A DNA stretch of 64,000 nt from Streptosporangium carneum (lineage in GTDB: Bacteria; Actinomycetota; Actinomycetes; Streptosporangiales; Streptosporangiaceae). Shown here one piece after another: positions 1 to 64,000 of the stretch; positions within the stretch are counted from its first letter, which is position 1, and each line of letters begins with the position of its first letter. The DNA lies in NCBI RefSeq assembly GCF_027922005.1, contig NZ_BSEV01000028.1, forward strand, positions 1 through 64,000, given 5' to 3'. The notes under the pieces were generated by a model, which did no database searches, had not been told where the DNA came from, and saw nothing but the letters and a program-made list of their open reading frames with translations. Both the position numbers and the translations under genes were made by a program.

Positions 1-69
1 GAAGGAGGTGCGGAAGGGGGCGACGAGGGGCATCGCGATGCGGCGGAGTTCGATTCCGGTGATCTTCAT
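1..69 (-). CDS. menC: MenC/N-succinylamino acid racemase family enzyme, N-terminal fragment
   Basis: Only the first 23 codons lie in the window; the gene runs off the left edge. The ATG at 69 gives MKITGIELRRIAMPLVAPF followed by RTSF, the typical start of the o-succinylbenzoate synthase / N-acylamino acid racemase branch of the enolase superfamily (the capping-domain strand and the PFRTSFG-type loop). The next genes upstream on the same strand are a COG3375-type GNAT, an M20 deacylase and a dipeptidase. In this context an N-succinylamino acid racemase role is likelier than menaquinone synthesis, although family members often do both. The 113-bp gap to the GNAT stop contains no obvious terminator. 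Family assignment is fairly sure; substrate is inference. Confidence 0.75.
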   Translation of the reverse strand, partial: MKITGIELRRIAMPLVAPFRTSF

Positions 70-182
70 GGTGTGGTGCGGCCTGGGCCGTGTCTCCTTT
101 GCGGTGAACCCGCCGTGGAGGGCGGTGGCGGTGTCGGTGTGGTTGCGCGGACCCCGGCTCTGGCCCCTGCCGGGGCCGCGGG

Positions 183-1136
183 TCAGGCGGGGCGGTGCAC
201 GACGTAGCCGTCCCCTTGGTGGAAGCCGACGACCTGGGCGTCCTGCGCCATCAGGCCGCCGAGCACCTCGCGGACGGCCTGCCGCCAGGCGCGGGCGGCG
301 CCGGGGTCGGTGTGTCGCATGGTCTCGATGTCGGCGGGCACGGCCACCAGCACCACCGGCGCGTCGGTACGGCCGGGCACCGGACAACCCCGGTCGTCGC
401 CGAGCCCGACCACGGCGTCGGCCGGCGCCGGCGTCGAAGCCGGGGCGCCGGCCGCGGCGGCCAGCACGTGCGGCGCGGTCAACGGCCAGCTGACCAGCAG
501 CCGGTCGGACTCGTCCCCGGCGTTGATCACGTCGTCCATCGCTCCGTAGAACGACGGCAGGTACTCGACGGGGCGGGCGCCGAGCTTGGTCAGGTTGAAG
601 TGGGCGTTGCGCCGCACCAGCGGATCGTAGGTCCAGGTGACGCGCTCCAGGCCACGCTGCAGCGCCCAGGCCCGCTGGTGCTGCTTGAGCGCGAACCCCA
701 CCCCCCGGCCGGTCGCAGCACCGGTGACAGTGTCGGCGACGGTGTGGGTGACGGTGTGGGTGACGGCGCCGGTGACATGGGAGTGCAGGACCCGGCCCGC
801 CGGAGCGGCCAGGAACGCCACCGAGGCGCCGACCAGACGCTCCTGCCGGTAGGCCCCGGCCACGTAGTTGCCCGTGTGCGACAGCGCCCGCATCATCTCC
901 ACACTGATCGGCGCGTTCCCCGGCTCCGACCGCCAGATCTCGTCGAACAGGCGGTACACCCGCACGAAGTCGTCGATCTCGAAAAGCTCCGTCACGCGCA
1001 CTCCCGCGGCCCTGGCCGTACGTTCCGCGACCTCCGCGGCCGTCTCGGAAACGGCCCCGGCCCGGACCCGGGCCTCAGCCGTGGCACGGGGCTCGGCCCC
1101 GGCCGTCGGCGGGTCACCGCAGGAGGCGCTCGTCAC
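183..1136 (-). CDS. COG3375-type GNAT acyltransferase (putative D-amino acid N-succinyltransferase)
   Basis: A 317-residue protein. After a non-conserved Ala/Arg-rich N-terminus of about 45 residues comes a segment typical of predicted GNAT proteins that travel with menC-like racemases (VRVYRLFDEIWR, then NAPISVEMMRALSHTGNYVAGAY). The GTG start overlaps the M20 stop by four bases (GTGA), so it is translationally coupled. In the Geobacillus N-succinylamino acid racemase operon the GNAT succinylates D-amino acids before racemisation; that role is inferred here from context. Odd feature: near residues 119-145 a Val-Thr-rich run (VTHTVTHTVADTV) is encoded by 12-bp tandem repeats at about 717-782, probably a slippage-expanded loop. 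Confidence 0.75.
   Translation of the reverse strand: MTSASCGDPPTAGAEPRATAEARVRAGAVSETAAEVAERTARAAGVRVTELFEIDDFVRVYRLFDEIWRSEPGNAPISVEMMRALSHTGNYVAGAYRQERLVGASVAFLAAPAGRVLHSHVTGAVTHTVTHTVADTVTGAATGRGVGFALKQHQRAWALQRGLERVTWTYDPLVRRNAHFNLTKLGARPVEYLPSFYGAMDDVINAGDESDRLLVSWPLTAPHVLAAAAGAPASTPAPADAVVGLGDDRGCPVPGRTDAPVVLVAVPADIETMRHTDPGAARAWRQAVREVLGGLMAQDAQVVGFHQGDGYVVHRPA
717..782. repeat. 12-bp tandem repeat inside the GNAT gene
   Basis: On the + strand the unit GGTGACGGTGTG recurs with small variations about five times in phase with the codons of the minus-strand gene, giving a Val/Thr/Ala run. The in-frame period of four codons means copy-number changes would alter loop length without breaking the frame. 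Confidence 0.7.
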
Positions 1137-2296
1137 CTGCCGTCCTCTCCCGTCAGCACCGGGCTCTCCTGCGGCGCGGACGCCTCTTCCAGCGGCACGC
1201 GCACCCCTCCCGTCGGCTCCCTCAGCACGGAGGAGATCAGCCCGGCCAGCAGTCTCGTCCGGTCCGGTATCTCCGCGACGACCACGTGCTCGTGCGGCGC
1301 GTGCGCGCCGCCGCCGACCGCGCCCAGCCCGTCGAGCGTCGGGCAGCCGACGCCCGCGGTGAAGTTACCGTCCGAGGCGCCGCCCACGGCCACCCCCCGT
1401 AGCGGTTCCATACCCAGATCCTTGGCGATCCCGCAGGCCAGTTCGAACAGGCGCGCCGAGGAGACCTCCTCGAGCGGGGGACGGTTCGGCCCCCCGGTGA
1501 CCTCCAGACGGGTCCCGGAAAGCCGGGGGGCGAGCGCCCGGATCAGCTGGTCGATCCGGTCCTGCTCGGCGATGCTCGGCACCCTGACGTCGACGGAGAC
1601 CTGCGCCAGCGCGGGCACCGTGTTGACCGTGGTCCCGCCGGACAGCACGGTCGGCGTCACCGTCGTCTCCCCCTCGCCCATCGCGCTGAGCGTGAGGATC
1701 TGGTGGGCGAGCTCGATCCCGGCGTTCGCCCCGTTCCACGGCTCCAGACCCGCGTGGGCCGCCCTGCCGTGCACGATGACCCGGTAGTCGGAGGTGCCCT
1801 TGCGGGCCGTCTTGAGCGTCCCGCCGTCGGCGCTCGCCTCCAGCACGAACGTCGCCGCGCAGCCGCGTGCCGACTCCTCGATCAGCGCGCGCGAGGTCGT
1901 CGAGCCGACCTCCTCGTCCCCGGTGATCAGCACGCACACCCCCTCCGGCGACGGGAGGGAGGCCAGCGCGTGGAACATCTGCACCAGTCCCGTCTTCATG
2001 TCGAACACGCCGGGGCCGCGGGCGACCCCGTCCACGAGCGACCAGGGGTGCTCGCGCAGCGTGCCCATCGGCCAGACGGTGTCGTGATGACCGACCAGCA
2101 GCACCCGCGGCGTGCCGAAGGTCCACCGCACGTGGGGGACCCCGTCGATCACGATCGTCTCGGGCCGCGCGCCCAGCCTCCTGAAACCCTGATCCGCGAC
2201 CAGGGCGGCGCTGCGGGCCAGCGCCTCGTGGTCGGCGGAGAAGGATTCGCAGACGACGAGTTCCTGCAGGTCGTCGAGCATCAGGTCGAGGTTCAT
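1133..2296 (-). CDS. M20 family metallopeptidase / N-acyl-amino acid deacylase
   Basis: 387 residues, carboxypeptidase G2/ArgE-like dizinc hydrolase. Metal-site motifs are all present: GHHDTVWP (ligand His70, catalytic Asp72), bridging Asp99 in FDMKTG, GDEEVGS (catalytic Glu128, ligand Glu129), and a final His in GGGAHAPHEHV near residue 350. The dimerisation domain lies between (about 155-270, with AAHAGLEPWNGANA). No signal peptide, so cytoplasmic. The ATG overlaps the dipeptidase stop by four bases. In N-succinylamino acid racemase operons the M20 member removes succinate from the L-form and makes the inversion irreversible; this is the expected role here, though a carboxypeptidase role cannot be excluded. 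Confidence 0.85.
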   Translation of the reverse strand: MNLDLMLDDLQELVVCESFSADHEALARSAALVADQGFRRLGARPETIVIDGVPHVRWTFGTPRVLLVGHHDTVWPMGTLREHPWSLVDGVARGPGVFDMKTGLVQMFHALASLPSPEGVCVLITGDEEVGSTTSRALIEESARGCAATFVLEASADGGTLKTARKGTSDYRVIVHGRAAHAGLEPWNGANAGIELAHQILTLSAMGEGETTVTPTVLSGGTTVNTVPALAQVSVDVRVPSIAEQDRIDQLIRALAPRLSGTRLEVTGGPNRPPLEEVSSARLFELACGIAKDLGMEPLRGVAVGGASDGNFTAGVGCPTLDGLGAVGGGAHAPHEHVVVAEIPDRTRLLAGLISSVLREPTGGVRVPLEEASAPQESPVLTGEDGR

Positions 2297-3330
2297 GCGG
2301 GCCTTCCCAGTTCGGCTCTGAACAAGCGCAGAACATTGTCTCCGAGGATCTTGACGATCTCTTCGTCGGCGAAGCCATGTTTGAGCAGGGCGTCTGTGAC
2401 GGAGGACAACCCGGCGGGGCCGGACAGGCCGGGAATGGTCGCCATGACGTCCAGGCCGCTGAAGTCGAACGCCTCGCAGCACGGCGGGGTGACGTCGTGC
2501 ATGACCTCGCGGATGAAGTCGGGGCCGAGCCCCACGTGGTCGATCCCGCCGACGCTCACGACGTGCTCGATGTGGTCGACCAGCCGGTCCACGGTGTACT
2601 CGGCCGGGTCCTCGGAGAGGAAGGCGGGCAGGAAGTTCACGCAGACCACCCCGCCGGTCGCGGCGACGGCGCGGATCTGGTCGTCGGTGAGGTTGCGGTG
2701 GTGGTCGCGCAGGGCCCTGGCCGAGGAGTGGGTCGCCATGACGGGCCTGGTCGCCAGCTCCAGCACGTGTCCGACGCCGGAGGCGCTCAGGTGGGAGACG
2801 TCGAAGATCATGCCGAGACGCTCCATCTCCCGGACCGCCGCCACACCCGCCTCGGTGAGCCTGCTGCCGGTGGCGTCCTCGCCGCTGCCGTCGGCGAGAG
2901 CCGTACGGCCCCAGTGGGCGATGGAGGCGATCCGCACGCCCAGCCGGTGCAGGGTCGGCAGCAACTCGACGTTCGCGTCCAGCCCGGGAGCGCTCTCCAG
3001 GGCCAGCACCAGGGCGATCCTCCCCTCGCCGAGCGCCTGGTCGATCTGGGAGCCGTCCAGGCAGAGCCGTACCGCGTCCGCATTGCCCTCGGCCAGCGTG
3101 TGCGCGCACTCGATCATGCGCAGGGTCTGCCTGAGCGCCCCTTCCGGGCGGTACTGGTCGTCGATGAAGACCGGCAGCACCTGGATGTCCACCCCGCCCT
3201 CGAGGAGCTGGGGCAGCCAGCGTTCCCGGAAGAACGACGCCCACCGCCCCGGTGGCCTGGCCGTGACCGCCATCAGCAGGTCGTTGTGGGTGTCGGCGAC
3301 CACGGCGTCGCGATGGAGATCGGTGGACAC
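2293..3330 (-). CDS. Membrane dipeptidase (renal dipeptidase, M19)
   Basis: 345 residues, full length for peptidase family M19, which hydrolyses dipeptides and accepts a D-residue at the C-terminal position. Dizinc ligands are visible: His15 and Asp17 in ADTHND, Glu112 in ALESAPG, His180 in FDVSH and His201 in ATHSSAR, with Arg212 and Asp in GLGPDF completing the site. No signal peptide or membrane segment, so despite the family name it is cytosolic. It is the first gene of a four-gene minus-strand operon and could supply free D-amino acids from L-D dipeptides to the downstream succinylation/racemisation steps (inference). Confidence 0.88.
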   Translation of the reverse strand: MSTDLHRDAVVADTHNDLLMAVTARPPGRWASFFRERWLPQLLEGGVDIQVLPVFIDDQYRPEGALRQTLRMIECAHTLAEGNADAVRLCLDGSQIDQALGEGRIALVLALESAPGLDANVELLPTLHRLGVRIASIAHWGRTALADGSGEDATGSRLTEAGVAAVREMERLGMIFDVSHLSASGVGHVLELATRPVMATHSSARALRDHHRNLTDDQIRAVAATGGVVCVNFLPAFLSEDPAEYTVDRLVDHIEHVVSVGGIDHVGLGPDFIREVMHDVTPPCCEAFDFSGLDVMATIPGLSGPAGLSSVTDALLKHGFADEEIVKILGDNVLRLFRAELGRPA

Positions 3331-3610
3331 GGGCGGGCCCTTCCTCGCAGGCGGATCTTGTCTGCCACGACGCTATCGACAGCGCCCGCCTCCTGTCCCG
3401 GACGGACGGACAGCAGGGCCCGTGAGGTCACCGTGCGAAGGTTCCGGAGATCGCCGCGGGAGCCCGGGACGCCACGAGCGGGGCTCGGGGGCGCCAGGGG
3501 AAACCCGGGGCACCACGGGAAAGGAGACGCCGGGCGGAGGCTCCCGGTGATCCGCCGGTGTCGGAATCCCCTTGTGACGGGTGATTCTCCGCCAAGGCGG
3601 AACAGGCCGG

Positions 3611-3616
3611 TAGTCT
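3611..3616 (+). promoter_or_regulatory. Putative -10 element of a leaderless promoter for nif3
   Basis: TAGTCT lies exactly six bases before the GTG at 3623, and no Shine-Dalgarno sequence is present. This spacing is typical of actinobacterial leaderless transcripts. The rest of the 292-bp gap (3331-3622) between the divergent dipeptidase and this gene shows only GC-rich sequence with no further gene. Confidence 0.45.
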
Positions 3617-3622
3617 GCGCAG

Positions 3623-4459
3623 GTGCCTACCCTTGCCGACATCGTCGGAGAGCTCGAATCGATCTATGATCCCGCGTGGGCGGAGTCGTGGGACGCGGTC
3701 GGACTCGTCTGCGGAGATCCCGCCGCCGAGGTGCGCAGGATCCTGTTCGCGGTCGACCCGACGGCGGTCGTCGTCAACGAGGCCGTCGAGTGGGGCGCCG
3801 ACCTGATCGTCACCCACCACCCCCTCTACCTGCGGGGCACCACGAGCGTCGCGGCCACCACCTTCAAGGGCCGTCTGATCCACACGCTGATCAAGAACGA
3901 CGTCGCGCTCTTCACCGCCCACACCAACGCCGACGTCGCCGACCCCGGCGTCTCGGACGCCCTCGCCCGCGCCGTGGGGCTGACGGGGCCGCTCACGCCC
4001 CTGCTGCCCTCCGCCGACGACCCGCGACGCGGCCTCGGCCGCGTCGGCTCGCTGCCCGCCCCGCTCACCCTGCGGGAGTTCGCCCGGCAGGCCGCCCAGG
4101 GCCTTCCCGGTACGGCGGGCGGCCTGCGGGTCGCGGGCGACCTCGACCGGGAGGTCCGGCGCGTAGCGGTGAGCGGAGGGGCGGGCGACTCCCTTCTCGG
4201 CAGGGCCAGAGCAGCCGGGGTGGACGCCTTTCTCACCGCGGATCTGCGCCACCATCCGGCGAGCGAGTTCGTCGAGGAACCCGGTGGTCCCGCGCTGATC
4301 GACGCCGCCCACTGGGCCACGGAATGGCCCTGGCTGGCCGACGCGGCACACCGTCTGACATCCGCTTCGGCCGCGCGGGGGATTACTGTTGAGACGCGCG
4401 TTTCCGAGACGGTCACGGACGCCTGGATGACAACAGCAGAGTGCGAGGAACTGAAGTGA
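3623..4459 (+). CDS. Nif3-like dinuclear metal centre protein
   Basis: 278 residues, the usual length for the Nif3/YbgI (DUF34) family, which forms toroidal hexamers with a dimetal site. Conserved segments are VTHHPLYLRG (first ligand pair), AHTNADVADPGVSDALA and a C-terminal His/Glu motif in DAAHWATEW. Biochemical role is unsettled; some members have been annotated as GTP cyclohydrolase type 2-like, which should be treated with caution. It is the first gene of a three-gene set with GTGA overlaps. The same order (Nif3, zinc ribbon, RNase H-phosphatase) is found in mycobacteria (Rv2230c-Rv2228c). Confidence 0.88.
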   Translation: MPTLADIVGELESIYDPAWAESWDAVGLVCGDPAAEVRRILFAVDPTAVVVNEAVEWGADLIVTHHPLYLRGTTSVAATTFKGRLIHTLIKNDVALFTAHTNADVADPGVSDALARAVGLTGPLTPLLPSADDPRRGLGRVGSLPAPLTLREFARQAAQGLPGTAGGLRVAGDLDREVRRVAVSGGAGDSLLGRARAAGVDAFLTADLRHHPASEFVEEPGGPALIDAAHWATEWPWLADAAHRLTSASAARGITVETRVSETVTDAWMTTAECEELK

Positions 4460-5196
4460 AAGCAGCCCCGGCAGCCCAGAAGCGTCTGCTCGACCTGGCC
4501 GAACTCGACTCCGTCGTCGACCGCCTGGCCCATCGCCGCCGTACCCTGCCGGAACTGGCCGAGATCGACGAGCTCTCCGCCCGTGTGGCACGGCTCGCCA
4601 CCCAGGTGATCGCCGCCGAGACCGAGGCGGGCGACCTGGCCCGCGAGCAGACCAAGGCCGAGGCCGACGTCGACTCGGTCCGCGTCCGCGCCGAGCGCGA
4701 CCAGAAGCGCCTCGACTCGGGGCAGGTCTCCTCCCCGAAGGACCTGGCCAGCCTCCAGTCCGAGATCGCCTCCCTGCACCGCCGCCAGGGCGACCTCGAG
4801 GAGGTCGTGCTGGAGATCATGGAGCGCCGCGAGTCGGCTGACGCGCAGGTCGCCAAGCTCGTCGCCGAGCGTGACGAGCTCGCCGCCGCGCGCGGCGTCG
4901 CCGAGGACCGCAGGGACGCCGCCTTCACCGAGATCGACAAGGAGGCCGTCGAGGTCAAGGGCAGGCGCACGGCGGTCGCCGCCGACATCCCGGCGGACCT
5001 GCTCGCCCTCTACGACAAGCTCCGCGAGCAGTTCGGCGTCGGAGCCGCGATGCTGCAGGGCGCCCGCTGTCTCGGCTGCCGGACCAGCCTGTCCATCGCC
5101 GAGATCAACCGCATCAAGGCGGCCTCCCACGACGAGGTCGTCCGCTGCGAGGAGTGCCGCCGGATCCTCGTCCGCACCCCAGAGTCGGGCCTGTGA
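4456..5196 (+). CDS. COG1579 coiled-coil protein with C-terminal C4 zinc ribbon
   Basis: 246 residues from a GTG that overlaps the nif3 stop (GTGA). The start gives MKAAPAAQKRLLDLAELDS, the usual N-terminus of the family. Residues 1-175 are heptad-rich and should form a long antiparallel coiled coil. The C-terminus has two Cys pairs, CLGC and CEEC about 35 residues apart, forming a C4-type zinc ribbon. Function unknown; mycobacterial orthologue is Rv2229c. Tight coupling with nif3 and the RNase H-phosphatase gene suggests a shared nucleic acid-related role (inference). Confidence 0.88.
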   Translation: MKAAPAAQKRLLDLAELDSVVDRLAHRRRTLPELAEIDELSARVARLATQVIAAETEAGDLAREQTKAEADVDSVRVRAERDQKRLDSGQVSSPKDLASLQSEIASLHRRQGDLEEVVLEIMERRESADAQVAKLVAERDELAAARGVAEDRRDAAFTEIDKEAVEVKGRRTAVAADIPADLLALYDKLREQFGVGAAMLQGARCLGCRTSLSIAEINRIKAASHDEVVRCEECRRILVRTPESGL

Positions 5197-6578
5197 CCTC
5201 CTTCGTCATCGAGGCGGACGGCGGATCCCGGGGCAACCCGGGGCCCGCCGGATACGGCGCCGTCGTCAAGGACGCCGCGGACGGCCAGGTGCTGGTCGAG
5301 GTCGCCGAGGCCATCGGCACCCAGACCAACAACGTCGCCGAGTACCGCGGGCTGATCGCGGGCCTGCGGTCGCTGCTCGACCTCGCGGGCGGCGGCGTGC
5401 CCGTCGAGGTCCGGATGGACTCCAAGCTGGTCATCGAGCAGATGGCGGGCCGCTGGAAGATCAAGAACGAGGGTCTGCGGCCTCTCGCGACGGAGGCCGC
5501 CTCCCTGGCCCGCCGCCTCAGGGTCACCTGGCGGTGGATCCCGAGGGAGCAGAACAAGGACGCCGACCGCCTCGCCAACGAGGCCATGGACGCCGCCGCC
5601 AAGGGCAGGCCCTGGCGTTCGACCGCCTCCCCGCCGACCGGTTCCCCCGCCGCGTCCAGGCCCTCCGCCCTCGACGCGGCCTCCACGCCCCGCTCCTCCG
5701 CGCCTCAGGCCTCCACGCCCCGCTCCTCCGCGTCCAGGGCGTCCGAGGCCCCGGCGCAGGACTCCCTCTTCGACACCGGAGACCTCTCTTCCTCTCCTCT
5801 CGGGGCGGCGGAGACGGGGGCGCGTGCGACCTCCGGCGGAGCGCCCGAGGCGGCACAGGCGTGGAAGACCCCCGACGGGGCGCCGGAGGCGACAGCGGGC
5901 GAGACGGCCCGGCGGACGGCGGCGCCCACGACCGGCGGAACCGGCTGGCGCGGGCCCACCACCACGGCGACGTCGCTGCTCCTGCTACGGCACGGCGAGA
6001 CCCCGCTGTCGATCGAGCGCAGGTTCTCCGGGCTCGGCGACCCCGAGCTCACCCCGAACGGCCTCGCCCAGGCGGAGGCCGCCGCGGCCAGGCTCTCGAG
6101 CGAGCCGTACGGCGTCCAGGTGATCGTCAGCTCGCCGCTCAAACGCGCCCGTGCGACCGCCGAGACCGCGGCCGCCAGACTCGGGCTCGAAGTGATCGTC
6201 GAGGACGGGCTCAGGGAGACCGACTTCGGCGACTGGGAGGGCCACACGTTCACCGAGATCCAGCGCCGCTGGCCGGACGAACTCGCCGCGTGGCTGGCGG
6301 ACCCGTCCGCCGCGCCGCCGGGTGGGGAGAGTTTCGAGGTGGCGGCGCGGCGGGTCCAGGTGATCAGGGACCAGCTGGTCGAACGTTACGAGGGCAGGAC
6401 GGTCCTCGTCGTCTCCCATGTCACGCCCATCAAGATGCTGTTGCAGTCCGCGCTGCTGGCCCCGCTCGCCGCGCTGTACCGCATGCACCTCGACCTGGCC
6501 GCTCTGTCCCTGATCGAGTACTACGCCGACGGGCCGGCTGTGGTGAAGGCGTTCAACGACACCTCGCACCTGCGCTGA
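5193..6578 (+). CDS. Bifunctional RNase HI / histidine phosphatase (CobC-like)
   Basis: 461 residues. The N-terminal RNase HI domain (1-140) has Asp in EADGGSRGNPG, Glu in NNVAEYRG and Asp in MDSKLVIEQM, the DED metal site. A linker of about 110 Ala/Ser/Thr/Pro-rich residues follows. The C-terminal histidine phosphatase domain (about 258-461) has LLLRHGETPLS with the phosphorylated His and ends with VVSHVTPIKML. This is the architecture of mycobacterial Rv2228c, where RNase HI is fused to an alpha-ribazole phosphatase-like domain. GTG start overlaps the zinc-ribbon stop (GTGA). The GTG was chosen because MTSFVIEADGGS begins the first beta strand directly. Confidence 0.9.
   Translation: MTSFVIEADGGSRGNPGPAGYGAVVKDAADGQVLVEVAEAIGTQTNNVAEYRGLIAGLRSLLDLAGGGVPVEVRMDSKLVIEQMAGRWKIKNEGLRPLATEAASLARRLRVTWRWIPREQNKDADRLANEAMDAAAKGRPWRSTASPPTGSPAASRPSALDAASTPRSSAPQASTPRSSASRASEAPAQDSLFDTGDLSSSPLGAAETGARATSGGAPEAAQAWKTPDGAPEATAGETARRTAAPTTGGTGWRGPTTTATSLLLLRHGETPLSIERRFSGLGDPELTPNGLAQAEAAAARLSSEPYGVQVIVSSPLKRARATAETAAARLGLEVIVEDGLRETDFGDWEGHTFTEIQRRWPDELAAWLADPSAAPPGGESFEVAARRVQVIRDQLVERYEGRTVLVVSHVTPIKMLLQSALLAPLAALYRMHLDLAALSLIEYYADGPAVVKAFNDTSHLR
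5678..5732 (+). repeat. 30-bp tandem duplication in the RNase H-phosphatase linker
   Basis: A 25-bp block beginning GGCCTCCACGCCCCGCTC occurs identically at 5678-5702 and 5708-5732, a period of 30 bp (ten codons), giving STPRSSAPQA / STPRSSASRA in the disordered linker. The exactness suggests a recent duplication. Confidence 0.8.
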
Positions 6579-6640
6579 ACCAGCGCCGCCGCCCCGGGGG
6601 CGTCCGGCTCCCATTCCACCCGGCGGCACTTGCCGCCCGG

Positions 6641-6668
6641 TTGGAGACCGCTTGGGAACCATTAGGCT
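6641..6668 (+). promoter_or_regulatory. Promoter of rnpB
   Basis: TTGGAG at 6641-6646 and TAGGCT at 6663-6668 are separated by 16 bp. The predicted transcription start about eight bases downstream coincides with the 5' strand of the RNase P P1 helix at 6677. Confidence 0.65.
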
Positions 6669-6676
6669 TGGAGTAC

Positions 6677-7075
6677 GGCGGACGAGCCGGCCGGGCGGCC
6701 GCGTCGGGTCTGTGAAGGCCCGCCGAGGAAGGTCCGGGCTCCACAGGGCAGGGTGGTCGGTAACGCCGACCCGGGGTGACCCGCGGGACAGTGCCACAGA
6801 AAACAGACCGCCCCTCGCGAGAGGGGTAAGGGTGAAACGGTGGTGTAAGAGACCACCAGCGCCCACGGTGACGTGGGCGGCTAGGTAAACCCCACCCGGA
6901 GCAAGGTCAAGAAGGGACGCTCCCTGGAGCGTCCCGCGCGCGACGTTTGAGGGCTGCCCGCCCGAGCCGCGCGGGTAGACCGCTCGAGACCGGCGGCAAC
7001 GCCGGTCCTAGATGGATGGTCGCCCCTTCACACCCGTGAAGGACAAAACCCGGCCTACAGGCCGACTCGTCCGCC
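6677..7075 (+). ncRNA. rnpB: RNase P RNA, bacterial class A
   Basis: The catalytic RNA of ribonuclease P, which matures tRNA 5' ends. The conserved core GAGGAAGGTCCGGGCTCC (about 6724-6741) begins CR-I, followed by CACAGGGCAGGGTGGTCGG, ACAGAAAACAGACCGCC, GGTAAGGGTGAAACGGTG and GTAAGAGACCACCAGC. The 3' part has CTAGATGGATGG and ACAAAACCCGGCCTACAGG. The ends are set by the P1 helix: GGCGGACGAG at 6677-6686 pairs perfectly with CTCGTCCGCC at 7066-7075, giving about 399 nt, normal for actinobacteria. The upstream gene is an RNase H fusion, an arrangement also seen in streptomycetes. Confidence 0.95.
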
Positions 7076-7150
7076 TTCTCCGCCCCTGACCTGCGGCGGA
7101 GTCTCCGGTTACGGAGGCTGAGGCCCTGAGAGTGCACATCGGGGGCACAT

Positions 7151-7276
7151 TCACCTGGATCCGAGTGCGGCGGTGAAGGCGTTGCCCAGCGCCGTCCGCG
7201 CCCGCTCGGACGCCTTCGGGACCAGATGTCCGTACAGGTCCACGGCCGTGGTGATGGGCTCGTGGCCCCGGCCCGG
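7151..7276 (-). pseudogene. Tyrosine recombinase (integrase) C-terminal remnant
   Basis: In the frame ending with TGA at 7153-7151 the sequence reads GHEPITTAVDLYGHLVPKAS and then about 18 more residues. That is the terminal box of phage/ICE tyrosine recombinases: the GH of box II and the catalytic Tyr in DLYGHL about 9-10 residues later. No start or upstream catalytic domain exists in this frame; the homology begins abruptly at about 7276, where an IS5-type transposase reading frame ends. It sits 76 bp beyond the 3' end of rnpB on the opposite strand. Probably all that is left of an integrated element. Confidence 0.65.
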
Positions 7277-7747
7277 TCCTGCACACCGGCCGGACGTGCC
7301 ATCACCGTCAGCAGCAGCCCAAGGGTGTCGGTCGCCACGAACCGCTTGCGGCCATTGATCTTCTTGCTCGCGTCGTAGCCACGCGTACCGGCCCCGAGGG
7401 TGTCGGCGCCCTTGACACTCTGGCTGTCGATGACCGCCGCCGACGGCTCCGAATCACGACCGGCCTTTTCGCGGATGCGCCGGCGCAGCACGTCCAGAAT
7501 CCGCTGGGTCACGACCTGGTCCTCCCAGCGCACAAAATGCCCGTACGCCGTCTGCCAGGGCGGGAAGTCCGCCGGCAACTGCCGCCAGGAGCAGCAGGTG
7601 CGCACCACGTACACGATGGCGTCCACGATCTCCCGGCGCGGATGTTTCTCCTTGCGGCCGTCCCAGTGCGGAGCGGAAAGCAGCGGTTCGATCAGAGCCC
7701 AATGCTCATCGGTCAGATCAGAGGGATGGAAAGGGTTGTCGTGTCAT
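7277..7747 (-). pseudogene. IS5-type transposase, 5' part, frameshifted and truncated
   Basis: The minus strand encodes LTDEHWALIEPLLSAPHWDG, KHPRREIVDAIVYVVRTCCSWRQL, then PPWQTAYGHFVRW and ATDTLGLLLTVM, a recognisable IS5-group transposase N-terminal half including the DAT-D segment. The natural ATG at 7747 starts MTRQPFPSL and hits a stop; a few extra bases (about four) shift the frame relative to the LTDEHW segment. After VQDRAGA the homology stops and the sequence continues into integrase-like DNA in another frame. No clear terminal inverted repeats were found. The element is dead. Confidence 0.75.
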
Positions 7748-7940
7748 GCCTGCACTCCTACCCCACCGCAGGACGGCCTCACGATCAGCTCTCAAACACA
7801 CTGTCAGCCATCATTTAGGGCGCGCCATAAGGAGATATTCGGGAGAAACATCCCAGAAGCGACGTGTGGGCGTTTCGCAAACCTAGCAGGATGACCGCTA
7901 GCATGTCTGAAATGTTCGACAAATATCTAAGGTTAACTTC

Positions 7941-9560
7941 ATGAGCAAGGTTCTACGCGCAGGCGCGATTATGGCTGCAGGAACACTGGTTTCTCGCATC
8001 ACTGGGCTTGGTCGCACAATCGTTCTAGCCTCAGCCATCGGTGTTGCAGCCCTCGGCGATGCCTACAACGTGGCTTACACAATCCCGTTTGTTCTTTTTG
8101 ATCTTCTGATGGGCGGTGTTCTGAGTAGCGTCATAGTGCCGATGATTGTACGCGCCCGTAAGATGGACGACGACGGCGGACTAACTTACGAGCAAAGTCT
8201 GTTAACTCTGGTCACACTTATCTTAAGTATCGTCAGTATAGTAGCTGTCCTGCTCGCTGAACCGCTGATCGGACTTTACGCTACGGGCTGGTCCCAGCAT
8301 ACAACCGAGGTGTCGGTCACTCTGGCCCGGTTCATTCTCCCCCAGATCACATTCTTTGGAGTCGGCGCGCTGGCCGGTGCGATGCTTAACACTCGGGACC
8401 GGTTTGCCGCCCCGATGTGGGCTCCTGTGCTCAACAACCTTGTCGTCATCGGCGTGGGCGCCACTTACTTAGCGATCAGCAACGCGGGAAAGAACATTGA
8501 TGAGGTTACCGATTCGGATCTGATGCTGCTCGGGCTGGGTACTACGGCAGGAATCCTGGCCCAGTCGATCGTTTTGGTCATCTCGTTGCGCCGGGCAGGG
8601 TTCAGCTTTCGGCCTCGGCTTGACCTGCGCAACTTGAAACTGGGTGAACTTGGCCGCTCGGTGGTGTGGACACTCCTCTACGTAGGTATCACCCAGATCG
8701 GGTACGTCCTCACCACGAATCTCGCCATCAAAGCCGGAGAGATGTCCAAAGAGATCGGCGTTCCCTACGGAGCGGGGATCACTCCCTACAGCTATGCCTT
8801 CATGCTCTTCCAGCTTCCTTATGGAATTATCGCCGTCTCAATGATCACGGCTGTTCTGCCGAGAATGAGCCGGCACGTGGCCGACGAAAGGCTTGATCTG
8901 TTACGGGAAGAATTCTCCTCCGGTGTACAGGTGGTCTCGGCTGCACTGGTGCCGATCGGCCTCTTGCTGGCGGTTCTCGGCCCTACCTTGTCGCTGCCGA
9001 TCTTCGCCCGAGGCGCCGTTTCCACTGCCGACGCGATCTATATCGGCCAAATTCTGCAGGTTTTTGGTCTGGCGCTGGTGCCGTTTTCACTTTTTCAAAT
9101 GTTGTTGCGTGTTTTTTACAGTCTCGGCGACACCAGGACCCCAACATTTCTTGTGTTAAGCATTGTTGTGGTTAACGCCACCCTTAGCCTGATCTCTTTC
9201 TTCTTCCTTCCTCCCGGATATGCAGTAGTAGGCCTGGCCCTGGCTTTCGCCATCTCCTACACGGTGGGGGCGGCGGCGACCTGGGTGCTTGCCGGCAGCC
9301 GTGTCGGCGGCCTGCACGGATCTCAGGTGTTCATGGGGATGTCCCGGATGTACTGCGCCGCGATCCCCGGGGGACTGATTGCACTCGGCGTGTTGTGGCT
9401 AACGCGGGGGCTGACCGACCTGACCGTACTCAGCGCGATCACCATACTGGCCGTCGGAGGCGGATGCGGAATAGCACTTTACCTAGTCATCGCACATCGA
9501 ATGCGCATCACACAGGTCAGCTCGATCATCGAAACCGTCGCCAGGCGTGCAGCTCGCTAG
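7941..9560 (+). CDS. MurJ/MviN-like lipid II flippase
   Basis: 539 residues of MATE/MOP-superfamily integral membrane protein with about 13-14 helices. Typical MurJ sequence: MAAGTLVSRITGLGRTIVLA at the N-terminus, then GDAYNVAYTIPFVLFDLLMGG, ALAGAMLNTRDRFAAP and LPYGIIAVSMITAVLPRMS, RVFYSLGDTRTPT. It would move lipid-linked peptidoglycan precursors across the membrane. It lacks the long C-terminal kinase-like region of the usual actinobacterial chromosomal MviN. Base composition is clearly lower in GC than its neighbours, and at least five leucines use TTA, a very rare codon in such genomes that depends on bldA-type tRNA. RBS AAGG eight bases before the ATG. Its position beside recombinase and IS remnants points to horizontal origin. 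Confidence 0.88.
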   Translation: MSKVLRAGAIMAAGTLVSRITGLGRTIVLASAIGVAALGDAYNVAYTIPFVLFDLLMGGVLSSVIVPMIVRARKMDDDGGLTYEQSLLTLVTLILSIVSIVAVLLAEPLIGLYATGWSQHTTEVSVTLARFILPQITFFGVGALAGAMLNTRDRFAAPMWAPVLNNLVVIGVGATYLAISNAGKNIDEVTDSDLMLLGLGTTAGILAQSIVLVISLRRAGFSFRPRLDLRNLKLGELGRSVVWTLLYVGITQIGYVLTTNLAIKAGEMSKEIGVPYGAGITPYSYAFMLFQLPYGIIAVSMITAVLPRMSRHVADERLDLLREEFSSGVQVVSAALVPIGLLLAVLGPTLSLPIFARGAVSTADAIYIGQILQVFGLALVPFSLFQMLLRVFYSLGDTRTPTFLVLSIVVVNATLSLISFFFLPPGYAVVGLALAFAISYTVGAAATWVLAGSRVGGLHGSQVFMGMSRMYCAAIPGGLIALGVLWLTRGLTDLTVLSAITILAVGGGCGIALYLVIAHRMRITQVSSIIETVARRAAR

Positions 9561-10065
9561 CCGCAAATAAAGTGACGCCGGGTGAGCGTCGCATCGCGGA
9601 ACGCCAACCTTCTCGCTTCTATCCACAAAGTAGGCATTCCTGCCGTTGTCAAATACCCGGATCTGGGGTATCAGGCGGCCGACATTCTCTCTGGGGCGGT
9701 CATAGCGGCTTGGCGGCCAAAAAATAACTGGCCGGAGTGGGTCGGCAGGACGAAGATGGCCGCGCCACCCATGGCCCGGGAGAGCCGGCACCTCAGCCAT
9801 ATCGGGACAGCGAGACCCCATTTCACCTTATATTTGTGACTTTGGGTAGCTCGAATATCACTCCAGTTAATACCCTTGTCGGCCCTTTTTCGGCCAGGGG
9901 GCCCTCGTCGACACAGGGCTCTCCGGTGTTGATTCGTGACCGAGGATAAATAAACGACTACGGCGGGTAAGAGTTTCTCCTTTTAGGTCGCACCATTTCT
10001 CCTGTCCTGGCGATATATTATCCTCCATGTCTGAGGTGGTCCTAAAAAGTGCACACCAAGTCTGC
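9561..10065. other. AT-richer intergenic stretch without a convincing gene
   Basis: Continues the lower-GC composition of the murJ-like gene. A + strand frame at 9582-9839 (GTG, 85 codons, containing KYPDLGYQAADILSGAVIAAW) is open but has no RBS or recognisable family and was not called. No repeats or hairpins stand out apart from the promoter at its right end. Confidence 0.5.
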
Positions 10066-10095
10066 TTGACGCGTCTTTAAATAATTTGCTAGCGT
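10066..10095 (+). promoter_or_regulatory. Sigma-70-type promoter of the small secreted protein
   Basis: TTGACG at 10066-10071 and TAGCGT at 10090-10095 with an 18-bp spacer. The start would fall near 10102, giving a leader of about 98 nt that contains a short hairpin (GTCGCGCC...GGTGGCGC) before the RBS. Confidence 0.6.
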
Positions 10096-10199
10096 CCATC
10101 TCACTTCATTCGAAATGTGCGGATCCTGGGCTTCTTGAAGCTCTCTTAAGGGCTTTGTCGCGCCAGGTGGCGCTGCATCAAGAAAAAGAGGAGCAAGAG

Positions 10200-10556
10200 A
10201 TGAAGCTTTCCTTGGGGAAAAGGTCGGTGGCCTTGCTGGCTGGAACTGTGAGCGCTCTCGGCCTGGTCACGGTGCTCGCTGGACCGGCTTCCGCAGCACC
10301 CAACTGCAGCGCCGCAGCAGACGGATGGCTGTACCCGGGAGCAATTTCCTCCTGCAACCCCACCGGCACCGACGTCTACTCCACCCTTCACCGAGTGGTC
10401 GTGAAATGTTCAGGCTCCAGCGGAACCGTCTACACCATATACGGCCCCTGGTCCGCAACCACCAGCACTTCGGCCGCCTACTGCAGCCTTAACCAGGGAC
10501 GCGAGGGCTATTCCGTCCAGGTTCAACGCGGCGGCACCGTCGTGGACGCGGAATAA
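10200..10556 (+). CDS. Small secreted Cys-containing protein, unknown function
   Basis: 118 residues with a clear Sec signal peptide (MKLSLGKRSVALLAGTVSAL, then GLVTVLAGPASA with cleavage after ASA). The mature part of about 84 residues begins APNCSAAADGWLYPG and has four cysteines, so two disulfides are likely, and it is rich in Ser/Thr/Tyr. The start is fixed by AGAGGAGCAAGAG just upstream. It follows the murJ-like gene on the same strand but has its own promoter 640 bp downstream, so it is a separate transcript. No family recognised; a small cell-wall-directed or antimicrobial protein is possible but unproven. A truncated paralogue lies at 11166. Confidence 0.8.
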   Translation: MKLSLGKRSVALLAGTVSALGLVTVLAGPASAAPNCSAAADGWLYPGAISSCNPTGTDVYSTLHRVVVKCSGSSGTVYTIYGPWSATTSTSAAYCSLNQGREGYSVQVQRGGTVVDAE

Positions 10557-11165
10557 CACGCTGCACGGAAAACCAGCGGTTACGCTCTATTAAGTTACTG
10601 GTCGACAACGACTGCCGGAGAAAGCCCAAAGACGCTGAGAGTGTCCGGGACTGCTCGCAACAGCCCCGGACACATCTCCATCATCCCAGCGCGCCGGCCC
10701 TCGCACTACGGTGGAAGCCTGAGATTTTGAGGGTACGGCGAAGGGCGATGTAGCTGAGAGTGTGGCCTCAGTCCCGCTCCGTGGAATCACGGATGTGACA
10801 TGCCGGAGTTCAGGAGATTCTCTCCAGCGGCTCTGGCCATGTCCGTCGAGGGTGTGGTCGCGGAGAAGCCGCGCTGCTCCCGGACGGGTCCCACAGGCGG
10901 CGGCGAAGTATCCGGCATCCTGGCCAACATCGGTCCGACGCTGTTCGCCAAATATTCCTGGCACGATCGGACGATCAGGTGTCACCGGGTGCAGACTCGC
11001 CAGCGATTCGGCATGCAGCCGACTGGCGAGGCCGGCGGGGAACAGGGCGCCGAATGACTGAGTTTTCAGCGTCAATCTCGCTTCACTCCATGCGTGAATA
11101 ACGGCAAGTCTGAAGTTCGCCTTTAATTTTCATGTCGGGCGACATCAAAAGAAGAGCATCGGAAA
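10557..11165. other. Intergenic region between the secreted protein and its truncated copy
   Basis: Holds a hairpin at 10641-10673. From about 11070 onward there is a diverged copy of the leader found upstream of 10200 (compare CGTCCATCTCACTTCA and CGTCAATCTCGCTTCA). Open frames on both strands between 10590 and 11075 have no recognisable product and no RBS and are not called. Confidence 0.5.
10641..10673 (+). terminator. Hairpin, likely terminator of the secreted-protein gene
   Basis: GTGTCCGGG at 10641-10649 pairs with CCCGGACAC at 10665-10673; inner CTG/CAG pairs extend it. No T-run follows, as is common for actinomycete terminators. It lies 85 bp after the stop at 10556. Confidence 0.55.
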
Positions 11166-11375
11166 GTGAAGTGCTCTCTGGGTAAGCGCTCAATGGTCCT
11201 CTTGGCTGGAACTGTGAGCGCTCTCGGCCTGCTCACGGCGCTCGCCGGACCGGCTTCCGCAGCTCCTAGGGGTGTGTGCCGCGACTCGGGTGCCGCGGCG
11301 AAGGCGCTGTCCGGCGCCGCCCGTGCCCGGCCGGCGCGTCGGCGAGGACGGCCGGTATCGGAACGTCACGGATGA
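11166..11375 (+). pseudogene. Truncated paralogue of the 10200 secreted protein (signal peptide only)
   Basis: The GTG frame encodes MKCSLGKRSMVLLAGTVSAL plus GLLTALAGPASAAP, almost identical to the signal peptide at 10200, and the DNA match is high over about 105 bp including GGCTGGAACTGTGAGCGC. Immediately after the cleavage site (near 11270) similarity ends and an Arg/Ala-rich, very GC-rich frame runs to a stop at 11375. This looks like a duplication whose mature part was replaced or deleted. Confidence 0.65.
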
Positions 11376-11593
11376 ACGCCCGCGCCTTGGGCGGGGCCGG
11401 CGCCGGACGCCGGTCTGACGGATGACCGCCGGGCGTCGTTTGCTTCACGGTCCAGTGGGGGTTCGGGGTGGGCATGGACGGTCTCCGTGCTGGCCGGAGA
11501 CGCAGGTGTCGACGATGTCCGTCAGTTTCAGGCCCCTGAGTGTCTACAGGAGAGAAGACAGGTCGCGCCCGTGGACGTCGTCTCGCTGGAGCC

Positions 11594-11956
11594 CTAGACC
11601 ACGTAGACGGGGGCGAGGTCGACGAATATGCGGTAGTCCGAGATCAGACCGTCGTCGCGGGTGCGCCAGATCGATACGGCTACGACGCTGACATCCTTGC
11701 CGTCGAGCCGCCGATAGGTCACCTCGGTCTCGGCGATGACGTCGGCGTCCACCTGCCAGTTCCTGACGATCCGGTGCCGCAGGCCGCCGATGGTGGAGAA
11801 GAACGCCCGCAACCCGGCGACGATGGCCTCCCGTCCCGCCAGCGGCTCGGCGTTGCCGAACGCCAACGTGGCGTCCTCGGCCAACAACCGCACGAACTCG
11901 TCGGGGTCGAACGAATCGACTGACTCGAAAACGCGTCGCACCACATCGTCGGTCAT
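11594..11956 (-). CDS. SnoaL/NTF2-like domain protein
   Basis: 120 residues, one alpha+beta-barrel cone fold. N-terminal helix MTDDVVRRVFESVDSFDPDE, then FVRLLAEDATLAFGNAEPLAGREAIVAGLRAFF, and a final strand ISDYRIFVDLAPVYV are typical of SnoaL-like polyketide-cyclase/isomerase relatives. The ATG at 11956 has GGAAGGG eight bases upstream. Single gene with no partner in the same operon. Substrate cannot be stated. Confidence 0.8.
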   Translation of the reverse strand: MTDDVVRRVFESVDSFDPDEFVRLLAEDATLAFGNAEPLAGREAIVAGLRAFFSTIGGLRHRIVRNWQVDADVIAETEVTYRRLDGKDVSVVAVSIWRTRDDGLISDYRIFVDLAPVYVV

Positions 11957-12545
11957 GCCGACCCTTCCTCGCACAGCCGGGATCACTGGTGGGGACGATA
12001 CGGGGCGAAGGACGACGCGCAACTACCGCAAAGGTGGGTGTCTCATCACCGTAGGCTCGCCGAAGACCTCCGAACCTGGGGCGCGGCATCGCGGTCGGGG
12101 AGCTTCCCCGCCACGGATGGTGTTCGCGTTCGTCGGGGATCAGCGGGCATGTGGAAGGCGGCCGGCTACGAGACTCATAGGGCGTAGGTCTGGCAAGCCC
12201 CACAGGTCTTCAGGACCTGATGGTCGCCGGCCTGCTTGATTCCGTCCGTTGGTCGATCGGGCAGGCTGCCGGTTCGATGTCGGCCGGGATCGCAGCGTGG
12301 GTCGTCCTTGTGGCGATGTCGACTGTGGTTCGTCATGCACTTGATCGATTCTCAGGAAACCCGAGCGGGGAGGGGAATGGCTCTGGACAGCTTGATCTGC
12401 GCGTCCTCCACTCGGATCGGCGCCAGGCGGAACACGGCGTCGGCCTGCGACCACTCCCGATTTTCACGCGCGGGGGGCGTCAGCGCCAGCGACAACGTGG
12501 ACTGAAAAGCGGGAGGTCATCCTGACTTAGGGCTGGTTGTTCTGA
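11957..12545. other. Intergenic region with possible gene debris
   Basis: No full gene. On the minus strand about 50 codons ending at 12352 read coherently (ENREWSQADAVFRLAPIRVE, then DAQIKLSRAIPLPARVS) but have no clear start and no family I recognise; possibly the tail of a lost gene. Confidence 0.35.
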
Positions 12546-12576
12546 TTGATCAGAGGAGAGTGGATCGCGCTACCGT
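12546..12576 (+). promoter_or_regulatory. Putative leaderless promoter of the LRR gene
   Basis: TTGATC at 12546-12551 and TACCGT at 12571-12576 (19-bp spacer), with the ATG six bases after the -10 and no SD sequence. Spacing to the start matches the other leaderless candidates in the window. Confidence 0.4.
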
Positions 12577-12582
12577 GCTTCC

Positions 12583-13389
12583 ATGGAGGATGATGCCATC
12601 CCACCCCTGACGGCGAACCGATGGACCGACGCCGTCAGCGAAGGCGGACATGTGGCCGGCAAGGAGATCTGCCGGTGTTTCGACCAGTACAGGGTTCGTC
12701 CGCCGCGCGTGGTGCGCTTCCATGCTCAGCGTCAGGACACGGCATCCGCTGCATGGCGCCACCTGCTTGAGCTCGTGGAGGAAGCTGCGGCGGACGGCCG
12801 GGAGGAGTTCCGGCCCTTGGTCGAGCTCAGCCCGGACGAACGGCGTCAGATCATCACCCTGCCGCCGACCATCGCCAAGCTCACCGAGGTCAGGCACCTG
12901 GTGCTCTACGGCAGCAATCTGGTGCGGATCCCACCCGAGATCGGCGCGATGACCAGCCTGCAGCAGTTCACCCCTTACACGTCGAACCGCCTGCACTGGT
13001 TTCCCTACGAGCTGACCAGGTGTCGGCGGCTGAAGGCCAGTACGGTCAGCACCCGTTCGCTGTACGGCAACGTCAAGGTGCGACCGCCGTTTCCTCCGCT
13101 CCAGCCGGGCAGGGCGTCGGCCCGAGACCTTCCCCTCGCCGACCTCGACCCCAAGGTGTGGGGCACCGACGTGATCCGGGCATGCGGTGTCTGCGACCGG
13201 CCGATCGCCGAGGCCGGGCTCTACCAGGTCTGGATCTCCTTGCGGGTCGGCGCCGACACACTGCCTCTCCTGGTCAACGCCTGCTCGCCGACCTGCCTTG
13301 ACACCCTTCCCGCTCCCGCAGAGGGCTGTGTGCCCACAGCGCACACCGGCGGACCGGGAATCGTTCAGCCACGCGCCGACTACGCGTAG
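12583..13389 (+). CDS. Leucine-rich repeat protein with C-terminal Cys cluster
   Basis: 268 residues. Residues about 90-160 contain LRR-like turns (ITLPPTIAKLTEVRHLVLYG, NLVRIPPEIGAMTSLQQF) of the bacterial LPxxIxxLxxLxxLxL type. The C-terminal third has CGVCDRP and CSPTCLDTLP, two Cys pairs about 50 residues apart that could bind zinc. No signal peptide, so intracellular. ATG chosen because a -10 element is placed for leaderless initiation. Not recognised beyond the LRR; protein-protein interaction is likely. Confidence 0.75.
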   Translation: MEDDAIPPLTANRWTDAVSEGGHVAGKEICRCFDQYRVRPPRVVRFHAQRQDTASAAWRHLLELVEEAAADGREEFRPLVELSPDERRQIITLPPTIAKLTEVRHLVLYGSNLVRIPPEIGAMTSLQQFTPYTSNRLHWFPYELTRCRRLKASTVSTRSLYGNVKVRPPFPPLQPGRASARDLPLADLDPKVWGTDVIRACGVCDRPIAEAGLYQVWISLRVGADTLPLLVNACSPTCLDTLPAPAEGCVPTAHTGGPGIVQPRADYA

Positions 13390-13494
13390 CGGGGACTGGA
13401 TCGTCCGGTCGTCGCTCTCGCCGCCCCTCTGGTAATCCCATATCCGCCTGAAGGACGCACAGGAGGTGTCACTGACGTCCGGTTAGACGGGCGC

Positions 13495-14229
13495 ATGACT
13501 GCTCATGACGTGGCCCGTCTGCTGCCCGGCATCCCGATGCTCCGCGACCTGTGCCGGTCCATGGCGGTGCTGGAGGCGATCCTGAGCCCGGACAGGGAGA
13601 GTCGCCACCACCTCTTCGACACAGATTGGAGCCAGGGGGAGGAGGTGGCCTCGATGGGCAACGGCTCGGGAGACGAGTACTCCATCGTCTTCTCGGCGGC
13701 GGGTGCCTACATCCGCGGCTTCGATCACGAGGCGGTGATGAGCCCGTACGGCAACGACGGGCCGTGGCCCGGAGTGGTCGACTCGGTCCCCGACGTTTTT
13801 CGCCGCTACGTGGAGGAGCCCGCGTTCTGCGACGAGGACGGCATGCCGATCGTGACCGCCTGCCTGTGGCGTGGGGTCGACGACGGCCTCTGGCGAACGG
13901 GAGAGATCGAGTATCCGGACGGCGAGGGCGACCCCGACGGCTCCGCGCACCTGTTCGGGTTACTTGTCGATCCGTCTCCGGAGGCGTTCCAGCGGTTTGC
14001 CGAGGACTACTACGAAGGCCCCGTGGACCTCGACGCCGTGCGGCATGTCCACGCTCTCCGTCCGCTGACGCAGGCGGTGGTCACCGCACTGAACGCCGAC
14101 CTCACGTTGAAGGACCTCGCTGAAGACCTCGCGGCATCCCGGTACCCGTCCGTCGCGGACTGGGAAGACGGAAAGGCGGGTCCTTTTCCGAGCGGCGAAC
14201 CGGGCGACAACAGCGCTGGAGCACGCTGA
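13495..14229 (+). CDS. Hypothetical protein, acidic, cytosolic
   Basis: 244 residues, rich in Asp/Glu/Trp/Tyr. N-terminus MTAHDVARLLPGIPMLRDLC, then SMGNGSGDEYSIVFSAAGAYIRGFDHEA and CLWRGVDDGLWRTGEIEYPD. It resembles a set of actinomycete hypothetical proteins I know by pattern only, without an assigned function; SUKH/SMI1-like immunity proteins have a broadly similar composition but I see no diagnostic motif. No signal peptide or membrane segment. It follows the LRR gene by 105 bp on the same strand. Confidence 0.7.
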   Translation: MTAHDVARLLPGIPMLRDLCRSMAVLEAILSPDRESRHHLFDTDWSQGEEVASMGNGSGDEYSIVFSAAGAYIRGFDHEAVMSPYGNDGPWPGVVDSVPDVFRRYVEEPAFCDEDGMPIVTACLWRGVDDGLWRTGEIEYPDGEGDPDGSAHLFGLLVDPSPEAFQRFAEDYYEGPVDLDAVRHVHALRPLTQAVVTALNADLTLKDLAEDLAASRYPSVADWEDGKAGPFPSGEPGDNSAGAR

Positions 14230-14311
14230 GCGGAATGCTGTGGTGAAGCGGTGCCGTACAGCGACACCGCCTTACAGGATCACACACCGTCGACCTGCGT
14301 CCGCTGCCTGA

Positions 14312-14815
14312 TCAGGACAAGGGGGGCGACGAGGTGCTTGCCCTTCCCGGTGGATCGGAAGGTGTCTGGCTGGTGTTCTGTTTGTCCCGGCTCCAGATTT
14401 CGACGCATCGGGGGAGGTCCTCGATGTCTCCGCCCTCGGGGATCATGCCCCAGAGGAAGGGGATCAGGTAGTGGGGCGGTTCGCCCAGGAGCACGGTCAG
14501 TTCGTCCTCGGTGACGGTGAGGGGGAACGCCGAGCCCTGTTGCCCGGGGGTCCATCCCGCTTCGAGGGCTCGCCGGACGCATCCGGCGACGAGGGTGGGG
14601 CAGACCGCGATCGTCCGTTCTCCGAGCGGGTTGTCCGGCCGGGCGAAGGGAAACGACACCATGAGAACACGCCCCGGCTCCTCGGTCCGCTCGACGGTGA
14701 CGGTGAGGGGACTCCAGCCGTCGCCCCGGCGGCGGGTGGACCTGTGCCGGATGCGCCAGCGGAAGGCGGTGCCGTCGACGGTGATGGACCGTGAGCCCTT
14801 CCTGGGCATCGTCAC
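14312..14815 (-). CDS. Hypothetical protein
   Basis: 167 residues if started at the GTG at 14815 (GGAG six to seven bases upstream) or 165 from the ATG at 14809, giving MPRKGSRSITVDGTAFRWR. The IxVDGxxFRWRxR start and the regular strand pattern up to about residue 100 (SPLTVTVERTEEPGRVLMVS, then TIAVCPTLVAGCVRRALEAGW) match short beta-rich actinomycete proteins of unknown function. The tail is Ser/Pro/Thr-rich. Convergent with 13495-14229. Confidence 0.65.
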   Translation of the reverse strand: MTMPRKGSRSITVDGTAFRWRIRHRSTRRRGDGWSPLTVTVERTEEPGRVLMVSFPFARPDNPLGERTIAVCPTLVAGCVRRALEAGWTPGQQGSAFPLTVTEDELTVLLGEPPHYLIPFLWGMIPEGGDIEDLPRCVEIWSRDKQNTSQTPSDPPGRASTSSPPLS

Positions 14816-15258
14816 GGGCGCCTCCAGGCTTCCGCTCTGTTCCGTCGCTGTTCCGTGGGAGTGTCAGAGGCAGCGATGAGTGACACGAGACGCCGTAAGC
14901 GTAACCGTTGCCGCTTCCCATGATCGAGCTGTTTTCGCAGGCGGTCTGATCACGGCGAGCGTTGTGAACCGGCCCCAGTCGCCGGCACACCCTTGCTCCG
15001 TCTCCATACAGGACCCATCCATGGAGGTGGCTTTCAAATCGGCCCGTCAGCTCCGGGACGGCAGAAGCCGTCTGCGCCTTCCGGATTTGTTGGAGATGTT
15101 ATCCTTCGCAAGGGCATAGAACGAATCAACGGTAAGCAGGCCAATTTTCGCGACCAATACCCAGGCGGTGGCGTCCGGGTTGGCCGCACGTTCACTGCTC
15201 GGTATGCCGGAACGGCTGTGTTGAACCCGAAACTCAAACCTGATTGTCATTGACTTCG
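14816..15258. other. Intergenic region, no supported gene
   Basis: Short open frames on both strands lack RBS sites and recognisable products. Composition is slightly less GC-rich than core DNA. I see no repeats or strong hairpins. Confidence 0.5.
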
Positions 15259-15819
15259 ATGCGGCTGACGAGTGAACCCAGGAAAGAGAAGCGGCTGTCC
15301 CTGGCCGTTCTGAGTGTCGCCATCCTGTTGACGGCGACGCTCGTCGGATCGGAGTCGGCCGAGTGGCCGGTGTTCGAGAGGTGCCGTGGCGTGCGTGCCG
15401 CGTCTCTCGAATGCGTGCAGGCAGGCGCAGCGGTGACCGAATGCCGGCAGGGATCCGAATACTGGGGAGACGTCATATGCGCAGGCGCCCTTCGCGTCGT
15501 CGACCGGTGTGCGCGCCTGGACGTCAACGGTGCGGGAGCGTCAACCTGTGCGGCTCTCAGCACTGATTATCTGAGTTGTGTCGAGCGACGTCTCTCCCCC
15601 GTGACATGTCAGATGCTGGGCACGATCCTCCTTGAATGCATGCGGCAACTCGGGGAGACGGAACGCAGTTGCCGGGCGGAATGGGAGGAGTTGGTGAAAT
15701 GCAGGATGCGCGGCGTCGATCCTGAATCCTGCCCGCACACCGGAAATCCCAGACCTTGGCGCGTTCGTTCGGCGTCGTCAGCTTGGCGACCTGAGCGCGC
15801 TCATGCACCTTCCATCTGA
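15259..15819 (+). CDS. Exported protein with a regular CX9C cysteine array, unknown
   Basis: 186 residues from the ATG at 15259 (a TTG at 15244 is also open). Residues 8-30 form a basic N-region and hydrophobic core (KRLSLAVLSVAILLTATLVG), a signal peptide or anchor. The following 120 residues contain 12 cysteines at 42, 52, 62, 74, 84, 97, 107, 117, 127, 138, 148 and 158. Seven... of the spacings, and in fact eight of eleven, are exactly nine residues, the others 10, 11 and 12. Intervening segments (MLGTILLE, RAEWEELVK) look helical. CX9C pairs are the hallmark of disulfide-linked helical hairpins in mitochondrial intermembrane-space CHCH proteins; such an array in an exported bacterial protein is unusual. 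No SD is evident. Family not recognised. Confidence 0.7.
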   Translation: MRLTSEPRKEKRLSLAVLSVAILLTATLVGSESAEWPVFERCRGVRAASLECVQAGAAVTECRQGSEYWGDVICAGALRVVDRCARLDVNGAGASTCAALSTDYLSCVERRLSPVTCQMLGTILLECMRQLGETERSCRAEWEELVKCRMRGVDPESCPHTGNPRPWRVRSASSAWRPERAHAPSI

Positions 15820-16029
15820 CGGTCGGGACGGTGTGGGGCCGAAAACCGTGTCACCTCATGTGAACCGCACGTGCTCGTGATCGAAACACTCGGCGGGAAT
15901 CGCTCCGGGGCGGTGGGGGCTGCTTGGGCCGACACCTCCACCCCGGCCCGCGCGACGTGCCGGGGACGGCGATCAAGCCTGGCCGTCGACGTGAGGCGAC
16001 AGCGGCGACGTCTTGGATGACACCGATCA

Positions 16030-16650
16030 CTACTCGAAGAGGGACGGGTCTCCGGCGCCTCTGCGGAGAATCTCGGGTTCGTCCTGCGAGAAGTCGACGA
16101 CCGTCGTCGGCACCGCGCCGCACTCGCCGGAGTCGATCACAGCGTCCACCACGTGGTCGAGCCTCTCCTTGATCTCCCATCCCTGGGTCATGGGCTCGGT
16201 CTCGTCGGGCAGCAGCAGGGTGCTCGACAGCAGCGGTTCGCCGAGCTCGGTCAGCAACGCCTGCGTGACGACGTGATCGGGGATCCGAACGCCGACCGTC
16301 TTCTTCCTGGGATGCAGCAGCCGCCGCGGCACCTCCTTCGTCGCGGGCAGGATGAACGTGTAGCCGCCGGGAGTCGCCGCTTTGATCGAGCGGAACAACG
16401 CATTGCTCACATGAACGAACTGGCCGAACTGGGCGAAGTTCCCGCAAACCAGGGTGAAGTGATGGTCGTCACCGAGGTGGCGGATCTCCCTGATCCGGTC
16501 GATGCCCTCCTTGTTCCCCAGCCGACACCCCAACGCGAAACACGAGTCCGTCGGGTACGCGATCAACCCGTCCGCCTGGAGGAGACCGATCACCTGACTG
16601 ATCACCCGAGGTTGCGGGTTGTCCGGATGCACGTCGAAGTACTTTGCCAT
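16030..16650 (-). CDS. yciO: YciO-type Sua5/YrdC family protein
   Basis: 206 residues matching E. coli YciO in length and along the whole sequence: FDVHPDNPQPRVISQVIGLL, GLIAYPTDSCFALGCRL, RHLGDDHHFTLVCGNF, ATPGGYTFILPATKEVPRRL and VPTTVVDFS. The fold is that of the threonylcarbamoyladenylate synthases (TsaC/Sua5) that prepare the t6A tRNA modification. YciO proteins form a side branch whose cellular role is less certain. Single-gene unit at the right end of the accessory island. Confidence 0.9.
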   Translation of the reverse strand: MAKYFDVHPDNPQPRVISQVIGLLQADGLIAYPTDSCFALGCRLGNKEGIDRIREIRHLGDDHHFTLVCGNFAQFGQFVHVSNALFRSIKAATPGGYTFILPATKEVPRRLLHPRKKTVGVRIPDHVVTQALLTELGEPLLSSTLLLPDETEPMTQGWEIKERLDHVVDAVIDSGECGAVPTTVVDFSQDEPEILRRGAGDPSLFE

Positions 16651-16854
16651 GCATGTGAGCTTAGAGAGTGTTCGATCCCGCGGGTTCCGTCCGATCCGGA
16701 TATCCGGGCTCCGTGAACGTTCGACGTGTTCTCGCCGGTGAGGCGGCGGGTCATGGCGTCGATCACGGAGAGGTGATCACGGAGAGGTGGATCACGGCTT
16801 CCGAGGCGGCGGGCGGGCCCTCGTGGTCGCGGGCCAGGCGGCCCGGCGGAGGGG
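16651..16854. repeat. Short intergenic region with a 14-bp tandem repeat
   Basis: GATCACGGAGAGGT starts at 16761 and 16775, with a partial third copy at 16790. The region lies upstream of yciO and downstream of the propeller gene. Purpose unknown; could be slippage or an operator array. Confidence 0.55.
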
Positions 16855-17892
16855 TCAGCGCAGCGGGCGGTCCGTGGCGGGGGACCGAACGGTGGGCGAG
16901 TCGGCGTCCGGGATGAGCAGGCGCGGCGCGCCGCCGCGCAGGGGCACGACCCAGACGTCGGCGTTGCGGCCGCCCGCGCCGCCCTTGGGCACCGCGTACA
17001 TCACGTGGCCGTCGTCGAGCCACGCAGCCTGGTCGTCCACGCTGCGGGTCTCCGCGAGCGGGGTTTCGACGCCGGTCGCGAGGTCGAGAACATGGAAGCG
17101 CCAGACGTCGGAGGTGAGCCCGGTCCGCTTCTTGTAGACCAGGCGCCGGCCGTCCGGGGACAGGGAGGGGCACTCGACGTTGTCGCGCAGGGCGGTGAGG
17201 GTGCGCCGCCTGATGTCGCCCTCGACGAGGTATCTGCGGTCCTGGGTGGCCACGGTGGCGAAGAACCGCTCTCCGCCGGGGACGAACGTCACACCCCACA
17301 CGTTGCGGTCGGTGTTCTCGTTCGGCTGCCCGTTCAGCAGGAACGTGAACCGCTCGACGTTGCCGACCGGGTCGCCGCCGACCCGGCCGATGGCGGTCTC
17401 GGTGGAGAAACCGTCGGAGAGGTACGAGTGCCCCGTCACGAAGGTCGTCGTGGCGTAGTAGCGGCCGTCCTCGGAGATCCGGGCACGGCTCGGGATCCCG
17501 TTGAGCGGGGTCTCCCCGCCGGGCCTGAGCCGATCGTCCAGAAGGGTGACGGCGAACGGCAGGATGGGGTTGCGCGTCTGGCGCAGGCAGAGGCCGCCCG
17601 CGGGCGAGGCGGCCGTCCGCTCGCAGCGGGTCGGGAGGACGACGCGCTCGCGCCGCACGTCGGCGGCCGGAAGCACGGCGATGTGGCCGAACGCGGGCCC
17701 GGGGCGCAGCGATCGGAACACGATCTGCCGCCCCTCGGGCAGCTCCACCGAGCCGCCGTCCCGTTCGCCGCCGATCGCGCCCGCACGCAGCGCCGAGGAG
17801 GTGACGCAGCTCGCGGCCACGGCGACGACGAGGACCGCGATCGCCGTCATGATCCTGCCGTCCCTGATCCTGCGCGGGCTGAGCTGGGTCAT
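16855..17892 (-). CDS. Membrane-anchored TolB-like beta-propeller protein (copy 1)
   Basis: 345 residues. An N-terminal transmembrane segment (MTAIAVLVVAVAASCVTSSA, residues 15-34) anchors an extracellular domain with WD40/TolB-like blades. Repeated blade signatures are NVECPSLSPDGRRLVYKK, ARISEDGRYYATTTFV and TRSVDDQAAWLDDGHVMYAV. The ATG overlaps the MFS stop by four bases, so it is the last gene of a three-gene operon. It is a clear paralogue of 29122-30072, sharing LAETRSVDDQAAWLDD exactly. Function unknown; propellers of this type usually bind proteins or cell-wall polymers. Confidence 0.8.
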   Translation of the reverse strand: MTQLSPRRIRDGRIMTAIAVLVVAVAASCVTSSALRAGAIGGERDGGSVELPEGRQIVFRSLRPGPAFGHIAVLPAADVRRERVVLPTRCERTAASPAGGLCLRQTRNPILPFAVTLLDDRLRPGGETPLNGIPSRARISEDGRYYATTTFVTGHSYLSDGFSTETAIGRVGGDPVGNVERFTFLLNGQPNENTDRNVWGVTFVPGGERFFATVATQDRRYLVEGDIRRRTLTALRDNVECPSLSPDGRRLVYKKRTGLTSDVWRFHVLDLATGVETPLAETRSVDDQAAWLDDGHVMYAVPKGGAGGRNADVWVVPLRGGAPRLLIPDADSPTVRSPATDRPLR

Positions 17893-19196
17893 CGGGCCTC
17901 CGTCCGGTGGTCGCGGGATCGTGTGATCATCGGTACGGCCACGAGCAGGGCGGCCGTGAGGGCGGCGGCGAAGGTCCACACGGCGGCGTCGCCCTCGGCG
18001 GCCGTCCAGACCGCGCCGAAGGCCACCGCGCCGAGGGCGCGCCCGCCCGCCACCGCCGCCTGAACGACGGAGATCCCGGTCGCCGTCAGTTCGGCGGGGA
18101 GCAGCGGCGCGGCCGCCGCGGGCAGCACACCGTCGGTCGCCGCGTAGTAGGCGCCGAGGAACACCAGGCACAGCATGGCCCCGGCGGTCCCGTCGACGAG
18201 GATCGCGGTGAGGTAGGCGCACAGCAGCAGGCCGTACCCGGCGGTGAGGACGCGGTTCCTGCCGTACCGGTCAGAGGCTCGGCCGAGCGGCACGGCCAGG
18301 GCGAGGTAGACCAGGCTCGTGCAGACGAACAGCAGCGGGAACCAGCGGGTCGTGACCGACTCGTTGCGCAGCAGGACGAGATAGAGGAGGCCGTCGCCGA
18401 TCGTCGCCGCCGACAGCACGGCCGCGGCGCAGAACAGCCGCCGGAACCCGTCGATCCGCAGCAGCGCCGCGACGTCGCGAAGCGAGACCGGTCGCGCCCG
18501 GTGTTCCGGCGCGGGGTGTTCCAGGGCGCGGTGTTTCAGGGCGCGGTGTTCCGGTACGCGGTGCTCCGGCGCGGGGCGTTCCGGGGGGCGGTGTTCCGGT
18601 ACGCGGTGGACGAACAGCAGCACGCCGAGGACGGCGGCGCAGAACGAGACGACGAAGACCATGTCGAAGTCGCCCGGTGCGAGCGCGAGCAGGCCGAACG
18701 CGACGACGGGGCCGAGCAGCGCGCCGGTCGCGTCGAGGGCCCGGTGCACGCCGAAGGACCTGCCGAGCCGGTCCCGCGGACCCGCCGTGGCGATGAGCAG
18801 GTCGCGCGGCGCGGTCCGCAGCCCCTTGCCCGCGCGGTCCACCGCCACCGCCGCCGACAGCGCCCCCGCGCCCGCCACGGGGAGCAGCATCAGCTTGGCG
18901 GCGGCCCCGAGGGCGTACCCCGCGCCCGCCATGAGCTTGGGACGGCGCAGCCGGTCCGCGAGGAAGCCGCCGAGCAGCCGCATCAGGACGGTCGCGCCCT
19001 GGTAGAGGCCGTCCAGCAGCCCGTACCCCAGGGGAGTGAGCCCCAGGGCGAGGGTCGCGAACATCGGCAGGACGGCCGTCACCATCTCGGTGGAGACGTC
19101 GGTGATCAGGCTCACCAGGCCGAGGACGACGACGACCCGGGGCACCCGGGTCGTCGATCTCGCACCGTGCGGGATGTCGCGTACCGATACGTACAC
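17889..19196 (-). CDS. MFS transporter with repeat-expanded central loop (copy 1)
   Basis: 435 residues, 12 predicted helices. Motif A-like segments: GGFLADRLRRPKLMAG after helix 2 and GRASDRYGRNR after helix 8; VDRAGKGLRTAPRDLL is shared with copy 2 (30069-31310). Start is GTG at 19196 (MYVSVRD), matching the MY(V/L)S start of the paralogue. The central cytoplasmic loop (about residues 200-245) is expanded by His/Glu/Arg/Pro repeats of the form PEHR. Substrate unknown. Sits between a secreted DMFase-like protein and a propeller protein. Confidence 0.85.
   Translation of the reverse strand: MYVSVRDIPHGARSTTRVPRVVVVLGLVSLITDVSTEMVTAVLPMFATLALGLTPLGYGLLDGLYQGATVLMRLLGGFLADRLRRPKLMAGAGYALGAAAKLMLLPVAGAGALSAAVAVDRAGKGLRTAPRDLLIATAGPRDRLGRSFGVHRALDATGALLGPVVAFGLLALAPGDFDMVFVVSFCAAVLGVLLFVHRVPEHRPPERPAPEHRVPEHRALKHRALEHPAPEHRARPVSLRDVAALLRIDGFRRLFCAAAVLSAATIGDGLLYLVLLRNESVTTRWFPLLFVCTSLVYLALAVPLGRASDRYGRNRVLTAGYGLLLCAYLTAILVDGTAGAMLCLVFLGAYYAATDGVLPAAAAPLLPAELTATGISVVQAAVAGGRALGAVAFGAVWTAAEGDAAVWTFAAALTAALLVAVPMITRSRDHRTEAR
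18490..18612. repeat. 15-bp minisatellite in the MFS central loop
   Basis: About eight degenerate copies of a 15-bp unit resembling GCGCGGTGTTCCGGT encode repeated (V/A)(P/L)EHR pentapeptides. The paralogous MFS at 30069 lacks the insertion, so it arose after the duplication. Being a multiple of three, copy-number change keeps the frame. Confidence 0.75.
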
Positions 19197-19309
19197 GTGG
19201 CCTCCGAGGGAAACCGGCGGGCGAGGCCGGCTCAGAGCGGACGAGGGGCGGCGGCGGGAGGACGGGCGGGACGGCGGAGGCCGCCCCGCCCGGTCGGCGC
19301 GGATCCGGG

Positions 19310-21763
19310 TCAGCCGGCGCCCGGGAGCGGCCTGTCGGCGGCGAAGGCGTCCAGGACGTTCTCGGTGATGGTGGCGATGTCGTTGTCGTAGTTGTTGTAG
19401 AACAGGCTGCCGGCCCAGGAGATGGAGCTGGCCGAGAAGACCGCGCCTCCCCTGGGGTAGCGGGTCAGGGTGACGTCGCCGCGGACGAGCCAGTTGACGG
19501 TGCCGCCCTCCATGAGGTTGGCGGTGTTGTTCTCCTCCTTCACGAACAGGTACTCGTCGCCGAAGCCGGTGCCCGAGCCCAGGACGATCGTGTTGTCGGC
19601 GGTGCCCAGGGCGTAGTCGGCGCGGTCGAGCTCCTCGCCCATGGGGCCGCCCTGGCTCTGCAGGGAGTCGAAGTCGCCGATGGGGCCGGTGGCCTTGACG
19701 CCGTCGAAGACCCAGGCGGCTCTGGGGTCGTGGCTCTGGGGCGAGCGGTCCAGAGGCCGGCTGTAGGTGCCGGTGCCCAGGCGGGAGCCGAAGCCCTGGG
19801 CGGTGAAGCCGACGCCGACCAGTTGCTGCGGGGGACGACCGCGGAAGCGCCACAGGCCGCCGTATTCGCCGGTGGTGCTGTGGTAGTGCTCGCCCGGGGC
19901 GCCCTGCCAGGCTTCGGTGCCGTCGTGGCGGCGCAGCTCGGTGTAGGCGCCGGTGCGGTCGAGCGGGGTGACCCAGTAGAAGCCGTTGCCGCCCAGGTAC
20001 ATGAGGCGGCCGCCGTCGTTCAGCCAGCTCTGCAGGGCGTCGAGCATGGGCTCCGAGGTGTACTCGGGGTGGCTGCCGGTGATGACGACCTTGTAGTCGT
20101 CCAGCAGCTTCGTGCCCTCCCGGTGCAGGTCGTGATCCGTGATGTAGTCGACGGTGTGGCCGGTGGACTCCAGCCAGTCGGTGATGTGGGTGTCGGCCTC
20201 GAACTGCCACGGCCTGCTCTCACCCCTGGGACCGCTGGCGTACGGACGCAGGTTGGTGAGCGGGCGCAGGTGCGACGAGTAGACCACGCCGCTGCCGTCG
20301 CTGTGCCGGGAGTACTGGCTCATCCCGCTCGTGAGGCCGCCCGTCATCCCGTAGGCCAGGTAGCTGAACGTCGGCACCAGCAGGGCGACCTTCGAGGCGG
20401 GCTTGCCGTGCTTGGGCCGCACCACGAAGGTGGCGTGGTAGACGTTCCCGCCCGCCTCCAGCTTGGCCGCGTACACGCCGCTGCGGGCGTCGGCGGGCAC
20501 CTTCCAGGTGAAGCCGGGTTCCCAGGCGGCGTCGCCCAGGTCGTCGTCGTGGAAGTACATCGCCCCGTACTGCTTGGGCGCCAGTTTGAAGTCCTGCTCG
20601 TCGGCCTGCCAGTTGTGGCCGGTGACGGCTCGGACCGGCAGGTTGACCGCGCGGCCGTGCAGACGGTTGCGGGAGGTGTCCACGACCTGGTCGGTGTCCA
20701 TCTTCTGGGAGAAGTCGAAGGCCGCCACCGCCCGCTCCGCAGGCCCGCCGCGGCGCAGCGCACGGATCTCCTGCTCGTCCAGTGCCCGGTCGTACACCCG
20801 CGGGGCGTCGATCTTGCCATTGTAGAATCCGGCAGGCCGGTCCTGACCGCCCTGGTAGGCGGCGATCAACAGGGGGGCGGCGGCGTTCTTCAGCCCGCGG
20901 GCCTCGATCGTGCGGGTGACGACGGCTTCGGAGTCGTTGGGGTGGCCGGTCAGCGGATACTGGTACAGCCCCACCTTGCCGGTTCCGGCGTCGTACGAGA
21001 CGGCGGCGAAGTACCAGCCGGAGGAGTTCACATGCTGCGGCCGGACGACGCCGCCGGGTTCGACCCCTCGCAGCGCCGGGGCCCACGGCTTCAGCTTCAC
21101 GCCGCTGCTCACCGTGTGGGCGCGTCCGGACCGGTCGGCCAGTCGCAGGCCCAGCCCGCCGTCCTGGTCCACGAACATGCCGTATCCGGCCTGTTCCTTC
21201 TCCGACCACTTGGTCACGATCCCCTGTACGGCTCCCGTGCCGGCCGGGGTCCGCCGGTAGGCGACGGGGTTGAGCTTGGAACCGGGGACGGTGGTCGGCG
21301 CGATCCACGCCGTGATGGTGAAGCTCCCGTCGGGCCGCAGGGCGCCGTGGTCGGGAACGGTCACGTACGAGCCCACCGGCAGCGTCTGGTACCGGCCCGG
21401 GTACTCCTTGTTGACGTCGGACTCGACGACCTGCTCCTTGATCCCCGGCCCGCGTGGATCCGCGTCACCGTGCACCACCCGCACCATCGTGGCCCGGAAC
21501 GACGGACTCTTCGTGCTCACCATGATCTTCACGGACTCGCCCGGCTGGACGCTCAGCCGGTCCGGATACCCGCTGATCCCGAGAGTGTCCAACGCCTCCT
21601 GGGGCGTCCTCGGATCGACGGGGAGCGGGGGCGGATCGACCTTCGGGGTCTGGGGCGCCGTCGCCGCCGCCCCCACCCCCGTGGACAGCGGCCCGGACCC
21701 GCCGATCACGGCGACCAACGCCGTGATCAGCAGAGCCGTCCCCGTTCGTCTGCGCGCAATCAC
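19310..21763 (-). CDS. Secreted N,N-dimethylformamidase large-subunit-like protein with LamG domain
   Basis: 817 residues from the GTG at 21763, which has AGAGAGG seven bases upstream. Signal peptide at 1-37 (RRRTGTALLITALVAVIGG...). A LamG/concanavalin-like domain spans about 130-340 (DGSFTITAWIAP ... GKIDAPRVYDRALDEQEI). The C-terminal region (about 430-817) matches the DMFase beta-subunit catalytic domain: VPTFSYLAYG, GSHPEYTSEPMLDALQSWL, GGRLMYLGGNGFYWVTPLDR. In DMFase, two Tyr and a Glu bind mononuclear iron; Tyr in FSYLAY and Glu in HPEY are candidates (inference). No small subunit is encoded nearby. First gene of an operon with the MFS and propeller genes. True substrate unknown; the exported location is unlike the soluble DMF-degrading enzyme. 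Confidence 0.75.
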   Translation of the reverse strand: MIARRRTGTALLITALVAVIGGSGPLSTGVGAAATAPQTPKVDPPPLPVDPRTPQEALDTLGISGYPDRLSVQPGESVKIMVSTKSPSFRATMVRVVHGDADPRGPGIKEQVVESDVNKEYPGRYQTLPVGSYVTVPDHGALRPDGSFTITAWIAPTTVPGSKLNPVAYRRTPAGTGAVQGIVTKWSEKEQAGYGMFVDQDGGLGLRLADRSGRAHTVSSGVKLKPWAPALRGVEPGGVVRPQHVNSSGWYFAAVSYDAGTGKVGLYQYPLTGHPNDSEAVVTRTIEARGLKNAAAPLLIAAYQGGQDRPAGFYNGKIDAPRVYDRALDEQEIRALRRGGPAERAVAAFDFSQKMDTDQVVDTSRNRLHGRAVNLPVRAVTGHNWQADEQDFKLAPKQYGAMYFHDDDLGDAAWEPGFTWKVPADARSGVYAAKLEAGGNVYHATFVVRPKHGKPASKVALLVPTFSYLAYGMTGGLTSGMSQYSRHSDGSGVVYSSHLRPLTNLRPYASGPRGESRPWQFEADTHITDWLESTGHTVDYITDHDLHREGTKLLDDYKVVITGSHPEYTSEPMLDALQSWLNDGGRLMYLGGNGFYWVTPLDRTGAYTELRRHDGTEAWQGAPGEHYHSTTGEYGGLWRFRGRPPQQLVGVGFTAQGFGSRLGTGTYSRPLDRSPQSHDPRAAWVFDGVKATGPIGDFDSLQSQGGPMGEELDRADYALGTADNTIVLGSGTGFGDEYLFVKEENNTANLMEGGTVNWLVRGDVTLTRYPRGGAVFSASSISWAGSLFYNNYDNDIATITENVLDAFAADRPLPGAG

Positions 21764-22079
21764 TCGATCACCTCTCTGCCGGCCCTGGACCCTGGCCACA
21801 CGGGGGACGACGTGCCGTCGCACCGGCGCGGCGACGGTGCGATCGCTGTGCCGCCGCGATCGAACGACGCGCGCTTCCGTCGCCTCAGAGGACGTGCGCT
21901 GCCTCTCGTTGCTGTAGCTGCCTCTCGTTACTGAAAACGTGACCTCAAATTAGAACAAACAGTAAGAGCGTGCTAGAGAGTGTGCATCGGTCAATTTGGC
22001 CGATAGTGGCCTCGGTTCGCTGTGCGGGACCCCGTCGCCCCGGGCGAGGTGAGAGCGCGCCGTGGTGTGGTTACGATTC
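21764..22079. other. Divergent intergenic region with a 19-bp direct repeat
   Basis: Two adjacent copies of a 19-bp unit starting GCTGCCTCTCGTT lie at 21898-21916 and 21917-21935, about 135 bp upstream of the DMFase-like gene start. The AT-rich stretch 21935-21975 next to it is a plausible promoter region. The repeat could be a tandem operator for the DMFase-MFS-propeller operon. Confidence 0.5.
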
Positions 22080-22574
22080 ATGATCGTGTCGATGTGGTTG
22101 AACCTGGCGAAGATCGACGTCGAGGCGCTGGAGTCGGTACGGACGGACCCCGCCCTGATCGGCGCGATCCTCTTCGACGGCGGGCGGCCGTCCGCCGGCT
22201 CCCTGCGGGAGAACGACGTGTTCGGAGACGACTACCGGACCCTCGCCGCCGTCGCGGAGGGCAGGGCCGAGGCCGAGCATCAGACCACGCGGTGGGGGAG
22301 GTGCTATCCCTGGCTCGCGGCGGCGACCGGCGAGGACGGCGAGAACGACGTGGAGGGGTGCGAGTTCGGCTACGGCCCGGTGTTCGTCCTCGACCCCGGC
22401 CAGGTGGCGGTGGTCGCGAAAGGCCTGATGGGCGAGGGGTGGGGGTTCGGCGTCGCTCGGCGGGACGCGGCGGACGGTGTTCATGAGGGGGGTTACGAGG
22501 GGTTTGAGGACCTCGGGCCGTTCTACGCGGCGGCGGCACGGGAGGGCAGGGCCGTCGTGGGAGGGGTGAGCTGA
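22080..22574 (+). CDS. DUF1877 (YfbM-like) family protein
   Basis: 164 residues from the ATG at 22080. The N-terminus MIVSMWLNLAKIDVEALESV, with DPALIGAILF following, is the normal start of DUF1877 proteins; later segments WGFGVARRDAADGVHEGGYE and DLGPFYAAAAREGRAVV also fit. Small, acidic and cytosolic, function unknown. An upstream GTG at 22062 is open but gives an extension without homology. Confidence 0.7.
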   Translation: MIVSMWLNLAKIDVEALESVRTDPALIGAILFDGGRPSAGSLRENDVFGDDYRTLAAVAEGRAEAEHQTTRWGRCYPWLAAATGEDGENDVEGCEFGYGPVFVLDPGQVAVVAKGLMGEGWGFGVARRDAADGVHEGGYEGFEDLGPFYAAAAREGRAVVGGVS

Positions 22575-22663
22575 CCCTCCCACGGTGATCGCCGCACCGA
22601 TTCCGATGTGAATTGTCCGACTTCCGGGCGTGCCTTGATAGAGCGTCGGGCAGCGTCATCGGT

Positions 22664-23284
22664 ATGAATGATGGAAAACACGCAAAGGCCATCATCGGCA
22701 CTGTCTTCGCCGGCTCAGCCCTGCTCGCGGCCGCGGCCTGCGGAAACGCCCCCACTCAGTCCGGCTCCCGCAAGGCGGCGCCCGCGGGCGTCGTCGTCGG
22801 CCTCGTGTCGCCGTCGGGGACGCCGGGCGACCCCGGCCAGGACTCCGGCGGCATGGCGAGCCTTGAGAAGGCGTGCGCCGCGGCCGTGAACGCCGTCAAG
22901 GGCTCCACGGTTCTGTCGGTCCAGGCGGAGAACGACGGCCGGATCTGGGGAGTCCAACTGGCCGGACCCGAGGGCGCGGAGCAGCTGCTGGAAGTGGACG
23001 CGTCAGGAAAGGTGGTCTCGGGACCAAGGACCAAGGTCACCGGCGAAGAGGAGAAGGCCAGGGTCACGGGCATCGTCAAGGACTCCAGGCTCTCCTACGA
23101 GGAGGCGGCGAAGAAGGTGTCCTCCTCGGTGCCGCACGGCAGGATCACCCACATGAGCCTGGACAGGTACACCGACAACCTTCTCGTCTGGGATGTCGAC
23201 GTCGTCACCCCGGACGGCGTCTGGCACGAGGTCAAGGTCGACGCGAAGGACGGCGCCGTGACCAAGGACGGCCACAGGGACTGA
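22664..23284 (+). CDS. PepSY-domain lipoprotein
   Basis: 206 residues with a lipoprotein signal peptide: KAIIGTVFAGSALLAAAACG, lipobox LAAAAC with the lipidated Cys near residue 26. Two PepSY-like modules follow (about 75-125, VQAENDGRIWGVQLAGPEG; about 130-206, LSYEEAAKKV ... VWDVDVVTPDGVWHEVKVD). PepSY domains inhibit or modulate secreted peptidases and also occur in envelope sensors. No peptidase gene is adjacent. Monocistronic, with a hairpin terminator at 23350. Confidence 0.8.
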   Translation: MNDGKHAKAIIGTVFAGSALLAAAACGNAPTQSGSRKAAPAGVVVGLVSPSGTPGDPGQDSGGMASLEKACAAAVNAVKGSTVLSVQAENDGRIWGVQLAGPEGAEQLLEVDASGKVVSGPRTKVTGEEEKARVTGIVKDSRLSYEEAAKKVSSSVPHGRITHMSLDRYTDNLLVWDVDVVTPDGVWHEVKVDAKDGAVTKDGHRD

Positions 23285-23349
23285 GCCCGCGTCAGCAGCC
23301 GCGGCCGTGCCGGGAGGTGGGGGACCCGCGAACGGTCGGCGGGCGCCGA

Positions 23350-23382
23350 GTCCGTGAGTGAGGACCGCCTCAGCTCACGGAC
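23350..23382. terminator. Bidirectional hairpin between convergent genes
   Basis: GTCCGTGAG at 23350-23358 pairs with CTCACGGAC at 23374-23382, extended by TGAGG/CCTCA. It overlaps the stop codon of the DUF1801 gene (23370) and follows the PepSY lipoprotein gene. Confidence 0.6.
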
Positions 23383-23846
23383 TTCTTGATGAGCGCGCCG
23401 ATCCGTTCCTCGTCGGCGGCGGTCAACTCCGTCAGAGCGAAGGAGGTCGGCCACATGGCGCCTTCGTCGAGGTTCGCCACGTCATTGAAGCCGAGCGTGG
23501 CGTACCTCGTCTTGAACTTCTTCGCGGTCTGGAAGAAGCAGACGATCTTGCCGTCCCTGGTGTACGCGGGCATCCCGTACCAGAGCTTCGGCGAGAGGGC
23601 CGGCGCGTTGGCTCTGACGATGTCATGGATCCGCTCGGCGAGGACGCGGTCCGACTCCTCCATCTCGGCGATCTTCGCGAGCACTTCGCTCTCCGCGTCC
23701 GCCGTGACCGCGCGCGGGCCGCGCCGCGCGGACGCCTTCAGCTCCCGGGCGCGCTCCTTCATCGCGCCCCGTTCCTCATCCGTGAAGCCGTCGAACTTCT
23801 CGCCGGCCGCGCCGGTGTTCCCGGCGGACGTCTGCGTGTCCTTCAT
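23370..23846 (-). CDS. DUF1801 family protein (frataxin-like/YdhG type)
   Basis: 158 residues from the ATG at 23846 (GAGGAAACC RBS). The C-terminal half contains the DUF1801 signature [20 protein letters not shown] and [19 protein letters not shown]. The N-terminal half is a Lys/Glu/Arg-rich helical region. Bacillus relatives have been called iron chaperones; the role here is not established. Its promoter region carries one copy of a motif also found upstream of the VOC gene and its remnant, linking it to the AraC regulator nearby. Confidence 0.75.
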
Positions 23847-23912
23847 GGCAGGTTTCCTCTCATACAAGGCTTGATCTGGACAATCTCATGCTAGGGATTC
23901 GCCGCGGTGGCG

Positions 23913-23933
23913 GCTTCTCGGAAACTGATCGGT
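23913..23933 (-). promoter_or_regulatory. Operator-like motif copy 1 (upstream of DUF1801 gene)
   Basis: On the + strand GCTTCTCGG-AAA-CTGATCGGT, one of three closely related 21-bp sites in 1.7 kb, all in the same orientation. It lies 66 bp before the DUF1801 start. Confidence 0.5.
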
Positions 23934-23959
23934 TGTCGCCCGGGTGGGAACGGCGACGG

Positions 23960-24412
23960 TCAGCCGAGCCAGCGGCCGTCGCGCATCAGGTCGCGTCCCC
24001 GCAACTCGTTCGCCTCCCGCCAGGCCTGGACGCGCCGTGGCCGGATCAGGAAGTACTGGTAGGGCTCGTCGAGCTCGCGCGGGTCGAAACCGGTCCTGGC
24101 CGCGAACGCGTCGCCTGTCTCCGGGGCGAGGTCGGCGAGGTTCACCGGCTCGGCGGCGCCGTCGACGACGACGACGTCGCGCGTCGGCCCGAGGCTGAGT
24201 CGCACCCGGCCGTCCGCCAGCAGGTTGCGGCCGGTGACCGAGGCACGCGGCGTCGAGATGAGGAACGCGGTCCCGTCCCAGAGGTACGAGAGCGGGACGA
24301 GGTGGACGCCAGAGGAGCCGGCCGTCGCGACCCAGAGATCGACGTCGTTCTCCAGTCTCGCGCGAGTGTCCCGCAGCCGCTCCTCGAGCTCACGCGGCGG
24401 CACGCCTGTCAT
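23960..24412 (-). CDS. Pyridoxamine 5'-phosphate oxidase-like (split-barrel) flavoprotein
   Basis: 150 residues, a single FMN/F420-binding split barrel. Recognisable strands: DVDLWVATAGSSGVHLVPLS, YLWDGTAFLISTPRASVTGRN and VRLSLGPTRDVVVVDGAAEPV, with a C-terminal FLIRPRRVQAWREANEL. The ATG at 24412 was preferred over 24427 because MTGVPPRELEERL starts the first helix. The family in actinomycetes often uses F420 to reduce small molecules; cofactor not provable here. Lies downstream of the AraC gene, separated by a hairpin. Confidence 0.75.
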   Translation of the reverse strand: MTGVPPRELEERLRDTRARLENDVDLWVATAGSSGVHLVPLSYLWDGTAFLISTPRASVTGRNLLADGRVRLSLGPTRDVVVVDGAAEPVNLADLAPETGDAFAARTGFDPRELDEPYQYFLIRPRRVQAWREANELRGRDLMRDGRWLG

Positions 24413-24515
24413 GCTTCCTCCGGTCACGTCGTGGAGAGCCCTCCGTCCGGGGGAGGGCTCCGTCGGCGGCCACGGTGTCGGCCACCTCGAGGGTGAGGGA
24501 TGCGATGGAGGTCAT
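24390..24515 (-). pseudogene. Remnant of a second VOC/glyoxalase-type gene
   Basis: The frame from the ATG at 24515 reads MTSIASLTLEVADTVAAD, a very common start for actinobacterial VOC (glyoxalase/bleomycin resistance) proteins, then loses similarity. The ATG is preceded, at the same distance as in the intact VOC gene at 25544, by the same motif and about 50 bp of similar upstream DNA. The rest of the gene appears deleted. Confidence 0.5.
24436..24460 (-). terminator. Hairpin downstream of the AraC gene
   Basis: GAGCCCTCC at 24436-24444 pairs with GGAGGGCTC at 24452-24460, seven-base loop. Located between the AraC stop and the PPOX start. Confidence 0.5.
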
Positions 24516-24520
24516 GACCG

Positions 24521-24985
24521 TCACGCTGTTTGCGGCTCGGTGACCGGCGCTTCTCGATTCCTGACCGGTCTCGTCACCTGCTTCGCCACGCACGACGGCA
24601 TCCCCGCCGCGGCGCCCGCCGTGCGGCGCTGGTAGGCGCTGGGCGGCATGCCGACCAGCTCGGTGAAGCGGGTGCTGAAGGTGCCCAGCGACGAGCAGCC
24701 GACCGCGAAGCAGACGTCGGTGACGCTGAGGTCGCCACGACGCAGCAGCGCCATCGCGCGCTCGATGCGACGTGTCATCAGATAGGCGTACGGCGACTCG
24801 CCGTAGGCGAGCCGGAACTGACGGCTGAGGTGCCCGGCCGACATGTGCGCGCTGCGGGCGAGCGCCTCGACGTTCAGCGGCTGCGCGTACTCCCGGTCGA
24901 TCCGATCGCGGACGCGACGCAGTCGCGCAAGGTCGTTCAGGCGCTGTGCCGCGGTGAGTGCGCGTCCCCACGCGGGATGACACAT
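24521..24985 (-). CDS. AraC family transcriptional regulator (DNA-binding domain only)
   Basis: 154 residues comprising essentially only the two-HTH AraC domain: LNVEALARSAHMSAGHLSRQ, FRLAYGESPYAYLMTRRIER and the conserved second HTH VTDVCFAVGCSSLGTFSTRF followed by TELVGMPPSAYQRR. No N-terminal ligand-binding domain. Start ATG at 24985 with AAAGGAG upstream. It lies 148 bp after the VOC gene on the same strand. Stand-alone AraC proteins of this size next to VOC genes are common in actinomycetes and are likely local activators; the three repeated motifs nearby are candidate targets. Confidence 0.85.
   Translation of the reverse strand: MCHPAWGRALTAAQRLNDLARLRRVRDRIDREYAQPLNVEALARSAHMSAGHLSRQFRLAYGESPYAYLMTRRIERAMALLRRGDLSVTDVCFAVGCSSLGTFSTRFTELVGMPPSAYQRRTAGAAAGMPSCVAKQVTRPVRNREAPVTEPQTA
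24549..24569 (-). promoter_or_regulatory. Operator-like motif copy 2 (upstream of VOC remnant, inside AraC 3' end)
   Basis: On the + strand GCTTCTCG-ATTC-CTGACCGGT. It is 34 bp upstream of the remnant ATG at 24515 and lies within the last codons of the AraC gene, a sign that regulatory DNA was duplicated together with a VOC gene. Confidence 0.45.
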
Positions 24986-25133
24986 GGGAGAACTCCTTTC
25001 ATCGATGCTCGCGAGCGCCCGGGCCGCATGGCGAGGCGCCCGCCGGTGAGGGGGGCCGAGGACGGAGGCCTGGAGGCGCCGGCCGCCGCGCTCTCCGCGG
25101 CGGCCGTCATGGCCGCGTCGATCACTGAACGGC

Positions 25134-25544
25134 TCAGCGAAGCTCCTGGATGCGGACCAGGTTGCCCGCGGGATCGCGGAAGGCGCAGTCACGGATGCCG
25201 TACGGCTGCTCCGTCGGCTCCTGGACGACCTCGGCGTCGCCGGCCTGCAGCTTCTCGAAGGTGCCGTCGAGGTCCCGGGTGGACAGCAGGATCCAGCCGT
25301 AGGTGCCCTTGGCCATCATCTCGACGATGGTGCGGCGCTCGTCCTCGGTGACGCCGGGGTCGGCGGCCGGCGGCGCCAGGAGGATGGACGTGCCGGGCTG
25401 GCCGACGGGGCCGACCGTGATCCAGCGCATCTTGCCGTGTCCGACGTCGCTGCGCACCTCGAAGCCGAGGGCGTCGCGGTAGAAGGCCAGGGCGGCGTCC
25501 GGGTCGTCGTGCGGGAGGAAGCTCGTGTGAATGGTGATGTCCAT
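25134..25544 (-). CDS. VOC (glyoxalase/bleomycin resistance) family protein
   Basis: 136 residues, two beta-alpha-beta-beta-beta units. MDITIHTSFLPHDDPDAALAF, YRDALGFEVRSDVG and a final DCAFRDPAGNLVRIQ with the metal-ligand Glu replaced by Gln in the VRIQE context are visible. The ATG at 25544 is preferred to the GTG at 25553 because it begins the first strand. A copy of the shared motif lies 34 bp upstream. Likely co-transcribed with the AraC gene. Substrate unknown. Confidence 0.82.
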   Translation of the reverse strand: MDITIHTSFLPHDDPDAALAFYRDALGFEVRSDVGHGKMRWITVGPVGQPGTSILLAPPAADPGVTEDERRTIVEMMAKGTYGWILLSTRDLDGTFEKLQAGDAEVVQEPTEQPYGIRDCAFRDPAGNLVRIQELR

Positions 25545-25577
25545 GGCCGTCACGCTATCCGCGGCCCGGTGACCGGT

Positions 25578-25598
25578 GCTTCTCGGATCCTGATCGGT
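25578..25598 (-). promoter_or_regulatory. Operator-like motif copy 3 (upstream of VOC gene)
   Basis: On the + strand GCTTCTCGG-ATC-CTGATCGGT, differing from copy 1 at only two of 21 positions. Positioned 34 bp before the ATG, where an activator or the promoter -35 region would lie. Confidence 0.5.
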
Positions 25599-25646
25599 CC
25601 GGCGGGCTGAGAGCCCTCCGACGGGCCGGAAGCCGAGGACCGCCTA

Positions 25647-25676
25647 CGGGTGGCCGCGCTCTCCCGCGGCCACCCG
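25647..25676 (-). terminator. Hairpin terminator of the RCC1-subtilase gene
   Basis: A perfect 12-bp stem, CGGGTGGCCGCG at 25647-25658 with CGCGGCCACCCG at 25665-25676, six-base loop, 16 bp beyond the protease stop. Confidence 0.65.
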
Positions 25677-25691
25677 CTCGAATCCGACCCG

Positions 25692-28349
25692 TTACGGCGT
25701 CAGGACGTCGTCGATGGCCGCGTGCAGGTTCGGTCGCGGGCCGATGTGGTGCGGGTCGCCCGCGGGCTGCGGCGTGCCGGTCAGCTTGAGGGTGTCGCGG
25801 ACCTGGGCCGGGGTGAGCACCCCGCTCGCCGCCTTGGCCACGCCCTGCAGGTCGGCCACCGCGCCGGCCACGACGGCGCTGGCGCTGGAGGTGCCGTCGA
25901 AGGTGCCGGTGTACATCTTGTTGGGGTCGGTCACCGAGGGGGTCAGGTCCTTCCAGCCGGTGACGCCCAGGGTGGCCACGCACGCGCCGTAGGCCTGGAC
26001 GTCGACGCGCGAGCCGTACGTGGAGAACGACAGCGCCCTGAGCTCGGCGGTGGGGGAGGAGCCTGTGCAGTTCGTCCCGCCGGGGCTGGGCGGCGCTCCC
26101 GCCCCGATCATGATGGCGCCGGAGTCGGGACGGCCCATGACGGTGGCGGCGAAGGCGTCGTTCGGGTCGTCGAGGTCGTTGCCGCCGTTGCCCGCCGCCT
26201 CCACGACGGTCACCCCTGCCGCGGTGGCCAGCACCGTCTGGTCGTAGACGCTGCTGTCGAGCTCCCACGGGTACCAGCCGCCGGAGGTCGCTATCGCGAC
26301 CTCGAACAGGATCACGTCTCCCGGCAGGGAGGACGTGGCGGCGTAACCGACGGCGTCAGGGATGGAGGAGGTGGACAGGTTCAGCCTGGCGTGCGGTGCG
26401 ATGCCCGCCATGCCGACCCCGTTGTCGTCCTTGGCGCCGATCACCCCGGCGACGGCGGTGCCGTGGTGGACCGAGGCGTCGCTGGTGCACGGGTCGCCGA
26501 ACATGGACGGCATCTGGACCACCGTGCCGGCCGTGACCCGTCCTGCGAGGTCCTCGTGACACAGGTTCCACGCGTTGAGCAGCGTGAACTGCTCGTACGG
26601 GAAGGTCCGGGAGACGGTGGTGCCGTCACCGAGCTGCCCGCTGCCGTTGGCGCCCCAGCTGTAGAGCCACTGGCCGGCCTTGCCGAAGGTGTGCGCCAGG
26701 CCCGCCGAGACCGTCTCGTTGCTCGCGGAGGTCACGATGGGCGTGGTGGAGTCGGTGGTGGTGCCGTTGCCGAGCTGGCCCTGGGCGTTGTCACCCCAGG
26801 TGTGGACCGTCAGGAGGGACGATGACGGCGGCAGGGCTATGGCGGCGCTGTGCAGGGAACCGGCGGACACGACGTAGGCGTTCGACAGGCCGGAGACGGC
26901 GACCGGAGAGGTCCTGTCGACGGTGGTGCCGTCACCCAGCTGGCCCTGGCTGTTGTCGCCCCACGCCTTGACCGTGCCGCCGTTGAGCAGGGCGAGCACG
27001 TGGTCGGCGCGGCTGCTGATCTGCTTGACGCCGGTCAGACCGGGCAGCGCGACCGGGGTCGTCCTGTCGACGGTGGTGCCGTCGCCCAGCTGGCCCTGGG
27101 CGTTGTCGCCCCACGCCTTGACCGTGCCGTTGGACAGCACGACGACGGAGTGGGTGCCTCCCGCCGCGACCGTGCCGGCCCCGCCGGCCACGCCCGTGAG
27201 CCCGGGAACGGTGATCGCGATCGCGGAGTCGGAGGTCCCGTAGCCGAGCTGGCGCTGGCTGTTGTCGCCCCACGCCCGCACCGTGCCGTCCGAAAGGACG
27301 GCCAGGGCATGGCCCGCGCCCGCGCTCACGCCCACCGCGTTGAAGATCCCGGCGACCTGCACCGGCGTCGCGCTGTCGATGGTGCTGCCGTTGCCGAGCT
27401 GGCCCTGGGAGTTGTCGCCCCACGCCCACACGGTGCCGTCGCTCTTCAGCGCGACCGAGTAACCCTTGCCCGCGGAGACGGCCGTGACGTTGGTCAGGCC
27501 GGTGACCTGCACCGGGACCTTCTTGGGCGTGGTGCTGCCGTTGCCGAGCTGGCCCTGGGAGTTGTCGCCCCACGCCCACACCTGACCGAGTGACGTGCCC
27601 CCCGCCACCAGCAGGGAGTGGTCGTCGCCCGCGGCGACCGTCTGCGGTCCGGTCTGCGAGCTCAGCGCGCCCTGGGCCTCGATGTCGGTGACGAGGATGC
27701 CGTCGCCCTTGCCGCCGGGCTGCGCGTTGGCGTAGTCGGCGTCGACCCCTCCGCCCTGGGCGGAGCCGGGCGCGTTGCGGTACCTCTGGTGCGAGCGCAG
27801 TGGCTCGACGGGGGCCACGGTGATCGGCCTGGCCTGGGCGATCTCCACCGAGGGCAGGGCGTTCAGGTCGTCCAGCAGCGACTCGATGCCCTTGGGCACG
27901 GTGACGACGAACCACGAGTTCAGGTCGGGCAGCTCCCTGCCGACCCGCTTCTCCAGCTGGAGTCGCCGCTGGGTGACCTTCTCCTCGGACGCGCGCGACA
28001 ACGGCCTGATCGACGCGCCGTCGTGTTTGGCCAGCACCCGCTGGACCGCGGCTGCGTCGGCCGTGTCCTCCGCGACCAGTTTGCGGTCGCGCAGCCGTAC
28101 CTCCCGGTCGGCCTTGAACTTCACCGACAGCTCAGTCGTGGAGAAGCCCTTGGGAAGCGGCCCGTGCGTGCCCGGCGCGCGCCCCTTGTCCTTGCTGTGG
28201 TCGTAGGCGGGGGCAGGTTCGGCCGAGGCCGGTCCCGCCGAGGCCACCGCCGACAACGTGCCGACGGTCACGGCGAGCACGGCCGCGGCGAGCCGCCGCA
28301 GGGACGGCCGAACTCTTTCAGAATTGTGAAAATGAGAGCTGACTGGCAA
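25692..28349 (-). CDS. Secreted subtilisin-like (S8) protease with an RCC1 propeller inserted in the catalytic domain
   Basis: 885 residues. Signal peptide 1-43 (AAAVLAVTVGTLSAVASAGP, then ASA). A propeptide-like region spans about 44-205. Catalytic Asp222 is in ILVTDIE. Seven RCC1 blades follow at about 232-575, each with a WGDNSQGQLGNG-type signature. The catalytic domain then resumes with AWNLCHEDLAGRV, His629 (HHGTAVAGV), oxyanion Asn721 (EAAGNGG) and Ser821 (DGTSSASAVVAG). The Asp-His distance is about 407 residues against roughly 40-60 in ordinary subtilases, because the propeller splits the DIE...AWNLxHEDL motif. The TTG start has GGGAG six bases upstream; no ATG/GTG in frame fits as well. 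Target unknown; the propeller may gate or select substrates. Confidence 0.85.
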   Translation of the reverse strand: MPVSSHFHNSERVRPSLRRLAAAVLAVTVGTLSAVASAGPASAEPAPAYDHSKDKGRAPGTHGPLPKGFSTTELSVKFKADREVRLRDRKLVAEDTADAAAVQRVLAKHDGASIRPLSRASEEKVTQRRLQLEKRVGRELPDLNSWFVVTVPKGIESLLDDLNALPSVEIAQARPITVAPVEPLRSHQRYRNAPGSAQGGGVDADYANAQPGGKGDGILVTDIEAQGALSSQTGPQTVAAGDDHSLLVAGGTSLGQVWAWGDNSQGQLGNGSTTPKKVPVQVTGLTNVTAVSAGKGYSVALKSDGTVWAWGDNSQGQLGNGSTIDSATPVQVAGIFNAVGVSAGAGHALAVLSDGTVRAWGDNSQRQLGYGTSDSAIAITVPGLTGVAGGAGTVAAGGTHSVVVLSNGTVKAWGDNAQGQLGDGTTVDRTTPVALPGLTGVKQISSRADHVLALLNGGTVKAWGDNSQGQLGDGTTVDRTSPVAVSGLSNAYVVSAGSLHSAAIALPPSSSLLTVHTWGDNAQGQLGNGTTTDSTTPIVTSASNETVSAGLAHTFGKAGQWLYSWGANGSGQLGDGTTVSRTFPYEQFTLLNAWNLCHEDLAGRVTAGTVVQMPSMFGDPCTSDASVHHGTAVAGVIGAKDDNGVGMAGIAPHARLNLSTSSIPDAVGYAATSSLPGDVILFEVAIATSGGWYPWELDSSVYDQTVLATAAGVTVVEAAGNGGNDLDDPNDAFAATVMGRPDSGAIMIGAGAPPSPGGTNCTGSSPTAELRALSFSTYGSRVDVQAYGACVATLGVTGWKDLTPSVTDPNKMYTGTFDGTSSASAVVAGAVADLQGVAKAASGVLTPAQVRDTLKLTGTPQPAGDPHHIGPRPNLHAAIDDVLTP

Positions 28350-28666
28350 TGCGTTCTCCCTCGGTGTCTTTCTCGACGCGCGAGTTCAGAGCCTCCCAAT
28401 CAGTGACCTCGGGCACGCCGGTCGGCGGCGGATTGCTTTCCCGAGCACAGTGATCCAAGGCGCGGGCGCCCATGGAAGGCCAATTGGTCGCGCAATCTTC
28501 GTGTGTCCTGAGAACAACAGACCCGACGGGTCAGCATAGGCTGATCACCCGTATGAAAATCAATACCAAAATGATTGACACGGTCAGCCATTAAGTGAGT
28601 GCGTGGAGTGATCGCGCCCATTTCCGTGGGAGACGACTTGTTTGTTGCAGGTTGGTTACGGTGCTC

Positions 28667-28695
28667 TTGACAGTGGTCCGAGGGTGTCGTAGAAG
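28667..28695 (+). promoter_or_regulatory. Promoter-like sequence in the left arm, facing right
   Basis: TTGACA at 28667-28672 and TAGAAG at 28690-28695, 17-bp spacer. Mirror image of the one at 28788-28816. The next gene to the right is on the opposite strand, so any transcript would be antisense or non-coding. Confidence 0.45.
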
Positions 28696-28787
28696 CGACG
28701 GTCCTTCGGCGCCGGAGTGTCCGCCGTGCTCCGTGGCCGTCCGGATGCCGTGCGCGGCAGGTGGCTCCGGGCGTCGGAGGGCCGTCG

Positions 28788-28816
28788 TTTCTACGGCTTT
28801 TCCCGGTTGCTGTCAA
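28788..28816 (-). promoter_or_regulatory. Promoter-like sequence in the right arm, facing the protease
   Basis: On the minus strand TTGACA (28816-28811) and TAGAAA (28793-28788), 17-bp spacer. Transcription would cross the palindrome centre and left arm and reach the protease start with a leader of about 430 nt able to fold extensively. Confidence 0.5.
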
Positions 28817-29121
28817 GAATGCTTTCGCAGGCCTTAAAAGGCGAGGTCGGATATGCCGTGAATCGGCTTGACGACTCCGCGCGCCCGCCTGACGCCCGAC
28901 CGCGTGAATCGCTTTCATGCTTGATTTTCCGATGGGTGATCAGCCTATGCTGACCGTCGGGTCCATAGTTTTCACGACATGCGTCGACTGTGCGGGTAAT
29001 GAGCTTTACCGTGGTAGCCGTGCCTTGGGCCGATGCGCTTTCGAGAGCGTGCCGCCGCTGTTCGGCGTGCCCGAAATCCTGGAACCCGCGCGCCGACGAC
29101 GACGCCGGAGGAGACGGGCCG

Positions 29122-30072
29122 TCACCCGTCGGCCGGGGTCTCCGAGGGGGCGGGGGAGTTGGCGTCGGGGACCAGCAGGCTGGGGGCGCCGGTGCCGTCG
29201 GCGGGGACGGACCAGGTGTTGTTGGTGCCGTCGCCGGTCTGCAGCGCGTAGGCGACGGTCCGGTCGTCCAGCCATGCGGCCTGGTCGTCCACGCTGCGGG
29301 TCTCGGCCAGGGCGGTGATCCGCAGGCTGGCCAGGTCCAGGACGGACAGGCGCCAGCCCTTGCCGGGGTCGGCGTCGACGGCGGACTTGTAGGCGATCCG
29401 GGTGCCGTCGGGGGAGAGGGAGGGGCATTCGACGTTTTCACGCAGCGTCCTGACGGTCTTCGCCGCGAAGTCGCCCTCCACCAGGTGGCGGCGGCCGTCG
29501 GTGGACAGCGTCGCGTAGAAGCGGTTGTCGTCGCCGGTGAACGTGACGCCCCAGAAGTTGACGTCGGGGTTGCGGTACGGGCGGCCGTCGACGGTGATCG
29601 CGAAGTCCTCCAGGGACTTCACCAGCCGCCCGGTGCGGGTGTCGAGGATGCCCGCCACGGTGGAGAAACCGGTCGTCGCGTACGAGTGCCCGTCGATGAA
29701 CAGCGTCCAGGCGACCATCCGGCCCGTGGCGGAGACGCGCAGCCGGTTCGGGAAGCCCGTCAGCGGCAGACTCCTGCGCTCGTGCAGGGAGGAGTCCAGG
29801 ACGACCAGGCCGGTCGAGCTGAGCGGGCCGACGGGCTTCAGGCAGGCGACGGTCCCGGCGGCGGTGTAGGCGCGGTCGCACCGCAGTTCGGTGACCTCGC
29901 GCGGGCCGCCGGGGTCGGAACGGGAGACCGTCGACAGGCGGCCGTTGGTCAGCACCTGTATGCGCGGTCCCTCGCCCACCGGGCCGGAGCGTGCGGTGAC
30001 GGGCTGGTCCTTGGCCAGCGCCGCGTAGGTGACGGCGACCCCGGCGAGCAGCAGGGCGGCCAGGGCCGTCAC
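29122..30072 (-). CDS. Membrane-anchored TolB-like beta-propeller protein (copy 2)
   Basis: 316 residues from a GTG at 30072 that overlaps the MFS stop (GTGA), mirroring copy 1. N-terminal anchor MTALAALLLAGVAVTYAALA, then extracellular blades including NVECPSLSPDGTRIAYKS, RLRVSATGRMVAWTLFIDGH and ALAETRSVDDQAAWLDD. Paralogous to 16855-17892 throughout. Last gene of a three-gene operon with an MFS and a secreted phosphoesterase. Function unknown. Confidence 0.78.
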   Translation of the reverse strand: MTALAALLLAGVAVTYAALAKDQPVTARSGPVGEGPRIQVLTNGRLSTVSRSDPGGPREVTELRCDRAYTAAGTVACLKPVGPLSSTGLVVLDSSLHERRSLPLTGFPNRLRVSATGRMVAWTLFIDGHSYATTGFSTVAGILDTRTGRLVKSLEDFAITVDGRPYRNPDVNFWGVTFTGDDNRFYATLSTDGRRHLVEGDFAAKTVRTLRENVECPSLSPDGTRIAYKSAVDADPGKGWRLSVLDLASLRITALAETRSVDDQAAWLDDRTVAYALQTGDGTNNTWSVPADGTGAPSLLVPDANSPAPSETPADG

Positions 30073-31310
30073 GAGGACGCGGAGGTGTGTGCTGAGAGTG
30101 ATCGTGACTCCTTGGTGAGGAGGAACGCGGTGAAGGGCAGGGCGACCGCGGTGAGGGCGGCGGCGACCAGGCAGGCGGGCCCCGGTCCCCAGGCCTGCCA
30201 GGCGAGCCCGAACAGCACCGACGAGACGACGTAGGACAGGGCCTGGCCGCTCTGCACCAGCGCCAGCCCGGTGGCGCGCAGCTCCGCGGGGAACGTCGCC
30301 CCCGCCAACGCCGCCAGGACGCCGTCGGTGGCCGCGTAGAACGTCCCATGGAGCGCCAGCACCGCGACGACCAGCGGCCAGCCGCCGAACGGGCCGTCCA
30401 GGAGCAGATAGACGCCGATCAGCGTCGCGTTCCCGCCGACGAACACCTTCAGCCGTCCGACCCGGTCGGCCAGCCTGCCGAGCGGGGCGGCCAGCAGCAG
30501 GTAGACCAGGCTCGTGCCGACGGCCAGCATCGGGAACCAGCCGACGCCCAGCTCGACGCGCCGCTGCAGGACGAGGTAGACGAACCCGTCGCCGATCGTG
30601 ACGAGGCCGATCAGGCACGCGGCGGGAAGGAGCCGTCCACGGCCGAGCTCGACGACGGCCCGCCATGACACGGCGGACGGATGAGGGCGGGAGGAGCGGG
30701 TGTCGGGCACGAACAGCACGAGGATCAGCACGGCGAGCAGCGCGACGCAGAAGCTCGCCATGAAGACGGGCTCGAACGCCCCGCCCGCCAGCGCGAGCAC
30801 CCCGAGCGTGGCGACGGGACCGAGGAAGGCGCCGATAGCGTCCATCGTCCGATGCACCCCGAACGCCCGGCCCAGCCGTTCCTGCGGGGTGGCCAGGGTG
30901 ATCAGCGCGTCCCGGGGGGCTGTGCGCAGCCCCTTCCCCGCGCGGTCCGCCATGATCACCAGCCCGATGAGCGGTCCGGACGTCCCGGCCGCGAGCAGCC
31001 CCAGCTTGGCGAAGGCGGACAGTCCGTAGCCGACCCCCGCCACGGCCTTGTGGCGGCTGACCCGGTCGGCGACGTACCCGCCCGCCAGCCGCAGCAGCAC
31101 GGTCGCGCCGCTGTACACGCCGTCGACGACGCCGTAGGCCGCCGGGCTGAACTGCAGCCCGACGACCAGGTACAGCGGCAGGATCGCGGTCACCATCTCG
31201 GCCGACACGTCCGTCACGAGGCTGACGGCGCCGAGCGCGAACACCGTGCCGCCGACGGTCCTGACGGAGCCGCCGGCGGCTCGACTCCTGTCGAGAGTGG
31301 AGAGGTACAC
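30069..31310 (-). CDS. MFS transporter (copy 2)
   Basis: 413 residues, 12 helices, GTG start giving MYLSTLDRSRAAGG. Shares with copy 1 the stretches SLVTDVSAEMVTAILPLYLV, ADRAGKGLRTAPRDALITLA and FGVHRTMDAIGAFLGPV, plus FYAATDGVLAALAGA near the C-terminus. The central loop is short, without the PEHR repeats of copy 1. Only four bases separate it from the upstream phosphoesterase stop. Substrate unknown. Confidence 0.85.
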   Translation of the reverse strand: MYLSTLDRSRAAGGSVRTVGGTVFALGAVSLVTDVSAEMVTAILPLYLVVGLQFSPAAYGVVDGVYSGATVLLRLAGGYVADRVSRHKAVAGVGYGLSAFAKLGLLAAGTSGPLIGLVIMADRAGKGLRTAPRDALITLATPQERLGRAFGVHRTMDAIGAFLGPVATLGVLALAGGAFEPVFMASFCVALLAVLILVLFVPDTRSSRPHPSAVSWRAVVELGRGRLLPAACLIGLVTIGDGFVYLVLQRRVELGVGWFPMLAVGTSLVYLLLAAPLGRLADRVGRLKVFVGGNATLIGVYLLLDGPFGGWPLVVAVLALHGTFYAATDGVLAALAGATFPAELRATGLALVQSGQALSYVVSSVLFGLAWQAWGPGPACLVAAALTAVALPFTAFLLTKESRSLSAHTSASS

Positions 31311-31314
31311 GTCG

Positions 31315-32748
31315 TCAGTGGCAGGCGGTGGTGCCGCTGTCGGTGAAGGACTTGCCCGCCTCGGGGACGAACTGCCAGCTGTAGGCGTTCGGGTGGAGGG
31401 TGACCTTCAGGACGCCGTAGGTGTCGCTGTTGCGGACCTCGCTGTTGGCCAGGATGGTCCCGAAGCCGTAGTGGCTCGCCCCTCCGGACCCGACGACGAA
31501 GTGGCGGATGCCGCGCGCGTTGTCGAGCTGGTTGGACGGGGTGATCGGCGCGAACCGCTCGTACTGGTGGTTGTGGCCGGTCAGGATCAGGTCGGCGTCG
31601 TTGTCGTACAGCGCCTGCACGATCGGGGCGACCGAGGTGTCGGGCGAGTGGTTGGCGCCCGAGGTGTAACGCGGGTGGTGCCACATCGCCACCGTGCACG
31701 GCCTGGCGCTGGCCGCCAGGTCGGCGCGCAGCCACGTCACCTGGGCGGAGCTCGCGCCGCAGCCGCCGACGGCCGAGCAGTTGGAGTTGAGCACGACGAC
31801 GTGCCAGTTCGAGCCGACGTCGTAGGAGTAGTAGCCCTTGGACGGGTCGCCCGCCGACGCGCCGAAGTAGCCGTAGTACCCCGTCGCGCCGGAGGTGTTG
31901 TAGTCGTGGTTGCCCGGCACCGGCCTGGTGCGCGCCTTGTGACGTCCCCAGGTCGGGTTGTAGTAGGTGTTGAACTCCGAGGCGGTGCCGTTGTCGTAGA
32001 CGTTGTCGCCGAGCGTGAAGACCGTGCCCGGGATGTTGTCGAGCAGCGCGGCGGTGGCGCTGTCACCGGAGCCGGAGTTGGAGATGTCGCCCGCGCCGAC
32101 GAGCACCGGGTCGCCGGACGTCGCGGTGGGCGTGGGCGTGGGGCTGGAGGTCGCGGTGGGCGTGGGGCCCGCGTCGGTGGTCACCACGAGCTGGGGCGCG
32201 GTCGAGGCTCCGCTCTCCCGCGAGTCGTAGTCCGCGCCGTCCGAACTGGAGGAGGTGACGCCGATGCTGTAGGTGCCGTTGCCGGTCACGTACGACGTCA
32301 CGTCGATCTCGTACCAGGCGTTCTGGGCCACGGAGCCGAGCGTTCCCAGCGTGGCCCCGTCGATGGACGGCTGGTTGTTCCACGTGGTGCCCGTCTCGGA
32401 CCAGGTGGTGTTGCTCACGCCCTTGAACGTGCCGCCGTTGCCGCTCGCCGCGCCGCTCACGTTGTCGGTGTGGACGCGCAGTTTGACGGTGCTGATCGGG
32501 CCGGAGATCCCCGCGACGGTGAACCTCAGGAACGCCCGCTTGACAGGTGAGTTGTCGACGCCGAGCTGTCCGGACGTGCCGTAGTTGGTGCTCGTGTTGC
32601 CGTTGTCCACGTAGGTGTCGGCCACGGGGGTGAAGGTGGCGGTGGCGGCGTTCGCCACGCCTCCGGACAGGGTCGCGGCCGTGAACACGGCCGTGCCGCC
32701 GACGGCGACGGCCATGGACGCCGCTGTGAGCGCCTTGCGTCGGAACAT
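31315..32748 (-). CDS. Secreted calcineurin-like metallophosphoesterase with DNRLRE/carbohydrate-binding-type N-domain
   Basis: 477 residues from the ATG at 32748 (GAGGAGC RBS). Signal peptide about 1-33 (MFRRKALTAASMAVAVGGTA...). Residues about 35-190 form a DNRLRE-type beta domain (TFTPVADTYVDNGNTSTNYG, AFLRFTVAGISGPISTVKLR). A Thr/Pro/Ser linker follows, then the phosphoesterase domain (about 215-477): GAGDISN, LGDNVYDNG, PVPGNHDYNT, MWHHPRYT and LTGHNHQYERF, the full metal-ligand set of purple-acid-phosphatase-like enzymes. First gene of the operon with MFS copy 2 and propeller copy 2. Likely releases phosphate from extracellular esters; substrate unproven. Confidence 0.88.
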   Translation of the reverse strand: MFRRKALTAASMAVAVGGTAVFTAATLSGGVANAATATFTPVADTYVDNGNTSTNYGTSGQLGVDNSPVKRAFLRFTVAGISGPISTVKLRVHTDNVSGAASGNGGTFKGVSNTTWSETGTTWNNQPSIDGATLGTLGSVAQNAWYEIDVTSYVTGNGTYSIGVTSSSSDGADYDSRESGASTAPQLVVTTDAGPTPTATSSPTPTPTATSGDPVLVGAGDISNSGSGDSATAALLDNIPGTVFTLGDNVYDNGTASEFNTYYNPTWGRHKARTRPVPGNHDYNTSGATGYYGYFGASAGDPSKGYYSYDVGSNWHVVVLNSNCSAVGGCGASSAQVTWLRADLAASARPCTVAMWHHPRYTSGANHSPDTSVAPIVQALYDNDADLILTGHNHQYERFAPITPSNQLDNARGIRHFVVGSGGASHYGFGTILANSEVRNSDTYGVLKVTLHPNAYSWQFVPEAGKSFTDSGTTACH

Positions 32749-32923
32749 GCGTTTGCTCCTCGTACGCGGTTGTGGGGGGCAAACATGGACGCTAGATCGC
32801 TCACCACTCGATTCGATGAGCGGAAACGGATCGCAGGGAGTCCGGACGGTTAATGACCGGCGTGTCAACGGTGACACGTACGGTGAGTTCGGTCCGATGA
32901 CGGCCGGCGGGCCGCGAGGCAGG

Positions 32924-34096
32924 TCAGCCTGAGGCCCACGACAGCACGAGGTCGGTGTGCCGCTTGGGGATGACCAGACCGCCGTGGGGCGGGTCCCCGG
33001 CGTGGACGTCGATGCGCAGGTCCGCCGTCATCGGCCGTCCGGCGCCGTTCCACGCCCGGACGTGGGCCGCGAGGTCCCCGGCGAGCCGGTCCCTCTCCGG
33101 GCCGTGGGCCCGGGCGACCAGGGCTGCGCCGGGTCCCCGGTCCAGCAGGCAGAGACTGTCACCCTCGACGATTCCGACACAGGCCTTGAACCCCTGGAGA
33201 TCGAGCGGGCTCGTCGCCAGCCAGCCAGGCTGGGCCTCGGACATCATGCACCAGCGGGGTTCGTGCACCGCCAGCCACAGGTTCAGGCCGTCGAGGACCT
33301 GCCCCTCGTCGGCGTTCACCCCGGTCGTCAGCTCGGCCACGGGACCGCCCAGGGCCTTCAAAAGGTCGCCGATCTCCGCCGCCCCCGGCAGCGAGATCGT
33401 GAGGTCGGTGCCCCTGTCCAGGACCAGGATCGTCTCCGGACCGGCGAAGGGCCCCCGCATCCGCATGAACCCGCAGGGCACCACCGACCGGCTCACCCAG
33501 TGCGCGCCCTCCCTCTCCAGCGCCACCGAGCGCTGGACCCCGCACAGGTCCAGCGGCGCGACGACGCGCCCGCCGGGCCCGAGCTGGTCGAGCCAGGCGG
33601 GGGCGAGATCCCACACGCCGACGGTGGCGATCACCCGGTCGTACGGCGCCGCGGGGGCGAACCCCTCGGCGCCGTCGCCGCACACCACCTCGACCTCGGG
33701 GTGCCCGGCCTCCGCCAGGTGCTCCCGAGCCCGGCGCACCAGGTCGGCGTCGATGTCGACGCTGACGACCCGCCCCCGCGGCCCCACCAGATGGGCGAGC
33801 AGCGCGGCGTTGTATCCCGTCCCCGCCCCGATCTCCAGCACCCGCTGTCCCGGTTCGACGCCCAGTTGGTCGAGCATGAGGGCCATCATCGCCGGCTGGG
33901 AGGAGGAGCTGATCGGCACGCCGTGGGCGTCGCGCTTGGTCACGATGGCGTCGTCCCGGTAGACGACCTCGACGGAGAGGTCGGGAAGGAACAGGTGCCT
34001 CGGCACCGCGAGCAGCGCGTCGGCCACGACGCCGCTGATCCCGCGTCCGCGCACCTCCGCGACCATGTCCTCCCGCAGTGCCCGCCATCCAGCCAT
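32924..34096 (-). CDS. Protein-L-isoaspartate O-methyltransferase-like protein
   Basis: 390 residues. N-terminal half is a PCMT-type SAM-dependent methyltransferase: VPRHLFLPDLSVEVVYRDDA, SSSSQPAMMALMLDQLGVEPG and SAM motif I VLEIGAGTGYNAALLAHLVG, then DRVIATVGVWDLAPAW. The C-terminal 150 residues form an extra domain found in the longer actinomycete relatives, some of which are modification enzymes of peptide natural products. No precursor peptide is seen beside it. Start ATG at 34096 (MAGWRALREDM). Could repair isoaspartyl residues or act on a specific partner. Confidence 0.8.
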   Translation of the reverse strand: MAGWRALREDMVAEVRGRGISGVVADALLAVPRHLFLPDLSVEVVYRDDAIVTKRDAHGVPISSSSQPAMMALMLDQLGVEPGQRVLEIGAGTGYNAALLAHLVGPRGRVVSVDIDADLVRRAREHLAEAGHPEVEVVCGDGAEGFAPAAPYDRVIATVGVWDLAPAWLDQLGPGGRVVAPLDLCGVQRSVALEREGAHWVSRSVVPCGFMRMRGPFAGPETILVLDRGTDLTISLPGAAEIGDLLKALGGPVAELTTGVNADEGQVLDGLNLWLAVHEPRWCMMSEAQPGWLATSPLDLQGFKACVGIVEGDSLCLLDRGPGAALVARAHGPERDRLAGDLAAHVRAWNGAGRPMTADLRIDVHAGDPPHGGLVIPKRHTDLVLSWASG

Positions 34097-34176
34097 CGCC
34101 GACCTCCATGCCGTTTTTGTGCCCCGGCGGGTCTCATGCCCGGCGGGACAGGGGCGGCGCGGCAGGCCGCCGCCCC

Positions 34177-35178
34177 TTACCCCCACTCTGCCAGGAGGGC
34201 CGCCTCCTTCTCCGGATCGATGCCGTGCCTGCCGAAGGAACGCTCGGCCACGGGGACGTCGCGGAGCCAGGCCCAGGTGTCGCGGACGGTCTCGGCGACG
34301 GGACGGCAGCGCAGTCCCGCCGCGTGGGCCTTCGCGGACGACGACAGCCAGACGCCGGCGAAGTCGGGAGTCTCCGGCGCCCACAGCGGCAGCTCGTTCC
34401 AGGGGGCGACGTCCCGGTCGAGCAGGAACCGGTCCTTCACCCAGACGAACTCGGCGTCCGAGCCCGTCACCGCCCTGCACTCCGCCAGCAGAGCGCCGTA
34501 GGTGACGTTGCCCCGCACCCCGCCGGTGAAGAAACGGTCGTTCACCCCCGCCTCGGCCTGGGTGAGGGTGAAGGCGGCGATGTCGCGCGCGTCGATGACC
34601 TGCATCGCCACGTCGGGGCCGCCGGGAGCCAGGACCCGCCCGCCCCTGGCGACGCGGGTGAGCCACCAGGGCAGGCGGCCGACGTTCTCGCGCGGGCCGA
34701 GGATGAGCCCCGGCTCGACGACCAGGACGTTGCCGTCGAAGCCCTCCTCGACCGCGCGCTCGCACCCCGCTTTGAGCGTGCCGTAGTCTCCGTCCCCGGG
34801 ACCGGCGTCCCCGGCGCACTCGAAGCGGGGCGAGCTCTCGTCGGACACCTCGGCGGGAAAGGCCGAACACGCCGAGATGCTCGAGATGAACGCGTAGGTG
34901 GCCGCCTTCCCGTTCAGCGCGCGCACCGACTCGCCGACCACCCGGGGGACGAATCCGCAGACGTCGACCACGACGTCCCACTCACGCCCCTCGGCCAGCC
35001 GCGCCAGGTCGCCGGCGACCTCGCGGTCGCCCCTGACCGTTTCGACGCCGGGCAGGTCGACGCCGCTCCTTCCCCGGTTGAACGTCGTGACTTCGTGACC
35101 GCGCCGCAGCGCCTCCTCGACGATCGCCCGCCCAAGGAAGACCGAGCCGCCGATGACCAGAGTTCTCATGGCGCTCAT
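34177..35178 (-). CDS. NAD-dependent epimerase/dehydratase (extended SDR)
   Basis: 333 residues. Rossmann motif VIGGSVFLGRAIVEEALRRG at the N-terminus, then TTFNRGR typical of the atypical SDR group, SSISACSAF in the catalytic Ser region and DYGTLKAGCE in place of YxxxK (Tyr and Lys present as Y-GTL-K). ATG at 35178 chosen for the AAAGG six bases upstream; MRTLVIGG at 35169 is an alternative. Related to isoflavone-reductase/reductase-like sugar nucleotide proteins. Substrate unknown. Confidence 0.8.
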   Translation of the reverse strand: MSAMRTLVIGGSVFLGRAIVEEALRRGHEVTTFNRGRSGVDLPGVETVRGDREVAGDLARLAEGREWDVVVDVCGFVPRVVGESVRALNGKAATYAFISSISACSAFPAEVSDESSPRFECAGDAGPGDGDYGTLKAGCERAVEEGFDGNVLVVEPGLILGPRENVGRLPWWLTRVARGGRVLAPGGPDVAMQVIDARDIAAFTLTQAEAGVNDRFFTGGVRGNVTYGALLAECRAVTGSDAEFVWVKDRFLLDRDVAPWNELPLWAPETPDFAGVWLSSSAKAHAAGLRCRPVAETVRDTWAWLRDVPVAERSFGRHGIDPEKEAALLAEWG

Positions 35179-35235
35179 TGTTCGCCTTTCCCGGGGCGGG
35201 ATCACGGGCTTTCACCACCGGCGCAAGCCGTGCGC

Positions 35236-37671
35236 TCAGAGCGCGCTCGGGGTGACCGGCGGCTGCCGCAGGACATGGACCCTGGCCGTGGCGATGTCGA
35301 AGTAGAGGCCGACCAGCTCCAGGCGCCCCTGCCCGACCAGCTCGTCCACCGAGGGGTGGGTCCGCAGGTTCTCCAGCTGCTGGATCACGTTGATCCGGCA
35401 CAGGCGGTCCAGAGGGCCGTCGTCGGCGCCGTCGCTCTCCGAGGAGACGAAACGCGCCAGGCTGTGGTTGCCGTGGCGCAGCCACCGGCCGAGCGCGGGC
35501 AGCCCGGCGGCCTTCTCGCCACCGCTGAGCAGCGCCGCCATGGCTCCGCACCCGGAGTGACCGCAGACCGTGATGGTCCTGACGTTGAGCGCGCCGGTGG
35601 CGTACTCGATCGCGGCCGTCACCGAGTCGTCGGGCGGCGAGCCGCCCCTGCGGGGGACCAGGTTGCCGATGTTGCGCACGGTGAACAGGTCGCCCGGACC
35701 GCTCGAGGTGATCAGGTTGGGCACGACCCGGGAGTCCGCGCAGGTGATGAACAGGTGCGCGGGCTCCTGCTTGCGGGCCATCGCGTGCAGGAAGGGACGG
35801 ACCAGCGGCGCGGTGCGCCGGTGGAACTCGCGGGCTCCGGCGAGCAGCTCGGGCACCGGAAGACCGTCTCGCCGGCCGTGCGCCGTCGGCGCGGCCCCGC
35901 GGTCCCCGTCAGCCCCGCCAGTCCCGTCAGTCCCGCCGGCCCCGCCGTCCTCGCCGGGCACACGCCGGACGGGTACGGCGAGGCCGCTCCCGCCCCGCTC
36001 CCGCCGAGCGCGAGCGGAGCCGCCCTCCTCCCGCGCCTGCCCACCGGGCGCGGCGGGACCGTCCTCGCCGGGCGCACGCCGGACGGGCGCGTCCGCGGCC
36101 GCCCTCCGCTCGCGCCCGCGGTGCGCCCAGGGCAGCCACCAGCGGTCCGGGGCCCGAGGCGGAGGCTTGACGGGAAACACCCTGGCCCCGCTGGCGGCCA
36201 TGGCGTACCACTCGTCGTGGATCTCGTCGATGTCGACCGTGCCGCCCCCGCGCTCGTGGTCCTGCCGCCAGGAGTGGATGGCCTCGAAGGCCGCGTTGTC
36301 CATGAAGTCGATGTTCAGGTCCAGCTCGACCGCGGCCCCCGCGGGAACGGCGTGCAGCTCGGAGGTGATCCTGGGCACGCCGAGGAAGGTCAGCGAGCCG
36401 CCGATCAGCACGTGCCAGCGACCGTCGGTCTCGAGTCTGGCGCGGGCGGTGATCCGGGTGAGGCGGCGCAGCGCGGAGAGCGCGGCGAGCCCGAGGCCGA
36501 GCAACACGCCCTCCGCGAGGCCCAGCAGCACGACTCCGGCCATGGTGACGACGTAGACCGGGATCTCGCCGTGGCCCCGCAGGTTGCGCAGGTGTCCCAG
36601 GTTGACCATCTGGACGCCGATGAAGACCAGCAGGGCGGCCAGCGCCTCCATGGGAATCAGGGTGATCGTCCAGCCCAGGCAGACGGCGAACGCCAGGATC
36701 CAGAGCCCGTGCAGGACCGCCGACCAGCGGCTGCGGGCCCCGGCGCGCACGTTGGTCGTGCTGCGCACGATGACCCCCGCCACGGGCAGGCCGCCGAGCG
36801 CGCCGCTGACCATGTTGGCCACGCCCTGGGCGGTGAGCTCTCTGTCCAGGTCGGAGCGCCCGCCGCGCTGCTTGTCCGTGGCCACGGTGCACAGCAGCGA
36901 CTCGACGGCCGCGAGCAGGGCCACCAGCACCACCGCCGCGACGATCCCGTGCCAGTCGCCCTCCGGCCAGATCGGCGCGGCCCACTCGCTCAGGCTCGAC
37001 GACAGGTCGACCCGGGTGACGTTCCAGCCGAGCAGCACGGCGGTCGTCGAGGCGGCCAGCAGGGCGACCAGCGGCGCGGGCACGACCCGCAGGCGCCGTG
37101 GCAGGCGGGTCCAGCCGACCAGGACGCCGATGGTGAGCAGGCCGGCGAAGACCGCGTGGCTGTGGTTGTCCGCGATCTGCCCGGGAAGTTCGATCAGGTT
37201 CTCCACGGCGGAGCGCTGTGGCTCGCCGCCGAGCACCACGTGCAGCTGGGCGAGGGCGATCACCGCGCCCACTCCGGCGAGCATGCCGTGCACCACGGCG
37301 GGGGAGACCGCGAGCGCCGCGCGGGCGACCCGGGACATCCCCAGCAGCAGCTGCAGCGTGCCCGCCAGCAGAGTGATCATGCAGGTGGCCCGCCAGCCGT
37401 ACGTGGCGACCAGCTCGGCGACCACCAGCGACAGCCCGGCCGCGGGACCGCTCACCTGGACGGCGGAACCACCCAGGAGACCCGCGACCACTCCGCCGAT
37501 CACACCCGCGACCAGCCCTGCCACCAGCGGCGCCCCCGAGGCGACCGCGACGCCCAGCGAGAGGGGCACCGCCACCAGGGAGACCACCAGGGAGGCGGGC
37601 AGATCGTGACGTGTCACGGAGGCGAGAGTGCGCTCCGTGGGTGTGCTGTGACTCTTCGTGTCCGTCCCCAT
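35236..37671 (-). CDS. SulP-family anion transporter fused to beta-carbonic anhydrase
   Basis: 811 residues in three parts. Residues about 25-410 form a SulP transporter of 12-14 helices (PLSLGVAVASGAPLVAGLVA, SGPAAGLSLVVAELV, ATDKQRGGRSDLDRELTAQG). Residues about 425-520 are STAS-like (LTFLGVPRITSELHAV, ELDLNIDFMDNAAFEAI). After a linker of about 100 low-complexity residues comes a beta-carbonic anhydrase with Cys644/Asp646/Arg648 (ITCADSRVVP) and His705/Cys708 (CGHSGCGA). Mycobacterial Rv3273 has the same fusion. It likely couples bicarbonate/anion transport to CO2 hydration. The linker contains PVRRAPGEDG and PVRRVPGEDG, an internal duplication. Confidence 0.92.
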   Translation of the reverse strand: MGTDTKSHSTPTERTLASVTRHDLPASLVVSLVAVPLSLGVAVASGAPLVAGLVAGVIGGVVAGLLGGSAVQVSGPAAGLSLVVAELVATYGWRATCMITLLAGTLQLLLGMSRVARAALAVSPAVVHGMLAGVGAVIALAQLHVVLGGEPQRSAVENLIELPGQIADNHSHAVFAGLLTIGVLVGWTRLPRRLRVVPAPLVALLAASTTAVLLGWNVTRVDLSSSLSEWAAPIWPEGDWHGIVAAVVLVALLAAVESLLCTVATDKQRGGRSDLDRELTAQGVANMVSGALGGLPVAGVIVRSTTNVRAGARSRWSAVLHGLWILAFAVCLGWTITLIPMEALAALLVFIGVQMVNLGHLRNLRGHGEIPVYVVTMAGVVLLGLAEGVLLGLGLAALSALRRLTRITARARLETDGRWHVLIGGSLTFLGVPRITSELHAVPAGAAVELDLNIDFMDNAAFEAIHSWRQDHERGGGTVDIDEIHDEWYAMAASGARVFPVKPPPRAPDRWWLPWAHRGRERRAAADAPVRRAPGEDGPAAPGGQAREEGGSARARRERGGSGLAVPVRRVPGEDGGAGGTDGTGGADGDRGAAPTAHGRRDGLPVPELLAGAREFHRRTAPLVRPFLHAMARKQEPAHLFITCADSRVVPNLITSSGPGDLFTVRNIGNLVPRRGGSPPDDSVTAAIEYATGALNVRTITVCGHSGCGAMAALLSGGEKAAGLPALGRWLRHGNHSLARFVSSESDGADDGPLDRLCRINVIQQLENLRTHPSVDELVGQGRLELVGLYFDIATARVHVLRQPPVTPSAL

Positions 37672-37743
37672 GGCTGGGACACTATGCCGTCGGCGGCTCC
37701 CTGGTCAGCGATTGCCGTGGCCTTTTACGGGCACCGGAGGAAA

Positions 37744-39240
37744 TCAGCGGTAATAGTCGGGGTAGTCCGGGTCCTGTGCCCGGTGGCGGCTGCTCCGGGA
37801 ACCCGCCCGCCCCTGACCGTCAGGGGTCGCGGCGACCTCGGGACCCGTCCCGTAGAGATCGCCGTAACTCGGCCAGGCCGCGCCGCTGCCGCCGCCCGCG
37901 GCCGGCTCCGGCCACGCGGAGGGGGCGGCGTCGTAGCCGTTGCCGCCCGTGGGCCTGCCCGCGGTCCGCGCCTGGTCGTCGTGCGGGGAGACCGCCCTTG
38001 AGGGGCTGGTCGGTGTGGAGATGGCCGGGGTCGGGCCGGTGAGCGCGTCGTCGTCGATGGTCGCCCAGCCGGAGCTCACCTCGTACGAGGTCGCGGACGG
38101 GGCGCTGAAGACCGGGTTCTGGTACGAGGTGTAGGACGGCGCGGGGTCGTCGAGTATGTCGGCGGTGTTCGCCGCCTCCCAGCCCCCGGAGGTGGGGGAG
38201 GTGGCCCGCGCCCACGGGTTGTCCGAGATGGGCTTGGCGGGTTCGGCCGCACCGCCCGTGCCGTACGGCGCGGCCACCGGGCCGGTGCCGGGCGGGGTGG
38301 CGGGGAAGCCGCCACTGGTGGTCGGCCCCATCGGGGGCATCGGGGCGAGCGGGCCCGCGCCGGGGGTGGAGACGGGCGCTCCGCCGGTCGTGCCGCGGCC
38401 GGGCGTCCCGGCGGGGGGCGCCGAGCTCCTGGCGGGCGCCTGGGCCCCGCCACGAGGGTAGGGGCCGGCGAGCGGGTCGCTCAGCGGGTCGGGCCGGGAG
38501 AGCCCGCCGTTGCCCGTGTTGTTTCCCGTGTTGTTGCCCTGGGCCGAGGCGCGGCTGCCGCCTCTGCGGGGGCGTGAGGGGCGGCCCTCGCCGAAGGCGC
38601 CGGGCGTGGGGGCCGCGAAGGTGACCGTCTTCTGCTCGGCGAGGGCGGCGGCCGTGGGGGCGGGATTCGGCTGGACGGGCTCGACGAGGTCGGCCAGTCC
38701 CGAGGGCAGCGAGGCCGAGGCGACGGCGGGCGCGGGCGGCGGCACCGGGGCCTGCGCGGGTCTGGGCGGCTGGGGCCTGTTCGGCAGCGGCGCCTGCATG
38801 GTCACGGCGTCGGCGTCGACCGCGGGGGACTGTCCCTGCTCCGCGGGGACGGGGCGGCTGGCGCCCATCCTGGCCGCCAAGGACCCTCCGAAACCGCCCT
38901 CGTCAGCCTGGAGCCGCGTCCAGTAGTCGTCGTCGTAGTCGTCCGCCACGCCGAACTCGTTCACGCCGCGCTTGCCGCGCGAGCTCGCGGGGCGAGGCTG
39001 GCGTGGCGGCTTCGGCTCGTCGAACGGGGTCAGGTCGGGACTGAAGTGGTTCATCTTCGGTTCCCGCGTCGCGAAATCGTCGATGGACAAGGTAGGCGTC
39101 TGCGCCTCCTTCTCCTCCAGCTCGCGAAGGCGTTCCGCGGGGAGCGCGCTCTCCCTGCGGTTCATCGACCGCATTCCCAGTGCCACGACGACGAGCACGA
39201 GGAGCACGACGGCGACCAGACTTACTACGACCGCGATCAT
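37744..39240 (-). CDS. Single-pass membrane protein with long disordered cytoplasmic tail
   Basis: 498 residues. One N-terminal transmembrane helix (MIAVVVSLVAVVLLVLVVVA), then a short charged segment (RLRELEEKEAQTPTLSIDDF) and about 430 residues rich in Pro, Ala, Gly, Ser and Thr with no fold signature. The start at 39240 places the helix at the very N-terminus. Conserved short motifs such as DDDYWTRLQADEGGFGGSLAARMG are the only recognisable islands. Function unknown; actinomycete proteins of this layout are often division- or envelope-associated. Codon pattern on the minus strand supports coding despite the composition. Confidence 0.7.
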   Translation of the reverse strand: MIAVVVSLVAVVLLVLVVVALGMRSMNRRESALPAERLRELEEKEAQTPTLSIDDFATREPKMNHFSPDLTPFDEPKPPRQPRPASSRGKRGVNEFGVADDYDDDYWTRLQADEGGFGGSLAARMGASRPVPAEQGQSPAVDADAVTMQAPLPNRPQPPRPAQAPVPPPAPAVASASLPSGLADLVEPVQPNPAPTAAALAEQKTVTFAAPTPGAFGEGRPSRPRRGGSRASAQGNNTGNNTGNGGLSRPDPLSDPLAGPYPRGGAQAPARSSAPPAGTPGRGTTGGAPVSTPGAGPLAPMPPMGPTTSGGFPATPPGTGPVAAPYGTGGAAEPAKPISDNPWARATSPTSGGWEAANTADILDDPAPSYTSYQNPVFSAPSATSYEVSSGWATIDDDALTGPTPAISTPTSPSRAVSPHDDQARTAGRPTGGNGYDAAPSAWPEPAAGGGSGAAWPSYGDLYGTGPEVAATPDGQGRAGSRSSRHRAQDPDYPDYYR

Positions 39241-39423
39241 TGCACCACCCTCAAGGCCATGGCCTTCCAGCGGCGCCGGTGAGGTCGCGCGGCCATCGAC
39301 GCGACCTGCCCCCTTGCATCACCTGCGCACGGACATTGGATCTGATTGTGTCGGACCACTATGAGCGTTGTCACACCCTAAGTGAAGAATTGGTAACCAT
39401 TACTACCTCCGGTGTTTGAGGTG

Positions 39424-39990
39424 TCACTCGATGTGCGCCGTGGTGAGCCGTCCCCAGGCGATCGTCTTGTCCGCGATGCTCTTCAACGTCATCTCCAGTG
39501 AGGCGCCCTTGGCGAGGGCGACCTTGGCGTTGAGCGCGTAGACGGTGAAACGATAGTTCTCCTGGGCGCGGCACGGAGGGGCGTATCCCGCCTTGCCGCC
39601 TGTCGTGCTTCCTTCCACGGCCCCCACCGGGACACTGCCCTCTGCCACCTCGTTGGTGCGTGGGTCGATGTCGAACACGACCCAGTTCACCTCTCCACCG
39701 GTGCGTGAGTTGTTGTCGACCACGATCGCGACCGACTTGGTACCGTTCGGGACTCCCGACCAGCGCAGCGGCGGATTGCCCACCGTCCCCTTGCACGAGT
39801 AGTCGGACGGCAGAGCCGCGCTGTCCCGCAACTGGGGGCTCGAGACGCTGATCGGCTCCAGCTGTAACCGCTCCGCGGACGCCGTGCTGCTCCCCAGACC
39901 ACATCCCGAGGAAACGACGACGAGCGCCGCGGCCACCGCGATCCCTGCGGTCGGCCGCGGGCGGCGCGTAGACGTGTTCGGCTGCCCCAT
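39424..39990 (-). CDS. YbhB/YbcL-type PEBP lipoprotein
   Basis: 188 residues. Lipoprotein signal AAALVVVSSGCG with the lipidated Cys at about 30. The phosphatidylethanolamine-binding (Raf kinase inhibitor-like) fold is indicated by YSCKGTVGNPPLRWSGVPNG, KSVAIVVDNNS, NWVVFDIDP and YRFTVYALN. Bacterial PEBP proteins are small ligand or protease-inhibitor-like proteins of uncertain role. ATG at 39990 is the only suitable start. Preceded by about 520 bp of non-coding DNA. Confidence 0.85.
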   Translation of the reverse strand: MGQPNTSTRRPRPTAGIAVAAALVVVSSGCGLGSSTASAERLQLEPISVSSPQLRDSAALPSDYSCKGTVGNPPLRWSGVPNGTKSVAIVVDNNSRTGGEVNWVVFDIDPRTNEVAEGSVPVGAVEGSTTGGKAGYAPPCRAQENYRFTVYALNAKVALAKGASLEMTLKSIADKTIAWGRLTTAHIE

Positions 39991-40511
39991 GCCCGATGAT
40001 GCTACGCGGATCTGGAAGATGCGCAGACCGGATCGCGAGGTTCCATGGCCCGGAAACGCTTGGGAATCGGACACGAACCCGAGGTGGGAGAGTGACCTTG
40101 GACACGGAGATCGGCTCAGAAGCCGTCCATCTCCAGGAGGGCCGCCCCGGGGGGTGAGGCGGCGAGATTCCAGGACGGCGTCCGTGCACCCTTTCCGACC
40201 TGCGGTTACCCCGCCTCGTCCCGGCCGCTCCCCTCGCCGCGCGGGACGCGGCCCGCGCCGGGCGCGCTTGCCCGCCGGGCCGCGGGGCGCGTGGCGGGGG
40301 CGTGACGGGAGCGGTCCGAGATCGAAGCCGATGTGAGATCGAACAACGGCGAACAGAGCCGGACGTACGCCCCGAGAGGGGACGGGCGCATCCGGCACAC
40401 GAGCACGGCAAGGGACGGAGCCGGAGGCGCCGCGTGGCGGAGCCGGAAGGGGCTCCACAGGGCGACGCCCCCGGGGGCGGGACCGGAAAGCGCGGGCCCC
40501 GAGGAGGGCGG
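39991..40511. other. GC-rich intergenic region, no supported gene
   Basis: Lies where the body of a SWIM-domain gene would be expected downstream of the SNF2 helicase gene. No frame shows a recognisable product. Short inverted GC runs (GCCCCCGGGGGC near 40467) may act as a terminator for the helicase transcript. Confidence 0.5.
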
Positions 40512-40730
40512 CTACTCGCCGCCCAGCTCGCGGTACGGCCTCCTGAGCAGGTCGATGAGTGGGATGTGCCGCACCTTCACCGGCGGCGGTTCCAGCATCC
40601 GCAGCAGCAGGTCCGCGGGGGCCGCCACGACGTCGGGGCGCGGCCGCAGCCGGTTCAGCGAGACGCCGGGAGAGTAGAAGCCCGCCGTCTGATCCTCGAA
40701 GGACGCCTCCTGCGCCCGGGACGGCTCCAC
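40512..40730 (-). pseudogene. C-terminal remnant of a SWIM zinc-finger protein
   Basis: 72 codons from a GTG two bases beyond the helicase stop. The sequence (FYSPGVSLNRLRPRPDVVAA, PADLLLRMLEPPPVKV, LLRRPYRELGGE) resembles the last part of the SWIM zinc-finger proteins normally encoded directly downstream of this type of SNF2 helicase, but the CxC...CxH SWIM finger and most of the protein are missing. Either an internal deletion left this tail or it is a new short protein. Resemblance is by pattern, not by alignment. Confidence 0.5.
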
Positions 40731-40731
40731 G

Positions 40732-43700
40732 TCAGCTCACCGCTCCCGGGCCGAGCCGGAACAGCTCCCGCAGTTGCTCGGTCGACAGGTCCGCGATCCA
40801 CTCCTCGCCGGAGCCGACCACGCTCTCGGCCAGGGACTTCTTCCGTTCGATCATCTCGTCTATCCGCTCCTCCAGTGTGTCCAGGCAGATGAACTTCCTG
40901 ACCTGGACGTTCTTCGTCTGGCCGATCCGGAAGGCCCGGTCGGTCGCCTGGTTCTCGACCGCCGGGTTCCACCACCGGTCCACATGGATCACGTGGTTGG
41001 CCGCGGTCAGGTTGAGGCCGGTGCCGCCCGCCTTCAGCGACAACAGGAACAGCATCGGCTCGTCGTCGCGCTGGAACCGTTCGACCAGTTCCTCGCGCCT
41101 GCTCTTCGACAGGCCGCCGTGCAGCCACAGCACCGGGCGGTCCAGGTGGGCGGCCAGGTAGGGGCGCAGGAGGGAGCCGAACTCGGTGTACTGGGTGAAC
41201 ACCAGGGCCTTCTCCCCCTCCTCGACGATCTCCTGGGCCAGCTCCTCGAGCCTGGCCAGCTTCCCCGAGCGGCCCGCCAGCCCCGAGCCGTCCCTGAGCA
41301 GGTGGACGGGGTGGTTGCAGATCTGCTTCAGGCGGGTCATCGTGGCCATCACGTTGCCGCGCCGCTGGAGGCCCTCCAGGCCGTCGATCCGGTGCAGCAT
41401 GTCGTTCACCACGGCCTCGTACAGCCGCGCCTGCTCCGGGGTCAGCGTGCACCAGACCTTCATCTCGAGCTTGTCCGGCAGGTCGGAGATGATGGACCGG
41501 TCGGTCTTCAGCCGCCGCAGCACGAACGGCCCCGTGGCGCGCTTCAACGCCCTCGTGGCGTCCTCGTCGCGCCGGGCCTCGATCGGCTCCTGATAGCGCT
41601 TCCTGAACCGTGTGGCGGGCCCGAGCAGCCCCGGATTGCAGAACTCCATGATGGACCAGAGCTCGGAGAGGTGGTTCTCCACGGGGGTGCCGGTCAGTGC
41701 GAGCCGGGTCCCGGCGGGGATGGAGCGCACCGCCCTGGACTGCTGGGCGGCGCTGTTCTTGATCGCCTGCGCCTCGTCGCAGACGACCCTGCCCCACTCG
41801 AGCGCCGCCAGCGTCTCCAGGTCGCGCAGTGCCGTGCCGTACGTGGTGACGACCAGGTCGGCCTCCCGCACGGCCGAGGCCAGCTCGCCGTCCCGCTTGC
41901 GCGCGCCGCCGTGGTGGACGTGGACCCGCAGGGAGGGGGCGAACCTCGCCGCCTCCTTCTGCCAGTTGCCCACCAGCGACATCGGGCAGACCAGCAGCGT
42001 CGGGCGGGGCGCGCCGCCGTTCTCACGCTCGGACAGCAGCAGGGAGAGGGTGGAGACGGTCTTGCCCAGTCCCATGTCGTCGGCCAGGATGCCGCCGAGG
42101 CCGAGCCCGGACAGGAAGCTCAGCCAGGACAGGCCCCGTTCCTGGTAGGGGCGGAGCGTCCCGTTGAGGGTCCGCGGCACGCCGACCGGGGTGAGGCGGC
42201 GCTCGGCCTCGCCGGACAGCAGGTCGCCCAGCAGGCCGTCGGCGTCGACCGAGACCAGCGGCAGTTCCTCCTCGCCGCCGTCGACGACCTCGCGGATCAC
42301 CGCGTCCACGGTCGTCTCGCCGTCGCCGCGCCGCTCGAGGACGGTCAGCGCGGCCTTGAGCTGCCGTTCGTCCAGCTCGATCCACCGTCCTGCGACCTGG
42401 ACCAGGGGAATCCTGCGCTCGGCCAGCGCGGTCAGCTCCTCCGGGCCGAGAGTGTGGTCGCCGACGGCCACCTCCAGCCGGAAGGCCACCCGCCCCTCCA
42501 GGCCGAGGCCCTCCTGTCCGGTGATCGCACGCGTGGTCAGCTTCAGGCCCAGCCCCTGGCGTCCCGCCCACGCGGGCAGCCGTACGTCGTATCCGGCGGC
42601 CCTGAGCGCGGGCGCGCCGTCGCGCAGGAAGGAGAACGCCCACGCGGCCTCGACCTCCGCGGTCGACGGCTGGGCGTCGCGCAGCGCGCCGTGCAGCCCC
42701 GTGTGGAGGCGCACGGCCCGCGCCAGGTCGGTGCGGAGAACCTCGAGCGGACGTTCCGGAAGCCAGGGGGCCGACTCCCCGGCCCTGATCCGCTCCGCGG
42801 ACAGGTATTCCGCGCCCTCGGCCCCCTCTGCGGCCGTGGGGCGGGGGTGGCCGGGGGCGGGGGCGAGGCCGAACTCCACCCGCCACGGACCGTCCTCGTC
42901 CGCGGGCTCGATCAGCCTGAGGCAGGCCCTGACCGGTCCGTCCAGCTCGCGGGCGGCGTCGGCCCAGGAGTCGAGGGCGGCGGACAGGGCCGCGACCTCG
43001 GCGGGCCTCGCGCCGGTGAGCGCGGCGTCCTCGCCGGTCAGGCCGTGCAGCCAGCGGTCGGGCAGGGGCGTCCTGAGGCCGGGGCGGTTTCCCACGATGA
43101 GGCGATCCGGCAGCGACAGCCGGGCCGCGCCGTCCACCAGGCCGTTCAGCGACTCCTCCAGCACCTCGGCGGACGGCCGTTCCCCGGGGACCGCCCTGCA
43201 GATCGGCGGCATCGCGGCGGCGACGTCCTCGAGCGCGGCCAGGTCGGCGCCGATGAGCACGGGACGCCAGCGGGCGGCGGGCTCGTCGTTCTCCACGACG
43301 AGCCGGGGCAGGATCCGGCCACGGCGCACCAGGCTCCGCGCGTGCTCGGCGACCACGGCGAAGTAGCGCAGGGACAGGCCGGGCTCCCAGTCAGTCTCCT
43401 CACCGGCGGCGGGCGGGCCTTCGGGGACGCCGCCCGCCGAGCCCCTCGTGTCCGCGTCCCGGTCGCCGAGGGAGCCGAGCAGGCGGAGCGCGTCCGCCGG
43501 GCCGAGCAGCAGCGCGGGGACGCGCCATGCGAAGATCCCCGGATCCGGGGCGTGGACCGTCATGCCGGACTCGGGTGAGGGCAGCGGCCCCGTGGCCGAG
43601 CCGGGCAGCACGACGGTCAGCTCGCGCTCCCCGGCCGCGGCGGCCGTGTCCGTGCCGGCCTCGGGGGCGGCCCCGGGCGAGACGCCCCCTTCCGGGAGGA

Positions 43701-43959
43701 ACCCGCCGAGAACGCGGGTGAGCGCGGCCACCGGGGCGGCGAACGGATGGAGCCGGGCGGCGGGGGAGGCGGAAACCGGATCCTCCGAGGCGGGGCGGGG
43801 GAGCTCGGCGCCGGAACCGGGACCCTCCGAGGCGGTGTCAGGGGCCTCCGAGGCGGCACGGGGAGGCCTGAGGGCGGCTCCGGGAGCCTCGGAGCCCGAG
43901 GTGTCCTCGGCCCAGACGGCCAGCCGCCCGCCCACCCATGCGCCATGGACCACCAGCAC
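40732..43959 (-). CDS. SNF2/Rad54-family DEAD/H-box helicase
   Basis: 1075 residues from the GTG at 43959 (MLVVHGAWVGGRLAVWAED, GGGAG-like RBS upstream). An N-terminal accessory region with Ala/Ser/Glu-rich insert (about 20-130) and SNF2_assoc-type domain (about 300-600) precedes the ATPase: motif I DDMGLGKTVSTLSLL, Ia VCPMSLVGNW, II CDEAQ (DEAQ box), III ALTGTPVENHLSELWSI, and C-terminal motifs VFTQYTEF, SLKAGGTGLNLTAANHVIH and DRAFRIGQT. Bacterial proteins of this type are DNA translocases often paired with a SWIM protein, of which only a tail remains here. Confidence 0.92.
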   Translation of the reverse strand: MLVVHGAWVGGRLAVWAEDTSGSEAPGAALRPPRAASEAPDTASEGPGSGAELPRPASEDPVSASPAARLHPFAAPVAALTRVLGGFLPEGGVSPGAAPEAGTDTAAAAGERELTVVLPGSATGPLPSPESGMTVHAPDPGIFAWRVPALLLGPADALRLLGSLGDRDADTRGSAGGVPEGPPAAGEETDWEPGLSLRYFAVVAEHARSLVRRGRILPRLVVENDEPAARWRPVLIGADLAALEDVAAAMPPICRAVPGERPSAEVLEESLNGLVDGAARLSLPDRLIVGNRPGLRTPLPDRWLHGLTGEDAALTGARPAEVAALSAALDSWADAARELDGPVRACLRLIEPADEDGPWRVEFGLAPAPGHPRPTAAEGAEGAEYLSAERIRAGESAPWLPERPLEVLRTDLARAVRLHTGLHGALRDAQPSTAEVEAAWAFSFLRDGAPALRAAGYDVRLPAWAGRQGLGLKLTTRAITGQEGLGLEGRVAFRLEVAVGDHTLGPEELTALAERRIPLVQVAGRWIELDERQLKAALTVLERRGDGETTVDAVIREVVDGGEEELPLVSVDADGLLGDLLSGEAERRLTPVGVPRTLNGTLRPYQERGLSWLSFLSGLGLGGILADDMGLGKTVSTLSLLLSERENGGAPRPTLLVCPMSLVGNWQKEAARFAPSLRVHVHHGGARKRDGELASAVREADLVVTTYGTALRDLETLAALEWGRVVCDEAQAIKNSAAQQSRAVRSIPAGTRLALTGTPVENHLSELWSIMEFCNPGLLGPATRFRKRYQEPIEARRDEDATRALKRATGPFVLRRLKTDRSIISDLPDKLEMKVWCTLTPEQARLYEAVVNDMLHRIDGLEGLQRRGNVMATMTRLKQICNHPVHLLRDGSGLAGRSGKLARLEELAQEIVEEGEKALVFTQYTEFGSLLRPYLAAHLDRPVLWLHGGLSKSRREELVERFQRDDEPMLFLLSLKAGGTGLNLTAANHVIHVDRWWNPAVENQATDRAFRIGQTKNVQVRKFICLDTLEERIDEMIERKKSLAESVVGSGEEWIADLSTEQLRELFRLGPGAVS

Positions 43960-44164
43960 GTGACCACTCCCGTTCCCGGCTTCTCGCCGCACGTCTCACC
44001 GGCGCGTTCCTGCGGCGCCCCGGCTCCGGCGGACGCCGCCGGTCTCCGTCGCCGGAACGTCCCCGTCCGGACAGGTTAGATCGGCTGAGGCCGTGACGGG
44101 TCGTGGCCGACGGGCCTTCGGAAGATCGCGGGCATCGCGGTCCGTCCGCCGGGACGGGACCCTT

Positions 44165-44170
44165 TAGGCT
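44165..44170 (+). promoter_or_regulatory. Putative -10 element for the bPH2 operon (leaderless)
   Basis: TAGGCT ends six bases before the GTG at 44177; no SD sequence. Same geometry as the nif3, LRR and S9 genes. Confidence 0.45.
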
Positions 44171-44176
44171 GACAAC

Positions 44177-44776
44177 GTGAGCGACCAAGCCGACGAGCGC
44201 GCAGACGGCGCGGGCGGGGCTCCGGCCACGGCCCGCACGGGCGGAGGAGCCCCGGAGCGCGACCGTGTCCCGCTGCGCGCCCCGGCCAACCCGGTCTCCC
44301 GCAAGGCCGTCGCACTGTGGATGCTCGAACAGCTGTTCTGGGCCGTCGTGCTGATCGGGGGCTCGGTCCTCCTCACGCGGTGGATCGACGGCGACCGGTG
44401 GTCCTGGCTGCCAGACTGGGCGCTCGACCACATCTGGTGGCTGCCCGTCCTGACGGTCGTCCTCGTCCTTCCCGCCGCGCTCGTCGAGCCGTTCTGGCGC
44501 TACGCCGTGCACCGCTGGGAGTTCAGCGGAGACGTGGTCTACGCGCGTTCCGGGTGGATCAGCAGGGAGTGGGCGTTCGTCCCGGTCAGCCGGATCCAGA
44601 CGGTCGACAAGGCGCAGGGCTGGTTCGAACGGATCCTGGGGCTGGCCACCGTCGAGATCCGCACCGCCTCCCACGCCGGATCCTCCACGATCAAGGGCCT
44701 CGACTACGACGTCGCCGCGGCCCTGGCCGAGGGGCTCGCCCGGCGGGCCGAGGAGCTCAGGGACGACGCGACGTGA
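44177..44776 (+). CDS. bPH2-domain membrane protein (YdbS-like)
   Basis: 199 residues. Two transmembrane helices (AVALWMLEQLFWAVVLIGGS and IWWLPVLTVVLVLPAALVEP) are followed by a bacterial PH (bPH2/DUF304) domain: YARSGWISREWAFVPVSRIQ, TVDKAQGWFERILGLATVEI. A disordered N-terminus of about 40 residues precedes. Partner of the larger protein downstream, with which its stop overlaps (GTGA). In Bacillus the YdbS/YdbT pair has been linked to resistance to membrane-active peptides; role here is inferred by analogy only. Confidence 0.85.
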   Translation: MSDQADERADGAGGAPATARTGGGAPERDRVPLRAPANPVSRKAVALWMLEQLFWAVVLIGGSVLLTRWIDGDRWSWLPDWALDHIWWLPVLTVVLVLPAALVEPFWRYAVHRWEFSGDVVYARSGWISREWAFVPVSRIQTVDKAQGWFERILGLATVEIRTASHAGSSTIKGLDYDVAAALAEGLARRAEELRDDAT

Positions 44777-46620
44777 CCGGGCCCGCCGAGCCTCCCCGGC
44801 CCCCGGGGAACCCCGGAGACCAGGGCCGGGGAGCGCCCCGCGAGGGTCTCCCCCCGCAGGACCCGCCGCTCTCCCGGGACGCCCCCGGCGAGCCCGCAGG
44901 ACCCGCCGGGTCCCCTGCCTCGCCCCCCGCCCCGTTCCCCGTTCCGCCCTCTTTTGGCGCGTGGGCGCCGCAGGGCGCGCGGGTCGCCGCGGGCGACCAG
45001 GAGTACGGCGCCCCGCCCGCGGGCCCGCCGCTGAGGCTCAGCCCCAAGGTCCTGCTGACCGACCCGATCCGGATGCTCCCCTCGCTGTTCCTGCCGCTGG
45101 CCGGTGTGCTGTTCCTCGGCGGCTTCTCGCCGAACTCGTTCGCCTGGGCGGCCTTCGGCGTCGTCGGCTCCGTCGTCTACGCCGCGGTGCGCTGGGCCAC
45201 CTTCACCTACCAGGTCGTGGGGGACAGGCTGGAGCTCACCAGGGCGTTGGTCAGCAGGTCGGTGCGGACGATCCCGCTCGAGCGGATCCGCGGCGTCGAC
45301 GTCAGCACTCCGCCGCTGCACCGCCTGCTCGGCATCGCCGTCCTCAGGATCGACACCGGCGCGGGCGGCGACGACAAGCAGGAGGGCGAGCTCGACGGGG
45401 TGACCGTCGCGGAGGCGGAACGCCTCAAGGCCGTGCTGCTGTGGCACGCCCGTGCCCGGACGGCACGGCGCGCGCAGCGGACGGAGGCCGTCCAGGGTGC
45501 GGGGGGCGACGGCTCCACGGCCGCGCGGGACGGCGGGCCCCTCGTGGCCGGCGCGGGCTCCGGGAGCCCGGGGACACGGGAGGGCGTGCCCGGGCCGGCC
45601 GCCCGCCACGAGGTGGGCGAGACGACCCCCGAGCGGGTGTTCTTCGTGGTGCCCCGCAGGTGGCTCGCCTTCGGCCCCCTCTCGGGGGCCTACCTGCTGA
45701 CCCCGTTCGCGCTGGTCGCCGGAGCCGTGGGCGTGGCCTTCCAGTGGGGCAGCGAGCTCAGGATCGACGGGCGGGTCGTGGTCGGCGCGGGGGAGTGGCT
45801 CTGGGGGCACCCCGCCTTCCTCGTCGCCGCGCTGGTGCTGCTGGTGCTGGCCATGCCGGTCGTGGGCGCGGTCATGTACGCCGTGTTCAACTGGGACTTC
45901 ACCCTGCGTGCCAGGGAGGGCTATCTCGTCGCGGAACGCGGCCTGATCACACGCAGGAGCGTGTCGCTCGAGCGGCGCAGGGTGCGCGGGTTCGAGCTGG
46001 TCGAAGGGGTCGTCGAACGCTGGGCGGGGGTCGCCAGGGCGTGGGCGATCGTGACCGGGCTCGGCGACTCGCAGACCCGGGGCCAGCTGCTGCCCGTGGC
46101 GCCGCGAGCCCACGTGCTCGAGGTGGTCGGCGAGGCGGTCGGCCCGATCGCCGCCGGGCTGCGGGCGCACCCTCCCGCGGCGCGCAGGCGCAGGCTGTTC
46201 AGGGCGGTCTTCCCGTGGCTCGTGGTCGCGGGCTGCGCGGTGGCGGCGGCCGTGACGTGGTCCCCGTTCCTGTGGGCGCTGGCGGCTCCGGCCCTGCTCC
46301 TCGCGGTGCTCGGCGTCCCGCTCGGCCTGGACCGCTACCGGTCCCTCGGCCACGCCTACGACGGGTCTCGTCTGTCGGTCAGGTCGGGCTCGCTGCGCCG
46401 TTCGCAGGCCGTGGTCGAGCAGCGGGCCGTGGTCGGCTGGAAGCTGCGCCAGACCTGGTTCCAGCGCCAGGCGGGCCTGCTGACCGTGACCGCGGGGGTC
46501 GGCGCGGGCAGCGGGGGGTACGCCGCCCTCGACGTCGGAGAGGCCGAGGGCGTGGCCTTCGCCGCCGAGGTGACCCCCGCCTGGATCACGCCGTTCGTCG
46601 CCGCGGACCACACCGAGTGA
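44773..46620 (+). CDS. bPH2-domain membrane protein (YdbT-like)
   Basis: 615 residues from a GTG overlapping the previous stop. After a Pro/Gly-rich disordered N-terminus of about 85 residues there are three PH-like units, each after a pair of helices: IPLERIRGVDVSTPPLHRLL, SLERRRVRGFELVEGVVERW and VEQRAVVGWKLRQTWFQRQA. Membrane segments include MLPSLFLPLAGVLFLGGF and PAFLVAALVLLVLAMPVVGA. A long Ala/Gly linker at about 235-270 interrupts between units. Acts presumably in a complex with the YdbS-like protein. Confidence 0.85.
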   Translation: MTGPAEPPRPPGNPGDQGRGAPREGLPPQDPPLSRDAPGEPAGPAGSPASPPAPFPVPPSFGAWAPQGARVAAGDQEYGAPPAGPPLRLSPKVLLTDPIRMLPSLFLPLAGVLFLGGFSPNSFAWAAFGVVGSVVYAAVRWATFTYQVVGDRLELTRALVSRSVRTIPLERIRGVDVSTPPLHRLLGIAVLRIDTGAGGDDKQEGELDGVTVAEAERLKAVLLWHARARTARRAQRTEAVQGAGGDGSTAARDGGPLVAGAGSGSPGTREGVPGPAARHEVGETTPERVFFVVPRRWLAFGPLSGAYLLTPFALVAGAVGVAFQWGSELRIDGRVVVGAGEWLWGHPAFLVAALVLLVLAMPVVGAVMYAVFNWDFTLRAREGYLVAERGLITRRSVSLERRRVRGFELVEGVVERWAGVARAWAIVTGLGDSQTRGQLLPVAPRAHVLEVVGEAVGPIAAGLRAHPPAARRRRLFRAVFPWLVVAGCAVAAAVTWSPFLWALAAPALLLAVLGVPLGLDRYRSLGHAYDGSRLSVRSGSLRRSQAVVEQRAVVGWKLRQTWFQRQAGLLTVTAGVGAGSGGYAALDVGEAEGVAFAAEVTPAWITPFVAADHTE

Positions 46621-46655
46621 GTCCCGGCCGGGTGAGTCCCGAAGGCCGCTGAGAA

Positions 46656-46696
46656 CGCGGCGGGGGCGGCCGGTGCTCCCGGCCGCCCCCGCCGCG
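46656..46696. terminator. Strong bidirectional hairpin terminator
   Basis: A perfect 18-bp stem (46656-46673 with 46679-46696, arm CGCGGCGGGGGCGGCCGG) and a five-base loop TGCTC, located between the convergent bPH2 operon and sepH. Confidence 0.75.
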
Positions 46697-46706
46697 TGCG
46701 GCGCGC

Positions 46707-48296
46707 TCAGTCCTGGCGGCGGGCGCCGAACATGATCTCGTCCCAGGTGGGCACGGAGGCGCGCCGTCCACGGGCCTTCTTCGCGGGGCGTGCCGGGGTC
46801 GGTTTCTGCGTCTCCACCGGCTTGTCCGGCACGGGCTTGTCCACGACGGGCTTGGCCGCCTGGGGCTCGGCGGGCGCCGCGGCCGCGGGCGTCTCCTTCC
46901 CCGAGGTCTCCGCCTGAGCCCGCTCGTCCAGGCTGAGGCGCGCGGCGGGCACCGCGACCGGGGTCTCCTGGGCGGGAGCGGCCTCGGCCGCGGGGGGCTC
47001 GATCTCCGCCGGTTCCGGAAGGGGGCGTTCGGGTTCGGTCCTGACCGGCTCCGGCGCGGTCTCGGCGACGGCGGGAGCGATCTCCGTAGCGGTCTCCGAA
47101 GCCTCGGGCGCCTCGGGCGTCTTCACGACGACCGGCTCCGGCTCCGGCTCGGGCTCCGTGTCGGGGGCCGCGGGCTCGGAGGCGTGGACCGGCTGCTCGG
47201 CCGCCCTCACGGGGGCCGCCGCCTCGGTGGTCTCCGCGGGGGTGAGGGGGCCCGCAGCCACGAAGGGGGCCACGGGCGCCGGGGCCTCGGCCGGTTCCCG
47301 CGCGGCGACGGGCTCGGACGCGGCGGGTGCGGGATCGGCCTCGGGGAGCCTGACCCGCGTGACGGGCTCCGGCGACCTGGCGGCCTCGGGGGTCCTGATC
47401 GGCTGCTCGAACGAGACCGCGGAGTCGGGGGCGCGCAGCGGCGGCACCGTCGGCCTCGGCGGGTCGTATCCCGGAGGCAGCGGGGGCATCGGCGGCTGCG
47501 TGTAGGCCGCCGCCGGCGGGTCGGGGAGCTCCTGGGCCGCGGTGGGGGCCTCCGGCTGCGGGTAGGCGGCCCTCGCCGGGACCTGCGGCTCGTTCCGCAG
47601 GACCGAGGGGAAGGAGACCGGGGGCTGGTTCAGTGGCTCCGGCGCGAGCGGGGGCACCGGCGCGAGCTTGGCCACCCTGGGCACGAACGGGGTGACCGTG
47701 GTGTCCTCGACCGGTTCGACGTACTCGCCCGCCGACAGGCGCATGGCCTCGTCGTCGTGCGGGGTGATGTGGCGCCTGCGCGGATCGAAGATCCACTCAG
47801 CCTTGCGGGTATGACCGTTCCAAACGAAACCGAGCTTGATCCGCCACAGGTTGTCGTCCCGCTTTGCGGAGTCCCAGTCGATCTCGTCGGCGGGCACGCC
47901 GCGACGAGTCAGCCGCTCGGCGACCAGGTCGCCGAGGGTGGGACCGGGAGCGGAGTCGCCCGGCAGCCGCACGGCGCAGCGTTGCGCCTGCTGAGCCATG
48001 TACTCACGTTCCTGGAGCACGGGGCCCTCGAACCACCGCACGCGCTCGACCGGGATCCCCGCCGTGGCGGCGATCTCCTCTGCGGTCTCGCCTGCGCGGA
48101 TCCGGGCCTGGATCTCCTTGGGGCGCAACGGACTCTCCACTTCGATCTCGTACTGGCCGAGACGGGAGAAGTTGCCGCGGACGGCAGCGCGGAGCCGGTC
48201 GTCGACGGGCAGCGTGAACCGGGTTCCCCGGCCGGCTGTGGCCAGCACGAGGTAGGTCCCGTCCTCACTCACCGCGACGAGTCGGAGCTCCTGCAT
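46707..48296 (-). CDS. sepH: Septation protein SepH
   Basis: 529 residues. N-terminal SepH/DUF3071 domain (1-170): MQELRLVAVSEDGTYLVLA, the helix-turn-helix-like EEIAATAGIPVERVRWFEGP and YMAQQAQRCAVRL; WRIKLGFVWNGHTRKAEWIF with RRRHITPHDDEA follows. The remainder is a long Pro/Glu/Ala-rich disordered tail with a basic C-terminus (KKARGRRASVPTWDEIMFG), a conserved end motif. In Streptomyces SepH binds FtsZ and promotes Z-ring formation. ATG at 48296 is the natural start. Single-gene unit. Confidence 0.93.
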   Translation of the reverse strand: MQELRLVAVSEDGTYLVLATAGRGTRFTLPVDDRLRAAVRGNFSRLGQYEIEVESPLRPKEIQARIRAGETAEEIAATAGIPVERVRWFEGPVLQEREYMAQQAQRCAVRLPGDSAPGPTLGDLVAERLTRRGVPADEIDWDSAKRDDNLWRIKLGFVWNGHTRKAEWIFDPRRRHITPHDDEAMRLSAGEYVEPVEDTTVTPFVPRVAKLAPVPPLAPEPLNQPPVSFPSVLRNEPQVPARAAYPQPEAPTAAQELPDPPAAAYTQPPMPPLPPGYDPPRPTVPPLRAPDSAVSFEQPIRTPEAARSPEPVTRVRLPEADPAPAASEPVAAREPAEAPAPVAPFVAAGPLTPAETTEAAAPVRAAEQPVHASEPAAPDTEPEPEPEPVVVKTPEAPEASETATEIAPAVAETAPEPVRTEPERPLPEPAEIEPPAAEAAPAQETPVAVPAARLSLDERAQAETSGKETPAAAAPAEPQAAKPVVDKPVPDKPVETQKPTPARPAKKARGRRASVPTWDEIMFGARRQD

Positions 48297-48971
48297 GCGA
48301 GTCCCTTCGTCGTCGTGCTCAATCTTCCCCCGGACCCATGAGTCTCTCGCGTGTGCCGGTTGCCTGCCAGCACCGTACCCGGCATGTCCGAACATCGCCT
48401 TCCTGGATGGGGCTCGCAGCGATGTGACGCCGGTCACATTTGCTCCATTCATCTACTTATCGGGCACCGTTGTGGAGCAGTACATTCGGAGTCCTCGACG
48501 GATTCTCCCGAATAACCCCGGGCGCCGTCGCGAACTTGGGGCAAGAGTCCTGAGGCGGCGGACCGAGGACCCACCCGCCCGTCTCGGGGCGGGGGGCCGC
48601 CGTGGCGGTCCTGGGCGACGGTCCTGGGCGGTGGGAGAAGGTCATCTCCGGCGGACTCCCTCGGGGTTGAGCGGCGCGGGCGTCTGCGAATCTGCCCCTC
48701 GCGCGCGCCGTGGCGACGGCGGGACACGCCGATGCGGCATTCCTCGAAGGAGGCTTTACGCACGCCTTTACCGGAACCTTGTGACAAGGGGCCGATTCGG
48801 GGAACGGGCGTCGAGCGCGGATTGGACCGCGGAATCCCCAGGCGTCCCCGGGCGTCCCGTGGGTCGTGGGATGCGCCCGGGCGGCGAGGGGCGCGGCGTG
48901 GGCTCGACGGGAGGGAAGGGCCCGGCGGCGCGCCGGTCCGGCGAGGACCGCGCGGAGGTGTGCGGCGGGGC
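48297..48971. other. Intergenic region upstream of sepH
   Basis: About 675 bp. No gene supported: open frames on both strands lack homology and RBS. The first 200 bp, somewhat less GC-rich, presumably hold the sepH promoter. Confidence 0.5.
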
Positions 48972-50297
48972 TCAGCCCAGAACGGTGTCCAGATAGTCGT
49001 TGGCGAACACGCGACCCGGGTCCAGCCGGTCCCGCATCTCCTGGAAGGCCGCGAAACGCGGGTAGACGGCGGACAGGTAGGCCGCGTCCCGGGTGTGGAG
49101 CTTGCCCCAGTGCGGGCGGCCGCCGAACCTGGTCATGATCTCCTCGACGCCCTCGAAGTAGGCGGGGTTCGGGGTCGGCCGGTAGACGTGGCAGGCGACG
49201 TAGGCCGAGTCCCTGCCGTACGCGGTGGACAGCCAGGCGTCGCTGGCCGGGGTGACCCGGACCTCTATCGGGAAGGTGATCCTCCAGCCGCGCAGGTCCA
49301 CGAGGTCGCGGGTCTCGCGGAGGGCCTGGCCGAGGTGCTCGCGGGGGATGGCGTACTCCATCTCGAGGAAGCGCACGTCCCGCACACTCGTGAAGATCTT
49401 GTAGGAGGCGTCGGTGTGGGTCGAGGCGGACAGCGCCGCCGCCGAGATCGCGTTGATCCGCGGGACGGCGCCGGGGAAGCGCCCGCCGATCCCGCACAAC
49501 GCGCCGAACAGGGTGTTCTCCAGGAACCTGTTGTCCAGCCAGTGCCTGAACGGGCTCGGCGGGTCGGCCGGTCCCGCGCTCCGGTTGTTGCGCTTGGTCA
49601 GGCAGGTGTCGGTGTGCGGCAGCCAGAAGAAGTCCAGATGCTCGTTCTCCGAGGTGAGCGTGTCGAGCGAGTCGAGGATGTCGGTCAGCCTCATCGGCTG
49701 CCTGACGCTGCGCAGCAGGAACGAGGGCTCGACCGCGAAGGTCACCGCGGTCACCACGCCGAGCGCGCCCAGGCCGACCCTGGCCGCGTCGAACAGGTCC
49801 CGCTCGCTCACCCCGTCGCGGACCTTCCCCGTGCCGTCGCGGGAGACCGTGACGATCTCTCCGTCGGCGAGCACCAGCTCGAGCGCGAGCACCTGGTCGG
49901 CCAGCCCGCCGACCTGCCTGCCGGTGCCGTGGGTGCCGGTCTGCACGGCTCCGGCCAGGGTCTGGGCGGTGATGTCGCCCATGTTCGCCAGGGCCAGGCC
50001 CATCCGGTCCAGCTCCTCGTTGAGCACGCTGAGCGGGGTTCCCGCCGCGGCCCGCACCCAGCCGTCGCCGGTCTCGAGGATTCCGGTCAGCGCGTGCGGC
50101 CGCATGAGCAGGCCGTCGGTCAGCGCGATCCCGGTGAAGGAGTGCCCGGTCCCGACCATGCGCACCCGCCGCCCGGCCGCCGAGGCCTCCCGCACGGCCA
50201 GCGCCACCTCCTCGGCGGAGGAGGGGGCGCGGGTCTCGGCCGGGGTGACGGACTGGTTGCCCGCCCAGTTGCGGAAGGCGCCGGGGGCCACGCTCAT
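48972..50297 (-). CDS. FAD-linked oxidoreductase, D-arabinono-1,4-lactone oxidase family
   Basis: 441 residues. VAO/PCMH-type FAD domain at the N-terminus: MSVAPGAFRNWAGNQSVTPA, RRVRMVGTGHSFTGIALTDG, ANMGDITAQTLAGAVQTGTH. The C-terminal ALO domain has the characteristic RPHWGKLHTRDA (HWGK motif) and DPGRVFANDYL. Members oxidise sugar lactones or polyols (gulonolactone, arabinonolactone, xylitol) with oxygen. Start ATG at 50297 with AAGGAGCG just upstream. Downstream of an MFS gene on the same strand, with a GGTTCACA palindrome between them. Confidence 0.85.
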   Translation of the reverse strand: MSVAPGAFRNWAGNQSVTPAETRAPSSAEEVALAVREASAAGRRVRMVGTGHSFTGIALTDGLLMRPHALTGILETGDGWVRAAAGTPLSVLNEELDRMGLALANMGDITAQTLAGAVQTGTHGTGRQVGGLADQVLALELVLADGEIVTVSRDGTGKVRDGVSERDLFDAARVGLGALGVVTAVTFAVEPSFLLRSVRQPMRLTDILDSLDTLTSENEHLDFFWLPHTDTCLTKRNNRSAGPADPPSPFRHWLDNRFLENTLFGALCGIGGRFPGAVPRINAISAAALSASTHTDASYKIFTSVRDVRFLEMEYAIPREHLGQALRETRDLVDLRGWRITFPIEVRVTPASDAWLSTAYGRDSAYVACHVYRPTPNPAYFEGVEEIMTRFGGRPHWGKLHTRDAAYLSAVYPRFAAFQEMRDRLDPGRVFANDYLDTVLG

Positions 50298-50334
50298 GAT
50301 CGCTCCTTGACCGGGGGCGTCGCGGAGCGCGCAT

Positions 50335-50386
50335 GGTTCACACCGTGAGCACTGGTTCACATTCGCTTCGCCCGCGAATGTGAACC
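50335..50386 (-). promoter_or_regulatory. GGTTCACA repeat/palindrome: operator or terminator
   Basis: A perfect 12-bp inverted repeat, GGTTCACATTCG at 50354-50365 and CGAATGTGAACC at 50375-50386, plus a further direct GGTTCACA half-site at 50335. It starts five bases after the MFS stop and ends about 38 bp before the FAD oxidase start, so it may terminate the former or control the latter. Confidence 0.5.
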
Positions 50387-50390
50387 ATAC

Positions 50391-51587
50391 TCATGATTGC
50401 TGCTGTGGGACAGGGGTCCGCAGCCACGCGGAGCCGCCGACGCCGACGGCCACGGCCAGCAGCGCGCAGCCGAGGGGGAACACGTAGGCGTTGGAGGCGC
50501 CGTACATGTCGGTGAGCCGCCCCGCCGCCCACGAACCGAGCGCCACGCCGAAGCCGATCGAGGTGGACAGCCACGCCATGCCCTCGGTGAGCAGGCGGGC
50601 GGGGACCAGCTGCTCGATCAGCGTGTAACTCGTGATGACCGTCGGGGAGATGGCCAGCCCGGCCAGGAACATGAACGGGACCATGACCCTGAGGTCGTCG
50701 ATCAGGGTGAACGGGGACACCCCCAGGGCGAACAGCCCCAGGGCGCGGACGAACCGGCTGCGGAGCGAGGCCTTCCACTTCCGCGCGCCGTACCAGAGCC
50801 CGGAGATCAGGCTCCCGCACGCGATCACGGACAGCAGCAGCCCGGAGGCGACCATGGAGCCGTGCTCCTCGGCGAAGGCCACCGTGATCAGGTCGAACGA
50901 GCCGAAGACCGACCCCATCGCCAGGAAGACGCACGACAGCAGCGCCACGCCGGGAATGGTGATCGGGCTGCCCGAGCGCCCGCCGTTCTCCGTGACCGGG
51001 GGCTCGGTGCCGCGCTGCATGGCGAAGGCGATGGTGCCGATCACGGTGGAGACCATGGCGACGATCAGCCCGGCGTAGGGGCTGACCATGGTGGCCAGGG
51101 CGGTGACCAGCGCGGGCCCGGCGACGAAGATCATCTCGTCGACGATCGACTCGAACGAGAACGCCACGTGCAGCTCTGAGGAGCCGCCCAGGAGGTACGA
51201 CCAGCGGGCCCGTACGAGCGAGCCGAGCGACAGCGCGCTCCCGCCGACCACGACGCCGGTGGCGAACAGGGTCCACGCCGGCGCCTTCAGCCCCCCACAG
51301 AGCATCATGGCCGTCAGCGCGGCACCGTGCGTCAGGACCATGGGGACGGCTACCCTTGCCTGGCCGAAGCGGTCGACCAGGCGGCCCGTGAGGGGGCCCG
51401 CGACGGCGAAGGCGACGTTGACGGTGGCCGCGACCGCGCCCGCCATGGCGTAGGAGTCGGTGAGCGCCTCGATGAGCAGTACGACGCCGATGCCCAGCAT
51501 CGACATCGGCATCCGCCCGAAGAATCCCGCGACGACGAACCCTTTGACGCCGGGCCTGCTGAACAACCTTCGATACGGCCCGACCAC
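50391..51587 (-). CDS. MFS transporter
   Basis: 398 residues, 12 helices, from the GTG at 51587 (AGAGGGG upstream). Segments: GFVVAGFFGRMPMSMLGIGV, GPLTGRLVDRFGQARVAVPM (motif A), VDEMIFVAGPALVTALATMV and GMAWLSTSIGFGVALGSWAA. The VDEMIF feature is typical of a large actinobacterial drug-efflux-like subgroup. Substrate unknown. A small ATTGC-TTG-GCAAT palindrome in the upstream region may be an operator. Confidence 0.85.
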   Translation of the reverse strand: MVGPYRRLFSRPGVKGFVVAGFFGRMPMSMLGIGVVLLIEALTDSYAMAGAVAATVNVAFAVAGPLTGRLVDRFGQARVAVPMVLTHGAALTAMMLCGGLKAPAWTLFATGVVVGGSALSLGSLVRARWSYLLGGSSELHVAFSFESIVDEMIFVAGPALVTALATMVSPYAGLIVAMVSTVIGTIAFAMQRGTEPPVTENGGRSGSPITIPGVALLSCVFLAMGSVFGSFDLITVAFAEEHGSMVASGLLLSVIACGSLISGLWYGARKWKASLRSRFVRALGLFALGVSPFTLIDDLRVMVPFMFLAGLAISPTVITSYTLIEQLVPARLLTEGMAWLSTSIGFGVALGSWAAGRLTDMYGASNAYVFPLGCALLAVAVGVGGSAWLRTPVPQQQS

Positions 51588-51644
51588 AAGTGCCCCTCTC
51601 GCATATCCCAAGCGTCGATCGTACCGACCATTTCGGACCAAACC

Positions 51645-51657
51645 ATTGCTTGGCAAT
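51645..51657. promoter_or_regulatory. Short palindrome upstream of the MFS gene
   Basis: ATTGC-TTG-GCAAT, 58 bp before the MFS start and about 54 bp before the divergent lytic transglycosylase start. Consistent with a repressor site; no regulator gene adjoins it. Confidence 0.35.
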
Positions 51658-51697
51658 CGTTTTTTCCCACAACGGCCCGCATCGTGGGCACTTGGGC

Positions 51698-51703
51698 TAA
51701 CGT
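51698..51703 (+). promoter_or_regulatory. Putative -10 element for the lytic transglycosylase gene
   Basis: TAACGT lies seven bases before the GTG at 51711. This leaderless spacing argues for 51711 rather than the GTG at 51702, which would sit inside the -10. Confidence 0.4.
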
Positions 51704-51710
51704 GAGCGCG

Positions 51711-52961
51711 GTGTCGCATCATCCCAGGTGGGGGGTGTTCGTCGCGCTACTCGCCGTCACCGCGCTGGCGGTCGTCGGCGGCGCGGTGTTCCTCGTCCTT
51801 CGCCCCGCCGCCTCCTCGACGGCCGCTCTCTCCGACTCGGGCCCCCCGGGCTCCGAGCTCGCCGTCCGGGACCTGGCGAGGCTCGCCCCGAGGGCCGACC
51901 TGGCGGGGACGACTCCCTCGCCCGCCGCGCCGACCCCGACGCCCGTGTCCACCGGCGGCCCCGGCGTCACCCTCACCCCGCCCCGGCTGTTCGTGGTCTC
52001 CCAGTCGACGCTGCCCGAGCGGACCAAGGAGGACATCTCCCGGCTCAAGCACGTCCAGAAGGTCGACTCCTTCGACGGGGGAGCGGTCAAGGTGTCCGGC
52101 GCCGGGCTCAACCTCCTCGCGGTCGACCCGGCCCGCTTCAGGACCTGGGCGCCGAAGGCCGTGGCGGGGCACCCGAGGGTGTGGGAGGCGCTGACCAGGG
52201 GCGAGCTCGTCGCCGACAGCTCCGCGGTGCGCCGCCTCGGACTGGTCCTCGGCGCGCAGTACCAGGTCGACGCGGGTCCCAGGCTGCGGGTCGCGGCCTC
52301 CGCCTCGTTCGGCCTGCCCGGCGTCGACGGCCTGGTCGGCGTGGAGACCGGGCGGCGGCTCGGCCTGCTGCCCGGTGTGGCGTTGCTGGTCAACGGCCCG
52401 GAGAAGGCGGTTCCCGCGCTGAGCGCGGGAGTGCGCGGGCTGCTCGGCTCCGGTGCGCAGGTGATCGTCGTCGGCGGTCGTGCCGGGTCCGCCGCCAAGG
52501 GGCCCACGACCGCGACCGGCACGAAGACGGGCACAGGCGTCGGGACCACGACGGGCTCGACGGGGCGGGCGACGGTCGGACGGCCGGGCAGCTACCTGGA
52601 GCTCTACCGAAAGTCGGCGGCCGTGTGCCCGGGACTCTCCTGGACGGTGCTGGCCGCGATCGGCCAGGTGGAGAGCTCGCACGGGCGCAACAACGGCCCG
52701 TCGTCCGCCGGAGCCCTGGGCCCGATGCAGTTCATGCCCGCGACCTGGAAGGCCTACGGCGTCGACGGCGACGGCGACGGCGTCTCCAACATCTGGAGCC
52801 CCTACGACGCGGTTCCCTCGGCGGCCAACTACCTGTGCGCGAACGGCGCCGCGCAGGGCGGCAAGAAGCTGGAGAAGGCGGTGTGGTTCTACAACCACTC
52901 CTGGGCGTACGTCAGCAAGGTCCTGTCCGTCGCCCAGGGCTACGCCCGCGCCTACCCGTGA
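51711..52961 (+). CDS. Secreted/anchored lytic transglycosylase (SLT family)
   Basis: 416 residues. N-terminal signal anchor (VFVALLAVTALAVVGGAVFL). A Pro/Thr-rich stretch follows, then an unrecognised domain at about 90-265 and a Thr/Gly linker (TATGTKTGTGVGTTTGSTGR). The C-terminal SLT domain (about 295-416) has catalytic Glu in IGQVESSHGRNNGPSSAGAL, then GPMQFMPATWKAYGVDGDGD and SPYDAVPSAANYLC. It would cleave peptidoglycan glycan strands by intramolecular transglycosylation. Convergent with hemH. Confidence 0.88.
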   Translation: MSHHPRWGVFVALLAVTALAVVGGAVFLVLRPAASSTAALSDSGPPGSELAVRDLARLAPRADLAGTTPSPAAPTPTPVSTGGPGVTLTPPRLFVVSQSTLPERTKEDISRLKHVQKVDSFDGGAVKVSGAGLNLLAVDPARFRTWAPKAVAGHPRVWEALTRGELVADSSAVRRLGLVLGAQYQVDAGPRLRVAASASFGLPGVDGLVGVETGRRLGLLPGVALLVNGPEKAVPALSAGVRGLLGSGAQVIVVGGRAGSAAKGPTTATGTKTGTGVGTTTGSTGRATVGRPGSYLELYRKSAAVCPGLSWTVLAAIGQVESSHGRNNGPSSAGALGPMQFMPATWKAYGVDGDGDGVSNIWSPYDAVPSAANYLCANGAAQGGKKLEKAVWFYNHSWAYVSKVLSVAQGYARAYP

Positions 52962-53006
52962 CGACGGCGCGGCCCCTGCCGCGCCGGACGCCCGAGGGCC
53001 CGCGCC

Positions 53007-53978
53007 CTACCCGTGACGGCGGGGCGGGGCGGGGCAGCAGGAGGCCGCGCACGGGACGGGCTCGGGTTCGGCGAGCAACTCGCCGACCATCGCCACGAAC
53101 CGCGGGTGCGTGCCCGCCGTCGCCGCCCTGGCCAGCGGGAGGCCGATCTCCTTGGCCAGGTCCGCGGCCTCGACGTCGAGGTCGTAGACGACCTCCATGT
53201 GGTCGGAGACGAAGCCGATCGGCACCAGGACCACCGCGGGGGCGTCGATCTCCCGCAGGTGATCGCAGACGTCCGGCTCGAGCCACGGGACGTGCGGGGG
53301 GCCGCTGCGGCTCTGCCAGACCAGGTCCCACCCCCGTTCGCCGCCCAGTCCCGCGGCGACCGCCGCCGCCGTCCGCCGCAGCTGCGCCTCGTACGCCCCG
53401 CCGGCCGGTCCCGCCGTGTTCGCCATCGAGACCGGGATGCTGTGCGCGGTGAAGACCAGGCGCGCGGCGTCCCTGTGTGCGGCGGGCAGGCTCTCGAGGG
53501 CCTCGCGCGTGTGGTCGACCATCGCCGCGACGAAGCCGGGATGGTCGAAGTAGTGTCTGAGCTTGACGACCTCGGGAGCGCCCTCGACCGCCGCCCTGGC
53601 CAGTGCGATGTCGTCGATGTACTGCCTGCAGGACGAGTAGGAGCTGTAGGCGGAGGTCACGAAGGCGGCCGCCCTGCGCACGCCGTCGGCGGCCATCTGG
53701 CGGAGGGTGTCCTCCAGGTAGGGGTGCCAGTTGCGGTTTCCCCAGTAGACCGGCACGTCGACGGTCGGCTCGACGGCGGCGATCAGGTCACGGCACTGCC
53801 GGTTGATCGGGCTGTGCCCGCCGAAGCGCTGGTAGTGCGCCTCGACCTCGAGCAGTCGTTCGCGCGGGATGCCCCTGCCCCGCACGACGTTCTCCAGAAA
53901 CGGCATGACGTCGTCCGGCTTCTCCGGTCCTCCGAACGAGACGACGAGCAGCGCGTCGTAAGTCCCCATGGCACTCAT
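53007..53978 (-). CDS. hemH: Ferrochelatase (coproporphyrin III type, CpfC/HemH)
   Basis: 323 residues. Inserts Fe2+ into the porphyrin in haem synthesis; actinobacteria use the coproporphyrin pathway. Conserved: [65 protein letters not shown] (metal-site His) and [18 protein letters not shown]. The C-terminus has CAASCCP, which with an upstream Cys can hold the [2Fe-2S] cluster seen in actinobacterial enzymes. Start taken as the ATG at 53978 ([11 protein letters not shown]); 53969 is possible. Confidence 0.92.
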
Positions 53979-54101
53979 CAAACCGCATGCGCGGGCGTTC
54001 TTCCGCACGGCCGCCCTGACCAGCGGTGAAAGAGATCCTCACTCTGACTGGTCCGGACAGAGGTCTTCACTCGGACACGTGATCAGACAACGAGTGCGGG
54101 G

Positions 54102-54107
54102 TAGGTT
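54102..54107 (+). promoter_or_regulatory. Putative -10 element for the S9 peptidase gene
   Basis: TAGGTT, seven bases before the GTG at 54115; a GTGATC -35-like box lies 17 bp upstream at 54079-54084. No SD, so leaderless initiation is likely. Confidence 0.45.
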
Positions 54108-54114
54108 TCGAGAC

Positions 54115-56091
54115 GTGACCCCATTTAGCGACATCCGCGACTATGTCGGCGTACCGCGGGTGACATCCCTGCGGCTCTCCCCTGATGGAACCCGCCTGGT
54201 GAGCGTGGTTCAGGCTCTCAACCCCGACGGAAAATCCTATGGAACCTCCCTGTGGGAGATCCCTCTCGACGGACGCGGGCCGTATCGGCTGACCAGGTCC
54301 GTGAAGGGCGAGGCCGGGGCGGAGTTCACCGCGGACGGCGACCTGCTCTTCGGTTCCCGCCGTCCCGACCCGACGGTCAAGGACGCGGACGCGGACGTCC
54401 CCGCGCTCTGGCTGCTGCCCGCGGCGGGCGGCGAGGCCAGGCAGATCGCCTCCAGGCCCGGCGGCGTCGCCGGGTTCGCCGCCGGAGGGCCCACCGTGGC
54501 CTTCGGTTCCGACGTGCTGCCCGGTGACGAGGCCACCGAGGCCGAACGGCGCAAGGCTCGCAAGGACAACGGGGTCAGCGCGATCCTGCACGAGGACTCC
54601 CTGGTGCGTCACTGGGACCACGACCTCGGCCCCGGCGAGGTCAGGCTGTTCGCCGGGACTCTCGGGGACGACCGGCTGACCGGGATCAGGGACCTCACCC
54701 CGCAACCGGGCAAGGGACTGGCCTTCTCCTCGTGGGACGTCACGCCGGACGGCGCGACCGTCGTGACGGGCTGGACGGTCCACCTGCCGGGCGGCGAGTT
54801 CGGCTCACGGCTCGTGGCGATCGAGACGGCGGACGGCGGGACCCAGCGGATCCTGGCAGAGCAGGACGGGTACGACTTCGAGGGACCGGTCGTCTCCCCC
54901 GACGGGAGGCTGGTCGCGTGCGTCCGCACCAATCACACCGCTCCCGACCGGATCCCCACGAGCACCCTGTGGATCGTCGACCTGGCCACCGGCGAGGGAC
55001 ACGCCGCAGGAGGAGAGATCTGGCCGGTCGACTACGTCTGGGCACCCGACTCCCGGTCGCTGTACGTGGCCGCCGACCACCTGGGGCGCCGCCCGGTCTT
55101 CCGCGTTCCCGCGGACGGCTCCGAGGCCGCGCGGCTCACCCGGGACGACGGCGCCTACCTGTCGCTCCAGGCCGCCCCCGACGGCTCCGTCTACGCGCTG
55201 CGCGGAGCCGTCGACCACCCTCCCGCGCCGGTCCGCGTCACCGTCGACGGCGTGGTCGAGGAGCTGGCCTCCCCGACCCCGGACCTGGAGCTCCCCGGAA
55301 CCCTCACCGAGGTCACCGCGACCGCAGACGACGGCGGGCAGGTCAGGGCCTGGCTGGTGCTGCCCGAGGGGGCCTGCGCGCAGAGTCCCGCGCCGCTCCT
55401 GCTCTGGGTGCACGGCGGCCCGCTGGCGAGCTGGAACGACTGGTCGTGGCGGTGGAACCCATGGATCATGGCCCAGAACGGCTACGCCGTGCTGCTGCCC
55501 GACCCGTGCCTGTCCACCGGCTACGGTCCCGAGACGATCCGGCGGGGCTGGCGGAACTGGGGGCCGCGCACCCACGCCGACCTGATGGCGGTCACCGACG
55601 CCGCGCTCGAGCTGCCCGAGCTCGACCCCTCGAGGACCGCGGCCATGGGCGGCTCGTTCGGCGGCTACATGGCCAACTGGATCGCCGGGCACACCGACCG
55701 CTTCAGGGCGATCGTCACCCACGCCTCGCTCTGGCACCTCGACCAGTTCGCGGGCACGACCGACGCGGCCATGTACTGGCAGCGGGAGTTCGGCCCGCTG
55801 GGCGGCGAGGCGTACCGCGCGCTCTCGCCGCACCTGTCGCTGGACCGCTTCTCCACGCCCATGCTGGTCGTCCACGGGGACAAGGACTACCGGGTGCCGA
55901 TCGGCGAGGCCCTGCGCCTGTGGTGGGACCTGCGGCGCTCGGACGTGGAGTCGAAGTTCCTCTACTTCCCCGACGAGAACCACTGGATCCTCAAACCGGG
56001 CAACGTCGTCGCCTGGTACGAGACGGTGCTCGCCTTCCTCGCCCAGCACGTCCTCGGCAGGGAGTGGAAGCGGCCGGAGTCGCTGTCGTGA
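54115..56091 (+). CDS. S9-family prolyl oligopeptidase / acylaminoacyl-peptidase
   Basis: 658 residues. The N-terminal two thirds form a beta-propeller (LRLSPDGTRLVSVVQALNPD, GPVVSPDGRLVACVRTN, YVWAPDSRSLYVAADHLG). The C-terminal alpha/beta hydrolase (about 410-658) has LLLWVHGGPLASWNDWSWRW, nucleophile Ser in MGGSFGGYMANW, Asp in VVHGDKDYRVP and His in PDENHWI. No signal peptide, so an intracellular oligopeptidase. Start at the GTG that begins MTPFSDIRDYVGVPRV. Confidence 0.9.
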   Translation: MTPFSDIRDYVGVPRVTSLRLSPDGTRLVSVVQALNPDGKSYGTSLWEIPLDGRGPYRLTRSVKGEAGAEFTADGDLLFGSRRPDPTVKDADADVPALWLLPAAGGEARQIASRPGGVAGFAAGGPTVAFGSDVLPGDEATEAERRKARKDNGVSAILHEDSLVRHWDHDLGPGEVRLFAGTLGDDRLTGIRDLTPQPGKGLAFSSWDVTPDGATVVTGWTVHLPGGEFGSRLVAIETADGGTQRILAEQDGYDFEGPVVSPDGRLVACVRTNHTAPDRIPTSTLWIVDLATGEGHAAGGEIWPVDYVWAPDSRSLYVAADHLGRRPVFRVPADGSEAARLTRDDGAYLSLQAAPDGSVYALRGAVDHPPAPVRVTVDGVVEELASPTPDLELPGTLTEVTATADDGGQVRAWLVLPEGACAQSPAPLLLWVHGGPLASWNDWSWRWNPWIMAQNGYAVLLPDPCLSTGYGPETIRRGWRNWGPRTHADLMAVTDAALELPELDPSRTAAMGGSFGGYMANWIAGHTDRFRAIVTHASLWHLDQFAGTTDAAMYWQREFGPLGGEAYRALSPHLSLDRFSTPMLVVHGDKDYRVPIGEALRLWWDLRRSDVESKFLYFPDENHWILKPGNVVAWYETVLAFLAQHVLGREWKRPESLS

Positions 56092-56185
56092 TCCGGAACG
56101 GCCCGCCCGGCGGTGAGCCGCGGGGACCGGGGAACAGCGCGGTCCCCGCGCGGGCCCTCGCACGCCGGACAGGAGGCGGGCGGTC

Positions 56186-56980
56186 GTGGAGAGCCCCGTG
56201 ACCTTCGTACGGCTGGCGGAGGAGATCTCCCGGGAGGCGGGGGAGATGCTCCTGGCGAAACGGCCGGCCCGGCCCGAGGTGCTGGCGACGAAGTCCAGTC
56301 CGACGGACGTGGTGACCGCGCTCGACCGGGCCTCGGAGGAGCTGATCCGCGCCAGGATCAGGGCGGTCAGGCCGGACGACGCGATCCTCGGCGAGGAGGG
56401 CGGCTCCACCGGCGGAGGCAGGGTCCGCTGGATCGTCGACCCGATCGACGGGACCGTCAACTTCCTGTACGGCCTGCCCGAGTGGGCCGTCAGCATCGCG
56501 GTCGAGGTCGACGGCGAAGTCGTCGCCGGCGCGGTCAACGTCGTGCCCAGGGGCGAGGTCTTCACCGCGGCCAGGGGCGAGGGCGCCTGGCTGGCGGGGC
56601 AGCGGCTGCGCTGCAACACCGGCGTGCCGCTCGAGCGCGCCCTGATCGCCACCGGGTTCGGCTACGGGACAGGCAGGCGCGAGGTCCAGGCTGAGGTGCT
56701 CGCCCATGTGCTGCCGCGCGTGCGCGACATCCGCAGGGGGGGCTCCGCCGCCTCCGACCTGTGCTCACTGGCCGCGGGGCGGGTCGACGGCTACTACGAG
56801 CGCGGCCCGCAGTACTGGGACTACGCGGCGGGCGGTCTCGTCGCCACGGAGGCGGGGGCCAGGATCGGCGGCCTGAACGGCAGGCCGTACAGCCCTGACC
56901 TCACGATCTGCGCGGCGCCGGGGTTGTTCGAGGAACTGCACGATCTGCTGGCGCCGCTGAACCCGGAACGCGACGCCTGA
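56186..56980 (+). CDS. Inositol monophosphatase family protein
   Basis: 264 residues. Metal-binding motifs of the Mg2+-dependent phosphatase family are intact: GEEGG, WIVDPIDGTVNFLYGLPEWA, and WDYAAGGLVATEAGA with the third ligand Asp. GTG start at 56186 with GGAGGCGGGCGG upstream. Could act on myo-inositol-1-phosphate (phosphatidylinositol and mycothiol precursor) or a related sugar phosphate. Terminated by the hairpin at 57064. Confidence 0.9.
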   Translation: MESPVTFVRLAEEISREAGEMLLAKRPARPEVLATKSSPTDVVTALDRASEELIRARIRAVRPDDAILGEEGGSTGGGRVRWIVDPIDGTVNFLYGLPEWAVSIAVEVDGEVVAGAVNVVPRGEVFTAARGEGAWLAGQRLRCNTGVPLERALIATGFGYGTGRREVQAEVLAHVLPRVRDIRRGGSAASDLCSLAAGRVDGYYERGPQYWDYAAGGLVATEAGARIGGLNGRPYSPDLTICAAPGLFEELHDLLAPLNPERDA

Positions 56981-57063
56981 GGCGGCGTCCGCCGCGGGAA
57001 CCCGGCGCCGGCGCGCCGCTGTGCGACGCGCCGGGCACGCGACGGCGCGTCGCCCGAGACGAG

Positions 57064-57094
57064 GAAGCCCCCCGGTGTCTGGCCGGGGGGCTTC
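57064..57094. terminator. Bidirectional hairpin terminator
   Basis: A perfect 12-bp stem, GAAGCCCCCCGG at 57064-57075 with CCGGGGGGCTTC at 57083-57094, loop TGTCTGG, between the convergent inositol phosphatase and small-protein genes. Confidence 0.75.
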
Positions 57095-57099
57095 CGCGC

Positions 57100-57264
57100 T
57101 CAGCGCTGGATGGGGACGCCGTTGTCTGTGGCCAGACGGTGGAGATCCTCGATCTCGGCGGTGAAGGTGTCGGCGAGGTAGTGGTCGCCTGAGGACCTGG
57201 CGGCCTGCAGATTTTTGTGGGCCTGGTCGAGGCGGTGTTCGATCGTGGTGGTGAACTCGCCCAT
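57100..57264 (-). CDS. Small conserved protein (54 aa)
   Basis: Starts MGEFTTTIEHRLDQAHKNLQ and ends ATDNGVPIQR. It is amphipathic-helical throughout, with a central SSGDHYLADTFTAEIEDLHR. Similar short proteins of the form MGEFxxxIExRLDEAH...GDHYLxxxxxAEIxDLxRLAxDHG are widespread in streptomycetes and relatives, function unknown. GAAGGTGAG RBS before the ATG. The terminator lies directly after the stop. Its short length makes it easy to overlook. Confidence 0.75.
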   Translation of the reverse strand: MGEFTTTIEHRLDQAHKNLQAARSSGDHYLADTFTAEIEDLHRLATDNGVPIQR

Positions 57265-57496
57265 CTCACCTTCTTTCTCACGGGGGTTTTCTCACGGGGG
57301 CTGAAGGTCGGGCTGGTGGGGACTGGCTTCGAGCTCTACCCACGGCCACGGGGCGGCTAAACCTGTATGTGTCTTACGTCACGCATTGTGCCTATGGTTG
57401 CACTGGCCTTACCGCCGTCTTACGAGGGGTATGGCGACAATGAATGGCCGTTTCCACGGCTGTTCTCCGATCTTTTCACGGGAGGTGCCAGAGGCC

Positions 57497-58150
57497 GTGC
57501 GGGTGCTTGTGGTTGAGGACGAGCGGGTGCTCGCTGACGCGATCGCGACGGGACTCCGACGTGAGGCCATGGCCGTCGACGTCGCCTACGACGGCGCGGG
57601 CGCGCTGGAGCGGACCGGATACATCGACTACGACGTGATCGTCCTGGACCGGGACCTGCCCAAGGTCCACGGGGACGAGGTCTGCCGCCGCCTGGTGGCC
57701 GACCGGACCGCGTCCAGGATCCTGATGCTCACCGCGTCCGGCGACGTCGACGACAAGGTGGAGGGGCTGGGGCTCGGCGCCGACGACTACCTGGCCAAGC
57801 CCTTCGTGTTCATCGAGCTCGTCGCGCGGGTGCGGGCGCTCGGCCGCCGTTCGGCTCCCGCGCTGCCCCCCGTGCTGGAACGCGCCGGGGTCCGTCTGGA
57901 CCCGGGCAAGCGGCTGGTCACCAGGGACGGCGAGGAGATCGCGCTCACGAAGAAGGAGTTCGCGGTCCTGGAGGAGCTGATGCGCGCCGAGGGCGCGGTC
58001 GTCAGCCAGGAGGACCTGCTGGACAAGGCGTGGGACGAGAACATCGATCCCTTCACCAACGTGGTGCGCGTGACCATGATGACCCTGAGGAAGAAACTGG
58101 GCGAGCCTCAGGTGATCGAGACGGTGCCCGGGGTCGGATACAAACTGTGA
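57497..58150 (+). CDS. OmpR/PhoB-family response regulator
   Basis: 217 residues. Receiver domain with acidic pair in VVEDE, phosphoacceptor Asp51 (VIVLDRDLP), Thr79 and Lys101 (YLAKPF). Winged-helix DNA-binding domain at about 125-217 (LTKKEFAVLEELMRAEGAVV, VVRVTMMTLRKKLG, ETVPGVGYKL). The GTG at 57497 gives MRVLVVEDERVL; an ATG at 57431 is open but would add a non-conserved N-terminus. Overlaps the kinase start by four bases. Upstream 230 bp hold the promoter region. Confidence 0.92.
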   Translation: MRVLVVEDERVLADAIATGLRREAMAVDVAYDGAGALERTGYIDYDVIVLDRDLPKVHGDEVCRRLVADRTASRILMLTASGDVDDKVEGLGLGADDYLAKPFVFIELVARVRALGRRSAPALPPVLERAGVRLDPGKRLVTRDGEEIALTKKEFAVLEELMRAEGAVVSQEDLLDKAWDENIDPFTNVVRVTMMTLRKKLGEPQVIETVPGVGYKL

Positions 58151-59532
58151 GCGTTCCAGGAGGCGGCGAGGACCGGTGGGCGGGCGTTCCCGCCGAGGAG
58201 CAGGGACAGTCGGTGCCGACCCACCCGATGATCAGCCCGCACTCCGAGCGGGGCGCCGGCAGGGGCGGGCGGCAGGCCGCGGTCTTCCCCGTGAACGTCC
58301 AGGCGCCTCCGCCGACGGGGCCGCCGGTGTGGGACGGGCCGCCTCCGCCCGGCGCGACGCAGGTCTCGCGCACCCCCATCGAACGACTGCAGGCGGTCGT
58401 CGACCGGATCAGCATCCGCTGGCGGCTGACCATCACCTACGGCGTGCTGTTCTTCATGGCCGGCGCCCTGCTGCTGTTCGTGATCTATCTGATAGTCGGC
58501 TCCGTGATGGACTCGGTATGGCCGGAGATCCCGTTCAACCTGGATTCGTGGCCCGCCGCCGTGGTGGCCAAGGCGGAGCAGGACTGGAAGTGGTACCAGC
58601 ACGCCGCCGTCTACGAGGTGGGCAAGGAACTGCTCTCCCGGTCGCTGCTGGCCCTGCTGGGGGTCGGCGTCCTGGCGATCATCATCGGTTACCTGGTCGC
58701 CGACCGCGCGCTCAAGCCGATCCAGCAGATGACCGCGACCGCGCGCAAGCTCTCCGACAGCACACTGGCCCACGAGCGCATCGACCTCAAGGGGCCGGAC
58801 GACGAGCTCAAGGAGCTGGCCGACACCTTCGACGCCATGCTGACCAGGCTGAACGTGGCGTTCGACACGCAGCGAAGGTTCGTGGGCAACGCCTCGCACG
58901 AGCTGCGCACCCCCCTGACGATCAACCGGACGGTCCTGGAGATCGCACTGGGCGATCCTGAGGCGTCGGAGGACCTCAAGGCGCTGGGCCGCACGCTCCT
59001 GGAGGTCAACGCCCGCAACGAGCAGCTCATCGAGGGCCTGCTGCTGCTGGCGCGCAGCGAGCGCGAGCTGACCGTGCGCAAGCCGGTGGACGTGAAGGAC
59101 GTGGCGGAGACCGCCGTCGAGCAGCTCGCCCCGCGCGCGGAGGAGGCGGGGGTCACCGTGACCGCCGAGCTTCAGAGCGCGCACACCGTGGGCGACCCGG
59201 TGCTCCTGGAGCGCTGCGTGTCCAACCTGGTGGAGAACGCCATCAAGCACAACCTCCCCGACGCGGGACGTCTGTGGGTGCGGACGGGAATGGTGGAGGG
59301 GGCGCTGATTGTTCAGGTGGCCAACACGGGGCCGCACGTGCCCGCGTACGAGGTGAACGGTCTGTTCGAACCCTTCCGGCGCCTCAACGCCGAACGGGTC
59401 GACTCGTCCAAGGGGGCGGGGCTCGGGCTGTCCATCGTCCGCGCGGTCGTACGGGCTCACGGGGGCAACGTGACCGCCGTCCCCAGGGACGGAGGAGGCC
59501 TTGTGGTGACGGTGAGACTTCAGCCGCGCTGA
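58147..59532 (+). CDS. Sensor histidine kinase
   Basis: 461 residues. A disordered Pro/Gly-rich N-terminus of about 85 residues precedes TM1 (about 95-117, ITYGVLFFMAGALLLFVIYL). An extracellular loop of about 45 residues (WPEIPFNLDSWPAAVVAKAE) and TM2 (about 166-186) follow, then HAMP, His251 in NASHELRTPLTINR, N box NLVENAIKHNLP and G box GAGLGLSIVRAVV. GTG start overlaps the regulator stop (GTGA). The short extracytoplasmic loop suggests sensing of envelope state rather than a large ligand. Confidence 0.92.
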   Translation: MSVPGGGEDRWAGVPAEEQGQSVPTHPMISPHSERGAGRGGRQAAVFPVNVQAPPPTGPPVWDGPPPPGATQVSRTPIERLQAVVDRISIRWRLTITYGVLFFMAGALLLFVIYLIVGSVMDSVWPEIPFNLDSWPAAVVAKAEQDWKWYQHAAVYEVGKELLSRSLLALLGVGVLAIIIGYLVADRALKPIQQMTATARKLSDSTLAHERIDLKGPDDELKELADTFDAMLTRLNVAFDTQRRFVGNASHELRTPLTINRTVLEIALGDPEASEDLKALGRTLLEVNARNEQLIEGLLLLARSERELTVRKPVDVKDVAETAVEQLAPRAEEAGVTVTAELQSAHTVGDPVLLERCVSNLVENAIKHNLPDAGRLWVRTGMVEGALIVQVANTGPHVPAYEVNGLFEPFRRLNAERVDSSKGAGLGLSIVRAVVRAHGGNVTAVPRDGGGLVVTVRLQPR

Positions 59533-59822
59533 TCCGGCGGGGGGCGTCTCGTTCACGCCGTACATGTGGTTGGATGTGCCGTCGAACACGGTGGTGCATG
59601 CCGCCAATGTTGTGGTTTACGCCATATTTGGCTAACCGCGCCCATTGGCAGTGGGTCCCTCACGTGTGGGGAGGTTCAGCGACCATTCCGACGGGGTACC
59701 GATGCAGGAATCTATCTGGCGGATCGGGCACAAGTTGAGCCTCTCGGACGTTACACACGCGCGAACGAGCGCAGACAGATTGACAAGCGCAAACAGATAG
59801 ATGAGGGGGATGGAGCAGACCG
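59533..59822 (+). promoter_or_regulatory. Upstream region of the DUF4193 gene
   Basis: A 290-bp non-coding stretch. TTGACA at 59780-59785 is a possible -35 but no good -10 follows at the right distance before the start; GGAG at about 59811 serves as RBS for 59823. Nothing else stands out. Confidence 0.35.
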
Positions 59823-60122
59823 ATGGCTACCGACTACGACAGTCCACGCAAGACTGACGACGACCTCAACGAGGACAGTCTTCAGGAACTGCAGGCACGC
59901 CGTACCGACAAGTCCTCGGGCAGCATCGACATCGACGAGACGGATCTCGCCGAGTCGCTCGAACTGCCGGGTGCGGACCTGTCGAACGAGGAGCTCTCGC
60001 TGAGAGTGATTCCTCGTCAGGCCGACGAGTTCACCTGCGCGCGGTGCTTCCTGGTGCACCACCGCAGCCAGCTCGCGGTCGAGAGGAACGGCCAGCAGAT
60101 CTGCAAGGAGTGCGCGGCCTGA
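59823..60122 (+). CDS. DUF4193 family protein
   Basis: 99 residues. Acidic N-terminal two thirds (ARRTDKSSGSIDIDETDLAE, SLELPGADLSNEELSLRV) and a C-terminal zinc-ribbon-like CARCFLVHHRSQLA ... CKECAA. The family is near-universal in actinobacteria and has been related to RNA polymerase-associated small proteins in some genera, without a settled function here. ATG start with GGAG upstream. Stand-alone gene. Confidence 0.88.
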   Translation: MATDYDSPRKTDDDLNEDSLQELQARRTDKSSGSIDIDETDLAESLELPGADLSNEELSLRVIPRQADEFTCARCFLVHHRSQLAVERNGQQICKECAA

Positions 60123-60202
60123 CGATGTTCCGACGGCCGTCCGATGTGTGTCCTTCCATCGACGGGTAGGGCCCCAGGACAGCCTTGAGGAGGTTCCGCG
60201 AC

Positions 60203-61093
60203 ATGACGTCAGAGAACAAACAGACCGGTGCCGAGCCGGACGACTCCACAGCCGGGGAGTCGCCCGGCGCACCGGATCGAAAGGCCGGAGCGACGGGCGG
60301 ATCGGCCGACGCGCCGGAACGGTCGAACGGCGCGCTCGAGCGGAGCGCCGACGCCTCCGACCGGGAGGTGTCCGAGCTCGTCGGCAGGCTCGCCGAACCG
60401 GGTGACATGGAGGGCGCCGAGCGGCGGCAGCTGCTCGGCCGCCTGACCGCCGCACTGGCCAGGGGGTCCAGGAAGGCCAAGGAGACCGGGATCGGCCGAG
60501 GACGCTGGCTGGCCGACGTGTTCACCGCCGTCGCCCCCCGCATCCCCATCCGCGATCTGGCCACCCTGTCCGAGCACCACCACGGTCTCACGTCGGAGGC
60601 GCTGGCCGACGACCTCGTGCGGACCGCGGCCAAGGCCACCATGACGGTCGGCGCCCTCGGCGGCGCCCTCGCCGCGGCCGAGTTCGCCGCCCCGCCCCTG
60701 CTGCTCTCCGCCCCGGCCCAGCTCGTGGCCGAAACCCTCGTGGTCGCCGCGATCGAGGTCAAGCTTCTCGCCGAGCTCCACGAGGTCTACGGCGTCCAGG
60801 TGCCCGGCAGCGGCACCCAGCGGGCCATGGTCTTCGTGGGCGCCTGGTCCAAGCAGCGCGGAGTCGACCCGCTCTCTCCGGCCTCGGTGTCCGTCGCGCT
60901 CGGCGCGGCCACCAAGACGGCGTTGCGCAACCGGCTGATGCGCACCCTCGGGCGTCACCTGACCACCTTCGGCCCCTTCCTCACCGGAGCCGTGGCCGGT
61001 GGAGCCCTCAACCGGGCCGCCACAAGGAAGCTCGCCGAGGCGGTCAGGGCCGATCTAAGAATTCATCGGGCACTTCCACCCGGTAAGTCATAG
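60203..61093 (+). CDS. Conserved hypothetical protein, weakly membrane-associated
   Basis: 296 residues from the ATG at 60203 (GAGGAGG nine bases upstream). The first 75 residues are disordered and acidic. The remainder is helical with hydrophobic stretches KATMTVGALGGALAAAEFAA, PAQLVAETLVVAAIEVKLLA and FGPFLTGAVAGGALNRAATR. The helix LLAELHEVYGV and overall layout recall EcsC-like proteins, but I cannot confirm that. Located between DUF4193 and otsA, all on the same strand. Confidence 0.75.
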   Translation: MTSENKQTGAEPDDSTAGESPGAPDRKAGATGGSADAPERSNGALERSADASDREVSELVGRLAEPGDMEGAERRQLLGRLTAALARGSRKAKETGIGRGRWLADVFTAVAPRIPIRDLATLSEHHHGLTSEALADDLVRTAAKATMTVGALGGALAAAEFAAPPLLLSAPAQLVAETLVVAAIEVKLLAELHEVYGVQVPGSGTQRAMVFVGAWSKQRGVDPLSPASVSVALGAATKTALRNRLMRTLGRHLTTFGPFLTGAVAGGALNRAATRKLAEAVRADLRIHRALPPGKS

Positions 61094-61146
61094 AAACGCC
61101 TGAATTGGGTAGTTGTTAGGAGTAGTCCGACTACCTGGAGGATTTT

Positions 61147-62520
61147 GTGCAGGGCCGCAGCTCGTTTCTGATCGTCGCAAACCGCCTCCCCGTCGACCGC
61201 GCGGGTGACGACATGTGGCGGCGCAGCCCGGGCGGCCTGGTCACCGCGATCGCTCCCGTCCTCCAGCGACGCGAGGGCGCGTGGATCGGCTGGCACGGCG
61301 CACCCGGCGAGTTCCTCGACTCCTTCGAGCACGACGGCATGCACCTCATCCCCGTGCCGCTGTCGGAGTCGGAGGTCGAGCTCTACTACGAGGGCTTCTC
61401 CAACGCCACGCTCTGGCCTCTCTACCACGACGTGGTCGCCCCGCCGGTCTACTCCCGCGTCACCTGGGAGGCCTACCGCGCGGTCAACGACCGCTTCGCC
61501 CGCGCCGCGGCCGAGGAGGCCGCGGAGAACGCGGTCGTGTGGATCCAGGACTACCAGCTCCAGCTGGTCCCCGCCATGCTCCGCAAGCTCCGCCCGGACC
61601 TGCGCATCGGGTTCTTCCTGCACATCCCCTTCCCGCCGGTCGAGCTGTTCTCGCAGCTCCCGTGGCGCAGGGAGATCGTCGAGGGCCTGCTCGGCGCCGA
61701 CATGGTCGGCTTCCAGCGCCCCGGCGGCGCCTCCAACTTCATCAGGCTCTGCCGCAGGCTGCTCGGCCTCCAGCACCACAAGAACGAGATCTACGTGGAG
61801 GACCGCGTGGTGCGGGCCGCCGCGTTCCCCATCTCGGTCGACTTCGGGGAGCTCGACTCCCTGGTCCGCGAGCCGCACATCATCGAGCGCGCCAAGGAGA
61901 TCCGCACCGAGCTGGGAGATCCCGAGTGCGTGCTGCTCGGCGTCGACAGGCTCGACTACACCAAGGGGATCGGCCAGCGCCTGAAGGCGTTCGGCGAGCT
62001 GCTGTCGGAGGGCTCGATCAAGCCAGGGGAGGCGGCGTTCGTGCAGATCGCGACGCCGAGCCGGGAACGGGTCGAGGAGTACATGCGCCTTCGCGACTCG
62101 ATCGAGCTGCAGGTCGGCCGGATCAACGGGGAGCAGGGCGAGTTCGGCCAGCAGCCGGTGCAGTACATGCACCAGTCCTACGGCCGGGAGGAGCTCGCCG
62201 CGCTCTACCTGGCGGCCGACGTGATGGTGGTGACCCCGCTGCGCGACGGGATGAACCTGGTCGCCAAGGAGTACATCGCCTGTCGCAACGACCTGCGCGG
62301 CGCCCTGGTGCTCAGCGAGTTCGCCGGGGCCGCCGACGAGCTGCGGCAGGCGTTCATGGTCAACCCCTACGACGTGGACGGGCTCAAACGGACGATGCTG
62401 GCCGCGATGCGGGCCACGCCGCACGACCTGTCACGCCGGATGCGCTCGCTGCGCAGAAGGGTCGCGACCTACGACGTGGACCGCTGGGCGAAGGAGTTCC
62501 TCACCTCCCTGGAGGCATGA
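61147..62520 (+). CDS. otsA: Alpha,alpha-trehalose-phosphate synthase (UDP-forming)
   Basis: 457 residues, GT20 family. Makes trehalose-6-phosphate from UDP-glucose and glucose-6-phosphate. Conserved: [80 protein letters not shown] and [21 protein letters not shown] start with GGAGG five bases upstream; the preceding GGTAGT...ACTACC hairpin lies in the leader. No trehalose phosphatase (otsB) follows directly. Confidence 0.93.
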
Positions 62521-62657
62521 CCCCGGACCTCCGCGCCCGCCGGGAGTCCGTGTCTCCGAGGTCCTCCGAGGTCCCCCGAGCCTCCGAGGCCTTTCGACGA
62601 CCGAAGGCTCCGTGCCCGCCGGGGTCCCGCCGGGCGCGCCCGGCCCGGGGGAGGGCG

Positions 62658-62954
62658 TCAGGCGGTGACCTCCCTGGCCGCGTCACGCAGGGCCTTCCAC
62701 GCGTCGTAGCGCCTCCTGGCCGTGCGGGCCACCAGGATCTGCGCGACCTGCATGCCCACGCCCATCACCACGGCGTAGCCGATCGCCTCGCCCAGGCCGA
62801 TGTCCAGCGACTCGTTGTCCGCCGGGGGCTTCTTGCCGGTCGTCTTCTCCCAGGCGAACCCGATGGCCTTCCTGGCGGCCCAGGCCGTCACGAGCCCCGC
62901 CAGGCCCCCGATGGCCCGCCACGCCAGATCCTGCTTCTCGGTCTTGTCGGCCAT
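62658..62954 (-). CDS. DUF4235 family membrane protein
   Basis: 98 residues with two transmembrane helices: AWRAIGGLAGLVTAWAARKA and GLGEAIGYAVVMGVGMQVAQ, separated by WEKTTGKKPPADNESLDIG, the usual DUF4235 spacer. Basic C-terminus (ARTARRRYDAWKAL). Function unknown; small actinobacterial membrane protein. Divergent from valS with an 84-bp gap. Confidence 0.88.
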   Translation of the reverse strand: MADKTEKQDLAWRAIGGLAGLVTAWAARKAIGFAWEKTTGKKPPADNESLDIGLGEAIGYAVVMGVGMQVAQILVARTARRRYDAWKALRDAAREVTA

Positions 62955-63038
62955 GAGGCCTCCTCCCCTTTTCTCACTCCGTCAAGAACACTAGTCTCCT
63001 CCGTCGCGGTACCACGTGACGCCATACCATAGGGTGGC

Positions 63039-64000
63039 ATGACACAACAGCGACTGCGCCGTGCGCCCATGCCCGAGAAACCCACTCTCGACGGGCTGGA
63101 AACCGTATGGGTAGCCCGCTGGGAGGCCGAGGGGACCTACCGCTTCGACAGGTCGCGCACCCGGGCGGAGATCTACTCCATCGACACCCCGCCGCCGACC
63201 GTCTCCGGATCCCTGCACGTCGGCCACGTCTTCTCCTACACCCACACCGACACGATCGCCCGCTTCCAGCGCATGCGCGGGCGCGAGGTCTTCTACCCCA
63301 TGGGCTGGGACGACAACGGCCTGCCGACCGAGCGCCGGGTGCAGAACAACTTCGGCGTGCGCTGCGACCCCTCCGTCCCCTACGACCCGGACTTCCGGCC
63401 CCCGGCCAAGCCGGACGCCAAACGCCAGGTCCCCGTCTCGCGCGGCAACTTCATCGAGCTGTGCGAGCGGCTCACGCTCGAGGACGAGAAGGCGTTCGAG
63501 GAGCTGTGGCGCCGCCTCGGCCTGTCGGTCGACTGGTCGCTGACCTACGCCACCGTCGACGGGCAGGCGCGGGCCGCCTCCCAGCGCGCGTTCCTGCGCA
63601 ACCTCGCCAGGGGCGAGGCCTACCTGGCGCAGGCCCCCACGCTCTGGGACGTCACCTTCCGCACGGCCGTCGCCCAGGCCGAACTCGAGAACAGGGAGTG
63701 GCCGGGAGCCTTCCACCGGCTCGGCTTCACCCTCTCGCCCGAGCAGCGGGCGGCGGGGCTCGGCGAGCGGGTCTGGATCGAGACGACCCGCCCCGAGCTG
63801 GTGCCCGCCTGCGTCGCGCTGGTCGCCCACCCCGACGACGAGCGCTACCGCCCGCTGTTCGGCGCCACGGTCAGGACGCCGCTGTTCGGCGTCGAGGTGC
63901 CGGTGCTGGCCCATCACCTGGCGGAGCCGGACAAGGGCTCGGGCATCGCCATGATCTGCACCTTCGGCGACCTCACCGACGTCACCTGGTGGCGCGAGCT
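63039..64000 (+). CDS. valS: Valyl-tRNA synthetase, N-terminal part
   Basis: 320 codons before the right edge; class I aminoacyl-tRNA synthetase that charges tRNA-Val. PPPTVSGSLHVGHVFSYTHT carries the HIGH motif as HVGH, followed by YPMGWDDNGLPTERRVQ and the N-terminal part of the CP1 editing domain (WIETTRPELVPACVALVAHP). The MGWDDNGLPTERRVQNNFGV form is the actinobacterial subtype rather than the E. coli type. ATG at 63039; TACCAT eight bases before it suggests a leaderless transcript. Confidence 0.94.
   Translation, partial: MTQQRLRRAPMPEKPTLDGLETVWVARWEAEGTYRFDRSRTRAEIYSIDTPPPTVSGSLHVGHVFSYTHTDTIARFQRMRGREVFYPMGWDDNGLPTERRVQNNFGVRCDPSVPYDPDFRPPAKPDAKRQVPVSRGNFIELCERLTLEDEKAFEELWRRLGLSVDWSLTYATVDGQARAASQRAFLRNLARGEAYLAQAPTLWDVTFRTAVAQAELENREWPGAFHRLGFTLSPEQRAAGLGERVWIETTRPELVPACVALVAHPDDERYRPLFGATVRTPLFGVEVPVLAHHLAEPDKGSGIAMICTFGDLTDVTWWRE

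Follow-up and report, generated by a model that had tools for sequence, protein, structure and literature searches.

An S8 subtilase-type protein of Streptosporangium carneum with a predicted seven-bladed RCC1 propeller between its catalytic Asp and His

The window, that is, the whole stretch of 64,000 nucleotides analysed here (contig NZ_BSEV01000028.1, positions 1 to 64,000), carries at 25692-28349 an open reading frame that a first-pass annotation, made from the sequence, had described as a subtilisin split by an RCC1 propeller. The frame was borne out; the annotation gave no strand, and the gene lies on the minus strand. Its features are listed below together with those of the DNA in front of it. 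Counts refer to 30 intact genes having the insert (fused) and 28 uninterrupted relatives (unfused).

28400-28537, minus: short upstream open reading frame with Cys codons (MLTRRVCC...), possible leader peptide, in a conserved block
25692-28349, minus: RCC1-interrupted subtilase gene, 885 residues, TTG start, single open frame
28221-28349, minus: probable signal peptide, about residues 1-43 (AVASAGPASA/EP), judged by eye
27825-28166, minus: propeptide-like alpha/beta domain, residues 62-175, alternating strands and helices in the AlphaFold2 model
27684-27686, minus: catalytic Asp222, in 29/30 fused and 28/28 unfused
26571-27677, minus: insert with the seven-bladed RCC1 propeller, residues 225-593 (core 235-586), from Pfam and AlphaFold2
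25695-26570, minus: remaining subtilase domain, residues 594-885, from PF00082 and alignment A1
26559-26561, minus: Cys597, fourth residue past the insert, in WNLCHEDL, in 30/30 fused and 0/28 unfused
26487-26489, minus: Cys621, possible disulfide partner of Cys597, in 30/30 fused and 0/28 unfused
26463-26465, minus: catalytic His629, in 30/30 fused and 28/28 unfused
26187-26189, minus: oxyanion-hole Asn721, in 30/30 fused and 28/28 unfused
25887-25889, minus: catalytic Ser821, in 30/30 fused and 28/28 unfused

The start codon is TTG or GTG at the equal place after a GGAGA-like site in the six aligned Streptosporangium copies, and the protein of the window is presumably secreted. Residues 62-175 have ten-residue pLDDT means of 45-83 in the AlphaFold2 model, and may be an inhibitor-type propeptide; the Pfam I9 propeptide profile gave no match in the 885-residue protein at 0.01. 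The motifs follow in the order VTD(222)IE, seven RCC1 repeats, WNLCHEDL, HH(629)GTAVAG, AAGN(721)GG, and GTS(821)SAS. The distance of 407 residues that had been noted between Asp222 (VTDIE) and His629 (HHGTAVAG) is correct. Pfam finds seven stretches of RCC1 (PF00415, 2.7e-64) and a match to PF25390 (8.5e-73) in this protein; the RCC1 match rules out chance RCC1-like repeats. Peptidase_S8 (PF00082) matches residues 619-858 at 1.1e-19, with a score of 71.3 bits against a cut-off of 21.8, which places the protein in the S8 family. This match covers profile positions 46-273; it starts at position 46 because the insert severs the first part of the domain, which bears the Asp. None of the NCBI named families exceeded its own cut-off for the window protein: matches to mycosin and PrtP were weak, and the mycosin of type VII secretion (TIGR03921) was rejected at 37.7 bits, below the NCBIfam cut-off of 278.75. 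A PA domain gave no Pfam match at 0.01 in the window protein, which has its insert between the Asp and the His instead.

The insert starts after the Glu of VTDIE and ends before the Trp of WNLCHEDL; in uninterrupted relatives this gap is two residues long. Counted to the His of HED, the catalytic Asp is 372-389 residues away in all 30 fused genes and 9 in all 28 unfused ones. The inserts of all 30 fused genes, 365-382 residues long, replace the two residues between the Glu and the Trp. The pattern D-[IVLC]-E-x-x-W is present in 28/28 unfused genes; at the junction of the fused genes the Glu is retained in 27/30 and, judged by eye, the Trp in 24/30. The position of the insert agrees with the earlier reading that the insertion falls exactly after DIE with WNxxHEDL resuming behind it, and the nine-residue spacing agrees with the statement that this segment is continuous in related S8 enzymes. 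The seven blades had been placed at about 232-575; their number is confirmed by the seven RCC1 stretches, whereas the insert is slightly larger, at 225-593. When the unfused relative L150 is aligned with AK.1, a subtilase of solved structure (1dbi), the match is weak (3.7e-05 for sequence); HEDL falls on the HPDL motif of AK.1, and the Asp of L150 faces a gap adjoining the Asp of AK.1. This would put the insertion point between the strand of the Asp and that motif.

In the AlphaFold2 model, 28 strands (7 x 4) are predicted at 235-586, with ten-residue pLDDT means of 61 to 94, most of them above 80. The best fold match is UVR8 (Z 51, rmsd 1.7, 343 aligned residues, 28% identity, residues 230-585 of the second model); Foldseek gave the same match for the first model at 7.6e-38. 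HERC, RPGR, and RCC1 follow, and BLIP-II, the beta-lactamase inhibitor protein II from Streptomyces, matches the predicted propeller with Z 28. The ring seems to be closed and seven-bladed, closure being judged from the match to UVR8 and not from coordinates. Thus the model, together with the seven RCC1 stretches, speaks for the closed, intact propeller that the first-pass annotation had suggested, and the structure prediction it had called for gave this propeller, with the protease part at low pLDDT. When blades were counted by their WG motifs in the 30 inserts, seven were found in 20, six in 7, and five in 3; the lower counts are ascribed to degenerate motifs, because the length of the insert stays within 365-382 residues. 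The chain runs into the ring ahead of the first strand of blade 1 and out of it behind the final strand of blade 7. For an up-and-down propeller, this places entry and exit on one face, that of the DA and BC loops. This means that this face should point towards the protease, an orientation that follows from topology and is not seen in the model.

Asp222, His629, Asn721, and Ser821 follow each other in the expected order, and the earlier statement that all catalytic residues are retained holds. From the presence of the His, Asn, and Ser in all 30 divergent fused copies, and of the Asp in all but one, a working enzyme is likely. The two cysteines behind the insert, Cys597 and Cys621, might form a disulfide. 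Judged from its distribution over the aligned genes, this pair came with the insert or became fixed on the same branch. A second pair, Cys761 and Cys790, is present in 30/30 fused and 10/28 unfused genes.

The protease part was predicted at pLDDT values below about 50 in the first AlphaFold model and below about 65 in the second, from alignments of 5 and 10 rows, respectively. The second alignment was enlarged by locus L151 of a viral contig and four related loci. L151 comes from the second of two scans of viral contigs; the first gave none and the second eight loci. Among these, only L151 matches almost the full query, and the other seven were left out. A fold search with the whole model (VIA-align) gave no subtilase among the 50 matches listed; the propeller fills this list, which leaves the protease part uninformed. 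It should be mentioned that L151 itself (IMG/VR contig, 433-2055, plus strand) is an uninterrupted relative with VVHYEEEWNFDHEDL at the place of the expected catalytic Asp, apparently without the Asp.

A conserved block of DNA lies upstream of all six Streptosporangium copies, in the window at 28400-28549 on the minus strand. With up to two mismatches allowed, a genome-wide search for its core pattern hits only the DNA before the four fused genes and one further site in the window; the backward pattern, used as a control, gave one match. An upstream reading frame with at least three Cys codons is found in 5/6 Streptosporangium copies; that of L003 has 17 codons, four of them for Cys. Candidate leader peptides with runs of Cys have been described for Cys operons of some Actinobacteria (PMC1262725), and by analogy a cysteine-responsive control through the upstream frame is conceivable. 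As a trait of the whole family, such a leader was rejected: frames with at least three Cys codons precede 5/24 other fused and 4/28 unfused genes, and they are dissimilar and chance-like. A second, divergent copy of the block lies on the opposite strand, at 28935-29060 (plus; right end estimated by eye), with no protease gene behind it, and is probably the relic of a further copy. Elsewhere in the window, on the minus strand, Pfam finds a laminin-G-like domain with a C-terminal domain like the N,N-dimethylformamidase beta subunit (19310-21823) and a metallophosphoesterase with an N-terminal CBM96 carbohydrate-binding module (31315-32877).

The search for other S8 proteases interrupted by RCC1, which had been proposed as a check, yielded 30 intact fused genes; they come from 13 genomes, which belong to two actinobacterial families. 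These numbers are lower bounds, since the best six to eight first-look candidates were scored per genome. The counts exclude the frameshifted L097 and take L071 and L072, which duplicate L081 and L084, only once; L069 and L070 stand for L005 and L030. The genome of the window has four fused copies; the three others are on another contig and are 73-76% identical, and three of the four lie within 21 kb. Streptosporangium saharense, of the same genus, has two, and Actinomadura rayongensis and A. macrotermitis are among the further carriers. In the family of the window, the A1 profile of the protease part matched 18/341 genomes at 1e-20: nine have intact fused genes, one (G329) has the frameshifted fused gene L097, and eight have uninterrupted genes. 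In the second family, that of G572, a match at 1e-40 was obtained in 13/297 genomes; four of them have fused genes and nine unfused ones. No fused lineage outside these two families was found in a class sample of 394 genomes (11 matching at 1e-30), nor was a further one found among 396 phylum genomes or among 298 genomes from the order of G572 (cut-offs 1e-45 and 1e-60). Two extra matches from the phylum, which stand outside the 28, are unfused with a nine-residue spacing judged by eye.

In G327, about 18 kb of one contig hold four fused copies, three of them adjacent and equally oriented; in G369 there are at least seven copies. No conserved neighbour gene stood out in a non-systematic look at the two array regions listed. 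Among 95 matching plasmid records, none was matched over 80% of the query. A single phage record matched the protease part, through a gene of the Paenibacillus phage phiERICV (CP019719.1, 40830-41693; 34% identity over 99% of the query, 2e-19), which is annotated as GlcNAc-binding protein A and looks like a subtilase under another name.

In a tree built from the regions outside the insert, the 30 fused genes make up one side of a single branch (SH-aLRT 100, length 0.97), and the tree needs one change of state; a set of 45 rows gave the same outcome. The ten rows of the second family (f48) are the unfused ones that stand closest to the fused genes. The tree comes from a short search with SH-aLRT as its only support measure and no bootstrap, and carries a warning of long branches meeting among the unfused rows. 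The root was placed by us on 11 unfused rows; the one-branch result is independent of the root, whereas a single gain depends on it. With this rooting, the propeller was apparently inserted once, in an ancestor of the fused genes.

The propeller changes faster than the rest of the protein. Over the 15 pairs of the six Streptosporangium copies, the propeller has a dN/dS (Nei-Gojobori) of 0.67, the protease part one of 0.50, and the propeptide region one of 0.38; separate alignments gave 0.67, 0.50, and 0.37. When codon columns were permuted, a difference as large was obtained in 39/1000 cases against the protease part and in 0/1000 against the propeptide region. Over the six pairs inside the genome of the window the values were 0.92, 0.65, and 0.46, and the permutations gave 33/1000 and 0/1000. 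The gap to the protease part is modest, and the faster change may reflect relaxed constraint. Within the propeller, the BC loops are most variable, with a mean pairwise difference of 0.45 in the six copies and 0.64 in all 30, and strand C and the CD loops are least variable, at 0.17 for both in the six copies and at 0.35 and 0.41, respectively, in all 30. The conservation of the CD loops is structural, because these loops carry the RCC1 signature. Across the 30 fused genes, variation is higher in the AB loops, on the far face (0.59), than in the DA loops, on the near face (0.51), and strand D gives 0.62. The contrast between the two faces is thus weak and usable only as a hint.

The architecture, a tree that calls for one origin, the residue conservation, the extra cysteines, the predicted propeller fold, and the gene arrays are observations; secretion, activity, the disulfide, the orientation of the ring, and a role in target binding or gating go beyond them and are inferred. 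A complete RCC1 propeller would have entered, apparently once, a stretch of two residues lying between the catalytic Asp and W..HEDL, the motif that leads on to the catalytic His. As the propeller is a ring that folds by itself, the strand of the Asp and the rest of the protease could still meet, and the Cys597/Cys621 pair may clamp the chain right behind the insert. Since the insert starts and ends on one face of the ring, it is this face, with the most variable element, the BC loops, that would point at the protease. After activation of the subtilase from its propeptide form, the ring would stand beside the Asp side of the cleft. There it might serve as an exosite which binds a particular protein or surface and offers this target to the neighbouring cleft. 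To this reading, a secreted and catalytically competent S8 subtilase with the propeller as target-binding exosite, we give an even chance. The paralogues, some of them in tandem arrays, might then be aimed at different targets through divergence of the propeller. The stronger form, in which the fast-changing face of the inserted propeller sets the substrate range and the tandem arrays are a repertoire of target-directed proteases, with every propeller a separate recognition surface on one shared protease, is put forward tentatively and has a distinctly smaller chance of being right.

The propeller could instead be a plain module for adhesion or localisation, to cell wall, polysaccharide, or another surface, with no special relation to the active site. 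Accessory domains at the C-terminus of other members would fit this. Thirteen frames of the search in the family of the window are longer, at 1229-1286 residues; L078 has further RCC1 repeats behind the protease (Pfam, on a partial frame), motif counts suggest such C-terminal repeats in other long frames too, and L096 has a ricin-B lectin there in place of RCC1 repeats. The same additions also speak the other way, since they indicate that a surface module can sit elsewhere, and yet the position of the propeller is constant in 30/30 genes. With one origin, however, the fixed position may be mere inheritance. Adhesion alone seems rather unlikely.

Another role that would involve the active site is that of a regulatory lid, which lies over the cleft or remodels it, so that the enzyme stays inactive until a ligand is bound or the chain is cut. 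The insert directly follows the catalytic Asp in 30/30 copies, as such a lid might. PA-domain subtilases set a precedent, since their inserted domain possibly controls access. The PA domain of SpyCEP (K420-N574) sits over the active site and comes between His279 and Ser617 in the chain; the SpyCEP paper, which shows C5a peptidase and cucumisin beside this protein, suggests that the domain regulates access or recognises the substrate (PMC7113628). However, the predicted propeptide-like domain would already give a means of inhibition. A lid might also be supposed to vary least where it faces the protease, yet it is the BC loops that vary most, though the contrast between the faces is weak. We regard a lid as unlikely.

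A family of pseudoproteases or decaying duplicates, in which the propeller is the active part, is very improbable. Three fused copies point in this direction: L089 has Val in place of the catalytic Asp, L080 has HGN for HGT, and L097 (G329) has a frameshift, so that some members may be inactive, decaying, or pseudoproteases. For the family as a whole, the near-complete conservation of the catalytic residues and the dN/dS of the protease part, 0.50 over the 15 pairs and 0.65 within the genome, argue against it. An assembly or annotation artefact, in which a separate RCC1 gene was joined to a protease gene, had been named as a possible objection by the first-pass annotation and has next to no probability, since nothing was found in its favour and the 30 intact genes of 13 independently assembled genomes, each in one open frame, share the same junction.

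Compared with the 28 uninterrupted actinobacterial S8 subtilases (D-[IVLC]-E-x-x-W-x-x-x-H-E-D-L), the window protein has the same order of catalytic motifs, and both the N-terminal part and the protease part at the C-terminus can be aligned; the relatives are without the propeller and without Cys597 and Cys621. Tripeptidyl peptidase II and pyrolysin have an insert of some 150-200 residues between the Asp and the His; these inserts are not known to be RCC1 propellers. PA-domain subtilases likewise have a folded domain inside the S8 domain adjoining the active site, but in SpyCEP this is a PA domain between the His and the Ser, whereas here it is an RCC1 propeller between the Asp and the His. 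UVR8, the closest fold, is a plant photoreceptor without an enzyme domain. BLIP-II, which is bacterial, secreted, and of the RCC1/BLIP-II propeller group, is described as acting by binding another protein (PMC9218822); it is a stand-alone inhibitor with no enzyme part, whereas the propeller of the window sits inside a protease. No paper on an RCC1 propeller within a subtilase was found in the open-access literature, which excludes most subscription journals, and by word counts neither "RCC1" nor "propeller" occurs in the text of a survey of the subtilase family (PMC9549277). The parts are known and the arrangement is not described in the literature searched; domain databases may list the architecture uncommented.

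Domains inserted into subtilases, such as the PA domain, are known, and little is understood of what they do. In the present case it is the catalytic triad itself that is interrupted, by a large fold in the shape of a ring; folds of this kind often bind proteins. It arose apparently once, was accompanied by an extra pair of cysteines, and was then multiplied into arrays. The uninterrupted relatives form a natural before-and-after pair with the fused proteins, so that one could measure directly what happens when a possible exosite is placed beside a catalytic residue, and the propeller would be a natural scaffold on which to study or engineer the targeting of proteases. The fused design recurs in related soil actinobacteria, and in these organisms the propeller may be an exchangeable surface, next to the active site, for target recognition.
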